Below are positions 1 to 64,000 of a stretch of 64,000 nt of DNA, piece after piece. Every line of letters begins with the position of its first letter. Within the stretch, counting starts at the first letter, position 1. Under the pieces are notes generated by a model. That model ran no database searches and was not told the origin of the DNA. It was given only the letters and a program-made list of their open reading frames with translations. The translations under genes and the position numbers were made by a program. This stretch comes from Histomonas meleagridis (Eukaryota > Parabasalia > Tritrichomonadida > Dientamoebidae). The stretch spans positions 310,001 through 374,000 of the forward strand of contig WSYJ01000081.1 in assembly GCA_020186115.1 (NCBI GenBank). Direction: 5' to 3'.

Positions 1-130
1 TTTAATAATTTGGAATATGTATTAATAATTTGAAACAGCACTTCATATAGCAGTTAAAAATAATAATATAGAAATAGTAAAATTACTTTTTGATAAAGAA
101 ATTAATATTAAAACAAGTTATTTACTTAAA
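1..130 (+). repeat. End of a spacer-type ankyrin module array
   Basis: Opens inside an AT-rich spacer made of the same 20-nt unit as the array at 58-60 kb, then gives one ankyrin module (Thr-Ala-Leu-His-Ile-Ala start, Ile-Val-Lys-Leu-Leu core) that ends in a stop near 130 after a short divergent tail. It is the last module of an array that lies mostly outside the window. No complete gene can be called. Confidence 0.7.
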
Positions 131-159
131 TGAACAATAAAATTATCATCTTTGAAATC

Positions 160-400
160 TTTACGAGTCGAAAGTAGTTTATTATTTATATATTGTTGAT
201 CCAAGTTACATTCATAAGTGCTGTTTGAAATCAAATAAATAATTTTCGGAAAAAAATTGGAAATTCAAATTATTTAAATAAATACAAAATAAAATAGTTA
301 AATATCTTTAGCATTAATATCGATTCTTTCTTGTTCAAGAAGTAATTTAACTATTTCTGTATGACCATTTGAAGATGCCCATAATAGTGACAAAACTTCT
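160..400 (-). repeat. Two isolated ankyrin modules, minus strand
   Basis: On the minus strand 399-302 encodes a module reading LSLLWASSNGHTEIVKLL followed by the usual end IDINAKDI and a stop. A spacer follows, then a second, decayed module starts near 228 with TALM and soon hits stops. The sequence type matches the 41-43 kb array. These are remnants, or the 3' end, of a minus-strand ankyrin array. From 401 to 658 I see nothing recognisable. Confidence 0.65.
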
Positions 401-658
401 CATTTGAAGAAATTCCAAATGCAATTTATAAATACTTAATGATTAGAATAAAAACAAATAAAATTACTATCAAAATTTTAAGTAATTAATGAACAATACT
501 ATAAATATTTAACATTTTAATGGTTCAAAGATTATAAGAAAATTTATCCATGAACTAAAAAACATAGTAAAGACGTGAAAATATTCTTTTGATAAATTCA
601 ATATGAATATGTAATAATTTGAAAATATATATATAAATTATCACAAATTAAAGAAATT

Positions 659-2041
659 TTATTCATCAAAATCATCTGAAAAATTTTCTTTCTGTTTTCC
701 ATTTTGGAAATCACTTTTGTCCGAATGTGATTTATTATTACTATAATCCGAATGTGAATCCTTTTGATGTTTATCATTTGACGATTCACTTTTTTCGCTA
801 CTTGAATCAGATTTATTTTTACTAAATTCAGAATGTGATTCAGTTTGATGTTTATCATTCAAAGATTCACTTTTAGCACTGTCTGAGTGCGATTTATTAT
901 TACTATAGTTCGAATGTGTATCATTATCTGAATTTGATTTATTTTTACTAAATTCAGAATGTGATTCATTTCGACGTTTATCAGTTTGAGAATAGCTTTT
1001 GTTGTTATCTGAATGCGATTCAGTTTTATTGTTTTCAGAATGTGATTCATTTTGTGATTTACTTTTATCACTGTCTGAATGAGATTTATCTGATTTAGAG
1101 CTGTCTTTCCTTTCTTCACCAGACGAATTTGTTTTGTTTTCTGTGTCTGATTTTGCATATTCAGATGATTCATCACTATCTGTGGTCCCTCCAAAAACTT
1201 TCTCTTTTATCTTCCCAGTGGCAACAACTTCATCACCTAACCCAATCTCTTCCATTCTACTGTTAAGTTCTTCAATTTGATCGATTAATAATGATAAATA
1301 ATTATCATGTTTTGTAGGATGAAGATTCAGCTTTTCTTCCAAAAGAGCTATCTCGACTTCAAGAGGGACAAGTCTTTGAAGTGCATTTCTTTCAATTCTT
1401 GAGTCGGGATCTTGAAGTATTTTAATTATTTTTTGTTCTTCAAACTCATTTTTTGTGCTGTTTACAATTTTGTGGAGATGTATTTTCTTGTTTTGTGTTC
1501 GATCTCTTTCATATTCGAGTTCAAGAGCATGGCGATATCTATTATTAACTGTACATGCTGCCATTTGTCTTTTGTACTCATCTTGCTGTGATCTGTAATT
1601 TTCGATTGTCTGATTGCCTCGTTGAATTTCAATCATATATGTTGCATTTTCTTTCACAAGTGCACTTGACGTTGCTGGATTATGAATAGATTTGATAACC
1701 CTAAGTTCTCGATCTTTCTTTTCAATTTCAGATTCGAGATCTGATAGTTCAGCTCTTAGTTCTCTCTCTTTTCTGGAATATGTGGTGTCTTGTTCTAAAT
1801 ATGAAGCTAAGGCAATGGCATAACCTTCTCGTTCATTAAGCACATCTTGCGCATCATTTACATCTTTTTTAGCTGCTTTTAATTGTGCTTCACTTTGTCG
1901 AAATTCAGCAAGAGCTTTTTTGTATTCTTCGATCAAATACTCTTGTTCTCGAAGGGGATCTCCTCCACGCCAAAAGAAATCTGTTGTTCTGCATTTAGCA
2001 GGTTGTTTTTTTGCGAATTGTTTCTTTTGTTCTTCAGTCAT
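659..2041 (-). CDS. Coiled-coil protein with Ser/Asp/His/Lys-rich tail
   Basis: Predicted 460 residues from ATG at 2041 (MTEEQKKQ). The frame stays open upstream only to a TTG, so this ATG is preferred. Residues about 1-290 are charged and helical with heptad-like spacing, predicting long coiled coils. Residues about 295-460 are low-complexity, built from variants of SHSDxxKSxS and NESHSE, probably repeat-generated and a likely phosphorylation target. No catalytic motif or known family is recognised. A TCACTTTTTT initiator-like element lies about 45 bp before the start. The gene is divergent from the Hsp70 gene with about 425 bp between starts. A scaffold or cytoskeletal role is possible but is only inference. 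Confidence 0.7.
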   Translation of the reverse strand: MTEEQKKQFAKKQPAKCRTTDFFWRGGDPLREQEYLIEEYKKALAEFRQSEAQLKAAKKDVNDAQDVLNEREGYAIALASYLEQDTTYSRKERELRAELSDLESEIEKKDRELRVIKSIHNPATSSALVKENATYMIEIQRGNQTIENYRSQQDEYKRQMAACTVNNRYRHALELEYERDRTQNKKIHLHKIVNSTKNEFEEQKIIKILQDPDSRIERNALQRLVPLEVEIALLEEKLNLHPTKHDNYLSLLIDQIEELNSRMEEIGLGDEVVATGKIKEKVFGGTTDSDESSEYAKSDTENKTNSSGEERKDSSKSDKSHSDSDKSKSQNESHSENNKTESHSDNNKSYSQTDKRRNESHSEFSKNKSNSDNDTHSNYSNNKSHSDSAKSESLNDKHQTESHSEFSKNKSDSSSEKSESSNDKHQKDSHSDYSNNKSHSDKSDFQNGKQKENFSDDFDE

Positions 2042-2126
2042 TTGATCTAACGAGAATTTAAACGTACACCCCAATAACAAAAAAGTGACAGGAACACATT
2101 CAAAAAAATTTCACAGGAAAACCGGG

Positions 2127-2171
2127 AACGATCGTTCATCCATGGATATCAAAATTTTAACGGTCGTTGAC
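2127..2171. promoter_or_regulatory. Myb-like motifs between divergent genes
   Basis: AACGATCGTT (2127-2136) and TTAACGGTCGTTGAC (2157-2171) sit between the coiled-coil gene and the Hsp70 gene. TAACGG fits the general Myb recognition core YAAC(G/T)G. The same TAACGGTCGTT string recurs at other gene starts in this window, so I infer a regulatory site. Confidence 0.45.
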
Positions 2172-2467
2172 TGGCAACGAAAAGTGTCAATAATAGGAAG
2201 GGTAAGTATTTTGACAAAGATTATGACAGTGCGATTGATCCACTTTTTGATTTGATACTTTTTTTTTCTCCCACAAAAAACGAATGTTCTTCATTATTTT
2301 TTCGAAAAGGAAAAGAAAGATATTATAAATTTTAAACAAGTATAATATGTTTACTTTGTACAGTACTGCTTTTATCTGTGATTATCCCTTATTATCTCCA
2401 TCAGAATGGGGAATAAAAGGAAAAAAAAAAAAGATGTAACCTTTTTTTGGCATTTTTAAACATTGTT

Positions 2468-4879
2468 ATGAAGCGTCAACCCAAATTCACAGGTGCAATT
2501 GGGATTGATTTAGGAACAACACGATCTTGTGTTGGTGTCTTTTATAATGATCAATGCACAATTATGAAAAATCAAATTGATAATAAGGCAACACCATCTC
2601 TGGTGGCATTTACAGAAGATGAAATAATTGTTGGTGAAGAAGCGAAATTTGGTTTAGCAGAAAATCCTAGGAATGTTATTTATGATACCAAACGTATGAT
2701 AGGACGTAAATATAATGATGAAATAATTCAAAACGATAAGAAAACATGGCCTTTTAAAGTTGTTGAAGGTACCAACAATCAGCCACTGATAGAGATTCAA
2801 CTTGGTAATCAACCCAAGCTATATTTGCCAGAAGAAATTTCAGGGATTATTTTAGAGAAAATGAAATCGGTTGCAGAAGAAAATCTTATGGCTACTGTTA
2901 CGGACGCCGTTATTACAGTTCCCGCTTACTTTGATAACAGCCAAAGACAAGCAACCAAAGAAGCTGCGAAATGTGCAGGCTTAAACGTCCTCCGAATAAT
3001 CAATGAACCAACAGCAGCGGCACTAGCATATGCGTATAAAACTCAACCCCAAGGCGAGAAACATATTCTCGTTTTTGACCTTGGTGGCGGAACATTTGAT
3101 GCATCAATTTTGCTTGTTAATGGATCACATTTTCGAGTTCTTGCAACAGCAGGAAATTCACATCTTGGTGGACAAGACTTTGATAATAATTTAATTAATT
3201 ACATAACATCTATTTTTCAAAAGAAATATAATTTCGATCCACGAAAATCACAACGTTTACTTCATTTTTTAAAAGATGCATGTGAAAAAGCAAAAATAAA
3301 TCTTTCGCAAATGTTCCGTACCACTGTTAATTGTCTGGATAATAATAATAATTATATAACCGAACCTATTGATCGAGATAAATTTAATGAACTCAACAAA
3401 AACCTTTTCGACTCAACATTATTGACAGTCAAAAAGGTTTTAAAGGATGCACATTTGAAAAAATCAAAGATAGATAATGTTGTTCTTGTTGGAGGCTCAT
3501 CTAGAATTCCATATATCAAAGAAATGCTTAATGACTATTTTGGATCCATGAAAATTTGTTGTGATATCGATCCAGAAGAAGCAATAGCATTTGGTGCTTC
3601 ACTTATTGCTGCTGTTCTTAAAAAAGATCCATCGCCATCAATTCAAAACTTTACACTTGAAGACGTTAATCCTTATCCATTAGGGGTGGAAGCAACAGGT
3701 CGGAAAATGATTGTATTTATACCCAAGAATACAGTTTTACCAACAACGGCATTTAGATATTTCTCTACCTCAAAAGATTATCAAAAAGAAGCTTCAATCA
3801 AAGTTTATGAAGGTGAAAGTGAAAAAGTATTTAACAACAAATTACTTGGTGTATTTTATTTAAATAACATACCTCCAGCACCGAGAGTAAATCAAAAGAT
3901 CAAAATTTATTTTGATGTGGATGAAGATGGTATTATGCATGTTTCAGCTCAAGATTTAACTTCGGGTAATGTTAAAGGTATTACTATTTCATTAAATAGT
4001 TCATTAAATGAACAAAAGAAGGATAAAAAAGAAGAAGATATGTTTAATAATAATAGAGAATTTAATAGGAAGATTAGTGCAAAAGAAACATTCCAAAATT
4101 ATTGTAATTATTCAAGAAAAGCTATGGAAAAGGGTAAGGCTAATGGTACAATTTCGTCTGAAGAAGAAGAAAAAGTATCAGATGTACTGTTCGAGGCTGA
4201 AAAATATCTCACTGATCCAAACTTATTCAAAACGTATTCATATCAAATAGAGAATATGTTTAATGAAGTTAAAGAGGAAATTGGTGATTTGGTGGAAAAA
4301 GCAAGACAAAGCACATCAGGTGATATCCAAACAAAGAAAGAAGAAGTAATACCAAAGAAAGAAGAAGTAATCATACCAAAGAAAGAAGTAATCATACCAA
4401 AGAAAGAAGAAGTAATCATAACAAAGAAAGAAGTAATACCAAAGAAAGAAGAAGTAATCATAACAAAGAAAGAAGAAGTAATACCAAAGAAAGAAGTAAT
4501 CATACCAAAGAAAGAAGAAGTAATACCAAAGAAAGAAGTAATCATACCAAAGAAAGAAGTAATCATACCAAAGAAAGAAGAAGTAATACCAAAGAAAGAA
4601 GAAGTAATACCAAAGAAAGAAATCAAAAATAACAACATAGAAAAACCAATTGGAAGAATTAAAATTAATGAAAATTATCGAGCATTCTTAGAAAACAGGT
4701 TCAGCCAAAAAATCGAACCTAACCAAATCAGGCCACCTCCGACTACCTCCACTACCTCCAATGCCACCGCTAACGCTGATAAACCAATTATCCCTTCGAC
4801 ATACCAAGGTATTCCTGACACCAGAAAAAGAAGAGCAAGAACCACACGTAGGCGCCCTGAAGGATTGCGAGATATTTAA
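2468..4879 (+). CDS. Hsp70-family chaperone with long repeat tail
   Basis: 803 residues from ATG at 2468 ([18 protein letters not shown]). The earlier in-frame start is only a TTG. The Hsp70 ATPase signatures are present: [11 protein letters not shown] near the N-terminus, an [13 protein letters not shown] segment, [14 protein letters not shown], and [17 protein letters not shown]. The substrate-binding beta domain follows ([14 protein letters not shown] through [16 protein letters not shown]), then the helical lid. A KKEEVI-type repeat spans about residues 623-718, followed by a Pro/Thr region and a basic end ([11 protein letters not shown]). The C-terminus lacks the cytosolic EEVD motif and there is no obvious ER retention signal, so co-chaperone partners that read EEVD should not bind. 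Family Hsp70s are about 640-660 residues, so roughly 150 residues are extra. ATP-dependent protein folding is the expected activity; compartment unclear. Confidence 0.93.
4330..4622 (+). repeat. In-frame minisatellite encoding KKEEVI(I)P
   Basis: Tandem variants of 18-24 bp (core CCAAAGAAAGAAGAAGTAAT, with optional ATCATA) lie inside the Hsp70 reading frame. All unit lengths are multiples of three, so the frame is kept. The opposite strand reads as a Ser/Phe-rich ORF (SFFGITS repeats), which is only the shadow of this repeat. Confidence 0.9.
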
Positions 4880-5174
4880 TGAGATGCAAATGTATGAACA
4901 ATTTATTTTTAAAAAAAAACACAAAAACTAATGATCTTTTTATTCTATTTTTTAAAAAGCAAAAGAAAGATATTTTAAATGAGTATAATATGTTTATCTT
5001 ATGTTGTTATATCTTTATGAAGTCAAAATCTGATTAACTTGCAATAAAACGTTAAATAACTTCTGCCCATCGGAAAATTTTCAAAGATTTTAATTCAATA
5101 ATTTACACCCGAAATTGAATTGTCTGAAATTTCAATTTCAAAAGTTGAAATCTGAATAACATTTCACGTGCCAA

Positions 5175-6239
5175 ATGAGGAAAGATAAAAAAGATCCTCT
5201 TTTGGTTATCCTTTCTCAGTTCAAGGGCCAAGAAATCCAAATTAAGCACAAAAAATCTGATACTGTTTCATCATATTTTAAATTTCCGGATGTTAATGAA
5301 AGTTTTTTTGAAAAATTAAACACTGAAATCGAAAGAAATGCATCGGTTGCTCAAGTGCTTCAGCCTATATCAAATAAATTTAAATTAAATTCTTCATTAT
5401 ACCAATATGGTTTAACAACTAAAGATGAAGTACTCTTAACTTACATGAATTCTATTGCATGGATATCCACAAAAGATGTCACTTCAATTTTAGAATATTA
5501 TCCATTACTAATAAATTCAATATTAAAATTTAAGTCTAATATTCCTCATATTATATACATATTTCTTATCAGGGAGCTTACTCTTCAATATCTTTCTTTT
5601 AGTTCAAGTTTTCCAACTGATTTAATTCCAAAAATATTTGATGATATGGTTGAAATTCTTCAAAATTCGATCATTCACGATCAAACAAAAGCGTATAACA
5701 TAACCATTAAATTTTTTATACTCATCTTTCAACAATCAAATATAAATAAACAATACGATTTTCTTAAAATCTTCAATGTTATATCGAATAAAGGCTGTAA
5801 ATTTGAAACCAATGCAATACAATTGATTTCCGAATTGTCCGCCATTAAATATGATCAATCTTTATCAATATTCTATACGAATATTCCATTAATATTATCA
5901 TCACGTATTTGTTTTAATGATAAACTGATTAATAAATATTCATTTAATCCAAATAATGTTAATTCTGAAATTTCAGAAAATAATTTGATAGAAGAATCAT
6001 TTGAAATAATATTTAAAATTGAAGAAGAAGATACACTTCCAAATGGTTTAAATCCTTTAAACGATTCGGAGTTTGACACGAATTTAACATTTGAATTCAT
6101 TGAGGATGAAATTGGATCAATTGAAAACATTTCCAATTTATTAATGAAATCGTTATCTGAATATATAAATTCATTTTTTGATGGTTTCTTAAATGTTTTT
6201 ATAGATGAAAATAATGAAAAAACATATTTTTATATCTAA
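5175..6239 (+). CDS. N-terminal part of a BEACH protein, frameshifted
   Basis: 354 residues (MRKDKKDPLLVILSQF), helical and Leu/Ile-rich with no catalytic motif. It stops at 6237-6239, only 17 bp before the ATG of the next ORF, which is in the -1 frame. Trichomonad BEACH proteins are usually long and begin with a helical armadillo-like region, so this is most likely the N-terminus of the following ORF. The frames could be joined by one base change in the A6 or T5 runs around 6217-6230. No GT-AG intron is visible at the junction. Alternatives are a true separate gene or a recently inactivated one. The promoter region may include TTTCACGTGCC just before the ATG. Confidence 0.7.
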   Translation: MRKDKKDPLLVILSQFKGQEIQIKHKKSDTVSSYFKFPDVNESFFEKLNTEIERNASVAQVLQPISNKFKLNSSLYQYGLTTKDEVLLTYMNSIAWISTKDVTSILEYYPLLINSILKFKSNIPHIIYIFLIRELTLQYLSFSSSFPTDLIPKIFDDMVEILQNSIIHDQTKAYNITIKFFILIFQQSNINKQYDFLKIFNVISNKGCKFETNAIQLISELSAIKYDQSLSIFYTNIPLILSSRICFNDKLINKYSFNPNNVNSEISENNLIEESFEIIFKIEEEDTLPNGLNPLNDSEFDTNLTFEFIEDEIGSIENISNLLMKSLSEYINSFFDGFLNVFIDENNEKTYFYI

Positions 6240-6256
6240 TTTTCCAATATTTTTTA

Positions 6257-9200
6257 ATGAAATTAAACTATAAAATTAATAATAAATCGATTTTTAAGAT
6301 TTTAATATCTGAAAATATATTTAACTATAAGATTACATTATATAATAAATGTGAAAACTTCGAAATAATTCGTTTTTTACGGATAAATTCGATTGATATA
6401 ATAATTACTGAAAACTCGAACTTTTTGAATAGATTATTACAAAAGTACAAACAGAATCCATTTTTGTTTTCTGAAATCATTGGTTATATCACCATTAAAC
6501 TTAATTTCTTTGGTAAAAATGTTTTAATTAATGATAAGACATTAAATTCCATAAATTATGTTTTAACTATTCTTGATTTATTTTATAAAAAAACTCAAAA
6601 TTCACAACAAATAATTCAAAATGCTAAAAGTATAATATTAATATATTTATTTACTTTATTAGAAGATCAAACATTAATTGAAGAATGTTTTTGTTCATTT
6701 GAATTTTTAAAATGTTTTTTATTGAGAATATTTGAACCTTCGTTAGAAGATAAAATCATATCATATATACAGAAATATTTACAAAATAAATCTGAAACAA
6801 AGGTAAAAAAGTTAATTAATTTTATTCATAAAATAATTAATATGAAATATCATAAATTACCATTAAAATTATTAAAATGTATTAATATTTCATTATGTTA
6901 TAATCCGAAATTATCTGAAAAATGTATAAAATTAATTCCTTCAATTATTCAAACCAATAATAAATATAATTCTAAAGAATTTTTTGATAAAACTTTAAAT
7001 TTCTTTAAAAATTTATCAATAAATAATCAAAATTTTAATATAACTAAAACACAAACATTAAATTTATATTTAACAATTAAAAACATTGATACAAATGAAC
7101 AAACAATTAATAATTTGTTATATATTATTTCTCGTAATCGAATATATTTGAAACAAATGTTTTTAATTAAGATACCGAATTTAATATTATTATTTTTTAG
7201 TATAATTAACGATAAAAATAACACTAAAAAATATTTGAAAATGTTTTACAAATCATGTAATTATTCGATTTTTAATTGTATTCAATGTCATCAAGGTGAA
7301 TATGACTTATTTTTATTAAAACTTATATTAAATTATAATAATAATACATTTAAATTTCATGGATATGAATTTAGTTTAAAAATTGATGAAAATGTAATAA
7401 AAAACATTGTAATTCCAAACATTGTTTTGATTTCTCAATATTTAACAGATCCACAAATAATTTCAAATATAATTAAAGTCATATCAACAAAAGAAATAAA
7501 TTTTTGGTTTGAAATATTAAATAATTTTTTGATAAATTTCTCCAAATTATATTATAAAATTATATTATTAGGGAATAAAGAAATAACTTTAAAGAATATA
7601 AATATATTACAATTAGAAAAAGGTATAACATTTAAATTCGATATAAAAATTCATTCAGAAATAACTAATACAAAATCGATAATATTCGGAATATATAATA
7701 ATAAATGTAATGGTTTTTACTTATGTTCACAAGGTAAATCAATTGTATTAGAAACTAAATTCGTACAAAAAATATTACAAACATTTTTATATGAAAATTT
7801 CCCTTCTGATGTCGTAACATTAAAATTTTCTATTAAAAAAAATATGAATAATGAAATATATATAAAAATTGAAACAAGTCATGATGAAGGAGATCCATCG
7901 ACATTTCCAATAGATTTTTATCCATATGAAAAAGAAAACGAAAATTTATTAATAATTTTTGGCTCTTTACATAATCAAAGTAATTTTTATTCCGAAGTTA
8001 ATTACTTAAAGATATATAATAATGATGAAATATTATATGATGTTCATAATAATAATAATGGAAAAATTACAATGGAACAAATCAAATGTTATCCATTACG
8101 TTCAAATATCTTTGATATATTCTCCATGAAAAAGATAATGAAATTATTAATCCCATTTTTTATATACTTTGATAAATATCCGAAAAATTTTCATGAAACA
8201 TTTTTAGACTTTTTATATTACATAATATGTTTTTCTAATTCTTATCAATACATTTATAAATATTTTTCATTAATTTCATATATATTAATAGAAAATAATA
8301 TACAAAACTTAACATATCAAATATATTTAAAGTTTTATTCGATTTTATCATCAAGTAATAATGAAATGTTTTGTAAGTCTTTAATTAATAACATATTATT
8401 TAACTTCGATTTATGGTATACATCGAATTCATTCGAATCAATTATCAAAGATTGGGGAACTAATTTATATATTTTATATTTAAGTTATTTACCGAAATTT
8501 AATGAAATTATTTCATTAATTCGAATATATCTTTGGTTTGATCCTATCGAAGTTGATATAATTAAAGGATTTAATACATCAAATAGATTACGTACTAAAA
8601 ATATAAATATAAAAAATTGTAGAAAATATTTATATAATATATTAAAAGCTTTGATTAATCAAAGTTTTACCAAAGAAAATTTAATTTATTTAATGTCATT
8701 ATGTACAACTTGTAATGATATTAAAGGTGTTAATTCATTTCTAAGTTTTCTACTTGAAATTATTAACAATATAAAATATAATAAATCAATGTTATGTAAG
8801 TTATTATATCAACAAATTAAATCGAAACAAGAAAAACGTTTTATAATTACATTAAAAATAATTCATCAAATTGATATTAAAAACTTTTATTTACATTTGG
8901 AAAAAATATTAACGTTATTAAATGAAGATTTTTTTACAATAAAATTATGGAATAAATGTATTAAAATTGTTTATAATTATCAATTGATATATCCTTTGTG
9001 TATATTAATTGCATTAAATTTAAATAAAGAAATTGAAATCGCAAAAATTTTAAGTGAATTAAATATACCTAAAAATTTAAGCGTTACAAATCAAATTTGG
9101 TCAATTTGGCCTTTGATATTAATTACTAATCTTAAAAAGGATTATTTCGATTTAGTAATTAAATTTATAAAAAACGTTATGGATAAAGCATTCAATTATA

Positions 9201-11884
9201 CTGTAATTGATAAGTTTATATCTATCGTTGATCTGTTAACGTCATTAGGTTTTCCAAATGTAGAAAAAATTGGCAAAAAAATTTTGTTTTTATATTATGA
9301 AGAAAAAAATGACATTAATATGTTTAAGAGATGTTTTAAATTTATAGTATTACATTTAATAAATGAAAATATTTCTAAATCACTAAAATTTTTAATAGAA
9401 AAATCACCTTTTAAAACGAATATTATAAAAAATAATTCGAAAATTAAAATAAAACTTTTTTCTGATTTATATAATATAATAAAAGATAATGAAATGATAC
9501 AAAGTTATTCATTTTCATTATTAACTAATCAAAAAGGAGAATTAATTGACACGAATTATATAAATATGTTATTAAATAGCGAAATTAACGATAAACAAAT
9601 AGAAAAATTACAAAAAATTTTAATATATTTAACAACTAAAAATAAGACAATTGAAATTAATGAATTTTTATTAAATGCAATTCCAAAATATTTAAATAAT
9701 ATCGAATATTTATCTTATCGATTATTAGACTTTAGGGATTTACTGATCAAAAGATTTAATAATAATATATTCTTCGATGAAACAAATGTTAAATTTGAAG
9801 AAATTGAAAATGTTCAAAACAATTTACAAAATTATCGAAAGTTTCATCATTTAATACAAAAGCAAATGAATGAAACAACTCCGTGGAAATATAACAATAA
9901 TTTACAGAGAAAACATAAAATATTTAAATATTGTTCAGGTTTTGTTCAGCCATTTTATAAAATGTCTTCTCGTGTACCACAAAATTCGAATCTGAATATG
10001 AAGATCGATTATGATAAACATTTGTTTTCGATAAAATGTAAAAAAGTTCGAATTTCTAACACAAAGAATATTATATTTTCGATTGATAATAAATCAATTC
10101 ATTTAATTTCTTCTGATTTTCATAAAATTATCGATTTTAATGAAGTTACAAATGTTTACAAGAAAAACCGATTTCATTTATTTAATTCTTTTGAATTTTG
10201 TCTGACGACAGGTAATTCTTTTTTAATTGATTTTGATCAAAAAGAAATTAACAAAGTTGTACATGCAATTCAAAAGTTTACGACTATTCCAATTCAAACA
10301 GAAACTTTTTCAAGTTACATTGAATCAACAGGAATTACGCAAAAGTGGCAAAGCGGCCGTTTATCAAATTTTGAATACATTATGTTTTTAAATCAATTTG
10401 CTGGAAGAACATTTCATGATTGTTCATTATATCCAATATTTCCATGGGTGATAACTGATTATGAGAATAATACAATACGTGATTTAACGAAACCTATTAA
10501 TTTAAATTTTAATTGTGAATTTAGAAATGGACCTTCAAATCCATATATAATATCATATTATTTGTCACATATTTATCCTTATGATTTACTTGGCTATAGA
10601 AATAAAATGGAATCAATTGAAGATGCATTTAAAGAATCTATAAAAGATAATAATTCATATGAACTAACGCCGGAATTCTTCTTCGCTTCGGATTTCTTCG
10701 ATAATGTGCAATTGCCAAACATTAAAAATCGAAGAATGACTTCGGATGAATTTGTATATTTCAACAGAAAAGTTTTGGAATCTGATGAAATATCCGATAA
10801 TTTAAATCATTGGATCGATTTAATGTTCGGAGTTAATAACATTAAAAGTAAATATTCCAAAAATTTGTTCGATTCAGTTTGGAATGATTTCGATATATCA
10901 AATGAAACTATAAAAAAGAATCTCCAAAAATGCGGACAAATGCCAACGCAAATATTTACTTCGAAACATCCGAAAAAGAGCAAAAACAAAAATTTAATAA
11001 TTAATTCAAATCAAATTATAAATATCGATAAAGAGATTATTAGCTTAGCATACATTACCTTAGAAAATTCTACAGTAACTTTCCTTGCAATGAAATCAAA
11101 TTATGCATTTTGTGATTTAAAAATTGATGTTTCGAATAAAAAACAAAATTTACAAAAAAATCAAATAACCGTAAAAACCGTATTGAACAACACAAATTTG
11201 AGAACTATACAAAACGGTTTTGGGCTGTTTGACGATAAGAATTTGATAATAATAACCGATAGGATTTCAAAGGAGTTGTCATTCAAATTTGGTACAATTA
11301 AAAACATTCAATTTTCGGGACGATTGGTTGGCATTTTAAATGAAATTGGAAACATTTCAATTTTCGATTTTTGTTCGAGTAAACTTAAAGGAAAAGTTCT
11401 AATAACTAATGATACTGTATCATCATTTGCAATAAGTCAGCGTTTTCAAACTGTTTCATGTGGTACAGTTGAAGGATATATTCAATCATTTGATTTTAAA
11501 TCGAATCTTCACTTCATTCTCAACATCTCAGAAACGCCCATTAAGATACTCATTACAGAGTCATGGGGTTTCACTGTTGTTCACACTCGATCAAAATTAA
11601 TTGTTATTAGTCCATCTGGAAAAATCATAAAATCAAAGCAAATTACCTTTGACATCTCTTATTGGTGTACATGGAGAAGCTTCAACGGATTTGATTACAT
11701 TGCAATTGTCGATGATCAATCAAATCTTTTTATTTGTGAGGCATTTTACCTCGAAATGTCAAACATCAGTTTCTCTTCTTGCTCAAACGTTGAGTACATT
11801 GCGTACTCGAACGAATGGAACTGCCTATTTGTGTTTACTCGCAAAGGTCTTCTTCACTTAGTTCCTCTTCAGCTAAACAAATGA
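6257..11884 (+). CDS. BEACH-domain protein (large trafficking regulator)
   Basis: 1875 residues. About residues 1-1220 are very AT-coded, Asn/Ile/Leu/Lys-rich and predicted helical, with a possible lectin-like beta segment around 455-620. A PH-like region (about 1235-1350) precedes the BEACH domain (about 1355-1620), seen in TQKWQSGRLSNFEYIMFLNQ, then AGRTFHDCSLYPIFPWVI, and GPSNPYIISYYL. The C-terminal 250 residues contain WD40-like beta repeats. The order PH-BEACH-WD is typical of LYST/neurobeachin-type proteins, which act in vesicle and lysosome trafficking. The frame upstream of the ATG stays open to a TGA at 6215, supporting a split gene with the 5175-6239 ORF. Base composition becomes less AT-rich towards the C-terminal domains. 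Confidence 0.88.
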   Translation: MKLNYKINNKSIFKILISENIFNYKITLYNKCENFEIIRFLRINSIDIIITENSNFLNRLLQKYKQNPFLFSEIIGYITIKLNFFGKNVLINDKTLNSINYVLTILDLFYKKTQNSQQIIQNAKSIILIYLFTLLEDQTLIEECFCSFEFLKCFLLRIFEPSLEDKIISYIQKYLQNKSETKVKKLINFIHKIINMKYHKLPLKLLKCINISLCYNPKLSEKCIKLIPSIIQTNNKYNSKEFFDKTLNFFKNLSINNQNFNITKTQTLNLYLTIKNIDTNEQTINNLLYIISRNRIYLKQMFLIKIPNLILLFFSIINDKNNTKKYLKMFYKSCNYSIFNCIQCHQGEYDLFLLKLILNYNNNTFKFHGYEFSLKIDENVIKNIVIPNIVLISQYLTDPQIISNIIKVISTKEINFWFEILNNFLINFSKLYYKIILLGNKEITLKNINILQLEKGITFKFDIKIHSEITNTKSIIFGIYNNKCNGFYLCSQGKSIVLETKFVQKILQTFLYENFPSDVVTLKFSIKKNMNNEIYIKIETSHDEGDPSTFPIDFYPYEKENENLLIIFGSLHNQSNFYSEVNYLKIYNNDEILYDVHNNNNGKITMEQIKCYPLRSNIFDIFSMKKIMKLLIPFFIYFDKYPKNFHETFLDFLYYIICFSNSYQYIYKYFSLISYILIENNIQNLTYQIYLKFYSILSSSNNEMFCKSLINNILFNFDLWYTSNSFESIIKDWGTNLYILYLSYLPKFNEIISLIRIYLWFDPIEVDIIKGFNTSNRLRTKNINIKNCRKYLYNILKALINQSFTKENLIYLMSLCTTCNDIKGVNSFLSFLLEIINNIKYNKSMLCKLLYQQIKSKQEKRFIITLKIIHQIDIKNFYLHLEKILTLLNEDFFTIKLWNKCIKIVYNYQLIYPLCILIALNLNKEIEIAKILSELNIPKNLSVTNQIWSIWPLILITNLKKDYFDLVIKFIKNVMDKAFNYTVIDKFISIVDLLTSLGFPNVEKIGKKILFLYYEEKNDINMFKRCFKFIVLHLINENISKSLKFLIEKSPFKTNIIKNNSKIKIKLFSDLYNIIKDNEMIQSYSFSLLTNQKGELIDTNYINMLLNSEINDKQIEKLQKILIYLTTKNKTIEINEFLLNAIPKYLNNIEYLSYRLLDFRDLLIKRFNNNIFFDETNVKFEEIENVQNNLQNYRKFHHLIQKQMNETTPWKYNNNLQRKHKIFKYCSGFVQPFYKMSSRVPQNSNLNMKIDYDKHLFSIKCKKVRISNTKNIIFSIDNKSIHLISSDFHKIIDFNEVTNVYKKNRFHLFNSFEFCLTTGNSFLIDFDQKEINKVVHAIQKFTTIPIQTETFSSYIESTGITQKWQSGRLSNFEYIMFLNQFAGRTFHDCSLYPIFPWVITDYENNTIRDLTKPINLNFNCEFRNGPSNPYIISYYLSHIYPYDLLGYRNKMESIEDAFKESIKDNNSYELTPEFFFASDFFDNVQLPNIKNRRMTSDEFVYFNRKVLESDEISDNLNHWIDLMFGVNNIKSKYSKNLFDSVWNDFDISNETIKKNLQKCGQMPTQIFTSKHPKKSKNKNLIINSNQIINIDKEIISLAYITLENSTVTFLAMKSNYAFCDLKIDVSNKKQNLQKNQITVKTVLNNTNLRTIQNGFGLFDDKNLIIITDRISKELSFKFGTIKNIQFSGRLVGILNEIGNISIFDFCSSKLKGKVLITNDTVSSFAISQRFQTVSCGTVEGYIQSFDFKSNLHFILNISETPIKILITESWGFTVVHTRSKLIVISPSGKIIKSKQITFDISYWCTWRSFNGFDYIAIVDDQSNLFICEAFYLEMSNISFSSCSNVEYIAYSNEWNCLFVFTRKGLLHLVPLQLNK

Positions 11885-12086
11885 AGAAAATTCATTTTAT
11901 AACTGAATAAACTCTATATTATATATTATATCGAATTTAATAAATTTGTGCTGTTATATAACGATAGAACGATAGCCGAGATTTGAATTAAAACCGATAT
12001 ATTTTCAATTGATAACCTCTACGATACACATGCAAATATTATGAATGATTAAAAATAATTTACATCTGCAAATATTATTTATTACA
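11885..12086. other. 3'-3' intergenic with AACGATA pair
   Basis: Short gap between two convergent genes. It carries TAACGATA (11959-11966) and a second AACGATA right after it. This matches the Myb element reported for a Trichomonas adhesin promoter, but the position between two 3' ends argues against a simple promoter role. Confidence 0.3.
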
Positions 12087-13922
12087 TTACATTCGTTTAT
12101 AAGACAATTGCTTTGACGCCACAACATCCGAACTTCTGTCGATTATTTCCACCGTCACGTCGAGTATTCCTACTTTTTGACAAATGGATATAATGTACAT
12201 CAGAAACTCCTGTGTCTTCTGGCACAAGTTCGGGTCTATTCTGATGCACAAAGTTCCGACAATTAAATTTTCGTCGTTTTGCCATACGTTAAAGTATACA
12301 ATTTCTAACACACATTTACATCTACTTAACTCATTTCTAATATCGGCCAATTTCGAAGCCAAATTATTTGGTGTACATTGCATTAGTAACGACACGGAAT
12401 CGGCCAATGCAGGAAGCGCCAAATTAAACACAATGAACGAGAACAAAATCACGAATACTTTATCCAAAATAATATTATTACAAAAAGAAGCCACAAAAGA
12501 CAAAACCAAAGAAAAAATATCATTAAAAAGTATCGTATTATAATTGTTATTATTATTATTTTTTGATTTTTTGTTGAAGTTAATTGCGTTTATCATTGAT
12601 TCTTTTGTTTTTTCTTTCTTACGTGGAAAAGATACAAAGAAAAATATCATTAAAACATGACAAATTATTGTTGGAATTGATTTAGTGAATGAAACTTTTT
12701 GAAGTTTTACGTTCGATGTTAATAATATGTTTTTATATATCATTAATTGTGAAAATATACAAAAAATACAAATCGAAAATTGAATAATTTGAAGTATTCG
12801 TCCAATTCCATATGTGAAATTATTTGATGAGTTTCGTTGTATTGAACTAATGATATCAATAAGTGTCCAATGTAATAAAGCAATATAATATAATGAATCA
12901 TTAATACGCCAAATTTGATGATAAATATTTCCATTCGTATATTGATAAATTGAAATTATGATCGATATTATGGATGTAATAAAATGAATTGTGCTTTTAG
13001 TGGTGAGAAATGGTCGAATTATTACCTCGGCGTTTGATTTAATATTGATAAAATTACATGAAAGAAATGCAATGACTTCAGAAAAAAAAATGGACGGAGG
13101 AATAGATTTGTTCTTGTTCGTTATAAGATGATGGATGACTCCATAGAGATATGGGATGAAGGTATATGCACAAATTACTCGCTTTTGAAGAATGCGATAC
13201 TTTACACGTTGGTGGATGATCGGTGGAGTGAATAGAAAAATCCCGCCAACGATAGTTTCAACCATTGAAAAATCAAATGTAAACTTCTCAATAAAAAGAG
13301 AGCAGAATAATGACATCAACGAACTGATTAATGTGGATGATAATGAAACTGATTGCTCACTATGAAGTCCTGGAGTGGCCATTTTGGTATAGAGTAAGCT
13401 AAGCCAATGAAAAATAATTGATAAAATAATAAAAAATAATTTCATACGTGTTGTTACTGATATTATAAGAATGGATAGCAAAATAAAAGACATGGATATA
13501 AGCTTGCCAATTTCTGTCATACGAATTTCTTTAGAAAACATAAGAAAAAGTAGACGAATAATTATAAAGGATGTGGAATTACCAATTGGACTTGTACCTC
13601 TTGCATATAAAAATGAAGAAGCACTTAGAAGTTTGAATAATGCAACCAATAGTAAATAAATAAAATAATTGATTTCTGTAGGTATTATGGTATATCGAAA
13701 ATTTGTTGGTGTAAGTTCATCCTTAGCACTAGACCTTAGATGAGGTACAAATTTGACCAATAGTAAAGATGCAAAAAAAGATCCTAAAAATCCGAAAAAT
13801 AATTTGTACCATATAGAGGAACCATTTTCAAATAAAAGCATCCCAATTGAAGATAAGCCCTGGAAAATAACTGTCGAAAGAAAAGGGAAAACAGATTCTG
13901 TGCAAATGGTATTCCAATTCAT
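12087..13922 (-). CDS. ZnT5/Msc2-like CDF-family membrane protein
   Basis: 611 residues with about 11-13 hydrophobic segments over residues 10-530 and a soluble C-terminal domain. The end (PALADSVSLLMQCTPNNL, then NVWQNDENLIVGTLCIRI) resembles the cytoplasmic domain of cation diffusion facilitators of the ZnT5/6/7 and Msc2 branch, including the DS..LL.Q.TP segment. Like ZnT5, it has a long N-terminal set of extra helices. The metal-site HxxxD of the second transport helix is not visible, and in the fifth helix the His position reads as a hydrophobic residue before ND (ILFNDIFS). An Asn-rich stretch replaces the His-rich loop. This suggests a non-transporting partner like ZnT6, which works in heterodimers in the early secretory pathway. 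The ATG at 13922 is well placed. Confidence 0.55.
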   Translation of the reverse strand: MNWNTICTESVFPFLSTVIFQGLSSIGMLLFENGSSIWYKLFFGFLGSFFASLLLVKFVPHLRSSAKDELTPTNFRYTIIPTEINYFIYLLLVALFKLLSASSFLYARGTSPIGNSTSFIIIRLLFLMFSKEIRMTEIGKLISMSFILLSILIISVTTRMKLFFIILSIIFHWLSLLYTKMATPGLHSEQSVSLSSTLISSLMSLFCSLFIEKFTFDFSMVETIVGGIFLFTPPIIHQRVKYRILQKRVICAYTFIPYLYGVIHHLITNKNKSIPPSIFFSEVIAFLSCNFINIKSNAEVIIRPFLTTKSTIHFITSIISIIISIYQYTNGNIYHQIWRINDSLYYIALLHWTLIDIISSIQRNSSNNFTYGIGRILQIIQFSICIFCIFSQLMIYKNILLTSNVKLQKVSFTKSIPTIICHVLMIFFFVSFPRKKEKTKESMINAINFNKKSKNNNNNNYNTILFNDIFSLVLSFVASFCNNIILDKVFVILFSFIVFNLALPALADSVSLLMQCTPNNLASKLADIRNELSRCKCVLEIVYFNVWQNDENLIVGTLCIRIDPNLCQKTQEFLMYIISICQKVGILDVTVEIIDRSSDVVASKQLSYKRM

Positions 13923-14217
13923 CCTTTCTCTTTTCTATCGCAAGGTGATAGGATTTTTCTCAGGCACTTTTGATCGGTTTTGATTGAATTTAATTCCAAA
14001 TAAATCTTCAGCAAGTTGTATGTACAAATTTGTATTTCCATCAAAAATTGATCACTGTCTTTCGAGAATTTTCTAAATGGAATAATAATAATTTGATATA
14101 TTCAAAATTTCGTGATTATCATATCCTATGATACATGAATAGAAGAATGAAGCCACCCAATGAAATGTCAAAATTTTCAATGAATTCATTGATTAATTAA
14201 TTCAAAAATTTGTTTGA

Positions 14218-15330
14218 ATGAATGGTGAAGAATTTCGAACAATTGTAATAGACAATGGTTCTGATACGTGCAAATCAGGTTTTGCCTGTGATGAAGCACC
14301 ACGCTCAGTTTTACAAACTGCTTTACGTCGACCAAAGTATATTTCAAATTTTGAGCTCACGTATGTTGGTGATGAAACATGTTCTCACCCAAGTCTCCTT
14401 TTAACTAAGTTCCCGGTTAGTCATGGTATTGTTACAAACTGGGACGATATGGAACGGATTTGGCAATATATCTTTTACAAAGAATTACGTGTTGACCCAG
14501 CAGAGCACGCAGTTCTTCTTACAGAGGCTCCAAAGAATCCAAAAGCCAATCGTGAAAAGATGCTCCAACTCCAAATTGAAACATTCAATGTTCCAGCATG
14601 CTGCATTTGTACGCAACCTGTTCTTTCCCTTTATTCAACAGATTGTGTCACTGGTGTTGTTCTAGAGTCAGGTGATGGTGCTTCTTATTCAGTTCCAATT
14701 TACGAAGGTTACTCTTTCCCGCACGCCACTAAGCGTTTCAATATTGCAGGATTTGACATTACGTTGTATCTCCAAAAGATCCTTAACCAACGTGGCTACC
14801 TTACCACATTCAACGAAAGGAAAGTTGTTCGTGATATCAAAGAAATCATTGCATACGTTGCACTTGATTATGATGAAGAACTTGCAAAAGCAGACACAAC
14901 ATCAGAATGTGATATCTCATACACACTTCCGAATGGTGACGTCATCAGCATTGGCAATGAGCGCTTCAGATGTACAGAACTTCTTTTTCAGCCACATTTT
15001 GGAGGATTTGACTTCGACGGCATTGATCAATGTCTTTTTGCATCAATTATGGAATGCGGCGCTGATGTCCGCAAGGATCTCTTTGGGAACATTCTTCTAT
15101 CAGGCGGCAACACGATGTTTGAAGGACTTGCAGAACGTATCGAGAACGAAATGCTTAATCTTGCACCAACTACGATGAGGATCAAAGTTGTTTCACCACC
15201 AGAACGCAAATATTCTGCGTGGATTGGCGGACGTAAACTTGCGTCACTCTCTACATTCCCACAGATGGTTACAACGCGTGAAGAATACGATGAATTCGGA
15301 CCGGGAATTGTTCATCGCAAGTGTTTCTAA
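14218..15330 (+). CDS. Divergent actin, intact
   Basis: 370 residues, close to the 375 of conventional actin. Family blocks are clear: [97 protein letters not shown], and the C-terminal [10 protein letters not shown]. Divergence includes QTALRRPKY in place of FPSIVGRPK, a shortened D-loop, and ATP-loop variants (GSDTCKSG for [15 protein letters not shown] for DAGDGVS). It may be a specialised actin isoform of the cytoskeleton. Its 3' flank (about 40 bp after the stop) matches the flank of the actin pseudogene at 33.9 kb, so the two arose by duplication. Codon use is less biased than the 39.6 kb actin. Confidence 0.93.
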   Translation: MNGEEFRTIVIDNGSDTCKSGFACDEAPRSVLQTALRRPKYISNFELTYVGDETCSHPSLLLTKFPVSHGIVTNWDDMERIWQYIFYKELRVDPAEHAVLLTEAPKNPKANREKMLQLQIETFNVPACCICTQPVLSLYSTDCVTGVVLESGDGASYSVPIYEGYSFPHATKRFNIAGFDITLYLQKILNQRGYLTTFNERKVVRDIKEIIAYVALDYDEELAKADTTSECDISYTLPNGDVISIGNERFRCTELLFQPHFGGFDFDGIDQCLFASIMECGADVRKDLFGNILLSGGNTMFEGLAERIENEMLNLAPTTMRIKVVSPPERKYSAWIGGRKLASLSTFPQMVTTREEYDEFGPGIVHRKCF

Positions 15331-15954
15331 ATGTTTTTATATTAGGAATTTTCATTCATTTGTTTATATAATTCGTTGTTAAACACTTGACAAAATTTTT
15401 GGTATCATTTTGGTAATTTGTTTATGTTACTGATGTTTTTACTGCTGCTTCATGTGGAAATTTGCATAGTGTTCGATTCCAGGCTGAGGTGATACATTTC
15501 TTCTATTATCAATTTTAAGTAAAACATATTAATATTTTTAACTTATATCGATAGATTCCCTTTTGTTCGAATGCATAAACAAGTTAGTTGTTTGCAGAAT
15601 AAGATAAAAAACATAATTTTTTGGTTATTTTTCAAATTGTTAAGAAATTTCCAATCTTTGATGATTCTTTAATAATTTGAATTTCATGTAAATATAAAAT
15701 TCTATCCCTTATTAAATATATCAAATTTTATATTTCACAAGGATGGATAGTTTCTCCAATTTATTGTCATAAAACTATTTAAGGATTTTAATTTTATTTA
15801 ATTACTGATGAAAAATCAGAAAGACTTTTTACTCTAAATGGAAGTAAAATGATTTTTAGGATATGCAAACTAAGGTAAATTCAAAAAAAATTAAATATTC
15901 ATAAATTCCTTTTTATTAAAAACATTTCTCCATTTAAAGCACAATTAAATTTGC
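15331..15954. other. Intergenic, nothing recognised
   Basis: AT-rich sequence between the actin stop and the 3' end of the next minus-strand gene. A tRNA B-box-like string (GTTCGATTCC at about 15471) is present but no cloverleaf can be drawn around it. Confidence 0.5.
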
Positions 15955-16617
15955 TTATCTATTAAGTAATGCTTCAGTTTCAAATTCTTCTTTAGCTGAA
16001 AGATAATTTTCTTCTGGATATGGTCCAAGACATTCATCAAATGCTTTTTGGATCTCTTTGAGTTTCTCTCCCTGAAGCTGTTGGATTTCTTTGTTTGTTT
16101 CTGATGGATTGACTGAAATTTCAGAAATTATTGATCCGAGTGTTGCCAAGTCTATCATGTTTGCTTCTTCTTCTGGGACAGTTGGATCAGTTCCCATATG
16201 CCTAGCTAGAAAATTGTTGAAATTTTCCACTTCAGAAACTGATGTGAGATAAGGTAATAATGGACCAATGATTTGTGAAAGAGTTAAAGGATCAACCTTT
16301 TGTTTCTCAGCGAATTCGTTAATGATTGTGTGTAATGAATTCTTGGATGACTCAATCAATGGCTCTGGTGGTTTTGAATCAACGCCTGACCAATGATATA
16401 AAAATTCAGAGATGAATTGAGAACGTCGGTCTCCTTCTAGTTGTTGTGAATAGAGATCAGCAAGTTTTAATTCGGAAAGTTGTGATTTAACAGCTTCAAT
16501 TAATGACATTGCAACATTTTGAAGTTGTGGATCATTCAAAGGAGGAATTGTTACGGTATCTTTCTTTTGGATAATGCAATTGCTTAAATCCATTGCACAT
16601 GGAGTGGCTGATTGCAT
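15955..16617 (-). CDS. Uncharacterised helical protein
   Basis: About 220 residues starting at MQSATPCAMDLSN (16617) or eight codons later at MDLSN (16593). The frame is open further upstream to 16731, but that extension is basic and hydrophobic, and the motif TTACGACCGTTTAT and a GCACTTTTA initiator-like string lie inside it, so I prefer the shorter form. The protein is acidic and predicted all-helical (for example VDPLTLSQIIGPLLPYL and EKLKEIQKAFDECLGPYPEENY). No membrane segment, signal peptide or catalytic motif is seen. I do not recognise the family. It is convergent with the actin upstream and faces the same way as Derlin. Confidence 0.6.
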   Translation of the reverse strand: MQSATPCAMDLSNCIIQKKDTVTIPPLNDPQLQNVAMSLIEAVKSQLSELKLADLYSQQLEGDRRSQFISEFLYHWSGVDSKPPEPLIESSKNSLHTIINEFAEKQKVDPLTLSQIIGPLLPYLTSVSEVENFNNFLARHMGTDPTVPEEEANMIDLATLGSIISEISVNPSETNKEIQQLQGEKLKEIQKAFDECLGPYPEENYLSAKEEFETEALLNR

Positions 16618-16641
16618 GTTTTTGTAAATAAAAGTGCATAT

Positions 16642-16655
16642 AAACGGTCGTAATT
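16642..16655 (-). promoter_or_regulatory. AACGGTCG motif before 15955-16617
   Basis: AAACGGTCGTAATT, a Myb-site-like string, is 25-40 bp upstream of the preferred ATG of the helical-protein gene. Its presence inside the longer ORF helps decide for the shorter start. Confidence 0.4.
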
Positions 16656-16884
16656 CCTTCCAATTTAAAAAAATAATTCTTGTTAGAAAGCCATTGATTT
16701 TCATTAGATTTGAGTCTTTATGTATCAACAAACCTTTATAAGAGATAAAGAAAAAGAATTTGGAAATAAAGGCTTAAACATATGAGTTTTTAACAAACAA
16801 TTAACAAAATCATATGAAAAAAAGTTATTTTAATTATTTTTAAGAGTTTATCAACAATATTATTTGCTTTCATTAGATAAAAAA

Positions 16885-17514
16885 TTAAAAGAACAAATGT
16901 TTAAATAAAGACATTATGGCATTATTAACATAGCTTGGGAAGCTAAATATATTTAAATTATATCTGAGACCTATTACATCCTTTACAAAGAAGTAAAAAT
17001 GTGCTGCAATAAATCCGACAATGTTTGCTGTAAATCCGCGACTATTGACTAAAATCATTACCAACAAATACCATGTCGCAGGGATTCCAATTGGAATTGG
17101 AAATAGCATCAAACGGATATCTGGGTTGTGCTTTATCCAATAATAAAATACATATGCTGAAAATGATTTACCGAGAAACAAAACTGAAGAACGAGAGGCA
17201 TAGACCCACATGAAAACCCAACCAATTAGAATAAACAAAAGAAAGTCAGCAGGTTTTCCATTATAAAATGAGTTTTCTATTGCTAATGAATCTGATATAA
17301 GAAGATGAAGGTTAAAACATGTTTTCAAATTTAGTGCTCCGAAACAGAAAATTGAAGTAAAAAATCTCCAATATTGTTTATCATCAAATATATAATTTTT
17401 GTTGAAATATAATTGCTCTGGTTCTATAATCCTAAGGCTCAAAAGAACTGATACCCCAATTGACAAAACTGCGATACATAAAGTAATTGGAGAATTCTTA
17501 ATTCTTTCAAACAT
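16885..17514 (-). CDS. Derlin (Der1-like ERAD membrane protein)
   Basis: 209 residues. The Derlin pattern is recognisable: ITLCIAVLSIGVSVLLSLRI as first helix, then LYFNKNYIFDDKQYWRFFTS, the WR motif typical of Der1-like proteins, followed by several further hydrophobic segments. Length fits the family (200-250). Derlins are catalytically dead rhomboid relatives in the ER membrane that help export misfolded proteins to the cytosol for degradation. The serine/histidine protease pair is not expected and not seen. It is divergent from Ada2 with only 74 bp between the two ATGs, so the two genes share a promoter. Confidence 0.85.
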   Translation of the reverse strand: MFERIKNSPITLCIAVLSIGVSVLLSLRIIEPEQLYFNKNYIFDDKQYWRFFTSIFCFGALNLKTCFNLHLLISDSLAIENSFYNGKPADFLLFILIGWVFMWVYASRSSVLFLGKSFSAYVFYYWIKHNPDIRLMLFPIPIGIPATWYLLVMILVNSRGFTANIVGFIAAHFYFFVKDVIGLRYNLNIFSFPSYVNNAIMSLFKHLFF

Positions 17515-17533
17515 TATTTGGCCTGATTTAAGA

Positions 17534-17561
17534 TTTAACGGCTTTTTTTATAAAACCGTTT
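17534..17561. promoter_or_regulatory. Shared Derlin/Ada2 promoter with TAACGG and AACCGTT
   Basis: The 74-bp divergent promoter contains TTTAACGGC (17534-17542) and AAAACCGTTT (17552-17561). The first contains the Myb-type core TAACGG seen elsewhere in the window. The second is a related, inverted AACGG-like string. Confidence 0.35.
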
Positions 17562-17588
17562 ATTTGGACACACAAACCGCCAACCCAA

Positions 17589-18890
17589 ATGAAGAGCGAA
17601 TCAAAAAAGAAAAATATCGGTGATCCAAATGAGAAATCACCACCAAAAAGTCGTAAAATAAGGATAAAAGTAACACGCAATTGTGAAACTTGCTTTAGGA
17701 AACTTGAAAATGAATGTCATATTCAATGTACGAGATGCAAAGGATTTACTCAATGTATGGAATGTTTTGCATTAGGAATTGAAAAAGGCACCCATCTTAA
17801 AGAACATCCAATAATTGTTATGGAGCCTTATACACAAAATTTTTTTACAGAAGATTGGTGTTTAGAAGAAGAGCTAAAATTATTAGATTCTATTGAAGTT
17901 TGCGGTATTGGAAATTGGGTTGACATTTCGGAACGTATGGGCAAAACCAAAACAAAAGAAGAATGTGAGTCACATTATTATGGCGCCTACATTGATGTTC
18001 CAAATTCACCACATCCCGACATGAAACTCAAACATGAATTTGATCTTCCATCTCAAGACATTTATCCCATTCAAGAATCACTTCCGTCGATGGGAGATGA
18101 TAAGAATCTTCACAACAAACTTAATCAGAAAGACAAAAAGACCAACGGCGCAGAATACTGTGGCTACATGCCCATGCGTGGTGAGTTTGATACCGAATTT
18201 AACAACAAAGCTGAGATGATGATCAATGGGATTCAGTTTGATGATACGGACACAGAAGAAACACTTGAAAAGAAACTTAATGTTCTCCTATGTTATGACA
18301 CCCAACTTGCCGAGCGTAGTTCCCGCCGTAAAGTTGTCATTGATTGGGAGATCCATATGAAGAATTCAAGCAAATTGAATGAAACCACCAAAGACATCAA
18401 TCCAATTTTCCTATCGTTAGCTCCTTATTACGATCGTTCACAAATCCAAGAAATGAATAATGAAGTTAATGATTTACACAAGTATTATAATTACATTATA
18501 CAACACCGAAGGTGGATTTCAGGTGGTGTATTAACAAATGAAGAAGGATTTTTACTTGATGATTTAAACAAGATTATAAATCGGCCACATAAAAATGACA
18601 AAGAACTTGTCGATGAATGGAATGAAAGAATTAAAGAATATTGTAGTGCTATTAACGGTAAAGATGATGGCGCTTTCATGAAACAGTTAATGTTAAAAGA
18701 AGAAATAGATTTTTGTTATGCAAATAATTTGGATAACAATTTATATCAGGCTATGAAGGATTTGATTATGAGGGAGGCGGCTTTAAGAAATGGAAATTTG
18801 TCAAGAAATGAGGCAATGGAATTAGATACAGAGCATGCAAATTTGATAGGAGCAATGTGGGATAAGTTCGTTAGTTGGCATTTTTTTTGA
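17589..18890 (+). CDS. Ada2-like transcriptional adaptor
   Basis: 433 residues. A ZZ zinc finger starts the protein (CETCFRKLENECHIQCTRC...CMECF, then a His pair near HLKEHP, about residues 35-85). It is followed by a SANT/Myb-like domain (DWCLEEELKLLDSIEVCGIGNW through the KTKEECESHYY helix, about 92-140), the diagnostic ZZ-SANT pair of Ada2. The middle holds VVIDWEIHMKNSS and the C-terminal about 90 residues are helical, where Ada2 carries a SWIRM domain. Ada2 joins the Gcn5 acetyltransferase to the SAGA/ADA complex in the nucleus. Termination is at TGA, showing that TGA is a stop in this genome. Confidence 0.88.
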   Translation: MKSESKKKNIGDPNEKSPPKSRKIRIKVTRNCETCFRKLENECHIQCTRCKGFTQCMECFALGIEKGTHLKEHPIIVMEPYTQNFFTEDWCLEEELKLLDSIEVCGIGNWVDISERMGKTKTKEECESHYYGAYIDVPNSPHPDMKLKHEFDLPSQDIYPIQESLPSMGDDKNLHNKLNQKDKKTNGAEYCGYMPMRGEFDTEFNNKAEMMINGIQFDDTDTEETLEKKLNVLLCYDTQLAERSSRRKVVIDWEIHMKNSSKLNETTKDINPIFLSLAPYYDRSQIQEMNNEVNDLHKYYNYIIQHRRWISGGVLTNEEGFLLDDLNKIINRPHKNDKELVDEWNERIKEYCSAINGKDDGAFMKQLMLKEEIDFCYANNLDNNLYQAMKDLIMREAALRNGNLSRNEAMELDTEHANLIGAMWDKFVSWHFF

Positions 18891-19229
18891 ATAAATTTTG
18901 TTTATCGTGTTAGAGAATGAAATTTTTTTCTAATTTTTCGGATTTTTTTAAGCATTGTTAATATTATTCTTAATGACTTCATATGGTAATAATCGACTTT
19001 ACTATTACTTCGAAATGCCTTGTTATTTTTGTTTGAAATCAAACGAAAAGTCAATAATAAAATCTTTTTTTCTCTTCATAATATTTTTTTACACAAATTG
19101 AAGAAAAAAAAAATTGAATTAATTTTCTTTTTTACTATGTTTCAGATCAATATAATATAAAATATATGTAATTAATTATGAATGACTGAAAAAAATTAAA
19201 TTTTTCAAAAAATCGATCCAAAATTATAT
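18891..19229. other. AT-rich intergenic, nothing recognised
   Basis: Mostly homopolymer-rich AT sequence after the Ada2 stop. Towards the end it grades into a decayed ankyrin spacer. Confidence 0.5.
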
Positions 19230-19550
19230 TTCATGAATTTATTATTCTCGCAATTAGAAGTAATAAAATTGAAATTTTCAAATTACTTTTAAAACAAAAA
19301 AGAATATTCAATTTGAAAATATCAAAAATTCTAAAATAATATTCGGAAATTGTTTGGAACATTTAAAACATCATTCATTTTAACAACTGAAAAAGGCAAT
19401 ACTGAAATAATAAATTTACTTCTTCAACAAAGTGGAATTGACACTAACATGAGTGTTAGTATACAACTTCCACAAGCTAAAAAAGCCAAGAAAAACCCAC
19501 CTAAAGCTCAAAAAAATAACAACAAAAAGAGAAATACAAGAAAACATTAG
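19230..19550 (+). pseudogene. Terminal ankyrin modules with basic tail
   Basis: Plus strand. 19235-19330 gives a worn module (ILAIRSNKIEIFKLLLKQKR). A spacer follows, then 19368-19550 gives the last module (TSFILTTEKGNTEIINLLLQ) and a Lys/Asn-rich tail ending NNNKKRNTRKH and a stop. The basic tail looks like the natural C-terminus of an ankyrin protein. No upstream ORF in the same orientation is left, so this is probably the detached 3' end of a lost gene. Confidence 0.6.
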
Positions 19551-19559
19551 ATATAAAAC

Positions 19560-20513
19560 TTTTGGCAAACAGAAAAATAGTATGCAACAAATTTTAATGT
19601 TGCGTTTTTGAGTTGCATATGCATAAGCTGTTTTAAATAATTTGATTAATTTCCAAAAATTAGAATGAAATATTAAATTATTAAAATATATATTGAATTA
19701 AATGAATAAATATCTATAACATTTATATTAATTCCTTTTTGAAACAGAAGTAATTTAACAATTTCAGGGAAGCCTTTTTCAGACGCTATAATAAGTGCTG
19801 TTTTAAATAATTGAAAAAATTTCCATATATTATTTTGAACCATCAAACAATTTGATTACACATTACATGAAACAAAAAAATATTTTTAGAATTGATGTTA
19901 ATAACATTTTGTTTAAGAAGTAATTTTATTATTTCAGTTTTACCTTTTTCAGATGCTAACATAAGTGGTGTTCTAAATAATATAAACAATTTCCAAATAT
20001 TATTTTAAATCATAAAATTATTTTATTAAATTTCACATAAGTAAAATAATTATCAAAGGTATTAATATCAATTCCTTCTTTTTCGATAAATAATTGCACA
20101 CATTCACAATCACCTTCTAGAATTGCAGACATAAATGCAGTCCTATATTATATAAATAATTTTGAAATATTATTTTTAAACATCAAATAATCAAATTATT
20201 TAATCAATAAAGTAAAGAAATATCTTTAACATTTAAATCGATTTCTTTTTGATTAAGAAGCATTTCAATTATTTTTATGCGATGATAAAAAGTTGCAATT
20301 ATAAGTGCTGTTCTAAATTATATAAATAATATCCATATATTATTTTAAAATATCAAATTATTAAAATAAATAATATATGAAACAAATAAATATTTTTTGC
20401 ATTAATATCAATTCCTTCTTGCTCAAGAAGTAATTTAACTATTTTTGTATAACCTTTTTTAGATGCATAAATAAGTGCTGTTTCAAATAAATTAAATATT
20501 TTCCAAATATTAT
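19560..20513 (-). repeat. Array of six ankyrin modules, 170-bp period
   Basis: Minus-strand modules start at a Thr-Ala-(Leu) codon group whose complement (aagtgctg or variants) lies at 20473, 20303, 20133, 19963, 19793 and 19625. The first four intervals are exactly 170 bp and the last is 168, with a 2-bp deletion in the final module. Modules are 29 codons, differ in sequence (TALI, TALM, TAFM, TPLM starts) and are separated by 83-nt spacers with stops in the reading frame. The array continues directly from the ORF at 20514-21698. Coding use of the modules would need the spacers to be removed. Confidence 0.8.
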
Positions 20514-21698
20514 TTAGAAATATAAAAAAATTGAAATAAATAATAAATAAAATAAATATATATTTTTAGCATTAATATCAAACCCTTTTTGCATCAAAAG
20601 AAATTTTATAAGTTCAATATTTTGTGATTTTATTGAAGAAACTATGATATCATTTGGAATTTGATGATTATGAAGAAAATATTTTACAAGATACAAATTC
20701 CCAATTTTTGCTGTTTTATTAATAATATAATTGGTGACATCCATTCCTTCTTTTTCTAAAAATGTAAAAAGTTCATAGTTATAATATTTGATACATTTAG
20801 CACCTAATTTTTCGGAACTATTGACTATTAAAATTTTATTTTCATAAAGATATTTAAAAATATTATTTTTATGAAACTGAATTGCAGTTTCATATGCATC
20901 TTTAAATGATACATGATTTTGTTGACATAAATGAATAATTTCAAGATTTCCACCTGCAACTGCATATTTACCTGCATTATATACATTTGCACCATTCATA
21001 AGTAAATATTTAAAGCATTTAACAGAAGAAAAAAATGCTGCATAATCAATTAATGTAACATTACTTTGGCTAATAAAAGAACATCTTTCATAAAGTGATG
21101 GTTCTATTGTTTGATTAAAATCAAAATTTGGTTGTGATGATATTTCTTGAAGTTTTTCTATTTCATTATTTCGAATCATTTTAGCAATTTCATTTGGATT
21201 CACTCCTTCTTCAATTAATTTCTTATGAAGCTCCCAATCATTCTTTGATAATTCTTCATAATTTTCCGCGATTTTTCTATGAAATTTATCTGAAATTACG
21301 ATTTGATAGCCTTTTTTTGGAAAACGATGTATAAAATATGCTATATCTTTGAAAATGTATGGTTCAATAAAACTACATTCAATCAATTTATCAAGAAGAT
21401 AAAAAGATTCATGCTCATATTGTCTGCATAATAGATAATTCTTCAAAATTTTATTAAATGCTGGTTTGATTTTTTTATTTTCTTCGAATTTTTGAATTTC
21501 CATTATGAATTTTATATATATTCCATAATCTTTTACTTCCAAAATAAATGAAATGTATAACATATGAATAATGATTAAATTAAATGAATATGGATGAGTA
21601 TGATCAAATTTGTTAATTATTAAGTTTATTGAGCGAATAATATTTTCTTTGTCTAAACTAAATATTATTTGTTTGATATTTTGAAGTGTTTCATTCAT
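20514..21698 (-). CDS. DUF3447-type ankyrin protein (open 5' part)
   Basis: 394 residues. The N-terminal half has the trichomonad ankyrin-family head (YEELSKNDWELHKKLIEEGVNPNEIAKMIRNNEIEKLQEISSQ in pieces, then a LYERCSFI block and TLIDYAAFFSSVKCFKYLLMNGA). Ankyrin-like repeats follow, with KYAVAGGNLEIIHLC. The last repeat ends GFDINAKNIYLFYLL and then reads into the first AT-rich spacer before stopping, so the final 14 residues are spacer. The head occurs in all three long ankyrin genes here. Ankyrin repeats mediate protein binding; no other domain is present. The next module begins 83 nt after the Ala-Lys codons, in a different frame. Confidence 0.8.
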   Translation of the reverse strand: MNETLQNIKQIIFSLDKENIIRSINLIINKFDHTHPYSFNLIIIHMLYISFILEVKDYGIYIKFIMEIQKFEENKKIKPAFNKILKNYLLCRQYEHESFYLLDKLIECSFIEPYIFKDIAYFIHRFPKKGYQIVISDKFHRKIAENYEELSKNDWELHKKLIEEGVNPNEIAKMIRNNEIEKLQEISSQPNFDFNQTIEPSLYERCSFISQSNVTLIDYAAFFSSVKCFKYLLMNGANVYNAGKYAVAGGNLEIIHLCQQNHVSFKDAYETAIQFHKNNIFKYLYENKILIVNSSEKLGAKCIKYYNYELFTFLEKEGMDVTNYIINKTAKIGNLYLVKYFLHNHQIPNDIIVSSIKSQNIELIKFLLMQKGFDINAKNIYLFYLLFISIFLYF

Positions 21699-21899
21699 TT
21701 TTGATTTGTTATATTTTTATCTTTTTGCACCTTTATGTGTAATAACAAAAGTGACATTAGAAAATTTCTAGGATGTGAATTTCCATATCGAAATTTAATT
21801 ATGATAGTATCTTTAAAATGTAAAATGTTTTAAGTATTAAATATGATAATGTCAAAAAAAAATTATCTATCTACATATGTAAAATTATTTTTTTTGAAC

Positions 21900-22430
21900 A
21901 AAAAAACATAGGTATGAATCCTGCAGATATCGAATTCAAGAAAAAATTATTGATAAAATTTGCTTCAATAATTTTATATTTCAATATAATAATTGTGAAA
22001 TATTTAATACAGTATTCCTAAGTGCATCTAAATATAGCAAAACAAAAGTCTTTAAATTAATTCGTGAGCACAAAGAAATTAATGTCAATTGTAAAAATCT
22101 TTTTATATTTTATGTTATATTCATCTTAATCGTTTCATATTTCAAAAAACATTTTGAAATTATTTCAATCATTTTAAACAGTATGTATACTTGCATCAAA
22201 AAAAAGTAAAACAGAAACATTTCTTTTACTTCTAGAACAAGAAGGAATAATGCTAAAGATATTTATTTGTTTTGTTCAGAATTTATTTTAATAATTTGAT
22301 ATTTTAATATAAGATTTGGAATTTGTTTAGAATATTTTTTACGGCACTCATGAGAGCTCAAAAAGGCCATTCAAAAATAATTAAATTATTACTTGACAAA
22401 GAAGGAATTCTTATTTATAATATTCATATT
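21900..22430 (+). pseudogene. Strongly diverged ankyrin modules and spacers
   Basis: Plus strand modules begin at Thr codons at 22009 (TVFLSASKYSKTKVFKLI), 22178 (TVCILASKKSKTETFLLLL) and 22341 (TALMRAQKGHSKIIKLLL). Spacings are 169 and 163 bp. A partial repeat end (PADIEFK) lies at about 21917-21940. The spacers keep recognisable pieces of the standard one (CATATTTCAAAA, GAAATTATTT) even though the modules are very diverged. No start codon or long ORF joins them. Confidence 0.6.
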
Positions 22431-22449
22431 TAGTTTCATGAATTTATGT

Positions 22450-22800
22450 TTCCAAATAATATTTTTAGATCAATCCAATTATTTAGTGATTTACTTGACA
22501 AAGCAATGCAAAAAGAACAAAATGAATTAGTTCAATTCTACTGGAGCATCCTGTTCAGACTAAAGATTTAGGAAGATCGGATTTTTTTATTAATTTTAGA
22601 GGGACATGTGTTTTTAAAAAGAAACAAGAACTTAAAACTGATGCAGTCATAAATTAATCTTTTGGCTAGTACTTAATACACCAAATGAACAAAGTCCAGC
22701 GCTTATAACATCTGAAGTTCGAGAAGCAGTAGAAGATACAATCTATTACTTTATAACAAAATTACGTCTTTCAGATAAATTAATTTATAACATCATCCTT
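22450..22800 (+). pseudogene. Degraded coding remnant of unknown origin
   Basis: Short plus-strand frames such as NTPNEQSPALITSEVREAVE (about 22679-22738) are broken by stops and shifts. Composition is less AT-rich than the surrounding ankyrin debris, which suggests a decayed gene or transposon. The family is not recognised. Confidence 0.3.
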
Positions 22801-22809
22801 AAGTGGACA

Positions 22810-22895
22810 AAATTGTTTTGATATTAATTTCTTTATCTAAAAGTAATTGTACTATTTCCATATTATTATTTATGACTGCTATATGAAGTGCTGTT
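22810..22895 (-). repeat. Single ankyrin module, 58-kb type
   Basis: The minus strand reads TALHIAVINNNMEIVQLLLD, nearly the module of the 58-60 kb array, ending in KEINIK and then non-repeat sequence. It is an isolated copy. The following 22896-23381 holds a few 20-nt-unit fragments and otherwise nothing recognisable. Confidence 0.65.
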
Positions 22896-23381
22896 TCAAA
22901 TTATTAAAACATGTTTCAAATTATTAAAATGAATAGTTTTTGCATTAACATCAATTCCTTTATTATAAATTATAAATTAGAACCTGCCTTAAGTTAGACT
23001 TCTATATTAAGCATGCACTTGACTTTATGCATTCGATTTAACAATAAATTGACCAAGTCGAAGCAGGGTTCCATTTTTTGAATGATCGATACTTTGTTCC
23101 CTACCCTTTGGTAAACCATTCATTTCATTTTCTATTCAACCTGTTTTTGCATTCAGTTTTTATTAATATTTTTTAAATTCACAAAAATCATTCAATTTCG
23201 ATGTTAACTATTCAATCACATTCCAACCCACCCCTGTGGTTGTGATCGTATTTCACTGAAAAAGCCAGGCTCTATTTGAATGATTCTTTTTTTTTGGATG
23301 AAATTAGAAAATTTGTTGTTGTGGATAGCTTAAACTATAAGTATATTTTTTAAATTCACAAATAAATAAATTTTGAATTTT

Positions 23382-25294
23382 TTATATGAATTCATCTTCT
23401 CTCTTAAAATTAATTAATCTAGATATAATCGTCAAATTGGAAACACGGCTTCCCTTGTAGCACTTCTCCAAACTTTGCCCATGTAGCTCCCATGTGCGAT
23501 ACGTTTCATGAAGCCAATTCATATATTCATTGAACGTAATTAAACTTTGTTCAGGAATTCCCTGATTTAAATATGGACAAACTTCTTCATTGATGAATAT
23601 GTACAATGTTTGAAGAAAATATTGTACATATTCATCTGATCTCTTTATTCAGATGTTCTCATGCGCTGAACCAGTCATTTTCACACCTTTTATATTAATC
23701 CTATTTCTTATCTTAAGAGGCAGATTCAACTCTGTTACTAGGCTCTTCACAATCAATACTTTTGATATGCTTTTAATCACTCTGCCTAGGGTATGTTTGT
23801 AGTTGCAAAGCAAGCGAACTTGTCCAAATAAGCACTCTAGGGAATGTGTTCGCATACAATCTAAAGCAAGGGATTCTGGTTTTTTTATTTTTTCAGTTAT
23901 CATCGCTATCAATATGTTTAAGATCCTTGTCAAACATGACTTACTGCAATAATATTGAACCCCTTGCTTTTTTTTATTTTGTGTAACACCTGGTGCAAGA
24001 TTTTCAACCCATTTACGATGCAGAGCAAAAATGTGGAAAATAAACTCTAAAAACTCTAATTCTTGCTTGAAAAGTTAAACTCGGATTTCTTAACGCTTCA
24101 AACCAAGCTGCAAATGGCAATATATACAAAGCCATACTAAATTGTCTTTGTTTCATCAATTCAAAAAAAATTTGAAAATCAAAAATCTCGAAAACATATA
24201 AATCCTTCATTTTCCCCATTGAAGATTTGTCAGTAAGAGCATCTCCAAAATTCAAAATTTGCGCCATGTCAGGTGCCGAAAAAGCATTTTTCCCATCTAT
24301 TCTTAATGAAACAGAGCTATTTAAAATTCTGCTGCGCATATTTTTTCCAAGATGCAAAGGATCAGCTATTGGAATTTCTGATAATGAACTCACGTATTCA
24401 ACTGCTGCATTAATTCCTTCCGTTTGATACAATTGCCACCACTTGCTAAGAAAGTCCCAATGCCATTCCATATAACCTTTGTCACCATCAGTTGCTTTAT
24501 AAAGCACATTTACTCCTACTTCTTTGAGCTTCTCAATGACTTTGTTTATTCTCTTTTTAATATTAAGATCTGCAGATCCATTATCTTTTGTCATTATATG
24601 AATGGGCAATTGTTTGTACTGTGGATCAAGAGGCATTAAATTCATCATTAAAACATTGTTTGATTGCTTTTTGTTTTCAATATTAGTTCCAGCATTACAA
24701 TCGAATATAGGCTCAATTGACATGGCATCTATTCCTATCACAGAATCAATCAATTGACTTTTAGGAATGTTATTCATATTACGAAATAAATTTACCAAAA
24801 TCTTAATTGATTCAACATCCATCAGCACATCTCTCCATCCCTTAGTAAAACTACCAGAGTGATTTTCTAATGTTTGCCTTGAAGGTAATGCCAAAATATT
24901 TCTGAGGTAATCATATGACTTTGGACCGAGACATCTAATAATGAAAGAAAGCTTGAGCATAACATCACTGTACCTACGTCCATTCTCATTAAACCTTGAA
25001 TATTTCTGATAAAATTTTCTCACCGAAAGAAATTTCAATCTGATCACTCAATTTTTCATCATTGATGTTCTCAAACGCCGAAAACCATTCCCTTTGTTGC
25101 GAATTGCCTTTAGGTGGCATTGAATTTGGTGATATCCTTTTTACAACACTTTCTAAAATTTTTATTCTTTCTTGATATGAAACTAACAGGCTTTTAATTT
25201 TGCGTATTTCCTTTTCCTGTTTCTTCTTTTGTAATGCTTTACGAGCAACTTCCAATTTTTCAATCGGAAAATGACAGGCAAACTTTTCAAACAA
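23382..25294 (-). pseudogene. P-element-like transposase, broken
   Basis: Four minus-strand pieces in different frames. 24989-25294 is a coiled-coil N-terminal part. 24013-25047 (344 residues) carries the P-element/THAP9-like core: RYSDVMLKLSFIIRCLGPKS then YDYLRNILALPSRQTLENH, IGIDAMSIEPIFD, YKATDGDKGYMEWH, and DPLHLGKNMRSRIL. 23649-23933 has the C-terminal signature CMRTHSLECLFGQVRLLCNY, and 23382-23606 is a last helical piece. The first junction is a frameshift near 25020-25045; two more breaks separate the others. The THAP zinc finger expected at the N-terminus is not seen. The catalytic acidic residues appear present (Asp in GIDAMS, Asp in DGDKG), but the reading frame is broken so the copy is inactive. 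Inverted repeats at its ends were not found by eye. Confidence 0.72.
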
Positions 25295-25723
25295 CGATCG
25301 TCATGTAGTGAATTTTTACAGATATGATTTACAATTTGAGTTCAGAAAAAAATACATATTTTGTAAAATTTGTAAGACAAAATTACTTAATTTATATATT
25401 ACATGTAAAACAAAATGTGGAACTTTATTTTTTTATTGTTAGTATGTGCAAGAAGGTGCCTCATGGACTTTGTGCAAAATGAACAATATGTGGTAATGTG
25501 TATCTTTTTATGTAGTTATTTTTTAAAGATTATAGAATATATTACTTATAGAATTTCATCTCTTGGTTAAATATCAACATTCAAATCTTCTGGACAACAA
25601 AAAAAAGTGGAAATATTCTTAAAACAAAAATGAAATTTCAAAATTTTAATGTAGTCTGATATTCAAAAATATTTATGTATATATATACTTTAGATTAGTG
25701 ACAAGGTTTAACTTTCCAAAACT

Positions 25724-27470
25724 TACAGATTTGAATTAAAAGGTACTCACCGAATTTATTGGTACTAACCCCTTTTGCACTTTTTTGTCACTTTTTATTT
25801 TGAAAAATGATGAAATCAAGCGATGCGTTCAAGACACCTGCAATTCCAATTGATGAATTTAAAGAACGACTGAAGGGAACTATTTTAAGGATGTAGATAT
25901 AAGGGCATTATTAAGAAATCCGGAATTTCAATCATGACAATTTCGAAATGACCAAGTACTTTTTCTCCGTGAATATTGTGAAAATGTGTGTCATATTTTG
26001 CTTGACAACAAAAAACTTGAAGAAATATTCGATGTAAGTCATGGGGTTATAGCAAATATTAGAAAATAAGCAAAAAATACGAAAAATGAATTAGGGCGCC
26101 CCAGAATTTTAAATGATGAAGAAGAAAATCAAATAATTGAGTATATAATCGAAATGGCAGAAAAAAACGAATTCCTAACGAAACAAGAATTATTGCACAC
26201 AAAGACAAAATTTGGCAATAAAGTTACAAAAGGATGGCTCGCTGGATTTTTTGAGAATTACAAAGATCAAATTGGATTCACCAAAGCTATTCCTCAAGAG
26301 AACACAAGATTGAATGTGCCTAGAGAATTTCTAGATAAGCATATTGAAAATATAAAGAAATATGTTGTTGGGAAAGCAGCCGAACTGGTTTTTAACATAG
26401 ATGAAATGGGTACAAGCGAATGGGAAGAGAGAAAGATAAAATCGGTTATAGCACCAAGAAATATGTGTCATACACTTGTTATGGTACCTGTAAAACGTTC
26501 AATTAGGCATCAAACATTAATTTCTTGTATATACGCAGCAGGTGATGCCATAACTCCAATGACAATTGCTTCTGACCTACAAGTTTATGATATCTTTCGT
26601 ACAGGTATAAGAAATGGAATTGACCTGAAAATTTCGTTATAAAATTTTTCATACGTGAAAAAAGAAATATTTTATGATTATATTGCAAATGTATTTATTC
26701 CCATTGTTGATAATCAGCGAAGTATTGAAGGGTTTTCAGATGAGTTTGCTGTTTTATTCATGGACAATCATTCTTCACATTGAAATCCTGAAATTTTGCA
26801 AATTCTTGCCGAAAATCGAATAATTGTTATAACATTTTATCCGCATACATCTAACCTTTTTCATATGCTTGATTTGATTATATTTGGTGCACTTAAAAAT
26901 GTTAAAAGAGGTCTCACATCAAAACAAACCTTGAATGATGTTGCAGCATTAGCTGAAAAGGTTTTTAGGGCATATGAACAAGTTACGACCAGTATTAACG
27001 TTCGTTCTAGCTTTGAAAGAGCTGGTATATCTACTGACCTTAATGAAAATATAAGGAGAATAATTTTTGATGAGGAAAATATTGGAAATTCATTCGAGTT
27101 TTCTGAGATCTGGAATATTAATTTTGATAAATCCAATCTATCACAGTAAAGATTAAACACGAACTGGGGTTTTATTAACAAAGGATACTTCCCAGAGAGT
27201 ATCTTTGAGTAAACATCAAAAATTTATAAAATAGCTAAAATTCAATGAAAAAAATTAAAATCTGAAAAAGTGCGCATAACATCTCACCTGATCAAATTCT
27301 CAGACTTAAAATTTATTCATAATAATTGAATTGCATATATTATATATATTTATTAAACATTTTTTCTTATATTTAGTCTATCAAAAGATTTTAATTTTTT
27401 TTATGTAAATTTCTGAAAAAGTGCAAAAGGTGTTAGTACCTTTAAATTTGGTTAGTGAATCAAATCTGTA
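25724..27470 (+). mobile_element. pogo/Tigger-like element with terminal inverted repeats
   Basis: Left end TACAGATTTGA (25724-25734) is mirrored by TCAAATCTGTA (27460-27470). Inside them GGTACTAACCCCTTTTGCAC (25761-25780) is mirrored by GTGCAAAAGGTGTTAGTACC (27421-27440), with one mismatch. The total inverted repeat is about 50 bp with one gap. The outermost TA on each side fits the TA target duplication of Tc1/mariner/pogo elements, giving an element of about 1.74 kb beginning with CAGATTTGA. It encodes the broken transposase listed next. It lies between the P-like remnant and the seven-helix gene. Confidence 0.82.
25807..27149 (+). pseudogene. CENP-B/pogo-type DDE transposase, broken
   Basis: Starts MMKSSDAFKTPAIPIDEFKE at 25807, stops by frameshift near 25890, and resumes with an HTH (LLDNKKLEEIFDVSHGVIAN) interrupted by an in-frame TAA near 26070. 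GRPRILNDEEENQI leads into the 26154-26642 ORF containing FNIDEMGTSEW (first catalytic Asp). A shift near 26640 leads to VLFMDNHSSH (second catalytic Asp), a TGA, then ENRIIVITFYPHTSNLFHML and the third acidic position in LDLIIFGALKN. The end, SFERAGISTDLNENIRRIIF, is typical of the family. The DD(D/E) residues are kept but at least two stops and two frameshifts make it inactive. Confidence 0.82.
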
Positions 27471-27724
27471 TTATTTATTGAGATATTTGAAATAAGTTTG
27501 CTCACCTATTTTTGAACATAAATTTGAATAAACGTTGCTATGACGTGTTTTCGCGACAAAAGCGACGTTTTCACACCAAAGAGACGGTACTATATGTAAT
27601 GAACATTGAAATTTTTAACACAACGATATAATTTTCTATCGAAAAGGAGATTTTATACCATTGAATTTTTTTTTTGAATCGGTTCAACCGTCCATTTGGA
27701 TGCTTGTTTTTTCCAAAATTATAT

Positions 27725-28801
27725 ATGCTAAATCCTATCACATTTTTGCTTATACTAAAATATGATCAAGAACTTTCTGCAGCGAAATCTGTAGTTACGT
27801 TTGGCGATTATGGATTTCGCAAAAATGCTATATTAGCCTCAACTTTTACATTTGAAGATCCAAATATTTCTGATATATCTGTTGACATTGGTGCAGATGT
27901 TGATTTGATTCCTTATCAGGATCCTTTATGCTCTCTTGCTTCTTACAGTTTTTCAGTCAACAAAACTCATTCAACATTTTTAATCTTATTTTCTGAAAAA
28001 GAGAAATACCATTATGTTAATTACTATTATTGCGAAACAGAAATTAATATTCCACTTCATGTCAAGTTTCAAATATTAGGAAATAGTTCTGATTATCGTC
28101 AAGATTGGATAATTTACACATGTTCTATTTGTGTTTTTATGATTATTTCTTCTGCTATTATTCTTTATTTTTATTATAGGAAAAGAATGGAATTCACGTT
28201 TCTGAAAATCGCTCCATATGTTATTGTTTTGCTCCAAGTTATCACGTTTCTTATAATCAGTGTCCTTGTATATCAACGACATATTAAAGAAACACAAATT
28301 GAATATCTTTTTGTATATTCAATACCATTTTATTTATTTCTTATTGTTTCGCTTAATTATAATATCATCAAAGCAATACCGAATTTATTTAATAACATCG
28401 AAAAAGTTATTTTCCTTTTAATATTTCCTATCATTGCTCTAGCGATTAGCCTTTTCTGTATTTTTTTAACTAATAACATCGTTCGATGGATCATTTTCAT
28501 TGTTGGAATTATTGTTGTTTTAATGTTCACATACATTAAGTTCGGTGTTAAATATCAAAAATTCCAACTTTTCCTCTATTACATTTATTTTGCAGAACAA
28601 TTCTTTCCGGTATACATGTTGTTTCTATACTTATTGGATAATCAAAATATGTACATCTCGTTCATTACTTATTTGGCATCATGCACCTTTAACGCAATGG
28701 TGAGTTTGTATTTCTTGGAGAACTTCGAAAGGTTCGGCGTAACATATGATAATAACCAAAATATAGATGATTCGCAACTACTTCCATATCAAGAAAAATG
28801 A
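27725..28801 (+). CDS. Seven-helix membrane protein, unknown family
   Basis: 358 residues from ATG at 27725 (MLNPITFLLILKY); the longer frame opens at a TTG. A short hydrophobic N-terminus may be a signal peptide, followed by about 110 residues of predicted beta-rich lumenal or extracellular domain with Cys. Seven hydrophobic segments follow, from WIIYTCSICVFMIISSAIIL to the last at ISFITYLASCTFNAMVSLYF, and a short polar tail. The layout (lumenal domain plus seven helices) resembles GPCR-like or GOST-type Golgi proteins, but no diagnostic motif is seen. AACGATA occurs about 100 bp upstream (27622-27628). Confidence 0.65.
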   Translation: MLNPITFLLILKYDQELSAAKSVVTFGDYGFRKNAILASTFTFEDPNISDISVDIGADVDLIPYQDPLCSLASYSFSVNKTHSTFLILFSEKEKYHYVNYYYCETEINIPLHVKFQILGNSSDYRQDWIIYTCSICVFMIISSAIILYFYYRKRMEFTFLKIAPYVIVLLQVITFLIISVLVYQRHIKETQIEYLFVYSIPFYLFLIVSLNYNIIKAIPNLFNNIEKVIFLLIFPIIALAISLFCIFLTNNIVRWIIFIVGIIVVLMFTYIKFGVKYQKFQLFLYYIYFAEQFFPVYMLFLYLLDNQNMYISFITYLASCTFNAMVSLYFLENFERFGVTYDNNQNIDDSQLLPYQEK

Positions 28802-29060
28802 TAATTAGTAAACAGACACATCAATTTTTTTTCTTTTTTCAATCAACTTAAACTATAATTTGTGGTTTATGGGAAATATGATTCTTTTTGATTTTTATAA
28901 TTCAAAATATGCTAAAAAAAAATCGGAATTCCGATTACAACCCAAACGAAGAACTACGATAATTTTTAACACAAAAAGTCGAGTTTTGACACAACTGTAC
29001 AGAAATTTGAATGCGGCTTCAACGATCACAACGTTGAAGCGCAAATAAAAACAAAAAAAC

Positions 29061-30911
29061 ATGTTTTCAAGATGGGAAAAGAAAAAGGCGACCTTTTTAA
29101 TGACAGTTCATTCTGTCAACCTCAAAACAGAAAGTAAAAGTGAATTCAAAATCAATTATATTAGAGGCGAAAATAAAGGTGCAACTGATGTTTGCGTTCC
29201 TGATTCAAAAGGGATAATCCGTTTTAATTCACGTTTTGAAATTCATTGCACGATGTATGTTTCCAAAAGCAATGGCTCAGTTCGACAAAAAATTGTTCAA
29301 ATATTTTTAAACAGATATCCAAATTCATCTGGAACACCCAAAGTTTATGGGCGCCTTTCTCTTGATATTTCAAGGTACTTTGATTCCAAAACCACAATTA
29401 AAAAAGAAGTTGAGATGGAAAGTTCCCGTTCAATTGCACCAATTCTCTCAATTTCATTTACTTTCCAAAACGAAAATAATTCCAAAGCAAGTCCCGTTGA
29501 CAAGAACGATGTTTCTTTTACTGAAGAGAAACCACAACAAGTAGATCTTTTAGCGTGGGATCAAACCGACACCGAGGATCAGTCGGCCAACTCTATCCAT
29601 GGCCTCAACACTCATGCCACGCAAGCAGATGATACTTCGACATCATCAAAGCGTTCCCACAAACGCCGCAGACATAAACGGTCGCCACACGCCGATACAG
29701 ATTCAAATGTAACAGCTGAAGAAGTCCCTTCCAAAACTTCGCCAGAACAAGAGCCAACACCAGAACCAGAACAAGAACACGAAATCATAAACGAAGAGCC
29801 ACAAAAAGAAGAAGAAGAAGAGAAAAAAGAAATCATTGAAGAAATAACAAAAAAGAAGAAATCAAATATCACAAAATACATTAAGTTAATTTCCTCTGTT
29901 CTTAAACATGAATGGGTTGAAGCCCCAAATCCAAATTATATTGATTCGACACATAATTGCCCATATCCACCTGCAGTCTTTCCAATCTATAGTACTATTC
30001 TTGAAGCGAAACTTCTTCGAAAAGATAAATACGACGAAAAAGAATTTTCGAAACTTTTTAATTGTTTCTTTGATAATTATTCAGAAATACCCATTAAAAC
30101 TAAAGACACCAAATTTCTTACAACGCTGATGTTAACTCTTTTAATAACATATAATGAAAACCATAACGAAAACAATGATGAAGAACGTGCCAAAATGTTT
30201 TGCGATAAATTGGTTAATATTCTTGATGAAGATTCTAAATCACTTGTTACACCACTTTTACGTAACTTTAATGGAATGATAAATCGGTTTTCCACTGCGA
30301 ATTTCGATGTGTATCATTTAATCGATGATTTCCGACAAGTTATTAATAACATTAAATCCGCATTTAACTTTACAAATGGAATTAATGATTATCTTTTGTT
30401 GGAATTAATTACTTTGTTGGATGCAAGAATGTCTAATAAAATTATATCTAACCCATTAAGATTCACTTTCACCCACGCAATAACTTGGAATTCGTTTGTG
30501 ACTGCATTCGAGGCGCATTTTAATTATAGTTTAAACTATTTAAGACAAATTGTTAATATAATTATTATGGTACCAAATATCATTAACTCTTCCCCAGAGG
30601 ATAACATGATCGGAGCTGATGAGCAGAGTTTGTGCCCTAATATAGATTTAGCAAATGTCGCATATATAATCGAGAATTTCAAAAAAGACGAAATGTTTGA
30701 CGATGAAATCGATATTGAAAATTTCTTTCAAAAGTTCCATTTGAATAAAACTGAAGAATTCAGTCAAATTTTCCCTGAAAAAGTGAAAAACATAGAAAAG
30801 ACAAAAGAAAACGCAAGAATAGAACTGTGGAATCGAAAAAGTACACAAACAGATGTCGCTGTAAAGACGCTTAAGTTCTTAAATAAATATGTATATAATG
30901 AAGATGAATAA
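29061..30911 (+). CDS. NT-C2 domain protein
   Basis: 616 residues. The first about 145 residues resemble the N-terminal C2 (NT-C2) domain found in EEIG1/EHBP1-type proteins: KKATFLMTVHSVNLKTESKS, then IRFNSRFEIHCTMYVSK, and GRLSLDISRYFDSKTTIKKE. A Ser/Pro/Glu-rich linker with a basic patch (SSKRSHKRRRHKRSPH) and an acidic EEEEEKKE run spans about 150-270. Residues about 275-600 are helical with Asn/Leu-rich segments. NT-C2 domains bind membranes or phospholipids without classical calcium ligands, so a role in membrane or cytoskeletal organisation is likely but unproven. Confidence 0.7.
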   Translation: MFSRWEKKKATFLMTVHSVNLKTESKSEFKINYIRGENKGATDVCVPDSKGIIRFNSRFEIHCTMYVSKSNGSVRQKIVQIFLNRYPNSSGTPKVYGRLSLDISRYFDSKTTIKKEVEMESSRSIAPILSISFTFQNENNSKASPVDKNDVSFTEEKPQQVDLLAWDQTDTEDQSANSIHGLNTHATQADDTSTSSKRSHKRRRHKRSPHADTDSNVTAEEVPSKTSPEQEPTPEPEQEHEIINEEPQKEEEEEKKEIIEEITKKKKSNITKYIKLISSVLKHEWVEAPNPNYIDSTHNCPYPPAVFPIYSTILEAKLLRKDKYDEKEFSKLFNCFFDNYSEIPIKTKDTKFLTTLMLTLLITYNENHNENNDEERAKMFCDKLVNILDEDSKSLVTPLLRNFNGMINRFSTANFDVYHLIDDFRQVINNIKSAFNFTNGINDYLLLELITLLDARMSNKIISNPLRFTFTHAITWNSFVTAFEAHFNYSLNYLRQIVNIIIMVPNIINSSPEDNMIGADEQSLCPNIDLANVAYIIENFKKDEMFDDEIDIENFFQKFHLNKTEEFSQIFPEKVKNIEKTKENARIELWNRKSTQTDVAVKTLKFLNKYVYNEDE

Positions 30912-31369
30912 ACATTTAAAACTATCCCAAAATATAATTTTTGCGCAAAATGAAGAACAAACGAAATTTATTTTGATAAATATCTTGAATCAAATGAAGT
31001 TGAGGTTATATATAACTATCATTTGTGTTCTCGAGAGGGTGTTGAGTCTTGTGATATATTCAGCTTCAAAAATCTCTACAAAAGAATCAATAACTTCTAG
31101 GAATTCAATTTGGAAATCATGTTTATAGCTTGAATAGTTGTTGTAGCTTCGATTGTCTATCTAAAATCGTATGAAAGTAAATATACTTTATGCGAAAAAT
31201 TGCGTAACATATTCATAATAATTGAAGATATAAAAGCATTGCTAATTCATTCGTTATGAAACATTAAATTATTTTTTTCCATTGATTTCACTTATATAAT
31301 ATTTTCATAAAAAAAAAGTTAAATTTTGCATTAAACAAAGTATTTATTCAAGCACAACGTTCTGATGTA
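30912..31369. other. Intergenic, nothing recognised
   Basis: 458 bp between two convergent genes. No ORF with coding character, RNA gene or repeat was identified. Confidence 0.5.
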
Positions 31370-31912
31370 TTATATCTTAACAATAGTGTTATCTTCATTG
31401 AAATCCTGTGCAAAAGGGTCCTCCATGATGTTACTATTTTTTGAGAATTCCGTTGAAATATTTTGGATTTGATTTCCACTTTGGAATTCATCTGAAATTA
31501 TCTCTTCTTCAGACGAATTCTGCTTCATCTTTCTAATATTTATCAAAACTACAATCAGTACAACGACAATAACAACAGCAGCTGTGACAACACCAATTAC
31601 AATGTATATAATTGTTTTATTATCATTGTTATTACTATATAATTGTTCAGAAGGTTCAACAATAAAATATAAATTAGAATAATAACTATGAACAAATGAA
31701 TAATAAATTATTGTGTAATTATAATATATAAATTCTGTTTTCGAATATTTATAAGTTGAGTCGACATAAGTCAAATAAAATGAATTTGTTATATATAAAT
31801 TTGTTATAGTAATTGATCGAGCATAACGTATAACATATGTCAATGTAAATGAATGTGTGTAATTTATATTTAATGTTAATGACTTGTAAATGTATTTGTC
31901 TTTGGTAAACAT
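31370..31912 (-). CDS. C-terminal piece of BspA-like surface protein (TM and tail)
   Basis: 180 residues. A Tyr/Thr-rich ectodomain portion (TITNLYITNSFYLTYVDSTY) is followed by a strong transmembrane helix (IIYIVIGVVTAAVVIVVVLI), a basic stop-transfer (NIRKMK) and an acidic cytoplasmic tail of about 50 residues. It overlaps the preceding BspA-like ORF by 37 bp in another frame. TvBspA proteins commonly end with exactly this single helix plus short tail, so this is best read as the 3' part of the same gene, separated by a frameshift at about 31,880-31,910. Confidence 0.72.
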   Translation of the reverse strand: MFTKDKYIYKSLTLNINYTHSFTLTYVIRYARSITITNLYITNSFYLTYVDSTYKYSKTEFIYYNYTIIYYSFVHSYYSNLYFIVEPSEQLYSNNNDNKTIIYIVIGVVTAAVVIVVVLIVVLINIRKMKQNSSEEEIISDEFQSGNQIQNISTEFSKNSNIMEDPFAQDFNEDNTIVKI

Positions 31913-33759
31913 TCATCAATTATAGTTTCTTTTGATATATTAAAATTACCGAATTTTTCATCTTTATATATATTCAATGTCATCACAGCTTTGATTTGAA
32001 TATTAGAAAATGAATTTTGTGCAATGTTAGGCATTGATTCACCATAAAAATATATGCACTTTAATTTATAACATGATTGGAATGAATAACTTTTAATATC
32101 TGTAACATTTTTTCCAATAATTAATGTTTCTAAATTTGAACATGAATCAAATGCATTTGATTCAATTGAAATGACTGAATCTGAAATTATAATTTCATAC
32201 AACGAAGTACATGATGAAAATGCATGAGAATCAATTGAAGTTACTGTTGAAGGTATTTCAAATGTTTTATCTTGAATTCCAATTGGATAACTAATTAAAT
32301 TTGTAACATGTTTATCATATAATATTCCATTAATACTTATAAAGTTATTATTATCAAGAGAAACATTAATATATTTCAAGTTTCGACATCGTAAAAATGG
32401 ATTATGATAAATCGTTGTTACTGATTTCGATATTATAATATTATCTAATTTATAACAATTTTGAAATGCAAAAATTCCAATTGTTTTCATATTCTCACCA
32501 ATGATTACAGTAACTAAATTTTTACATGAAAGAAATACATTTTGTCCAATCGAAATAATCGTGTTCGGGAATTTAATATAAGTTAACTTAGAACATTCTG
32601 AAAATGATCCATCTTCTAATGATGTAACTGTGTTAGGAAATTCAAATGTCTCATTTACTATTTGTGATGGACAACAAATAATTTTAGTGATATCTTTATC
32701 ACAAAGAATTAACAAATTTTCATAATTCGAAAATTTAGTATTCTCTTCATGAACTTTAATGAACTCAAGATTAGAACATGATGAAAACGCTGCTGTTCCT
32801 ATTGTAATGACTGATTTTGGAATTGTTATGTTTCGTAATGATGAACAATAATTAAAAGCATGCATAGAAATAGTTAGTAAATTATCACCAAATGAAATAG
32901 AACTTAAATCAGAGCATAAATAAAATGCATATGAACCAATTGTTATTAATGAATTAGGAAGTATAACACTCTTTAAATTGTAACATGATCTAAATGAATA
33001 TGATCCAATTGATGTTACGTCATTTCCGATTTTTATTGTATTTAGTTTTGACCATTGTGAAAATGCTTCATTTGGAATTTTATCGATTCCATCTTCAATG
33101 ATAATATGTATAGCTTTTGCTTTATATATCGAGTTAAATTCATCTGAATTTGCGATCGTAAGTGTTTCGGTTGTTTCATCATATAATTCATTTGAACATG
33201 CAAAAAATAAAACTGAAACAATAAAAATTATTTTCTTTCGTTCCTTGAGTTTATGGAACAGATTATTAAACAATAAATAAAACAATATAATAAAAGAGAT
33301 ATAAAAAATAGTGCTCAGATGATATTGATTCATTAGTTTAGAAGAAATTAAAGTATCAAAATTGTTATATATCGAAGTATGATATTTCATTTTTAATGTA
33401 AAGTTTTGTTTGTCTGAATAGGTATAATAGTACATGATCCGTAAATAAAATTCATATGTTTGTGATGCGATTAGATTTTGAATTTTGTCTTCTTCCCATT
33501 TAAGCATAGCTTTCTTAGGAATAACATCAGAACGACATGTATTTATTTTTTTATTATTATATACGCAAACGCATTGTGGACAAAATTGCTTGAATTTATT
33601 GTAATTTGGTTTTTGCTTATGATAATAGACTACATGTCGACCAAATATAATATTAATATATATATGGATAGCAGAAACATCATACGCTGTTGGATAATGA
33701 AATACAAAATAAAACACAAAATTCAGTGCAAAATTCGGTTGACTATGTGTTATATTCAT
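31876..33759 (-). CDS. BspA-like leucine-rich-repeat surface protein, frameshifted
   Basis: 627 residues. From about residue 195 on there are roughly 16 TpLRR (BspA-type) repeats of about 23 residues, with the pattern LxxIxIxxxVTSIGxxAFxxC, for example ITIPKSVITIGTAAFSSCSN. These belong to the large trichomonad family of putative surface/adhesion proteins. A signal-peptide-like segment (KKIIFIVSVLFFACS) lies at about 175-190, but no ATG sits just before it. The frame continues upstream through a hydrophobic segment (STIFYISFIILFYLLF) and a Cys-containing region (FCPQCVCVYNNKKINTC) to an ATG at 33759. The upstream 170 residues are unusual for the family and may be a fusion or remnant. The ORF ends before the membrane anchor, which is in the next frame. 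Confidence 0.75.
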   Translation of the reverse strand: MNITHSQPNFALNFVFYFVFHYPTAYDVSAIHIYINIIFGRHVVYYHKQKPNYNKFKQFCPQCVCVYNNKKINTCRSDVIPKKAMLKWEEDKIQNLIASQTYEFYLRIMYYYTYSDKQNFTLKMKYHTSIYNNFDTLISSKLMNQYHLSTIFYISFIILFYLLFNNLFHKLKERKKIIFIVSVLFFACSNELYDETTETLTIANSDEFNSIYKAKAIHIIIEDGIDKIPNEAFSQWSKLNTIKIGNDVTSIGSYSFRSCYNLKSVILPNSLITIGSYAFYLCSDLSSISFGDNLLTISMHAFNYCSSLRNITIPKSVITIGTAAFSSCSNLEFIKVHEENTKFSNYENLLILCDKDITKIICCPSQIVNETFEFPNTVTSLEDGSFSECSKLTYIKFPNTIISIGQNVFLSCKNLVTVIIGENMKTIGIFAFQNCYKLDNIIISKSVTTIYHNPFLRCRNLKYINVSLDNNNFISINGILYDKHVTNLISYPIGIQDKTFEIPSTVTSIDSHAFSSCTSLYEIIISDSVISIESNAFDSCSNLETLIIGKNVTDIKSYSFQSCYKLKCIYFYGESMPNIAQNSFSNIQIKAVMTLNIYKDEKFGNFNISKETIIDECLPKTNTFTSH

Positions 33760-33865
33760 TCAAAAACTTCTTTGAGAGATACAAAATTCGGTTTATAACA
33801 AAATTCTTTTCAAAATTTGTTGGTGTAAATTGATAAATGAATGAAAATTCCGAATATAAAAACAT

Positions 33866-34900
33866 TTAGAAACACTTACTATGAACAATTCCCGGTCCGA
33901 ATTCATCGTATTCTTCACACGTTATAACCATCTGTGGGAATGTAGAGAGTGACGCAAGTTTACGTCCGCCAATCCACGCAGAATATTTGCGATCTGGTGG
34001 TGAAACAACTTTGATCTTCATCGTAGTTGGTGCAAGATTAAGCATTTCGTTCTCGATACGTTCTGCAAGTCCTTCAAACATCGTGTTGCCGCCTGATAGA
34101 AGAATGTTCCCAAAGAGATCCTTGCGGACATCAGCGCCGCATTCCATAATTGATGCAAAAAGACATTTATCAATGCCGTCGAAGTCAAATCCTCCAAAAT
34201 GTGGCTAAAAAAGAAGTTCTGTACATCTGAAGCGCTCATTTCCAATGCTGATGACGTCACCATTTGGAAGTGCGTATGAGATATCACATTCTGATGTTGT
34301 TTCTGATTTTGCAAGTTCTTCATCATAATCAAGTGAAACGTATGCAAAGATTTCTTTGATATCACGAACAATTTTCCTTTCGTTGGATGTAATCAATTCG
34401 TGACCACGTTGGTTAAGGATCTTTTGGAGATACAACGTAATGTCACGACCTGCAATATTGAAACGCTTAGTGGCGTGCGGGAAAGAGTAACCTTCGTAAA
34501 TTGGAACTGCGTAAGAAGCACCATCGCCTGACTCTAGAACAACACCAGTGACACAATTTGATGAATAAAGGGAAAGAAGAGGTTGCGTACATCTTTTCAC
34601 GATTGGCTTTTGGATTCTTTGGAACTTCTGTAAGAAGAACTGCGTGCTCTGCTGGATCAACACGTAATTCTTTGTAGAAGTCAAGGCATATCTTTTCCAT
34701 AAAATCCCAGTTTGTAACAAAACCATGTTCAATCGGGTACTTAGGATAGGATTACCTGACTTATTGAAGGATTCATTACCAATATATGAATCGGGCCCAT
34801 GGGCAAATGTTGCAACATTTTGGGAAGCCAATAATAGAATGGAAAATTGCGCGTGGTGCTTCTTCATTAGAAAAAACGACCTTACACGTATCAACTTTTT
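33866..34900 (-). pseudogene. Actin pseudogene, paralogue of 14218-15330
   Basis: Minus strand, closely similar to the divergent actin at 14.2 kb, including about 40 bp of 3' flank. Defects: the Gln codon before [11 protein letters not shown] is TAG (at about 34205), about 50 bp covering the MLQLQIETFNVPACCIC region is missing (near 34590), the N-terminal 60 codons are scrambled by frameshifts, and an extra codon occurs in RGHELITSNERK. Intact stretches include [20 protein letters not shown] and [20 protein letters not shown]. It cannot make a full actin. Confidence 0.88.
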
Positions 34901-35385
34901 TGATATAGATCAGTTTCTTTTTATATACTCGAAAAAATCATGTATGAGAAAATTGATGGTAATTTTGAAGAAAATTCAGTAAAACAGATATAAGTGTGAA
35001 ATTTCTGTGTTTTTGGATAGAGGGAGTAAAATTGAATTTTTTTTTTCTTTTTTTTTCATCATAAAGTGAATTTTCATTTGGTAATCACAGATTTTTTGTG
35101 TAATGTGGAATAGGTTTTTGGCTTGTCGATGCCCATTTGGAAAACTATCAAATAACGACCCTCTCATCTCATGTTTTTTAATTTAAATTTTTTTAACTTT
35201 TACTTAGATTAATATAGCAATTAATGAGTATGTTATAAAATTTCAAATTGTTTTCTGTGTTGATTATTATCTTGCTCAAGAAAAGAAATTTTATAATATT
35301 AATAAGTGAAGTTTATTTTATAATATTTGACGTCATCCAATTATTATAAAAATCCAAAATTTGATATACCTTTTATATATAAAAT
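34901..35385. other. Intergenic with one AACGACC motif
   Basis: Mostly AT-rich. AATAACGACC (35151-35160; complement GGTCGTTATT) resembles the recurrent AACGGTCGTT motif. No gene recognised. Confidence 0.4.
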
Positions 35386-35922
35386 TTATTCTTCCTTTTC
35401 TCCATCTGATGCTAGTTCATCCGCTTTAGACTCAAGTAAAGCAGCTGTGTTTTCGTAAATCGCAATTTTTTCCCGGAGCTGTCCAACTGACCATTGCATT
35501 GGGTTTCTTCTGTAATCGTAAGCCATCATTTGAAGATCATCCCCATAAAATGCACGAAGTTGGGAAATGCATTTAATTTCATAATCATTGAGATGCTTTT
35601 GGTATCCAGGTCCGTGAGGAATTGAATCAGCTGCTTCCTGGAATATTTCTGAATTTCCCATTTCTTCTTCTTTTTGGGGTTTTTTAACATTTGCTTTCAC
35701 TTCTGCTAATTTATCATGAAAACCAAGTTGGGTTTTTGCATCTGCATTCGGATTTATTTGTAAACCAAGTTTTTTGTAAAAACCATGTGAAGTTATTTTT
35801 GATGGTAATTCAACACCTCTTTCTTTTAATGCTCTTTTAAGTTCTGGTGGAAGGCGAGGTGTTTGTGTCAATCTCTTTTTTCTCAGGTAGGCTTTATTGA
35901 GTTTTCGTTCTTTCCTTCCCAT
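35386..35922 (-). CDS. Nop16-like ribosome biogenesis protein
   Basis: 178 residues. The basic N-terminus (MGRKERKLNKAYLRKKRL), a central region with a LQINPNADAKTQLGF-type stretch, and the C-terminal GDDLQMMAYDYRRNPMQWSVGQLREKI match Nop16, a nucleolar factor of 60S subunit assembly: the DxxxMAxDxxxNxxQxTxxQLxxKI pattern near the C-terminus is the family signature. Length fits small Nop16 proteins. Start at ATG 35922, with no other in-frame candidate close by. Confidence 0.82.
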   Translation of the reverse strand: MGRKERKLNKAYLRKKRLTQTPRLPPELKRALKERGVELPSKITSHGFYKKLGLQINPNADAKTQLGFHDKLAEVKANVKKPQKEEEMGNSEIFQEAADSIPHGPGYQKHLNDYEIKCISQLRAFYGDDLQMMAYDYRRNPMQWSVGQLREKIAIYENTAALLESKADELASDGEKEE

Positions 35923-36637
35923 TTCGAATTAATGGCCACAAAAGAAAGAACGTTTATTTTTAATAGGAATTTTTTTGTTAACATCTCAACTGATAAGGAA
36001 ATTTAAAAATAAATTGTCTTAACTACTTAAAATTCATTTAAAGTGTATGGTCATTATGGTAAAATATAGGAGAAATTAAATAAATTTTTTTATAATTATG
36101 ATGTACATCAACATAAAAGACCATCAATTTTTCAAGCTAATTAGGTATATACATTGATTGGTTAAGATTTGTACTTTAAGCAAATATAATATCATTAAAA
36201 AAGGTTATTTTTGAACTCATAAATATGTAATTTTTTTTTTCTTCATTACGATAATTGAATTAGATTATATACCAAACTATTATTCTACAAACGAATTAAG
36301 AATTACCCAAATATTTTAATTAAATGGATCAATTAATTTTAAAAGATATTTTTAAAAAATATCGTCTTTTTCATAATTGGTTTTTTTCATAAAATATTAT
36401 TTTAACTGAAATAATTCATTGCTTTTCATAAAATTCGAACAACATCTAAGGAAAAATTTATTTCCGATTGAGGCTTAAAGACAGCATTGAAAAAAGGTCA
36501 TGTTTGGATATTCTTCCTAATTGAAAAAAAAACCAAAGTTTTTACTTTTCAGTTGTTTATTTACATTTGAATTGATTAAGCTATCCACAAAAAGTGACAA
36601 TAAACGACTTCCATTTCAGGGACAGACTTTTCACCAA
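35923..36637. other. Intergenic with an imperfect hairpin
   Basis: 715 bp, AT-rich. An imperfect inverted repeat AAAAGATATTTTT / AAAAAATATCGTCTTTT occupies about 36341-36370. Its right arm contains TATCGTC, a form reported for Trichomonas Myb elements. Otherwise nothing recognised. Confidence 0.35.
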
Positions 36638-37963
36638 ATGGCAGCGAGCTCGAATATTCGAATTGTAGTAAATTCGATTATTGATGGAAGCAACGGAAGC
36701 GAGTCCATCGACTCCATTGTTCAGAAAATCAACACAGCCAGACAAAGTGTTGAATTATTACGAGAAGAAAATCTTCGTTATGAAAGAATCCGTGACCAAT
36801 ACATAATTCACTTACAGCAATGCCAAGAAGACCACAACAGACTCCGCCAAATTTATAAAAAGTTAAGGTTAAAATTTGATCTTTGTACCAAAAATTTCCC
36901 CAACAACTTAGAACAGAACACAGCACAAAACACCACGCAAGCACTTCTTACAAATGTGCAAGTTACTTCACAAACGCCCAAACTTATTAATATTCAATTA
37001 ACCCCACAAATCACATCATTATCAGAATCATTTCCACCCACTAATGTTACTCTTCGTCACGCAATCAGCACATCCTCTGTGATTTGTACAGTTCAATTTT
37101 CTTCAGATGGATCTAAAGTTGCATTTGCAGATGGATTTTCGATCTACATAATAAATCCAGAAACTGGTGAGTCTATATCTACAATTCCTCTCCCAACTTC
37201 CCAAGATAGTCATAATCAATATACCCGTGCACTTCAATTTTCTCCTGATGATAAATTACTTGCATTAAGTGGTCCCAATAACACACTGCTTCTTTACAAC
37301 ATCAATAGCAAGTCTCTAATTCACACATTTGAAGGGCATACTAAAGAAATTAACTCTGTTGTTTTCAGCGCGGACGGTAAATGGGTAATTTCCGGCGGTT
37401 ATGACGGGGTTATAAACGTTTGGGACACATCAAACTTTTCACAAGTGAAGCGGCTTGTTCATGGGAATGGGCAAAACGATGGCATTATTGTACGCATTGC
37501 GACAACGCCCGAGGTACCATTTTATGCTGTTGGCTTTCATAATGGAAAGATTGGAATTTATAGCGATACATTTGATCAACCGATGACAAGTTTTCCGGGT
37601 CATCAACAACAATTATTATGTATTGCTGTTTCTCCATTTGATGATACGATTGCTACAGTGGCACAGGATAATGCATTAAAGGTTTGGATGGTTAGAGGAG
37701 TCGCAACATTAAGACATACATTAGAAGGTCATACCGACTTTCCTTTAGTTGTGGCATTTTCGCCAAAAGAGCCATTGATGTTTACTGGTTCGAAAGATAA
37801 AACAATTAGAATTTGGAACCATAAAACTGGAGAAGCTTTATGCGTTATTAATGCGCATCAAGATACCGTCTTCCAGATATCGCATCACCCAACACAGAAA
37901 GCTTTTGTTTCTTGTAGTGGTGATGGATTTGTCTGTATTTGGGATTACCAATCTCAAAAATGA
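36638..37963 (+). CDS. Tup1-like WD40 corepressor
   Basis: 441 residues from ATG 36638 (MAASSNIRIVVNS); a longer frame opens only at a TTG. TCACCAAATG at the start fits an initiator element next to the ATG. Residues about 20-85 form a coiled coil (SIVQKINTARQSVELLREEN, DQYIIHLQQCQEDHNRLRQI) like the Tup1 tetramerisation helix. After a Thr/Gln-rich linker come seven WD40 repeats from about residue 145 (VICTVQFSSDGSKVAFADGF, KEINSVVFSADGKWVISGGY, KDKTIRIWNHKTGEALCVIN, and a last repeat ending VCIWDYQ). Such proteins are recruited by DNA-binding factors to repress transcription. Other WD40 proteins with N-terminal coiled coils are possible. Confidence 0.75.
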   Translation: MAASSNIRIVVNSIIDGSNGSESIDSIVQKINTARQSVELLREENLRYERIRDQYIIHLQQCQEDHNRLRQIYKKLRLKFDLCTKNFPNNLEQNTAQNTTQALLTNVQVTSQTPKLINIQLTPQITSLSESFPPTNVTLRHAISTSSVICTVQFSSDGSKVAFADGFSIYIINPETGESISTIPLPTSQDSHNQYTRALQFSPDDKLLALSGPNNTLLLYNINSKSLIHTFEGHTKEINSVVFSADGKWVISGGYDGVINVWDTSNFSQVKRLVHGNGQNDGIIVRIATTPEVPFYAVGFHNGKIGIYSDTFDQPMTSFPGHQQQLLCIAVSPFDDTIATVAQDNALKVWMVRGVATLRHTLEGHTDFPLVVAFSPKEPLMFTGSKDKTIRIWNHKTGEALCVINAHQDTVFQISHHPTQKAFVSCSGDGFVCIWDYQSQK

Positions 37964-38348
37964 TTTTTAATAAATTTTAATAAACAATTGTTTCAGACAA
38001 TGTAAATCGAATTTTCTTATTTATGAACGTTCTAAAATATAAAAAATGAAAATGAAAACTTGAAATAGACCATTTACATTAATTTTTGACTTATTTAAAC
38101 CTTTATATGATGAAGCTGAATTGAATAGTTTAAAATAAATCTGTAATATTATTTTGTGTTTAACGTTCAATGAAAACCTAGACAACGCCATTGGCGACCG
38201 TTAAGAGACTTTATTCCATTACATCCTTGAAATTATTAAATAATTAAATAAAAAATATATTATAAATATATAATTAAAATGATATATTGAGTAAATTTAT
38301 TAGCATTAAGTGTATTATTTAAAAATTAATTTTCAAAAAAATAATTAA
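37964..38348. other. Intergenic with CGACCGTTAA motif
   Basis: AT-rich; GCGACCGTTAAG at 38195-38206 matches the recurrent Myb-like motif. No gene recognised. Confidence 0.4.
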
Positions 38349-38607
38349 TTATTTTTTATTGATGTATCCAAATGTTTTTGCCCTTGGTGATATTGGTGAA
38401 TCAATCAAGCGATTTTCTTCGATTCTTTGCTTGAGTTTATTTTCATTAATTACCACTGTATGTGGATCATTTGAGGTATCAATTTCTAAGCCAGCACGAT
38501 AAAAAGCATTTCGATTGTTCTCTGAAATCGTTGCACGTTCAATAGCTGAGATAACACTAACTATTCGTTCAAGTTGGGTACCATTTTCATTTTTTAAGTT
38601 GTATAAC
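38349..38607 (-). pseudogene. C-terminal fragment of a pogo-type transposase
   Basis: A minus-strand frame of about 86 codons ends TFGYINKK-stop. The segment NNRNAFYRAGLEIDTSNDPH resembles the C-terminal NSFxxAGI region of CENP-B/pogo transposases, the same place as SFERAGISTD in the element at 25.7-27.5 kb. There is no start codon and no upstream catalytic domain. Confidence 0.45.
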
Positions 38608-39060
38608 GAATTTCATTTTTGAAGACGCCAAGGTTACTAAATCGAGTGGTTGGAATAATTGTTTATTAACGGTAATTTTGTGGTTAATTAAAAAATTATT
38701 TTTTAAAAGCAATGACTTTTAACATTACATCCTTGTATAACACCTTTTGTAAAGTATTATTTCTCTATTAAAACATACTGTTTTCACAAAGAAAAATAAT
38801 ATGTTCCTAAATAATATGTAAAATGTTTCAAATTGAACACTTTTTTAGGAAATGGACATTTTTTCTGGCCAATGGACAGTTTTATGTCGGATGGATATTT
38901 TTCTGTCTCGTGAAAAAAACCTTAAAAGTGGAAAAATACGTTGGCCAGCTTTTTCTTTTCAATAAACAAAATTACTGGCTTATGAACGTTTATTAATTAT
39001 GGCGGTTTTTTCTGGGGACATTTTTTGCTGTCCGGGACTGTAATTTGGAAATTATTTTAA
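38608..39060. other. AT-rich transposon-like debris
   Basis: Contains two similar strings in opposite order around GGACATTTTTT and TGGACAG/TGTCC (38860-38910 and about 39010-39040), possibly worn terminal repeats. No ORF. Confidence 0.3.
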
Positions 39061-39069
39061 TTATGCAAT

Positions 39070-39171
39070 ACAGAACTTATGCTTGCACCTGAAAATGGTC
39101 ATATAGAAATTGTTAAATTACTTCTTGGACAAAAAGGAATTGATGTTAATGCTAAAGATACTTCCGGATAA
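39070..39171 (+). pseudogene. Final ankyrin module with natural end
   Basis: A spacer end (TTTGGAAATTATTTTAATTA) is followed by TELMLAPENGHIEIVKLLLG, QKGIDVNAKDTSG and a stop. It is the only module here that carries the ankyrin turn past Ala-Lys (DTSG) without a spacer, so it shows what a spacer-free junction looks like at the protein level. No upstream modules remain. Confidence 0.6.
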
Positions 39172-39420
39172 AACGTAATGACAACATAGAAAAAGACACA
39201 TTTATTTTCTTTTGATGAAAAAGGAGGCAGTTGTGTTAAAAGATTTAAACAACATTTTTTTGTTACATAAATTTTAGACTTATTTCGTTAAAAAATGATT
39301 GAATTAATATAATTTTTTTCACCATGAATGACCTCATTCATTTGTTCCAAAATTTTTTGTCTAAAAGACTTATAATCATTAAAATAGAGTTTGAAACACA
39401 TAATGTGTTTGAATTAACTA

Positions 39421-39577
39421 TTTTGACCGTTAATTTTTCAGACCAATATCCCTATTTACGAAAAAGTGGAGTTTCACACGAAAAATAGGCCACCCCAAAC
39501 CATGAGGATAACCGGTTGCACTTGTCCACTTGTCGATGTGTGTTTGAATTAAAAAGTGCTATCATCAAATCACTTCA
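39421..39577 (+). promoter_or_regulatory. Actin promoter elements
   Basis: TTTTGACCGTTAA (39421-39433, Myb-like motif in inverse orientation) lies about 155 bp before the actin ATG. TCACTTCA (39570-39577) fits the trichomonad initiator consensus TCAY(T/A) and sits about 17 bp before the ATG, the expected distance. Confidence 0.55.
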
Positions 39578-39588
39578 CATTTATTCTA

Positions 39589-40720
39589 ATGGCTGAAGAC
39601 GAAGTTCAAACATTAGTTATCGATAATGGTTCCGGTATGTGCAAGGCTGGTTTCGCTGGTGATGAAGCACCACGCTCAGTTTTCCCATCCATTGTTGGTC
39701 GTCCAAAGTATGTCCAAACAATCGCAGGTGGTCAAAACAAGGATACATATGTTGGTGATGAAGCATGTGCTAAGGCAGGTATCCTTATCCTCAAGTACCC
39801 AATTGAACACGGTATCGTTACTAACTGGGACGATATGGAAAAGATCTGGCACCACACATTCTACAACGAATTACGTGTTGACCCAGCTGAACACCCAGTT
39901 CTTCTTACAGAAGCCCCAATGAACCCAAAGGCTAACCGTGAAAAGATGATCCAACTCCAATTCGAAACATTCAACGTTCCAGCATTCTATGTTGGTATCC
40001 AAGCCGTTCTTTCCCTTTACTCATCAGGTCGTACAACTGGTATCGTTTTCGATGCAGGTGATGGTGTTTCCCACACAGTTCCAATCTACGAAGGTTACTC
40101 CCCTTCCACACGCCATCATGCGTATCAACCTCGCCGGTCGTGATCTCACAGCCTACCTCCAAAAGATCCTCAACGAACGTGGCTACACCTTCACAACATC
40201 CGCCGAAAAGGAAATTGTTCGTGATATCAAGGAGAAGCACGCATATGTTGCACTTGATTTCGACGAAGAAATGAACAAGGCCGCTACAACATCCGAATGC
40301 GACATCTCATACACACTTCCAGATGGCAACGTCATCACCATCGCCAACGAGCGCTTTAGGTGCCCAGAACTTCTTTTCAAGCCACACTTCAACGGCTTCG
40401 AATTCGAAGGTATTGATCAAACCCTCTTCAACTCCATCATGGCATGCGATATCGATGTCCGTAAGGATCTCTACGCTAACATTGTTCTTTCTGGTGGTAC
40501 CACAATGTTCGAAGGTCTCCCAGAACGTATGGAGAAGGAAATGGTCCGCCTCGCACCACCAACAATGAAGATCAAAGTCGTCGCTCCACCAGAACGTAAG
40601 TACGCAGTTTGGATCGGTGGCTCCATCCTCGCCTCCCTTGCCACATTCCCACAAATGGTTATCACACGTGATGAATACAACGAAGCTGGTCCAGGAATTG
40701 TCCACCGCAAGTGCTTCTAA
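39589..40720 (+). CDS. Conventional actin with a one-base frameshift
   Basis: Start [20 protein letters not shown] at 39589. All actin blocks are present over 376 codons if one base is ignored: [92 protein letters not shown], and the C-terminal [10 protein letters not shown]. At 40100-40103 there are four Cs (ACTCCCCTTCC) where the actin codons for Tyr-Ser-Leu-Pro need three, so the first frame ends at 40143 and the rest is read from the next frame. Codons are strongly biased to C/T-ending forms (for example GTCGTCGCT), unlike neighbouring genes, which is typical of highly expressed genes. A sequencing or assembly error is likely; a very recent loss is the alternative. Confidence 0.93.
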
Positions 40721-40911
40721 ACAACATGAATTGTCAAATTTTTGTATTTTATTATCACATGTAATTGAATTGTGTTTTGTCTCTTCTGATTGATGTCAAA
40801 AATTGCTTTTTAAAAATTATATTAACGCGAAGTTTTAAGTTTAAATGTTTCAAGTCGGCAGATCTCTGCCAACAGTGGCACATATTTCTTATATGTAAAT
40901 CGGGCAAGTAG
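40721..40911. other. Intergenic, nothing recognised
   Basis: Actin 3' flank. No feature identified. Confidence 0.4.
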
Positions 40912-41133
40912 TTTGTTTTTGGTTTACAAGGAACAGAAGATGAGAGAGCGCAGTGGATTATTTCAAAGCAAAGGAAATTCATTTATAAGATTGAGATTGC
41001 AGCTAAAGTTACTGATCGGGAAGGAGCTCAAATTAAGTATGGAGACTTGAAGAAGATCACAAAAATGGTTATGGAGTCAATAGGTAATGGACCATTTGGG
41101 CTCAGAGGCATAATTGATGAAAAACATTGTTAA
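40912..41133 (+). pseudogene. Orphan C-terminal ORF, less AT-rich
   Basis: An open stretch of 73 codons between stops, without ATG near its start, reads through TEDERAQWIISKQRKFIYKI, KVTDREGAQIKYGDLKKITK and ends RGIIDEKHC. The sequence is richer in G than its surroundings and ends at the edge of the ankyrin array. It looks like the end of a gene or mobile element truncated at 5'. The family is not recognised. Confidence 0.4.
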
Positions 41134-41220
41134 AGAAATTTTGGGGAAATGTATCTTCTAAGTAATAAAAGAAAACAATAACAAATTTATATTTATTTAC
41201 TTTGCAATAAAGGAAGTTCT

Positions 41221-43500
41221 TTATCGTTCTTGAAGTAATTTAACTATTTCTAAATAACCATTTAAAGATGCCCACATAAGTGCTGTTTTAAATAATGTAA
41301 ATAATTTCCAAATATTATAATAAAATACTAAATTATTTTTATAAATTTTAACTAAAACAAAGAAATATCTTGAATATTAATATCAATGCCTTCATGCTCT
41401 AGAAGTAATTTGACGATTTCTATGTTTCCATAAAAGGATGCCCATATAAGTGCTGTATTAAGTATTTCAAATGATTCCCAAATATTAATTTGAAGTATTC
41501 CAAAATTATTAAAATAAATATTATATAAAATAAGTAAATATTTTTAACATTAACTTCAATTCCATTTTGTTTAAGAAGTAATTTAACTATTTCTGTATGA
41601 CCTCTTCTAGATCCATAAATAAGTGCTGTTTCAAATAACTTAAATAATTTTCAAATATTACTGTGAAATAACAAACTATTAAAATAAATAACAAATAAAA
41701 CAAATAAATGTCTTTAGCATTAATATCAATACCTTCTTGTTCAAGAAGTAATTTAACTATTTCTATATGACCATTATTCGATGCTAAAATAAGTGCTGTA
41801 TTAAATAAGTCAAATAATTTCCGAATATTATTTTGAAATATGGAATTATCAAAATAAATATCAAATAAAACAAATCAATATCTTTAGCATTAAAGTCAAT
41901 GCCTTCTTGTTCAAGAAGTAATTTAACTATTTCTGTATGACCATTTTCAGATGCATAAATAAGTGCTGTCCAAAATAATTTAAATAAATCCCAAATATTA
42001 TTTTGAAATATTAAATTATTAAAATAAATACTGAATAAAACAAATAAATATTTTTAGCATTAATATCAATTCCTTCTTGTTCAAGAAGTAATTTAACTAT
42101 TTCTGTATGACCATTCATAGTTGCATACATAAGTGCTGTACAAAATAATTTAAATAAATCCCAAATATTATTTTGAAACATAAAATTATTAAAATAAATC
42201 ATAAATCAAACAAATAAATATTTTTTGCATTAATATTAATTCCTTTTTGTTCAAGAAGTAATTTAACTATTTCTGTATGACCATTATTCGATGCATACAT
42301 AAGTGCTGTTTTAAATAAGTTAAATAATTTCCGAATATTATTTTGAAATATTAAATTATCAAAATAAATATCAAATAAAACAAATCAATATCTTTAGCAT
42401 TAAAGTCAATGCCTTTTTGTTCAAGAAGTAATTTAACTATTTCTATATGACCATTATTCGATGCTAAAATAAGTGCTGTTTTAAATAAGTTAAATAATTT
42501 CCGAATATTATTTTGAAATATTAAATTATCAAAATAAATATCAAATAAAACAAATCAATATCTTTAGCATTAAAGTCAATGCCTTTTTGTTCAAGAAGTA
42601 ATTTAACTGTTTCTATATGAGCATTTTTAAGTGCTTTCAAGAGTGCTGTTTCAAATAATTTAAATAGTTTCTACATGTGATATTGAAATATTAAACTATA
42701 TAAAAAAAATTTTTAAAAAACATATAAACATTTTTTGCATTAATATCAGTTACCTTTTGTTCAAGAAGTAATTTAACGATTTCTGTATGACCTTTGGAAG
42801 ATGCTAAAATAAGTGCTGTATCAAATAATATGAATAAATTCTAAATATTATATTAAAATATTAAAATATTGAAGTAATTTTTAGATTATTAAAACGAATA
42901 TCAAACATATTTATCTTGAGATTTTTTTGTTCAAGAAGCAATTTGATTATTTTTATATTCCCTTTTTTAGATGCATAAAGAAGTGCTGTTTTAAATAATT
43001 TGGTGAATTCCCGAATATTATTTGAAAGTATTAAGTTATATTCAAAAACTTCAAATAATGTAAACAATTATCTTTTGCATTTATTTCAATGCTTTTTTGT
43101 TCAAGAAGTAATTTAACTATTTCTAAATGATAATTTTTAGATGCATAAATAAGAGAAGTTTTAAATATGTTGAATAATTTTTAAATATTATTTTAAGATT
43201 TTAAATTTAATCAACAAAATTTCAATATCATAAAAAAATATTTTTAATATTAATATCAATTCCTTTTTGTTGAAGTAATATTTTAACTATTTCTACATGA
43301 CCTTTTTTTGATGCATAAATAAATGCTGTGTTAAACATTTTAAATAATTTCCAAATATTATTTTGAAACATAAAATCATTAAAATAAATTTTTAATAAAA
43401 TATATAAATATCACTAAGATTTATTTTTAGATTTTTTTTGTCAACAAGTAATTTAACTATTTCCAACTGACCAATATAAGATGCATTTATTAGCGCTGTT
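41221..43500 (-). repeat. Array of 14 ankyrin modules, 170-bp period
   Basis: Minus strand. The complement of the Thr-Ala-Leu start (aagtgctgt or a variant) is at 43491, 43321, 43151, 42981, 42811, 42641, 42471, 42301, 42131, 41961, 41791, 41621, 41448 and 41278. Twelve of 13 intervals are exactly 170 bp and one is 173. Each module has 29 codons (TALI.AS..GHTEIVKLLLEQ..IDINAK); the modules read in detail are open although they differ at many positions. The 83-nt spacers contain stops and do not keep frame (170 is not a multiple of 3). The last module is shortened and ends KLLQER-stop at 41221, like a true gene end. The array follows the ORF 43521-44747. Confidence 0.88.
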
Positions 43501-43520
43501 TTAAATAATATAAATGATTA

Positions 43521-44747
43521 TCAAATAGTATTTTGAATTTTCATATTATTTAAATAATTATCTTTTGCATTGATACTAATTCCTTTTTGTTTCAAACAAT
43601 ATTTAACAAGTTCAATATTTTGTGATTCTGAAGAAAAAACTAAAATATTTTTTGGAATTTTATTATCTTTATGAAAATGTTTAATAAGATACATATTACC
43701 ATTTTTTGCTGCCTCTTGATAAAGGCCATTATTGATTTTCATTCCTTCTTTTTCTAGAAATGAGAAAATTTCAAAATTATTATGATAAATACATAAACTT
43801 CCTAAATAATTTAAATCATTAATTTCAATGATTTTATTTTCGCATAAATAATGAAAAATATCATTTTGGTGAAATTTAATTGCTGTTAAAGATGTTTCCT
43901 CAAATGATGAATGATTTTGCTCACATAAATGAATGATTTCAAGATTTCCACCTGCAACTGCATATTTGCCTGTATTTTCTACATTTGCATTATTCATAAG
44001 TAAATATTTAAAACATTTAATTGATCCAAAAAATGCTGCATAATCAATTAATGAAATTCCTTGATTAATAAATGTACATCTTTCATAAAGTGATGGTGCT
44101 ATTATTTGATTAATATCAAAATTACTTTGTGTTGACATTTCTTGAAGTTTTTCAATTTCATCATTTCGAATTATTTTTGCAACCTCATTCGGATTATGTC
44201 CTTCTTCAATTAATTTCTTATGAAGCTCCCAATTGTTCTTTGAAAGCTCATCATAGTTTTGTATGAATGAGTAATAAAATTTATTATTTTTTAATCGTTC
44301 GATTTCATCAAATTTCATATAATGTGCAAAATATAAATTATGTACTTGTGTTAATATATTTCTATCAATTAAATTTTGTTCAATCATATTTTCAAGAAGA
44401 TAACATTGTTCCTGTAATTTGGCTTCGATTATACATCTACTAAAAATTTCTATGAGATTAGGAATGTTTTTATTTATTTCTTCTTCTTTTATTTGAATTA
44501 ACTTTAAATATGATAAAAATATATCACTTGATTTAGCTTGTGAGAAAAATGAATAAAAAACTAAGTTGCTTATTACTAAATTATATGAATACGGAAAATT
44601 ATTATCAAATGAATCGATTGTTTGTTGAAATGATAATTCAATATTTTCTTCATTTAAATTAAATATAACTTTTTCAAGTGTTGTTAGTAACTGTAAATAT
44701 CCAGATTTGTAATTGTTTTTACTAGTTGAATTACCGTTAGCTATCAT
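43521..44747 (-). CDS. DUF3447-type ankyrin protein (open 5' part)
   Basis: 408 residues from ATG 44747. Residues about 1-180 form the helical family head (LLTTLEKVIFNLNEENIELS, NNWELHKKLIEEGHNPNEVA). Then IIRNDEIEKLQEMSTQ, LYERCTFINQGISLIDYAAF and ankyrin-like repeats (KYAVAGGNLEIIHLCEQNHS). The last repeat ends GISINAKD and the frame runs about 12 codons into a 63-nt spacer before a stop. The first downstream module begins at about 43499. If spacers were removed the protein would gain up to 14 more ankyrin repeats. AACGGTCGTT lies about 45 bp upstream of the ATG. Confidence 0.82.
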   Translation of the reverse strand: MIANGNSTSKNNYKSGYLQLLTTLEKVIFNLNEENIELSFQQTIDSFDNNFPYSYNLVISNLVFYSFFSQAKSSDIFLSYLKLIQIKEEEINKNIPNLIEIFSRCIIEAKLQEQCYLLENMIEQNLIDRNILTQVHNLYFAHYMKFDEIERLKNNKFYYSFIQNYDELSKNNWELHKKLIEEGHNPNEVAKIIRNDEIEKLQEMSTQSNFDINQIIAPSLYERCTFINQGISLIDYAAFFGSIKCFKYLLMNNANVENTGKYAVAGGNLEIIHLCEQNHSSFEETSLTAIKFHQNDIFHYLCENKIIEINDLNYLGSLCIYHNNFEIFSFLEKEGMKINNGLYQEAAKNGNMYLIKHFHKDNKIPKNILVFSSESQNIELVKYCLKQKGISINAKDNYLNNMKIQNTI

Positions 44748-44788
44748 ATCGAGAACACTTAAATTTAAGGCAGTTTGATCAAACGTTT

Positions 44789-44800
44789 AAAACGACCGTT
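44789..44800 (-). promoter_or_regulatory. AACGGTCGTT motif before ankyrin gene
   Basis: AACGACCGTT on the plus strand (44791-44800), that is AACGGTCGTT facing the ankyrin gene, 44-53 bp upstream of its ATG. It is the clearest promoter-proximal copy of the recurrent motif. Confidence 0.5.
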
Positions 44801-45239
44801 TATATGGTTGACACTGATTACATTTTACCAGTGAATAAATGATTTCTAATAATAATGATTAGTTTAATCTATCCATAAATACAATTAATTAAAAAAATTA
44901 TATTCTTAAAACATAAAATACTCAATCACTTTAACAAGGTGATGCAAATTCCATTTCAACTATACATTACACTGGTAAGTAAATATTCATAAAATTATAT
45001 AAAGTGAAATTTAAAACAATTTGATGACGTTTATTAATTTGGAAATTCTTGGAAATTGCCAACCTGAATATTTTTTGAGGGATTCCATACTTCTTGATAT
45101 ATTGCTCGATATCAGCATTAATTTTGAACGCTATTTTTGGTGCACGTGGCAATTATAGGAATTTTACCTCTTTTAATATTTGATGTAACACCATATTCTT
45201 GTGCAGGCTCACATACGAAAGTATGCATTTGTTTGTGAT

Positions 45240-45370
45240 TATATTTATTGAAGTTTTTCGATTTCATCATTTCGAATTATCTTCGAAATTTCATTTGGTT
45301 AATTCCTTCTTCATTTAATTCCTTATGGAGTTCCCAATCACTTTGAAAGTTCTTCAACATATATATTGCT
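45240..45370 (-). pseudogene. Fragment of an ankyrin-family head
   Basis: The minus strand reads pieces equivalent to EELSK-DWELHK-L-EEGI-NE-KIIRNDEIEKLQ in different frames, separated by small deletions. It is a short decayed copy of the DUF3447-type head found in the three ankyrin genes. The 44801-45239 stretch shows nothing else convincing. Confidence 0.6.
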
Positions 45371-45493
45371 TAGCTGAAAAAAATTAGGTGATGAATTTGA
45401 TTATTCATAAACTGTTCAAAACCGGTTTGAAAAAGGCCGATACTTTATAATTAAATAAATGATTCGAAAAGTGACACCTATCGTTGTCCAGCA

Positions 45494-46600
45494 ATGGAGC
45501 AAACGATCCACTGCAAAGTCGATGATATAAAGGATAAATACGAAATAATAGAAAAGGTTGGTGTTGGAACTTATGGAGTTGTTTATAAATGCAAGGATCA
45601 AGAAGGACAAATTCGAGCTCTTAAGCGAATTAAATTACCTAAGGCCAACTCCATTCGTGATGGTTTTCCATTAAACACAATTCGCGAAATAAACACTTTA
45701 CAATCTCTTCATCATGATAATATTATAGGTCTTAAAGAAATTGTTTCTACCAAAGATGATCAAATCTATTTAACATTTGAATATTGTGAATTCGATCTTT
45801 ATGGCCTTCTGTATGATAAATCAAGTCAATCTAGTTTAACTCCTATGCATATTATTTCATATATTAAACAATTATTATTAGCTCTCAAAATATGTCAAGA
45901 CAGTCATATAGTTCACCGTGATTTAAAACCAGCAAATATTTTTGTTACGAATGAAAATATCATTAAACTAGGAGATTTCGGTCTTGCACGAAAGATTCTT
46001 GAAGATCGAGTTGTTCATTACACATCAGGGGTTATAACCCTATACTACAGAGCTCCAGAGCTTCTTATGGGCTGTAAGCATTACAAATACGAAGTAGACA
46101 TATGGAGTGTTGGATGCGTATTTTATGAGATGATGAAAAAGGAACCACTTTTTCAATGTCCACGTAATGCACCGTCACAAGAAATTGCACAGCTTGAAGC
46201 AATTTTTGATATTTGCGGCACACCAAATCTCGAAGAATGGCCTGAAGCTGCCGAATTCGAGAAATTCTTCAATCCAAAAAAACCGAAACCGAATCGACTT
46301 CGTGAATATCTCGAAGAGAAAATCGGAAGTGAATATGATGGTGCTGTTGACTTCCTTTTAACTATGCTTCAATTGACTCCATCGAAAAGAATATCAGCGG
46401 AAGAAGCATATAAACATCCGTTTGTCCAAAAACATAATTTGGAAACGGAGCCGAGTCATTTAGCGCCATTAAATATACCGGAAAAACATCAGAAACTTGT
46501 TACAGATGAAAACAGACTAAAAAATAAAGAAATTGACATTAAAAAGAGTCAACCAGTGGTTCTAAAACCAGAAAGAATTGTACCAAATAAAGTTATATGA
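45494..46600 (+). CDS. Cyclin-dependent kinase, CDK9/CDK12-like
   Basis: 368 residues. The kinase domain covers about 17-315: glycine loop VGVGTYGVVYKC, VAIK-type Lys in RALKRIKL, cyclin-binding helix PLNTIREI, HRDLKPANIF, DFGLARK, and activation loop VVHYTSGVITLYYRAPELLM with the phosphorylatable Thr and the CDK-type YRAPE. DIWSVGCVFYEM and the C-lobe end HPFVQKHNL follow. The PxxTIRE helix and YT..V.TLYYR loop are closest to transcriptional CDKs (CDK9, CDK12) rather than cell-cycle CDK1. A basic tail of about 45 residues follows. Exact subgroup is uncertain. Confidence 0.88.
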   Translation: MEQTIHCKVDDIKDKYEIIEKVGVGTYGVVYKCKDQEGQIRALKRIKLPKANSIRDGFPLNTIREINTLQSLHHDNIIGLKEIVSTKDDQIYLTFEYCEFDLYGLLYDKSSQSSLTPMHIISYIKQLLLALKICQDSHIVHRDLKPANIFVTNENIIKLGDFGLARKILEDRVVHYTSGVITLYYRAPELLMGCKHYKYEVDIWSVGCVFYEMMKKEPLFQCPRNAPSQEIAQLEAIFDICGTPNLEEWPEAAEFEKFFNPKKPKPNRLREYLEEKIGSEYDGAVDFLLTMLQLTPSKRISAEEAYKHPFVQKHNLETEPSHLAPLNIPEKHQKLVTDENRLKNKEIDIKKSQPVVLKPERIVPNKVI

Positions 46601-46770
46601 AGTAAATAATAAAGGTATTATGTTTTTGTAGGAAAATCAAAGCATTTATTCGGAAAATTAATGAAAAGATTACTTGACCCTTTGTCCGGAAGGTTTTTCT
46701 GTATTGAAAATGGGAATTCAAAAAGTAGCGTTTATATAACGTAAAGTTATCAATTACTCGATTGAATCAA

Positions 46771-47325
46771 ATGGATAAAGAAGTGGATGTCATCTTGAAA
46801 TACACAAATGGAAATGATGTACCTGTGCATTTAAAGAGCTCAGACACTGTTAGATATCTATTAGAAATTTCCGGAATTTCAATCCCCCCTAATTCAAACT
46901 TGATTTGTATATCAAAAGGTAACCAATTACAACTTGACCTTACTTTGGGTGTTCAGGGGATAGAATCAAATGATACAATTATTATTTTATGTACAAAAAG
47001 GAACAAATTGAAACTCAACAGTCGAATTCGCTTCAGTCTTGAGTTATATTATAGGATGAAAGAGCTTGAAAAGCAACAGAAGGAACTCTTTGAGGAAGCG
47101 CTTCGAGTTTCGGATGTTTCATTCTTACTTTTTGATTATTATCGATCTTCATCAAATGCTTACAGTGCAATCCTTCGTCAACAAGAGCTTTCCATGCAAT
47201 CTAATGAGAGTAATGAAGAAACCTTCGATACGATCATTCAAAATTCATCTGATTCCATATCGTCTGAACCTTTACCTCCTTGTTGGATCCAAGAAGACGA
47301 AGCTAATTCGGAAGTATTACAATGA
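46771..47325 (+). CDS. Ubiquitin-like domain protein
   Basis: 184 residues from ATG 46771 (MDKEVDVILKY); the frame also opens at a TTG nine bases earlier. Residues about 1-80 look like a beta-grasp fold (DVILKYTNGNDVPVHLKSSD, then a helix, then GVQGIESNDTIIILCTK matching the L-x-G-x-x-x-x-D-I end of ubiquitin-like domains). The rest is a helix (ELYYRMKELEKQQKELFEEA) and a Ser/Glu-rich tail with no Gly-Gly, so it is not a conjugated modifier. Partner and role unknown. Confidence 0.65.
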   Translation: MDKEVDVILKYTNGNDVPVHLKSSDTVRYLLEISGISIPPNSNLICISKGNQLQLDLTLGVQGIESNDTIIILCTKRNKLKLNSRIRFSLELYYRMKELEKQQKELFEEALRVSDVSFLLFDYYRSSSNAYSAILRQQELSMQSNESNEETFDTIIQNSSDSISSEPLPPCWIQEDEANSEVLQ

Positions 47326-47364
47326 GTTACAATCTGATTTCCACAAGAAACGTATTTAAATTGT

Positions 47365-47393
47365 AAACGGTCGATGAGCGCTTAACGGTCGTT
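47365..47393. promoter_or_regulatory. Two AACGGTCG motifs in a 3'-3' gap
   Basis: AAACGGTCG (47365-47373) and TTAACGGTCGTT (47382-47393) lie between the ends of two convergent genes, not at an obvious start. They may serve an unseen transcript or antisense promoter, or be incidental. Confidence 0.35.
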
Positions 47394-47549
47394 CTATAAT
47401 GGAAAGTGTAAAACTTGTAATGTTTTGTGCGATACTTTTGGAATCCACAAATCACTTTTAATATTCAAAACTAAATATATTAAACTATTACCATGTATGA
47501 AATTTTCGAAATGTGCTGAAAAATGTAATGCTTAAAATTGATGTACTGT

Positions 47550-48830
47550 TTACTCATCCAATTTGATTTCATCAGCATCCTTGATCAAGATTGCCTCGTT
47601 CTTTCCTTGCATTGCTCTTGTGGCTCCATTTATATCTTTTAATCCATTACCAGTGCAAATCGCAACAACATTTTCTCCTGGCTTTACAAGACCTTTCTCT
47701 TGTGCAACAAGTAAACCGGCCCATGTTGTAGCGGATGCTGGTTCTGGGAATACGCCACTTGCCCTTGCCATAAGTGGTATTGCTTCAAGGATCTTTTCAT
47801 CGGAAATTTGGATATATGCACCTCCGGTTTCACGTGCTGCTCTTACTGCACGAATTGGATCATTTGGAGTGGAGCAATCAATGCTATCTGCACATGTGGA
47901 TCCATTGCATGTCAAATGTTGAGTTTCATCGCCATTATTTGCCCAACATGTGTAAATTGCATTGGATCCTTCTGCTTGAATACCAATGATACGTGGCATT
48001 TTGTCAATAAGACCAGCTCCAAGAAGTTCTTTAAGACCTTTATGGACACCAGAAACAATGTTTCCATCTCCAACTGGAACACATATTACATCTGGTGCCA
48101 TGAATTTACCAAGTTTACCCCATGCTGATGGAATGCCTTCACCTGTTTGAATACCAGCGAATTGCTCGCAAATTTCGAAAGAAACAGTTTTCTTGCCATC
48201 AATTGTAAATGGATTATATCCTGTGCTGCGGTTATACCAACCGAATTTAGCGGATGCTTTCATACAGGCATTGACAGCATTGTCGTATGGACCTTCAACA
48301 AGATATACTTTAGAACCAAAAATTCTATTCTGAATAACTTTTGCTGGAGGAGCATGAGCTGGGACAAAAATGACACACTTTAGGCCAAGGTTACATGCCA
48401 TAACAGAAGTGGCTGCTGCTGCATTACCTGAAGATGCTGTGGTGATTGTTTCAATTCCGAGTTCTTTAGCTTTAGAACAAACAAAAGCAGAAGCTCTATC
48501 CTTTAGTGAGGCTGATGGATTGCGGCCTTCATCCTTAATCCAGAGATTGAAGTTAAATGGTGAGCGTTCTTTTTTAACTGGAATAAGAGGAGTTCCACCA
48601 ACAAGAACTGATGGAATCTCAGCCTTAGGATCTATTGGAAGAAATGGCATATAACGGAACATACCAAGGGAAGGATCTTTTAAGGAATTTGGAATTGATG
48701 CGCCAAGAGCTTTAAGATCATACTCTGTTGAGAGAAGGGCTTTTGGTCCTTCTTCTTCAGCGTAGTACTTATACTTGTCTTTGGGATACTCTTTGCCACT
48801 AAGGATAGACCTATTGTGCGTCCAAAACAT
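47550..48830 (-). CDS. Threonine synthase
   Basis: 426 residues from ATG 48830 (MFWTHNRSILSG); the frame opens at a TTG five codons earlier. It is a fold-type II PLP enzyme: GGTPLIPVKK, NLWIKDEGRNPSASLKDRAS with the PLP lysine in SLKDR, the phosphate-binding SSGNAAAATSV, VPVGDGNIVSG, and PEPASATTWAGL near the C-terminus. Threonine synthase converts O-phosphohomoserine to threonine and phosphate. The bacterial-type sequence with good conservation suggests a possible acquisition from bacteria, but I cannot test that. Related PLP enzymes such as threonine dehydratase or cysteate synthase cannot be fully excluded. GGCCGTTAAG lies about 100 bp upstream (48929-48938). Confidence 0.85.
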   Translation of the reverse strand: MFWTHNRSILSGKEYPKDKYKYYAEEEGPKALLSTEYDLKALGASIPNSLKDPSLGMFRYMPFLPIDPKAEIPSVLVGGTPLIPVKKERSPFNFNLWIKDEGRNPSASLKDRASAFVCSKAKELGIETITTASSGNAAAATSVMACNLGLKCVIFVPAHAPPAKVIQNRIFGSKVYLVEGPYDNAVNACMKASAKFGWYNRSTGYNPFTIDGKKTVSFEICEQFAGIQTGEGIPSAWGKLGKFMAPDVICVPVGDGNIVSGVHKGLKELLGAGLIDKMPRIIGIQAEGSNAIYTCWANNGDETQHLTCNGSTCADSIDCSTPNDPIRAVRAARETGGAYIQISDEKILEAIPLMARASGVFPEPASATTWAGLLVAQEKGLVKPGENVVAICTGNGLKDINGATRAMQGKNEAILIKDADEIKLDE

Positions 48831-49353
48831 TGTGAAAAACGACAAGACTTTTCAGAGGTTTGCACTCAAATCCCTTTTTGAAAAAATTCATCGTTTTGCA
48901 ACTGTGTAAACGATGGAACAACTGAAGTGGCCGTTAAGATGCAGAGGTCGAAATATATTTTTTACAAAAAAAGAAATCTATAAAAGTTATTTTTATTTGC
49001 AATAATGCTATCTAACACCCAAGAAATGTTGTAAATGTATTATGTTTTCATCATTTAACAATATTTATTATGAGGAAGGAAATGCATTTCGATAAAATTC
49101 TTTATAAGACATTTGGTCATTCGTCTTCATATCATGCTATATTGTACTCTGTGGGTTAACTAAATATGATGGTATTATCATTTTGACTTTTGCCCCCTCT
49201 TGAAAGTGGCATTTTTCAAACGATTGAACAGCTTTAATTCAAAGCGTTATTCACCTTTTTTGTATTGAATTTTCTGATTGTGTAACGGTGTCAAATTTGA
49301 CAAATTTGTTTTAAAATTCAAATTAATTTTCATTTGTTTTTTTGTTTTGCTCA
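48831..49353. other. Divergent intergenic region with TAACGG motifs
   Basis: Holds GGCCGTTAAG (48929-48938), and TAACGGTG (49283-49290) about 65 bp before the actin-like ATG. Otherwise AT-rich without recognised genes. Confidence 0.4.
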
Positions 49354-50421
49354 ATGTCAGAAATAACAAACCAAATAGTAATTATTGATCAAGGATCAAG
49401 TACCTGCAAAGTAGGATTTTCTGGTGACCATAACCCCCAAAAAGTTATCCCATCTCTTTTATGTGCATCCTTTAGGGATACATATGTTGGCATTGAAACA
49501 AGTAAAAGTTCATGTGTTTACAATCATAGACATCCCATAGAGCAAGGTGTTATTACCAATTGGGAAGATATGGAAAAAGTATGAGAACAATCATTTGAGA
49601 TTTTAGATGTTATACCAGAAGAATGTACGCTCCTTTTTACAGATTCAACAATTAATTATGAAAATCGCCTAAAGATGACAGAAATAATGTTTGAAAAATT
49701 CAATGTTCCATCACTTTTAATTGGCACAAGAGCTGTTTTTTCATTATATTCATATGGCCATATGACTGGTATTATTTTAGAATCAGGAGAAAATGTTACA
49801 CAAGTTGTACCTATTTATGAAGGAAATTGTTTTCAATCCAATATAGGAAGATTTCAGCTTGCAGGCAATCATGTCACTAAATTCTTACAGAAGCAAATTA
49901 ATAATCGAGGAATTCCATTGTATTCATTTGGTGGTACAACATATATATGTAACATGAAAGAGAAATGTTGTTATGTTTCTCAAAACTATGGTGATGACTT
50001 AAGGAAAGCTGAAAACACATCCGAACTTGATATAATATATGAAGAACTTGGTTTAGAGCTTGTGCTTAAAAGTGAACGTATTAAATGTCCTGAACTTTTA
50101 TTTCACCCAAATTTAAATGGATTTTATGTTAAAGGTATTGGAGATGTGGTGAATGATGTAATTAAATCTTTACCAAAAGATATACCTACGCCTCTTTGGA
50201 ATGACTTTTATTATGCAGGAGGCAATACTATGTTTAAAGGATTTCGTCAACGTTTAGCGTCCGAAATTCGATTGAAAATATCTTCGGAAGAAACTCAAGA
50301 ATATGCTTCATTCAAAGGTGCTGCTCTATTCCCATTATTAAGTACTTTTCCACAAATGCTTTTACATAAAGACGAATTTGAGGAAGATGGGAAGTATATA
50401 TTGAAATATAAATTTTTCTAA
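49354..50421 (+). pseudogene. Actin-like gene with Trp->TGA stop
   Basis: From MSEITNQIVIIDQGSSTCKV, an actin-fold frame of 355 codons runs to KYILKYKFF with one TGA at 49582-49584. At this place actins read EDMEKIW; here it is EDMEKV-stop-EQSFEIL in the same frame, so a TGG Trp codon has become TGA. Everything else is open. Recognisable blocks: QGSSTCKVGFSGD, TNWEDMEK, GTRAVFSLYSYGHMTGIILE, QVVPIYEG, YYAGGNTMFKGFRQRLASEI. Very diverged from conventional actin, so an actin-related or specialised protein. TGA is a normal stop in neighbouring genes, so it is probably a young pseudogene. Confidence 0.8.
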
Positions 50422-50636
50422 ACAATAATTTATTTTATTCTTTTTAATTTATAATAATAAATTATTAAAGCAATTTCTAATTTCTAAAAAGATTTTCATA
50501 AACATATTTTTATCTTAAATGAGATAACTATCATATTGAAGAAATTAATAACAAAAAATAGCAAAGTCGTGTTAAAATCACAACGAATAATTTTTATAAT
50601 ATGAAATCAGATTTATCTCTAAAAATTTTTTACTTT

Positions 50637-52037
50637 TTATAATGAAAGAAGTTCATCTTTTGGTACTGCGTCGACTCTTACCAATGCCTCGAAAGCGCCA
50701 ATCTGTTTCATACACAAATGACAATATTTTCTTCTTATTGCGAAGCAGCTCCAACCATTTTCCAAGTTTTCTCCAATGAATTTCATTTCGTCTTCAGAAA
50801 TTTCATTGTTTTCGGAAACTTTCTTATACAGCTCCAACATTTGGAAGTCATTTTTAATTTCTTCGTTATCCAAATCAGAAATGTTTGATATTACATTGCA
50901 CCAATTAAATAATTGTTCTTCGCCTTCTTCATAATTACCCATTAAAGGTAAATATTCGTTCATTATTAACAAATGTGCATTTTCAATCGAATTTATCATA
51001 AAGTTAAAATCAATCGACTTCGCAAGGAAATGCATTTTTTTGGAATAATCATGTTCAACTTGACTCGCGAAATATAATTTTTGCGCTTTTATTTGATAAT
51101 ACGTCTCAATGGGAAAACCTTCAAATGATAAAACAAAATGTTCTTGTTCAGTGATATCAGGAAATGTGGTACAAAATCGCTCAAGTAATTGCGTAAGTAA
51201 TGAAATATCTTCATAAGTATGAAGTAGAAAAGCAGAATATTGCCATAAATTACATGAATTAAGTTGTTCAATTGACAATTTTAATGATAAGGAATATACA
51301 TAATCAAAGGTAGGAAATGGTTCAAATTGGTTCGAAATGGATAAGAAAAATAATCCTGCAATGGGTGGTAACTTAGATGAAATATCGGCAAATGATATCG
51401 TGGAATCGGAATAATGTTGAAGTAAACAAAAAATGGGTGATTCTGACTCTTGCCTAGATAAGGAATCGTTGTTTAAGACTGAGAATCTGTTAAACATTGA
51501 TCGAAAATCAAGATTATCGGTCGAAGAATACCATGTGAAAATGGCAAAGAGAAGAAGCCAATGAAGATCATAACGCTGAAGAGGCGTAATATCGCCCAGA
51601 AGTAAACTCCAAATGCTATCGCCTGACAGTTGGTCATTACCAAGTTTGAAACTTTTGTACTTTAAAAAATCAGGTGGACTTTTGTTTTTAAGTTCAAACG
51701 TACGGGGAGAAACAAGTATTAATGGTATTTCTTCACTAATTGTTCTCCCACTTTCAATGGCTTGGTCAATATCATTTTTGAATAATGCTTGTAGAAATGG
51801 ATCACAATCAGGAATAAAAATAGATGATTGGTCCTTTAACCAGTTTGTTAAGCTTTCTTGTTGTTGATCACTATTCCAAATTATATCGCATAAAGACCAA
51901 AATGTTGCGTCTGGTGTTCCAAGGTTAATATCATAAAGCTTCTTTATTAGATCCTTAGCTGTTGCATAATTTAATGCCGAAAGTTGAGGAATAAGTTGTG
52001 CATAACCAAGAATTCTTCGAAATATCTGTGATTGCAT
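50637..52037 (-). CDS. Nup96/Nup145C-like nucleoporin
   Basis: 466 residues, all-helical. The middle (GDITPLQRYDLHWLLLFAIF and WYSST) followed by SPIFCLLQHYSD and NSCNLWQYSAFLLHTYED resembles the Nup96 helical domain, where W-x-x-x-L-A-hydrophobic-WY, a CLL-x-LY stretch and a later D-x-x-L-W-x-L segment appear in the same order. Nup96 is part of the Y-shaped scaffold of the nuclear pore. The autoproteolytic Nup98 part is absent, so this would be a stand-alone Nup145C type. The match is by pattern only; another alpha-solenoid protein is possible. Start ATG 52037. Confidence 0.5.
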   Translation of the reverse strand: MQSQIFRRILGYAQLIPQLSALNYATAKDLIKKLYDINLGTPDATFWSLCDIIWNSDQQQESLTNWLKDQSSIFIPDCDPFLQALFKNDIDQAIESGRTISEEIPLILVSPRTFELKNKSPPDFLKYKSFKLGNDQLSGDSIWSLLLGDITPLQRYDLHWLLLFAIFTWYSSTDNLDFRSMFNRFSVLNNDSLSRQESESPIFCLLQHYSDSTISFADISSKLPPIAGLFFLSISNQFEPFPTFDYVYSLSLKLSIEQLNSCNLWQYSAFLLHTYEDISLLTQLLERFCTTFPDITEQEHFVLSFEGFPIETYYQIKAQKLYFASQVEHDYSKKMHFLAKSIDFNFMINSIENAHLLIMNEYLPLMGNYEEGEEQLFNWCNVISNISDLDNEEIKNDFQMLELYKKVSENNEISEDEMKFIGENLENGWSCFAIRRKYCHLCMKQIGAFEALVRVDAVPKDELLSL

Positions 52038-52123
52038 TTGGAGTTGAGTGTCTCTGTTTGAATTCGAGTGCAGTTCAGCTTTTTGTAAAGCATATAAAAA
52101 GTTTCCTTGGAAACCGTTATTGA

Positions 52124-52137
52124 TTTTTGGCGGGAAA
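52124..52137 (+). promoter_or_regulatory. E2F-like site at the start of 52138-53397
   Basis: TTTTTGGCGGGAAAA ends directly at the ATG. TTGGCGGGAAA matches the E2F/DP consensus (TTTSSCGC or its complement). It lies in the gap between two divergent starts (52037 and 52138). The functional reading is inference. Confidence 0.4.
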
Positions 52138-53397
52138 ATGAAAAGAGATAACTTTAATTATAGGCATGCTCGAAAAGTTTATATTTCTAAATGCTTGAGC
52201 AGTGTATCAAGTGAAATCCAAGACAATGAAGAGATATTTTTTGTTCCAATTTGTTCAAGAAATTTTGATCATAAATATAGAAAAATGATGAAAAAGGGAA
52301 TATCACCATTGAAAGAAATTCTTGAAGACTTTAAGGGTGTGATACCTGTAATGACTTCCAAGTTTGTTTTCGAAGTTGATGAATTTTATCAAAAAAATAA
52401 TCAAGAAGCAGTTAATTTAATAACAGCACTTATCGAATCTAATCATAACTCTCTCGAGAGTTTAGAAGGAAATTTTCTAATATCAGGAATAGTAACAGGT
52501 CTTCCTGACTCATTATCTTTTTTATCCATTTTAATTGGATCTGTTGGACGTAAATTTCATTGCTTACTATTAAATCAAAATATAGATTATGTGTCTCTTC
52601 TTCAAATTCCAACAAATTCCATTTATGTATCTAGAATTTTAGTTTCTTTTACAAGACATGAATGCGAAATAGATCCCGACAGTTTTTTTAATATATGCGA
52701 ATGTTTATTTCAAATAGGAGATAAAGAATCTCTTAAGAACGTTCTCGAATCATTAGACAATGTACAATCAACCCAAAATGTTAATGAAATATTTTTATTT
52801 ATTGAGAAATATTTTAATATTTTACTTGATTTTGAACTTATTCCCCTTGTTCTTCAAATATATTCTAAAAGTATTGTTAATGACCTTTTGTCTGATTTTG
52901 CATCGATTCAAAGAATTCTACCATCTATGTTACAATCAGATAATCAAGATATTATTGAAAGTGCATGTGATTTTGCTGAAAGTATTGTTGACAATAAGGA
53001 ATGGAATGACTTTCTAAGAGAACCTGAAATATTAAATATATTCATTGAGCTCTCTAGATATTCCTTATTTAAAATTCGGCAACATGCAATTTTGGTTATT
53101 GTAGAACTTATAAAATCTTCAAATGAAGAACAAATACTTTATCTTTTATCCATAGGTGTTGCTCAAGATTTAGCTGATTTTTTGGAATTAGATTCTCAAG
53201 ATACAATTTTCGAAACACTTCAAGCAATAGAACATATTCTTGAAACATTCGAAGATAGTGAACAATTTGAATACATTTTATCACAATTCGCTCCTTGTGA
53301 GGAAGCACTTTATGAACTTTTAAAGAATCCAAATCAGCTAGTAGCTGAAATAGCAAAAAATATATTAGTGTTCTTTAGAGAAAATGAGTTACTTTGA
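52138..53397 (+). CDS. Armadillo/HEAT-like repeat protein
   Basis: 419 residues from ATG 52138 (MKRDNFNYRHARKVYIS); an earlier in-frame start is only GTG. The N-terminus is basic, resembling an importin-beta-binding or nuclear-localisation stretch. The rest is helical with repeat-like hydrophobic spacing, for example LLSDFASIQRILPSMLQSDN, DIIESACDFAESIVDN, IRQHAILVIVELIKSSNEEQ and FETLQAIEHILETFEDSEQF, typical of importin-alpha-like ARM arrays. Trp/Asn pairs of true importin-alpha are not obvious. It may be a diverged importin-alpha or another ARM adaptor. Divergent from the Nup96-like gene with 100 bp between starts, an interesting pairing if both act at the nuclear pore. Confidence 0.65.
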   Translation: MKRDNFNYRHARKVYISKCLSSVSSEIQDNEEIFFVPICSRNFDHKYRKMMKKGISPLKEILEDFKGVIPVMTSKFVFEVDEFYQKNNQEAVNLITALIESNHNSLESLEGNFLISGIVTGLPDSLSFLSILIGSVGRKFHCLLLNQNIDYVSLLQIPTNSIYVSRILVSFTRHECEIDPDSFFNICECLFQIGDKESLKNVLESLDNVQSTQNVNEIFLFIEKYFNILLDFELIPLVLQIYSKSIVNDLLSDFASIQRILPSMLQSDNQDIIESACDFAESIVDNKEWNDFLREPEILNIFIELSRYSLFKIRQHAILVIVELIKSSNEEQILYLLSIGVAQDLADFLELDSQDTIFETLQAIEHILETFEDSEQFEYILSQFAPCEEALYELLKNPNQLVAEIAKNILVFFRENELL

Positions 53398-53755
53398 ATA
53401 TGTTACCTGGACTTAAATGATTTTATAAATGTTTTGTAACAGCAATTTTTTTTCATGATGTTTTGTCTAAAAGCTTAATGAAATAGAAATTAGTTTATAA
53501 TTAATGTTTCATAGAATTTTTCATAATAATACCAAATAAATTTGGCATTCTTGAATCATTTGTTAAATATATTTATCTTATTCCAATTACAATATTTCAT
53601 ATACCATATTTTATTGAATTTTAAGTTATATACTTCAACATTATAAAACTGAGTTCAAAAAATAAGTCTCACATGACAAAGTAATATCAATTTTCTCAAA
53701 AACATTTCGATTTAGAAAAAACTTATTTACTTGATAAAATTATAGAAACCAAATT
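53398..53755. other. 3'-3' intergenic, nothing recognised
   Basis: AT-rich gap between convergent genes. Confidence 0.5.
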
Positions 53756-54268
53756 TTACTTAAAATTCTGTAATGTTGAGTTAATTTTAGCAAGTTCATC
53801 AGATAAATCATTTATTCCTGATTGCGTAAAGCAAATATTAAAGGAGTCATTTGTTCCATTAAAGCGGCATTGAACAATTGGAGTGATTTTTTCAATTCCA
53901 AATTTCGAGTCAGAAGGAAGAACAGATACCCATTTAAGATCAGTAAGACGGTTGTCGAAAGGACATAGTTGTTCGTATTGTAGTTGAAGATTTGTCTGCG
54001 TCTTTTTCCAATATTGATGAAGAGCCTTTGAAATTAATTTTGCGTTTGAAAACATTTTTTCTATTTCTTTATCAAAAGAATCTAAGTCAAGGCGGTATGC
54101 CATTCCTTTCCTGAAAATGGTCACAAGATTTGAAACTAATCTTGTTCTGACATGTTCATCAATATCAAGAAGTGTTAGATTAAGTGATTCTTCTGTTTTT
54201 TTCCCAAGAACAATATCTGCTGTTGTTTGGAGGATGAGGATGAGACGTTCTTCGTCGATGGCTTCCAT
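53756..54268 (-). CDS. COMM-domain protein
   Basis: 170 residues. The N-terminal about 95 residues are helical. The C-terminal about 75 fit a COMM domain: DLKWVSVLPSDS, ITPIVQCRFN, FNICFTQSGINDLSDELAKI, with the Leu-x-x-x-x-W-x-(V/L) opening and the hydrophobic final helix. COMMD proteins form a ring that, with CCDC22/93, builds the Commander complex for endosomal recycling. Length is normal (150-200). Which COMMD type cannot be told. Confidence 0.65.
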   Translation of the reverse strand: MEAIDEERLILILQTTADIVLGKKTEESLNLTLLDIDEHVRTRLVSNLVTIFRKGMAYRLDLDSFDKEIEKMFSNAKLISKALHQYWKKTQTNLQLQYEQLCPFDNRLTDLKWVSVLPSDSKFGIEKITPIVQCRFNGTNDSFNICFTQSGINDLSDELAKINSTLQNFK

Positions 54269-54690
54269 TTAAATTCAATAGGTTTGTTAGAACGATAAGT
54301 TCAAGAAATCTTTATCACGATTAATCATGAATTATATTCATTAATTTATATGGTTATCAACAAGTAACATGGTGACGATGAAATTTGACTTAATTATATT
54401 ATATAATTAAAAAAATATTTTTTTGTCATTAATCAATGACAAATTTTGATTTAAATATGTGTTGAATTCGGTTAAACATTAATGTGATGATTACTTATTT
54501 GATATAATCAAACATTGTTTTAAAAAGTTTTATGCTCTAGTATACTAGAGCTTTGCTTATTAAGTTGACGCGACTTTTTGAAAAGTTTTTATTTGTAAAC
54601 AAGTGTAATTCAGAGAGGAACGATATTTTTTTGAGACAAAAAGTGTTTTTTAACCGTTTTTCTCGGTGAAAACTCAAACAACTTAAGATA
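54269..54690. other. Divergent intergenic, nothing recognised
   Basis: 422 bp AT-rich between the COMMD and LMBR1-like starts. GCTCTAGTATACTAGAGC at about 54534-54551 is an 18-bp perfect palindrome of unknown role. Confidence 0.45.
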
Positions 54691-56358
54691 ATGGTGGGCT
54701 TAGGCGTAATTGTTATTCCTATTATGTCAATTCTTTGCGTTATCATTACCATCATATTCTTTTGGAAATATGGTGCTTTTAAACACCCATGGTATGCTTC
54801 AATTTTAATGATTACTTCTGCATCAATTCCAAGTATTATGATAATTGGTGCTCTCCCATACGACATTTCAAATTGCTTATTTGGAACTCAAGCTACAGAT
54901 TCTACTGCCTTAAAATTATTCTTTCAAATTCTTTATTGGGTTTCTTTTGCTTTATCCTGGGTTATCAATCCACTTGTTGTATCATATCTTAGCTATAGCA
55001 ATAGTATTTCACTGAAGCATCGAATTTGGATGACCATTCGTGAAAATCTTATATTTTACGGAGTTGTATTTGGTCTTGTAGCCGTTGGTGTTATTATTCT
55101 AGTAGCTACAAACCGTATGACCATTGATTCCATTTTTCCATTAGCGATAGCTTTAGCCAATGTATATGGTTTACTTTTATTATGTCTTTGTTTAGGTCAT
55201 TCTTTTGTATCCTTACCACGAGATTTATGGCAACAAGCCGATCCCAGCTATAAATACACGTATTCACTTTTCCGAATATCACAAGAAATCAATTCCGCCG
55301 CCAAAATCCTGGCTGATGGCGAAGCAGTTCTTTCCTGTGCCTACAATGCCCGTCACCAGCTTACTGGGAACACCAATTATATGTTTCAAGAAAAAGGCGA
55401 ATCACGCATCGAGCGTTTGAACCTCATCAAAGGCACAGTTCCGATCCCTGATGGCTGCTTTGAGCCAGAGACCAAGAATAAGGCGATCAAGAAGTTCCAA
55501 AATTTTGATTGGTCTCGATGCACCGATGCGAAACTCGAAGATTTCTTTTCCATTATGGACAAGACCATTACATCTCTCACCGAGTCATCTAGTTTTATTG
55601 AACATTCTGCACATGATGCCATGGAAGCACTTCAACAATATCAAAGTCATACACGTTCGAAGCTGATCGTGAAAAGGACATTTTCCATTGTATTAATTGT
55701 TTTTAATGTGATTTGTTTGTGGGGTGAGATTTGCTTAATGTTTAATCCCAAGTTTTCATTGTTTTATCAGATATCACATGTTACTATGCCGCAACTTGTT
55801 GATATCTTATTAATATCGACTCCGATCATTACATATTTAACTGTTTTGGGTTGTTGGAGTTTGATGCACTTAAAAATCGGGTCATTTTATAAGTTCGTCA
55901 AAGGGACAACAAACGCAAACACGTTAAATTACTTCGCGAACTTCTTGTGTAGACTCGGGCCGACTATAGGTTATCATTACATGCAACAAATAGGCGCCGA
56001 AGGAAGTCAATTCGTGAAGGTGATGGGAGTAATGGACGTCGTCGTGTTCATCGGCGATAAGTGGATAACATTAATCGTTTCGCCAATTTTGTTGATCCTT
56101 GTGATTGTCTTCTTCGTGTTTAAGTTGGACGAAAAGTTCGCAATGCTGTGCGGTTGCGATTGCAACGTGTTCGAGTCTGAGTTCGTCGACTTCAGAGAGC
56201 TGGAGAAAGGAGAAAAGGTGCTGACGGAGCTGGAGCCAGCAGCAAGAGAATTGGTGGAGGAGGGATTCACGTACAGAAGAGTGTTGGATGGATCATTGCC
56301 GCAAAGATATAGAAGAAATAAAAAGTTCGGAGAATTGGAAGAAAACTTAAACAATTAA
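54691..56358 (+). CDS. LMBR1-like multipass membrane protein
   Basis: 555 residues with about nine hydrophobic segments, five before and four after a central cytoplasmic helical stretch (about 190-330). The segment GHSFVSLPRDLWQQADPSYK after helix 5 parallels the GxGLVxxPRxxW motif of LMBR1-domain proteins (LMBRD1/2, lipocalin-receptor family). Likely a plasma-membrane, endosomal or lysosomal protein. The C-terminal about 80 residues are hydrophilic and end EELEENLNN. The last codons overlap the start of a 51-bp minisatellite. Base composition is richer in G+C over the final 300 bp than elsewhere in the gene. Confidence 0.72.
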   Translation: MVGLGVIVIPIMSILCVIITIIFFWKYGAFKHPWYASILMITSASIPSIMIIGALPYDISNCLFGTQATDSTALKLFFQILYWVSFALSWVINPLVVSYLSYSNSISLKHRIWMTIRENLIFYGVVFGLVAVGVIILVATNRMTIDSIFPLAIALANVYGLLLLCLCLGHSFVSLPRDLWQQADPSYKYTYSLFRISQEINSAAKILADGEAVLSCAYNARHQLTGNTNYMFQEKGESRIERLNLIKGTVPIPDGCFEPETKNKAIKKFQNFDWSRCTDAKLEDFFSIMDKTITSLTESSSFIEHSAHDAMEALQQYQSHTRSKLIVKRTFSIVLIVFNVICLWGEICLMFNPKFSLFYQISHVTMPQLVDILLISTPIITYLTVLGCWSLMHLKIGSFYKFVKGTTNANTLNYFANFLCRLGPTIGYHYMQQIGAEGSQFVKVMGVMDVVVFIGDKWITLIVSPILLILVIVFFVFKLDEKFAMLCGCDCNVFESEFVDFRELEKGEKVLTELEPAARELVEEGFTYRRVLDGSLPQRYRRNKKFGELEENLNN

Positions 56359-56845
56359 ATATAATAAACATGAAATCTTTACTAAGTTAATGAATATTTA
56401 TACAATTAAATATAATAAACATGAAATATTTACTAAGTTAATGAATATTTATACAATTAAATATAATAAACATGAAATATTTACTAAGTTAATGAATATT
56501 TATGCAATTAAATATAATAAACATGAAATATTTACTAAGTTAATGAATATTTATACAATTAAATATAATAAACATGAAATATTTACTAAGTTAATGAATA
56601 TTTATGCAATTAAATATAATAAACATGAAATATTTACTAAGTTAATGAATATTTATACAATTAAATATAATATAAACATGAAATCTTTACTAAGTTAATG
56701 AATATTTATACAATTAAATATAATAAACATGAAATATTTACTAAGTTAATGAATATTTATGCAATTAAATATAATATAAACATGAAATATTTACTAAGTT
56801 AATGAATATTTATACAATTAAATATAATAAACATGAAATATTTAT
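56347..56845 (+). repeat. 51-bp minisatellite at LMBR1-like gene end
   Basis: About nine to ten head-to-tail copies of a 51-bp unit (AATGAATATTTATACAATTA, then AATATAATAAACATGAAATA, then TTTACTAAGTT). Two copies have an extra ATA-type triplet giving 54 bp. The first copy overlaps the stop codon of the LMBR1-like gene. Because the unit is 17 codons, an ORF of repeated MNIYTIKYNKHEIFTKL appears, but there is no sign that it is translated. Confidence 0.92.
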
Positions 56846-57023
56846 ATAAATATATTAAATTTAGAAAAAATGATTTTGTCCATATAATAAATATAAAAAT
56901 AATGAAGATATTTTAATAAATATTGGAGATATTTTTCATCAAAATATTTAAAAAATGACAATTAAAATAAGTTGATAGAATAATGTACGTTAAGAGTCAG
57001 TTCATAAGAGAGCAAACACTGTA

Positions 57024-58316
57024 ATGTTAAATCACATACATAATGATGATATTACTACCATAAACACAGGAGATCAAAATTTGAATCATTTATCAACATG
57101 CTTGAAATCCCTAATTGAGCTTGAGAAAACTATTTTTAGTTTGACTGAAGAAAACATCCAGTCTTCTCTAAAAAAAGTATTGGGATTTTTTGATCTAAAT
57201 TATCCCTATACATTTAATATTATTATAAGTAACATGGTTTATAATTCATTTTCATCACGAAAGTATGTATTTGATATTTACTTAAATTTTTTAAAAGCAT
57301 TTGAAATGAAAGAAGAAGAAATTAATCAAAATATCGTTAAACTAATACCAATATTTATCAAACGTATATCTACAAAGAACACACAAGAATCATATTATTT
57401 AATCGAAAAAATGATTGAACAAAATTTAATTGATAAAAATATCACTAAAAATATTTATTCAAAATATTTTGCTCATTATAAAGCAAAAGAAGAAAACCAA
57501 AAACAAGCCCAAACGGCAAATGGAAATGATCCAACAGAAAAATACTTTTTGGATCATTATGAAGAACTTTCAAAGAATGATTGGGAGCTTCATAAGAAAT
57601 TAATTGAAGAAGGACATAATCCAAATGAAGTTGCAAAAATAATTCGAAATGATGAAATAGAAAAACTTCAAGAAATATCATCACAATCAAACTTTTATTT
57701 TGATCAAACAATTGAACCATCGCTTTATGAAAGATGTTCATTTATTAATAAAGAAAATGTTACATTAATTGATTATGCAGCATTTTTTGGATCAGTTAAA
57801 TGTTTTAAATATTTACTTATGAATGGCTCCGATATAGAAAACACAGGTAAATATGCTGTTGCAGGTGGAACTCTTGAAATCATTCATTTATGTGAGCAGA
57901 ATCATTCATCATTTGAAGGTGCATATGAAACAGCAATTGAATTTCATCGAAATGATATCTTTAAATATATTTTTGAGAATAAAATAGAAAAAATACAATC
58001 AATAACGAAAACGTCTGAAGATAAAACAAATGATTTGGTAAGTTTTTGTATTAAAAATGATAATTATGAAATTTTAGCATTTTTGGCAGAAAAAGAAATA
58101 GTTAATGTTGATGATATATATGAATCAGCAAGAAATGGAAATTTATATCTCGTTAAATATTTCCTTCAAAATAATCAGATTCCAAAAGATATTTTGTCAT
58201 ATGCTTCAGAATCAGATAATATTGAACTTGTGAAATATGTTTTAGATAAAGAAGGAATTGATGTTAATGCAAAAAATATTCATTTTGATAATTTAATATA
58301 TGTTTTAATAATTTAG
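57024..58316 (+). CDS. DUF3447-type ankyrin protein (open 5' part)
   Basis: 430 residues from ATG 57024. It has the same design as the other two ankyrin genes: a helical head (LIELEKTIFSLTEENIQSSL), SKNDWELHKKLIEEGHNPNE, LYERCSFINKENVTLIDYAA, KYAVAGGTLEIIHLCEQNHS, then repeats down to VLDKEGIDVNAKN. It then reads about 14 codons into the first spacer and stops. The spacer is 63 nt (head plus two 20-nt units) before the next module at 58338. Some 150 bp of upstream AT-rich sequence shows no clear initiator. Confidence 0.82.
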   Translation: MLNHIHNDDITTINTGDQNLNHLSTCLKSLIELEKTIFSLTEENIQSSLKKVLGFFDLNYPYTFNIIISNMVYNSFSSRKYVFDIYLNFLKAFEMKEEEINQNIVKLIPIFIKRISTKNTQESYYLIEKMIEQNLIDKNITKNIYSKYFAHYKAKEENQKQAQTANGNDPTEKYFLDHYEELSKNDWELHKKLIEEGHNPNEVAKIIRNDEIEKLQEISSQSNFYFDQTIEPSLYERCSFINKENVTLIDYAAFFGSVKCFKYLLMNGSDIENTGKYAVAGGTLEIIHLCEQNHSSFEGAYETAIEFHRNDIFKYIFENKIEKIQSITKTSEDKTNDLVSFCIKNDNYEILAFLAEKEIVNVDDIYESARNGNLYLVKYFLQNNQIPKDILSYASESDNIELVKYVLDKEGIDVNAKNIHFDNLIYVLII

Positions 58317-60430
58317 AATATGTTTTAATAATTTGAAACAGCACTTCATATAGCAGTTAAAAATAATAATATAGAAATAGTAAAATTACTTTTAGAACAA
58401 AAAGGAATTGATGTTAATGCAAAAACTATTCATTTGAATAATTTGAAATATATTTTAATAATTTGCAACAGCACTTCATATAGCAGTTAAAAATAATAAT
58501 ATAGAAATAATAAAATTACTTTTAGATAAAGAAGGAATTGATGTTAATGCAAAATATATTCATTTGAATAATTTTATATATGTTTTAATAATTTGGAATA
58601 TGTTTTAATAATTTGAAACAGCACTTCATATTGCAGTTAAAAATAATAATATAGAAATAGTAAAATTACTTTTAGATAAAGAAGGAATTGATATTAATGC
58701 AAAATATATTAATTTGAATAATTTAGAATATGTTTTAATAATTTGAAATATGTTTTAATAATTTGAAATATGTTTTAATAATTTGAAACAGCACTTCATA
58801 TAGCAGTTAGAAATAATAATATAGAAATAGTAAAATTACTTTTAGATAAAGAAGGAATTGATGTTAATGCAAAAACTTTTCATTTGAATAATTTGAAATA
58901 TGTTTTAATAATTTAGAATATGTTTTAATAATATGGAATATGTTTTAATAATTTGAAATATGTTTTAATAATTTGAAACAGCACTTCATATAGCAGTTAA
59001 AAATAATAATATAGAAATAGTAAAATTACTTTTAGAACAAAAAGGAATTGATGTTAATGCAAAAACTATTCATTTGAATAATTTTATATATGTTTTAATA
59101 ATATGGAATATGTTTTAATAATTTGCAACAGCACTTCATATAGCAGTTAAAAATAATAATATAGAAATAGTAAAATTACTTTTAGATAAAGAAGGAATTG
59201 ATGTTAATGCAAAATATATTCATTTGAATAATTTGGAACATGTTTTAATAATTTGAAATATATTTTAATAATTTGCAACAGCACTTCATATAGCAGTTGA
59301 AAATAATAATATAGAAATCGTAAAATTACTTTTAGATAAGGAAGGAATTGATGTTAATGCAAAAAATATTCATTTGAATAATTTTATATATGTTTTAATA
59401 ATTTTATGTATGTTTTAATAATTTGGAATATGTTTTAATAATTTGGAATATGTTTTAATAATTTAAAATATGTTTTAATAATTTGAAATATGTTTTAATA
59501 ATTTGAAATATGTTTTAATATTTTATAATATGTTTTAATAATTTGGAATATGCTTTAATAATTTGAAACAGCACTTCATATAGCAGTTAGAAATAATAAT
59601 ATAGAAATCGTAAAATTACTTTTAGATAAGGAAGGAATTGATGTTAATGCAAAATATATTCATTTGAATAATTTTATATATGTTTTAATAATTTGGAATA
59701 TGTTTTAATAATTTAGAATATGTTTTAATAATTTTATATATGTTTTAATAATTTAGAATATGTTTTAATAATTTAGAATATGTTTTAATAATTTTGGATA
59801 TGTTTTAATAATTTTGGATATGTCTTAATAATTTGAAGTATGTTTTAATAATTTGAAATATGTTTTAATAATTTGAAATATGTTTTAATAATTTGAAACA
59901 GCACTTCATATAGCAGTTGAAAATAATAATATAGAAATAGTAAAATTACTTTTAGATAAAGAAGGAATTGATGTTAATGCAAAATATATTCATTTGAATA
60001 ATTTTATATATGTTTTAATAATTTGGAATATGTTTTAATAATTTGAAATATGTTTTAATAATTTGAAACAGCACTTCATATAGCAGTTAGAAATAATTAT
60101 ATAGAAATAATAAAATTACTTTTAGATAAAGAAGGAATTGATGTTAATGCAAAATATATTCATTTGAATAATTTTATATATGTTTTAATAATTTGGAATA
60201 TGTTTTAATAATTTGAAACAGCACTTCATATTGCAGTTAGAAATAATAATATAAAAATAGTAAAATTACTTTTAGATAAAGGAATTGATGTTAATGCAAA
60301 AACTATTCATTTTAATAATTTGAAATGTGTTATAATAATTTTGGACATGTTTTAACAATATTTGACTGCAATTTAAATTGCAGAACAAAAAGGATACACA
60401 AAAATAGTAAATTTACTTCTTGAAAAAAGC
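58270..60430 (+). repeat. Ankyrin-module array with 20-bp-quantised spacers
   Basis: Modules start (ACAGCACTTCAT) at 58338, 58468, 58618, 58788, 58978, 59128, 59278, 59568, 59898, 60068 and 60218, with a last worn one at about 60365. Spacings are 130, 150, 170, 190, 150, 150, 290, 330, 170 and 150 bp, each 130 + 20n. Modules (TALHIAVKNNNIEIVKLLLD KEGIDVNAK) are nearly identical. Spacers are a 23-nt head starting near TATTCATTTG plus one to eleven copies of ATATGTTTTAATAATTTGAA. The last module has a stop after TAI and ends in ENQ-like sequence, so the array end is decayed. Confidence 0.9.
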
Positions 60431-60951
60431 ACGAACGAAAATTGATCAGATCCAGATATCAAAAATCAGCAGTCGAACTTACAAAAAATGTATATATAAG
60501 CTCAATACCAGAAGTTGTTTATATGATATGAATTTCGACAAAAAACTATTGAGGAATTGAGTTGAAGCGCCCCTTTTTATGAAATATTTATTTGAAATCA
60601 ATTTTTTCGAAAATCGTTTTTCATCATTAAGGAATTTATATTAAAATGCTTTCAGGGAGAAGTCGTCTACATGGGTGGGAAATCTGTATCTTATTTGGCT
60701 ATCTTTGGTTCGAGTCTCAGCTTTTTGAAAATTTGTCACTTCTAAACATAAAATATGATGAACCACACATTCACACAGCCATATCTGAAATGATCAAAAC
60801 TGCCGATTTCCCAAACAAACAGACTCAATTCATACCCAACCAGATTACATAGAAGTATATCGTATGAGTAAAGCTCACAATCGAGTGAATTTAACTTAAT
60901 ATTATATAATACGTAGAAACGAAATGCAAATTTTTATTTGACACACATTAT
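60431..60951. other. Intergenic, nothing firm
   Basis: A 68-codon ORF from 60646 (MLSGRSRLHGWEICILFGYL) has an ATG and a TCATCATTAA string just before it, but no family similarity or context that supports it. Confidence 0.3.
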
Positions 60952-63267
60952 TCACTTTACCTTTCCCATCGCGGGTCTTTGCAACACCTCAAACATTTCG
61001 GGGACCAATAAAGGCGCGAATCCTATTTCGATTCTTCTTCCCTCCATATTATTCAGCACGATGTTTGTTTTAGTGTAACCCAAAAATTCGCATACACCGA
61101 AGTCGCTATTCTTCAACTTATCGCCGGGCAAGTACAAAGTTTCTGGTATTTGATTTGATCCGACGTTTAATGGGATTTTATCATCAGCAAATCTTTTAGC
61201 TCCTAAATCACTTCTATAAATTATTTGTACATTTTCTTCATCATCATATAAATAACGAATTTTATCATTTTCCAATTTTTGTATTATAACTTTGTTATCT
61301 TTGGTGAATCCGATGACTTTTGCATATTTATTGTTCTTTAATAATATAATGTCACCTGGAAATAGTCCCAATATTGAGTCGTCAGTATTTAATGACACTA
61401 TAATATCATCATCGTTAATTATAACTTTACGATTCGCAGGAGAATTAATTCGTCGTATTAATTTAAGTGTAAATACATCGACTTTAACAGCTTCATAACC
61501 ATTCATTCGCATTTCATCAGTTTGAACATATGTCCCATCATTAAATCCTAAGATAATACCTTCGCCATATGGCGTATTAACTCGATCTGTCGGTAAGAAT
61601 AACCTTTGCGTTGGATTATCACTTGAAACATCAATTCGTACTAAATCGCCATTAATTAAAATGACGTCGCGTTGATGATCAAGTTCTTTCGTGACACGTT
61701 TCATGATTTTATATTCAAGCGCATCGGCAAAAAATGGCTTTCGTGTGCTGATATCTAATAAGACAAGTTTGTTAGCTGCAATGCCCATGAATTCGACAAT
61801 TCCTTTGTCTTCAAATTGTATTAAGTCACCAATTTCATATCCATATTCATGACATAATTCTTTGGATGTGATAATCGGAAAGTTATCAGTAAATGAAGTG
61901 ACTAATTCATACACTGAATATACATCACGATCAACTAAGTCATATTGACTCCAAATGGCTCCAAGATTCGATGGAAGTGTAAATGTTTCATTCGATGTTA
62001 TGTTTGTTACACTTATTTCTCCATTATTTTGTAATCCATTTACTCGGACTCGATCTTCAGAATTCTTTGATGAGATAATATCACCTGCAATTAAATTATA
62101 TGTAAATAATTTCTCGAATTCGGGCGTACGCACCTTTTTCCTTGTATTTACTTCTTCTTCAGGCTCATCACTACTGCTACTGCTAGTACTAGAAATACTA
62201 CTATTACTTTTGCTATAAATATCACTCCGTGAATCTGACGGTTCGTCACTTTCCTGAGTGATCGGCGGCAATTCAATTTGTGGTGATGCGGAAACATTTG
62301 GCAACTCGATTGCATATGGCGTTCGGTTATGTATCGATGGCGATCGTATTACATTGCCAAATATAAACATTGGCCGACGACCTTTAAGTGCTACACGTGC
62401 AATGCTTTGCCCATTTTTAAGTGGCAAAGGTGCAATTGATGAGAATTTTCGACTACTAACACGAAGCTCAGACTCATTTGTAAATCCATGAGCAAGTTCT
62501 CCTTTTGCATTTAACGCAAAAATATCTCCAAATGAACTAACTGCTTCAACAGCTACAAAACCTTTTGGGAAATAATGGGCAGTGAGATTTTGATTACGTA
62601 AAACTAATACAAAAGAGCTTGAAAGAAATGCAATGGAGTCATTAGCTGCACACATTTGAATGATCTTGACATCAATATCAAGTTTCGTAAAGTTTTCATT
62701 TTCATTGAAGTCTAGTGTGTAAACAACTCCATCATCACTAAGAGCAGCGACGAAGTTATCGTTTATAGCAGTGAAGACAATTGGTGATTGACTTGGTATA
62801 TTGAATTTTTTGTGTGACTCATTAACAGTACCTAAAAAGACTGAACTTGTACCGTATGAAAAACAGAAGTGATTGTTGCATGCAGAAAGACCACGTGGAT
62901 TAGGCTTATTGTATTCGGTATTTTCTAATCCGCGAATAACAACAATGCCTGACTGACTAATGAGAATAGTAAAATCGTCACCACATGCTAACTCTGAGAT
63001 TGTGATGTCTTCTGGAATCCAATCTATTGGTTGAGGAAGTGAAATGTTTTTGACTTGTTTAACTGAGATTTGACCACTCGTATTGGATCCAAAGCCACAG
63101 GCGATTCCTTGGCTTGAAAGAAAAACTGTATGTGTATGGGAATTATCAAAGAGAACTGGAACATGCTTATTAAATGATCCATAAGTTGGTAATGCGGATT
63201 GGTTGGAACCAGGCGTGAATTTTTCTTTAAAAGAACCGAGAACAAAATCACTTTTAATGTTTTTCAT
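60952..63267 (-). CDS. RCC1-like repeat protein with C-terminal beta modules
   Basis: 771 residues from ATG 63267. About residues 15-310 carry RCC1-type beta-propeller repeats (SSQGIACGFGSNTSGQISVK, SELACGDDFTILISQSGIVV, then weaker ones). A Ser/Pro/Asp-rich linker with SNSSISSTSSSSSDEPEEEV follows (about 335-375). Residues about 380-765 consist of roughly six repeats of about 65 residues with the pattern GD-hydrophobic-I...G.V.G.....V.V...........L, e.g. GYEIGDLIQFEDKGIVEFMG and LFPGDIILLKNNKYAKVIGF, like small SH3/KOW-type barrels. RCC1 itself is a Ran exchange factor, but here only the fold is shared, so the role is open. Confidence 0.72.
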   Translation of the reverse strand: MKNIKSDFVLGSFKEKFTPGSNQSALPTYGSFNKHVPVLFDNSHTHTVFLSSQGIACGFGSNTSGQISVKQVKNISLPQPIDWIPEDITISELACGDDFTILISQSGIVVIRGLENTEYNKPNPRGLSACNNHFCFSYGTSSVFLGTVNESHKKFNIPSQSPIVFTAINDNFVAALSDDGVVYTLDFNENENFTKLDIDVKIIQMCAANDSIAFLSSSFVLVLRNQNLTAHYFPKGFVAVEAVSSFGDIFALNAKGELAHGFTNESELRVSSRKFSSIAPLPLKNGQSIARVALKGRRPMFIFGNVIRSPSIHNRTPYAIELPNVSASPQIELPPITQESDEPSDSRSDIYSKSNSSISSTSSSSSDEPEEEVNTRKKVRTPEFEKLFTYNLIAGDIISSKNSEDRVRVNGLQNNGEISVTNITSNETFTLPSNLGAIWSQYDLVDRDVYSVYELVTSFTDNFPIITSKELCHEYGYEIGDLIQFEDKGIVEFMGIAANKLVLLDISTRKPFFADALEYKIMKRVTKELDHQRDVILINGDLVRIDVSSDNPTQRLFLPTDRVNTPYGEGIILGFNDGTYVQTDEMRMNGYEAVKVDVFTLKLIRRINSPANRKVIINDDDIIVSLNTDDSILGLFPGDIILLKNNKYAKVIGFTKDNKVIIQKLENDKIRYLYDDEENVQIIYRSDLGAKRFADDKIPLNVGSNQIPETLYLPGDKLKNSDFGVCEFLGYTKTNIVLNNMEGRRIEIGFAPLLVPEMFEVLQRPAMGKVK

Positions 63268-63808
63268 GAAAAATGTGTATTGTGAGTTGAAATTGAATAA
63301 CTGACATAACCGTCGATCTATGGTGTCAGTTTTCTAAAAAGCCCAGTAAAAATCAGTTCTAACTAAAGTGGAATTGGACTCAACATATATTGACCATTAT
63401 AGTAGTAACTTTGATTGTAAATTTAAAATTCTGGAAGAATGCCACTAGCACAAAATTTTAGAATTCAGAACTCCAAAATTTTGGTGGCGTGCTTTCTGAC
63501 ACCTGCACTTTTCTGTAAAGCATTCTTTAATCTGCTTAATTTTGAGTTTTTCAGCTGGTTGTTTTGCCCAATGAAGTGTGTGACCGTTTATTTCAAGAAC
63601 AATTGGGATTCCTCAAGGTTCATTCGAACTTTCACCTATTCATAATTTTGTTACGGCAAAAAAATAATTTTTGATTTCTCTATATTTATCAATTGTGAAT
63701 TTTTTGAGGTTTTGTATCAAGTATTTTAATGCTTACCTTTTTAAGACGACGGATTGCATCTTTGTGTTGAAATTAATCGTTCTGAAATGCTCTCTCGTAA
63801 AAAATCAC
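63268..63808. other. Intergenic, nothing firm
   Basis: Divergent gap to the kinase start. Short ORFs (e.g. 63439-63645) lack coding character. Confidence 0.4.
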
Positions 63809-63962
63809 AACGATAGAAAAAACGATAAGATTTTCAACGATAATTGATCGTGTAATTTCAATTTTCAATTTTAAAGGAAACGATAAGATATTGGTTTGAA
63901 GGCTAAAGACAGACACACTTATGGAGCAGGCGAAACAATTAACAGATACACGGTCGTTAGCC
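63809..63962 (+). promoter_or_regulatory. Cluster of four AACGATA plus CACGGTCGTTAG
   Basis: AACGATA at 63809, 63821, 63836 and 63879, spaced 12, 15 and 43 bp, then ACGGTCGTTAG at 63951-63961. TAACGATA is the Myb element described for a Trichomonas vaginalis adhesin promoter. Clustering in the first 110 bp before a protein-kinase frame is unlikely to be chance and suggests Myb control. Confidence 0.5.
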
Positions 63963-64000
63963 TGATTGGACAGGGAGGATATGGCGATATTTATCATGTT
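63917..64000 (+). CDS. Protein kinase N-terminus, cut by window edge
   Basis: Frame reading GAGETINRYTVVSLIGQGGY then GDIYHV, the glycine-rich loop of a protein kinase of the CK1/TTBK-like type common in trichomonads. The frame has no ATG before a TAA at 63884, and the only nearby ATG (63921) is in another frame. Either the start uses a missed exon or there is a one-base error between 63921 and 63950. The rest of the gene lies outside. Confidence 0.55.

What the first reader, a model, noticed from the sequence alone, without database searches (positions are those of the whole stretch)
41221..44747. Ankyrin gene continued by 14 single modules at an exact 170-bp period
After the open ORF, 14 diverged 29-codon ankyrin modules follow, with 12 of 13 intervals exactly 170 bp (one 173). 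The modules read in detail are open, with many differences, yet the 83-nt AT-rich spacers contain stops and 170 is not a multiple of three. Junk would gather indels, and ordinary introns would vary in length. An ankyrin repeat of 34 codons (102 nt) plus a removed 68 nt would fit the 170. Three readings remain: (a) unconventional introns, (b) silent cassettes for recombination, (c) recently homogenised relics. Joining spacer ends at the repeated ATTTG leaves 14 nt and breaks frame, so that simple excision is unlikely.
Basis: partly seen in the sequence, partly recalled or inferred. Interest (0 to 1): 0.93.

Follow-up and report, generated by a model that had tools for sequence, protein, structure and literature searches.

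The report
Ankyrin repeats split by intron-like spacers
In a single-celled poultry parasite, genes for repeat proteins are interrupted after repeat upon repeat by short AT-rich spacers that cannot be translated, while the pieces between stay intact, so the cell probably removes many unconventional intron-like pieces per gene.

Summary
In detail: 14 modules from 43499 to 41286 (minus), intervals 12 x 170 and one 173 bp. It is general: the genome matches Histomonas meleagridis, and 39 arrays (397 intervals) in the DNA read share the design, a 28-29-codon ankyrin module plus a spacer, mostly 83 nt or 43+20k nt. Modules behave as protein-coding: 1 of 236 units of 87+83 nt has an in-frame stop in its module against about 88 expected from spacer divergence (window: 0 of 12, 6.5 expected). 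Over all lengths 11 of 397 modules hold stops, 6 in one array. Frame-breaking length changes are rare in modules (11 of 385, 7 in that array) while spacers vary in all frames. Variation peaks at codons of the ankyrin binding face. 19 of 39 arrays end in a module with its own stop. 15 of 16 unnamed relatives, 37-56% identical in protein, break off or change at the same codon; at least one carries a homologous spacer. Relics are therefore unlikely. Best reading: unconventional introns, keeping 12 or 15 nt of each spacer. In-frame GT..AG near that linker is possible in 40 of 303 spacers. Borders and machinery are unresolved. No RNA was available: removal is inferred, not shown.

The parts
43521..44747 (-). 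Open reading frame: N-terminal region (DUF3447 plus ankyrins) running into the N-cap module and spacer 1
   Evidence: ORF; Pfam PF11929, PF12796
43563..43649 (-). N-cap ankyrin module, NILVFSSESQNIELVKYCLKQKGISINAK
43500..43562 (-). Spacer 1, 63 nt
43413..43499 (-). Ankyrin module 2 (first TAL module)
43330..43412 (-). Spacer 2, 83 nt
41370..43329 (-). Modules 3-14 with spacers 3-13; 170-bp pitch, one of 173; modules without stops
41287..41369 (-). Last spacer, 83 nt
41221..41286 (-). C-cap module TALMWASLNGYLEIVKLLQER and its own TAA stop
19632..21698 (-). Second gene of the same kind: ORF 20514-21698, then modules with 83-nt spacers
57024..60428 (+). Third gene, type B: ORF 57024-58316, then modules with spacers of 43+20k nt built of a 20-mer; its last module holds a TAA
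21949..22548 (+). Short, decayed array of the same modules and spacers, without an open N-terminus in frame

Best explanation
The array is the 3' part of one ankyrin gene. After the N-terminal ORF each repeat is its own small exon, and the AT-rich spacer between exons is taken out of the RNA by an unconventional process. What stays of each spacer is 15 nt (N-A-K-[D/N]-I-[Y/H]-[F/L]-x-T-A-L, a 33-34-residue repeat) or 12 nt (N-A-K-[D/N]-I-F-x-T-A-L, 32-33). The 83-nt family and the 43+20k-nt family look like two forms of one element. Shown: modules evolve as coding sequence, spacers do not; many arrays have a last module with its own stop; canonical splice signals are missing from most spacers. 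Inferred: that removal happens at the RNA level. Unknown: the machinery and the exact border nucleotides. Inferred secondarily: the similar spacers help modules recombine, and the hypervariable codons make a natural repertoire of binding surfaces.
For: Stops: 1 of 236 units (87+83 nt, distinct within their array, 29 arrays) against about 88 simulated; window 0 of 12 against 6.5, 0 of 500 simulations as low. Control: a like simulation on the spacer's own open frame predicts 120 and 63 of 190 are seen, so relatedness costs about twofold, not eightyfold. Length: of 385 module hits aligned nearly end to end 349 have no net length change, 25 a multiple of 3, 11 a frame-breaking one (7 in L012); 25 of 39 arrays hold spacers of more than one length class mod 3. 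Variation peaks in codons 4, 5, 8, 9, 11, 12 and in the codon just before ACA; TAL..A, G and EIVKLLL are kept. 19 of 39 arrays end in a module with its own stop, judged by eye. 16 of 39 have an open frame of 300 or more codons into the first module found; 82 of 85 N-terminal matches listed genome-wide have no stop inside. The relative P0003 has a spacer-free junction of 5 residues, NVMFE. The relative P0002 runs into a spacer whose translation matches type A far above shuffles, mean 42.6 against -10.6, sd 10.3.
Against: No transcript or peptide was seen. Over all lengths 11 of 397 modules hold stops (6 in L012, 2 in L011, 1 each in L013, L015, L050). Borders are not fixed: with 15 nt kept, (9,6), (10,5), (11,4), (12,3) fail in 4-5 of 303 spacers, (15,0) in 6, (7,8) and (14,1) in 8; several splits keeping 6, 9 or 12 nt fail in 0-1, so stops do not single out 15. 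Codon 3 of the spacer is a stop in three spacers of L049, in the first of L053, and probably in relatives that end two codons after K. dN/dS is not clean: 0.40 for structural codons of the window array, 0.59 over all arrays, but off-frame and spacer controls range 0.46-1.49. No common RNA fold in the 83-nt family. Length 83 nt is kept better than an intron seems to need. P0010 has a spacer open and in frame. 23 of 39 arrays have no long open frame into the first module found; the 5 whose upstream I printed, chosen for short N-termini, show frameshifts or a stop.
Confidence: 0.6

Rival explanations
1. Untranslated relic tail: a once contiguous ankyrin gene was broken by an insertion, and the 170-bp unit then spread as a satellite by unequal crossing-over; only the N-terminal ORF is used.
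For: Spacers stop the frame; units are shuffled within arrays (four-gamete pairs 210 of 465 in L013, 34 of 120 in L024, 73 of 231 in L014); several arrays are damaged; NCBI-named P0011 ends at the first spacer.
Against: Stops 1 of 236 against about 88; frame-breaking length changes in 11 of 385 modules, 4 outside L012; same break point in 15 of 16 unnamed relatives; terminal modules with their own stop in 19 of 39 arrays.
Confidence: 0.15
2. Silent cassette store: modules are donors for gene conversion into an expressed ankyrin gene, as in antigenic variation.
For: Hypervariable surface codons with dN/dS 1.44-1.46, combinatorial shuffling of modules and spacers, similar flanks. Contiguous ankyrin genes do exist in this genome.
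Against: Among 8 matches of one narrow pattern the contiguous in-frame junctions are of other sequence; N-cap modules are of a different kind from the TAL modules; last modules with stops serve no purpose in a donor store.
Confidence: 0.1
3. Ordinary spliceosomal introns with weak sites.
For: Introns of 23-28 and 56-196 nt exist in Trichomonas species (PMC12316389); the spacers lie in or near that range; GT occurs in the first 20 nt of 217 of 303 spacers.
Against: An in-frame GT..AG within 9 nt of a 15-nt linker is possible in only 40 of 303 (tested with a generic exon start); CTAAC in 1, ACTAA in 0.
Confidence: 0.08
4. Ribosomal recoding: the ribosome hops over, or shifts frame into, the spacer.
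For: Fixed length in one family; the consensus 83-nt spacer is open in the downstream frame, YLFVLF..KLFK-TAL, with fewer stops than permuted columns give, 63 against 112 of 190; P0010 carries an in-frame spacer.
Against: 63 of 190 spacers of 83 nt and 45 of 47 type B spacers have a stop in that frame; spacers reach 243 nt; the codons that would be take-off (TTG in 209 of 305) and landing (TTT in 276 of 305) mostly do not match.
Confidence: 0.07

Closest known systems
Spliceosomal introns of Trichomonas (PMC12316389)
   Same: Short AT-rich pieces interrupting protein genes of a parabasalid; similar length range.
   Different: Those have GT/AG ends and a fused ACTAA branch motif and are few (63 active in T. 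vaginalis); here these signals are mostly missing and an array may hold over 30 spacers.
Nonconventional introns of euglenids and diplonemids (PMC6221363, PMC4770533)
   Same: No canonical borders, unknown removal.
   Different: Those form a stable structure that joins the ends; none was found in the 83-nt family. Distant lineage, and here always at one place of a repeat.
Contiguous ankyrin proteins of Tritrichomonas foetus (P0022, P0029)
   Same: Related N-terminal region, ankyrin tail.
   Different: Ankyrin repeats follow one another without spacers.
Designed ankyrin repeat proteins (recalled, no call)
   Same: Variable residues on the concave face with a fixed framework.
   Different: Natural, encoded by split modules.

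Membership tests
Ankyrin repeat | Module scores above Pfam cut-off PF00023 (21.1 bits) | tested here: met
   5 of 5 single modules of the window, 22.1-39.8 bits
Ankyrin repeat | About 33-residue period | tested here: inconclusive
   28-29 codons plus 4 or 5 if all but 12 or 15 nt of the spacer is removed; holds only if it is removed
Spliceosomal (GT-AG) intron of trichomonads | GT and AG ends in frame | tested here: not met
   40 of 303 spacers allow it near a 15-nt linker
Spliceosomal (GT-AG) intron of trichomonads | Branch motif ACTAA near 3' end | tested here: not met
   0 of 303; CTAAC in 1, CTAAT in 2, TTAAC in 5
Nonconventional intron (Euglenozoa) | Non-canonical borders | tested here: inconclusive
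   GT-AG mostly not possible, but true borders not fixed
Nonconventional intron (Euglenozoa) | RNA structure bringing ends together | tested here: not met
   83-nt family: no consensus fold, z +0.35 (25 spacers); end duplex z +0.14 (40 spacers). Type B z -2.1 (25) and -1.5 (40), not followed
Any intron | Removed from mature RNA | not testable with these tools
   No RNA data held
Silent cassettes | Expressed acceptor copy without spacers | tested here: inconclusive
   None of this module type among 8 pattern matches, a narrow search
Translational bypass | Matched take-off and landing codons (criterion recalled) | tested here: not met
   TTG 209 of 305 against TTT 276 of 305

The most novel reading that the evidence does not exclude
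A parabasalid has its own class of non-GT-AG introns, multiplied into a large ankyrin family with up to dozens per gene, each sitting at the same turn of the repeat, in a genome reported to have at most one intron per gene. They double as recombination joints that shuffle binding-surface modules.
Probability: 0.5. Interest if true: 0.95.

Novelty: new variant of a known kind. Interest (0 to 1): 0.83.

Why it matters
The genome paper counts 573 introns in the virulent strain and at most one per gene (PMC8529796, passages seen). If these spacers are removed, gene models of a large variable family are cut short at the first spacer (as for P0011), and introns without canonical signals exist in a parabasalid. 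It makes the question of how such introns are recognised testable on many natural variants, and it shows a genetic design for a shuffled ankyrin repertoire.

Tried and rejected
Read-through in the downstream frame: rejected, 63 of 190 spacers of 83 nt hold a stop there and 45 of 47 of type B. Conserved RNA fold: none in type A. Rfam: no match at 41000-44800 up to E 1. dN/dS as sole proof: dropped, because off-frame controls gave 0.46-1.49. My first count of module lengths chose among 84, 87 and 90 nt by construction and is not evidence; one search replaces it with alignment lengths. One border rule for all spacers: not found. Search for spacer-free copies: one pattern, 8 matches, two of them ordinary contiguous in-frame ankyrin junctions of other sequence, none a clean in-frame junction of this module type. 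Genome-wide test for canonical introns: not completed; in the window the 3' motif with up to 2 mismatches gives 8 matches against 2.9 expected (1 of 100 shuffles reached 8), all with 2 mismatches. Rows dropped: arrays L012, L011, L043, L044, and units with a module stop or a low module score, were left out of the border and spacer-frame tests (part ii, 77, 82); one search uses only 87+83-nt units of arrays with at least 4 distinct ones; one search leaves out 51 of 436 hits not aligned end to end.

Full report
Where it is from. The window lies in a 43.28 Mb genome of 121 contigs. Contig C120 is 3,384,422 bases, the length of the largest contig of the virulent Histomonas meleagridis strain in Table 1 of PMC8529796 (187 contigs there, 121 held here), and a protein named Histomonas meleagridis lies on C120 at 100%. 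I saw passages of that paper by term search only; it says introns are scarce, 573 in the virulent strain, at most one per gene, and the term search found no 'ankyrin' in its main text.

Check of the observation. A 15th module, at 43649, is the last repeat of the open frame, 150 bp upstream. Single modules score as ankyrin repeats above the Pfam cut-off, 5 of 5 tested.

It is a genome-wide design. In 39 arrays with 397 intervals (DNA and the window) two families appear. Type A has 83-nt spacers, with other forms such as 66, 69, 86 and 60-63 nt. Type B has 43+20k nt, up to 243 nt, made of a 20-mer such as TTTTAATAATTTGAAATATG; one gene shows 23 nt. 83 nt equals 43+2x20. A profile of type A spacers also hits type B spacers weakly (best E 1e-5). 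In type B the module changes by exactly one codon (DKEGIDV or DKGIDV), so that pitches are 147, 167, 187 beside 150, 170, 190.

Modules are coding, spacers are not. I counted stops in distinct 87+83-nt units of each array and simulated the number expected had modules drifted with the substitution spectrum of the spacers beside them: 1 seen, 88 expected, of 236 units in 29 arrays; in the window array 0 of 12 against 6.5, none of 500 simulations as low. A pooled version without L012 gives 1 of 195 against 65. Units are related, so such simulations overstate; on the spacer's own open frame the pooled one predicts 120 of 190 and 63 are seen, a factor of two. Over every length class 11 of 397 modules hold stops: 6 in L012, 2 in L011, 1 each in L013, L015 and L050. 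Length tells the same: of 385 module hits aligned nearly end to end, 349 show no net change, 25 a change by 3 or 6 nt, 11 a frame-breaking one, 7 of them in L012, whose A runs suggest sequencing error; the other 4 are in L020, L025, L051 and the decayed plus-strand array of the window. Spacers of in-frame modules outside L012 fall into all classes mod 3 (266, 65, 10), and 25 of 39 arrays hold more than one class. dN/dS in structural codons of the window array is 0.40 (bootstrap 0.27-0.62), 0.59 over all arrays, and 1.44-1.46 in surface codons, but off-frame and spacer controls run 0.46 to 1.49, so I do not lean on it.

What varies. Diversity is highest in codons 4, 5, 8, 9, 11, 12 of the module and in the last codon of the spacer, next to ACA. 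That codon is GAA, AAT, AAA, CAA, AGA, TAT, TGG, GAT, CGA and others, with one stop in 305, in the decayed plus-strand array of the window. By recall these are positions of the ankyrin concave face that are varied in designed ankyrin proteins. So the last three spacer nucleotides look like exon.

Gene ends. In 19 of 39 arrays the last module found carries its own stop near the repeat's end, as I judged by eye; more were seen by eye one spacer further on in L012, L026, L040 and L045. Type B C-caps resemble each other (QIA.QKGYTEI.NLL), though the one in the window holds a TAA. At the other end 16 of 39 arrays have an open frame of 300 or more codons into the first module found; 23 do not, some because the first module found is not the N-cap, some because the frame is broken. 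The 5 whose upstream I printed, chosen because it looked short, show frameshifts or a stop. Genome-wide 82 of 85 listed N-terminal matches have no inner stop.

Borders. For 303 distinct spacers I counted stops in the joined ends. Keeping 15 nt, (9,6), (10,5), (11,4) and (12,3) give 4 to 5, (15,0) 6, (7,8) and (14,1) 8, (8,7) 211, (13,2) 128. Keeping 12 nt, (5,7), (6,6) and (7,5) give 1; keeping 9 nt, four splits give 1. So stops alone do not choose the number. Codon 3 of the spacer is a stop in three spacers of L049, an array with 12 modules and a C-cap but no long open N-terminus, and in the first spacer of L053; (6,6) with 12 nt and (7,8) with 15 fit those. The five-residue linkers of P0003 and of contiguous ankyrins here (NFAGY) favour 15. 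I leave 12 or 15 open. In-frame GT..AG near a 15-nt linker is possible in 40 of 303 spacers; ACTAA occurs in none. In a divergent subset of 28 spacers identity is a little higher at the edges (nt 1-12 78%, nt 72-80 85%) than inside (76%).

Relatives. Of the 18 best protein matches two (P0011, P0015) are Histomonas itself. Of the 16 unnamed others, mostly from ENA contigs and perhaps metagenomic, 15 end at, or change after, the same codon behind N-A-K; 7 of them, and P0011, end exactly two codons later; P0003 and P0010 go on into one more module. Their DNA was not seen except for P0011, so contig ends may cause some of this. The tail of P0002 matches Histomonas type A spacers with mean score 42.6 against -10.6, sd 10.3, for shuffled spacers; P0012 33.6 against -2.5; shorter tails are weaker, and P0016 does not exceed its shuffles' best. 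P0003, 54% identical to the window protein, has one junction with no spacer, SK-NVMFE-SAL. Tritrichomonas foetus relatives have contiguous repeats. So the spacers look gained before Histomonas and these relatives split; that is inference.

How it may work. Most likely the spacers are removed from the transcript. Euglenozoan nonconventional introns are the nearest thing in print that I saw (abstracts in the listing, passages of PMC6221363), but their end-joining structure is not met in type A. Searches of the held library on Histomonas with ankyrin, with intron and with transcriptome (20 of 60 listed), and on ankyrin with Trichomonas and introns, listed no title or abstract on this; the library lacks most subscription journals. 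One proteome paper names an ankyrin protein, KANK1, in a table (PMC10063853, one passage); whether it belongs here is unknown. Shuffling inside arrays is strong: in L013, 26 units hold 11 modules and 16 spacers in 22 pairs, with four gametes in 210 of 465 site pairs.

What the check changed. The kept length is now given as 12 or 15 nt, the module-length evidence rests, and the relatives are counted without Histomonas itself.

Noticed in passing
39556-40720: Actin gene is split into two overlapping frames (ORFs 39556-40143 and 39989-40720), perhaps one extra base in a C run; sequencing error or pseudogene not told apart.
   Followed up: no
56347-56844: Tandem 51-bp repeat, 9.7 copies, 96% matches, between two genes.
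   Followed up: no
60365-60428: C-cap of the type B gene holds a TAA where related C-caps have CAA.
   Followed up: partly
39070-39156, 35-111, 172-389, 19242-19447, 22818-22981: Stray ankyrin modules of the same family, scattered on both strands.
   Followed up: partly
L012 (C72:127500-137300): 39-module array with one-base length changes in A runs; 7 modules out of frame by one base.
   Followed up: partly
P0010 (unnamed relative): A spacer that is open and in frame between two ankyrin modules.
   Followed up: partly
type B spacers, e.g. 58275-58337: Fold energy of type B spacers is below shuffles (mean z -2.1, 25 spacers), unlike type A.
   Followed up: no
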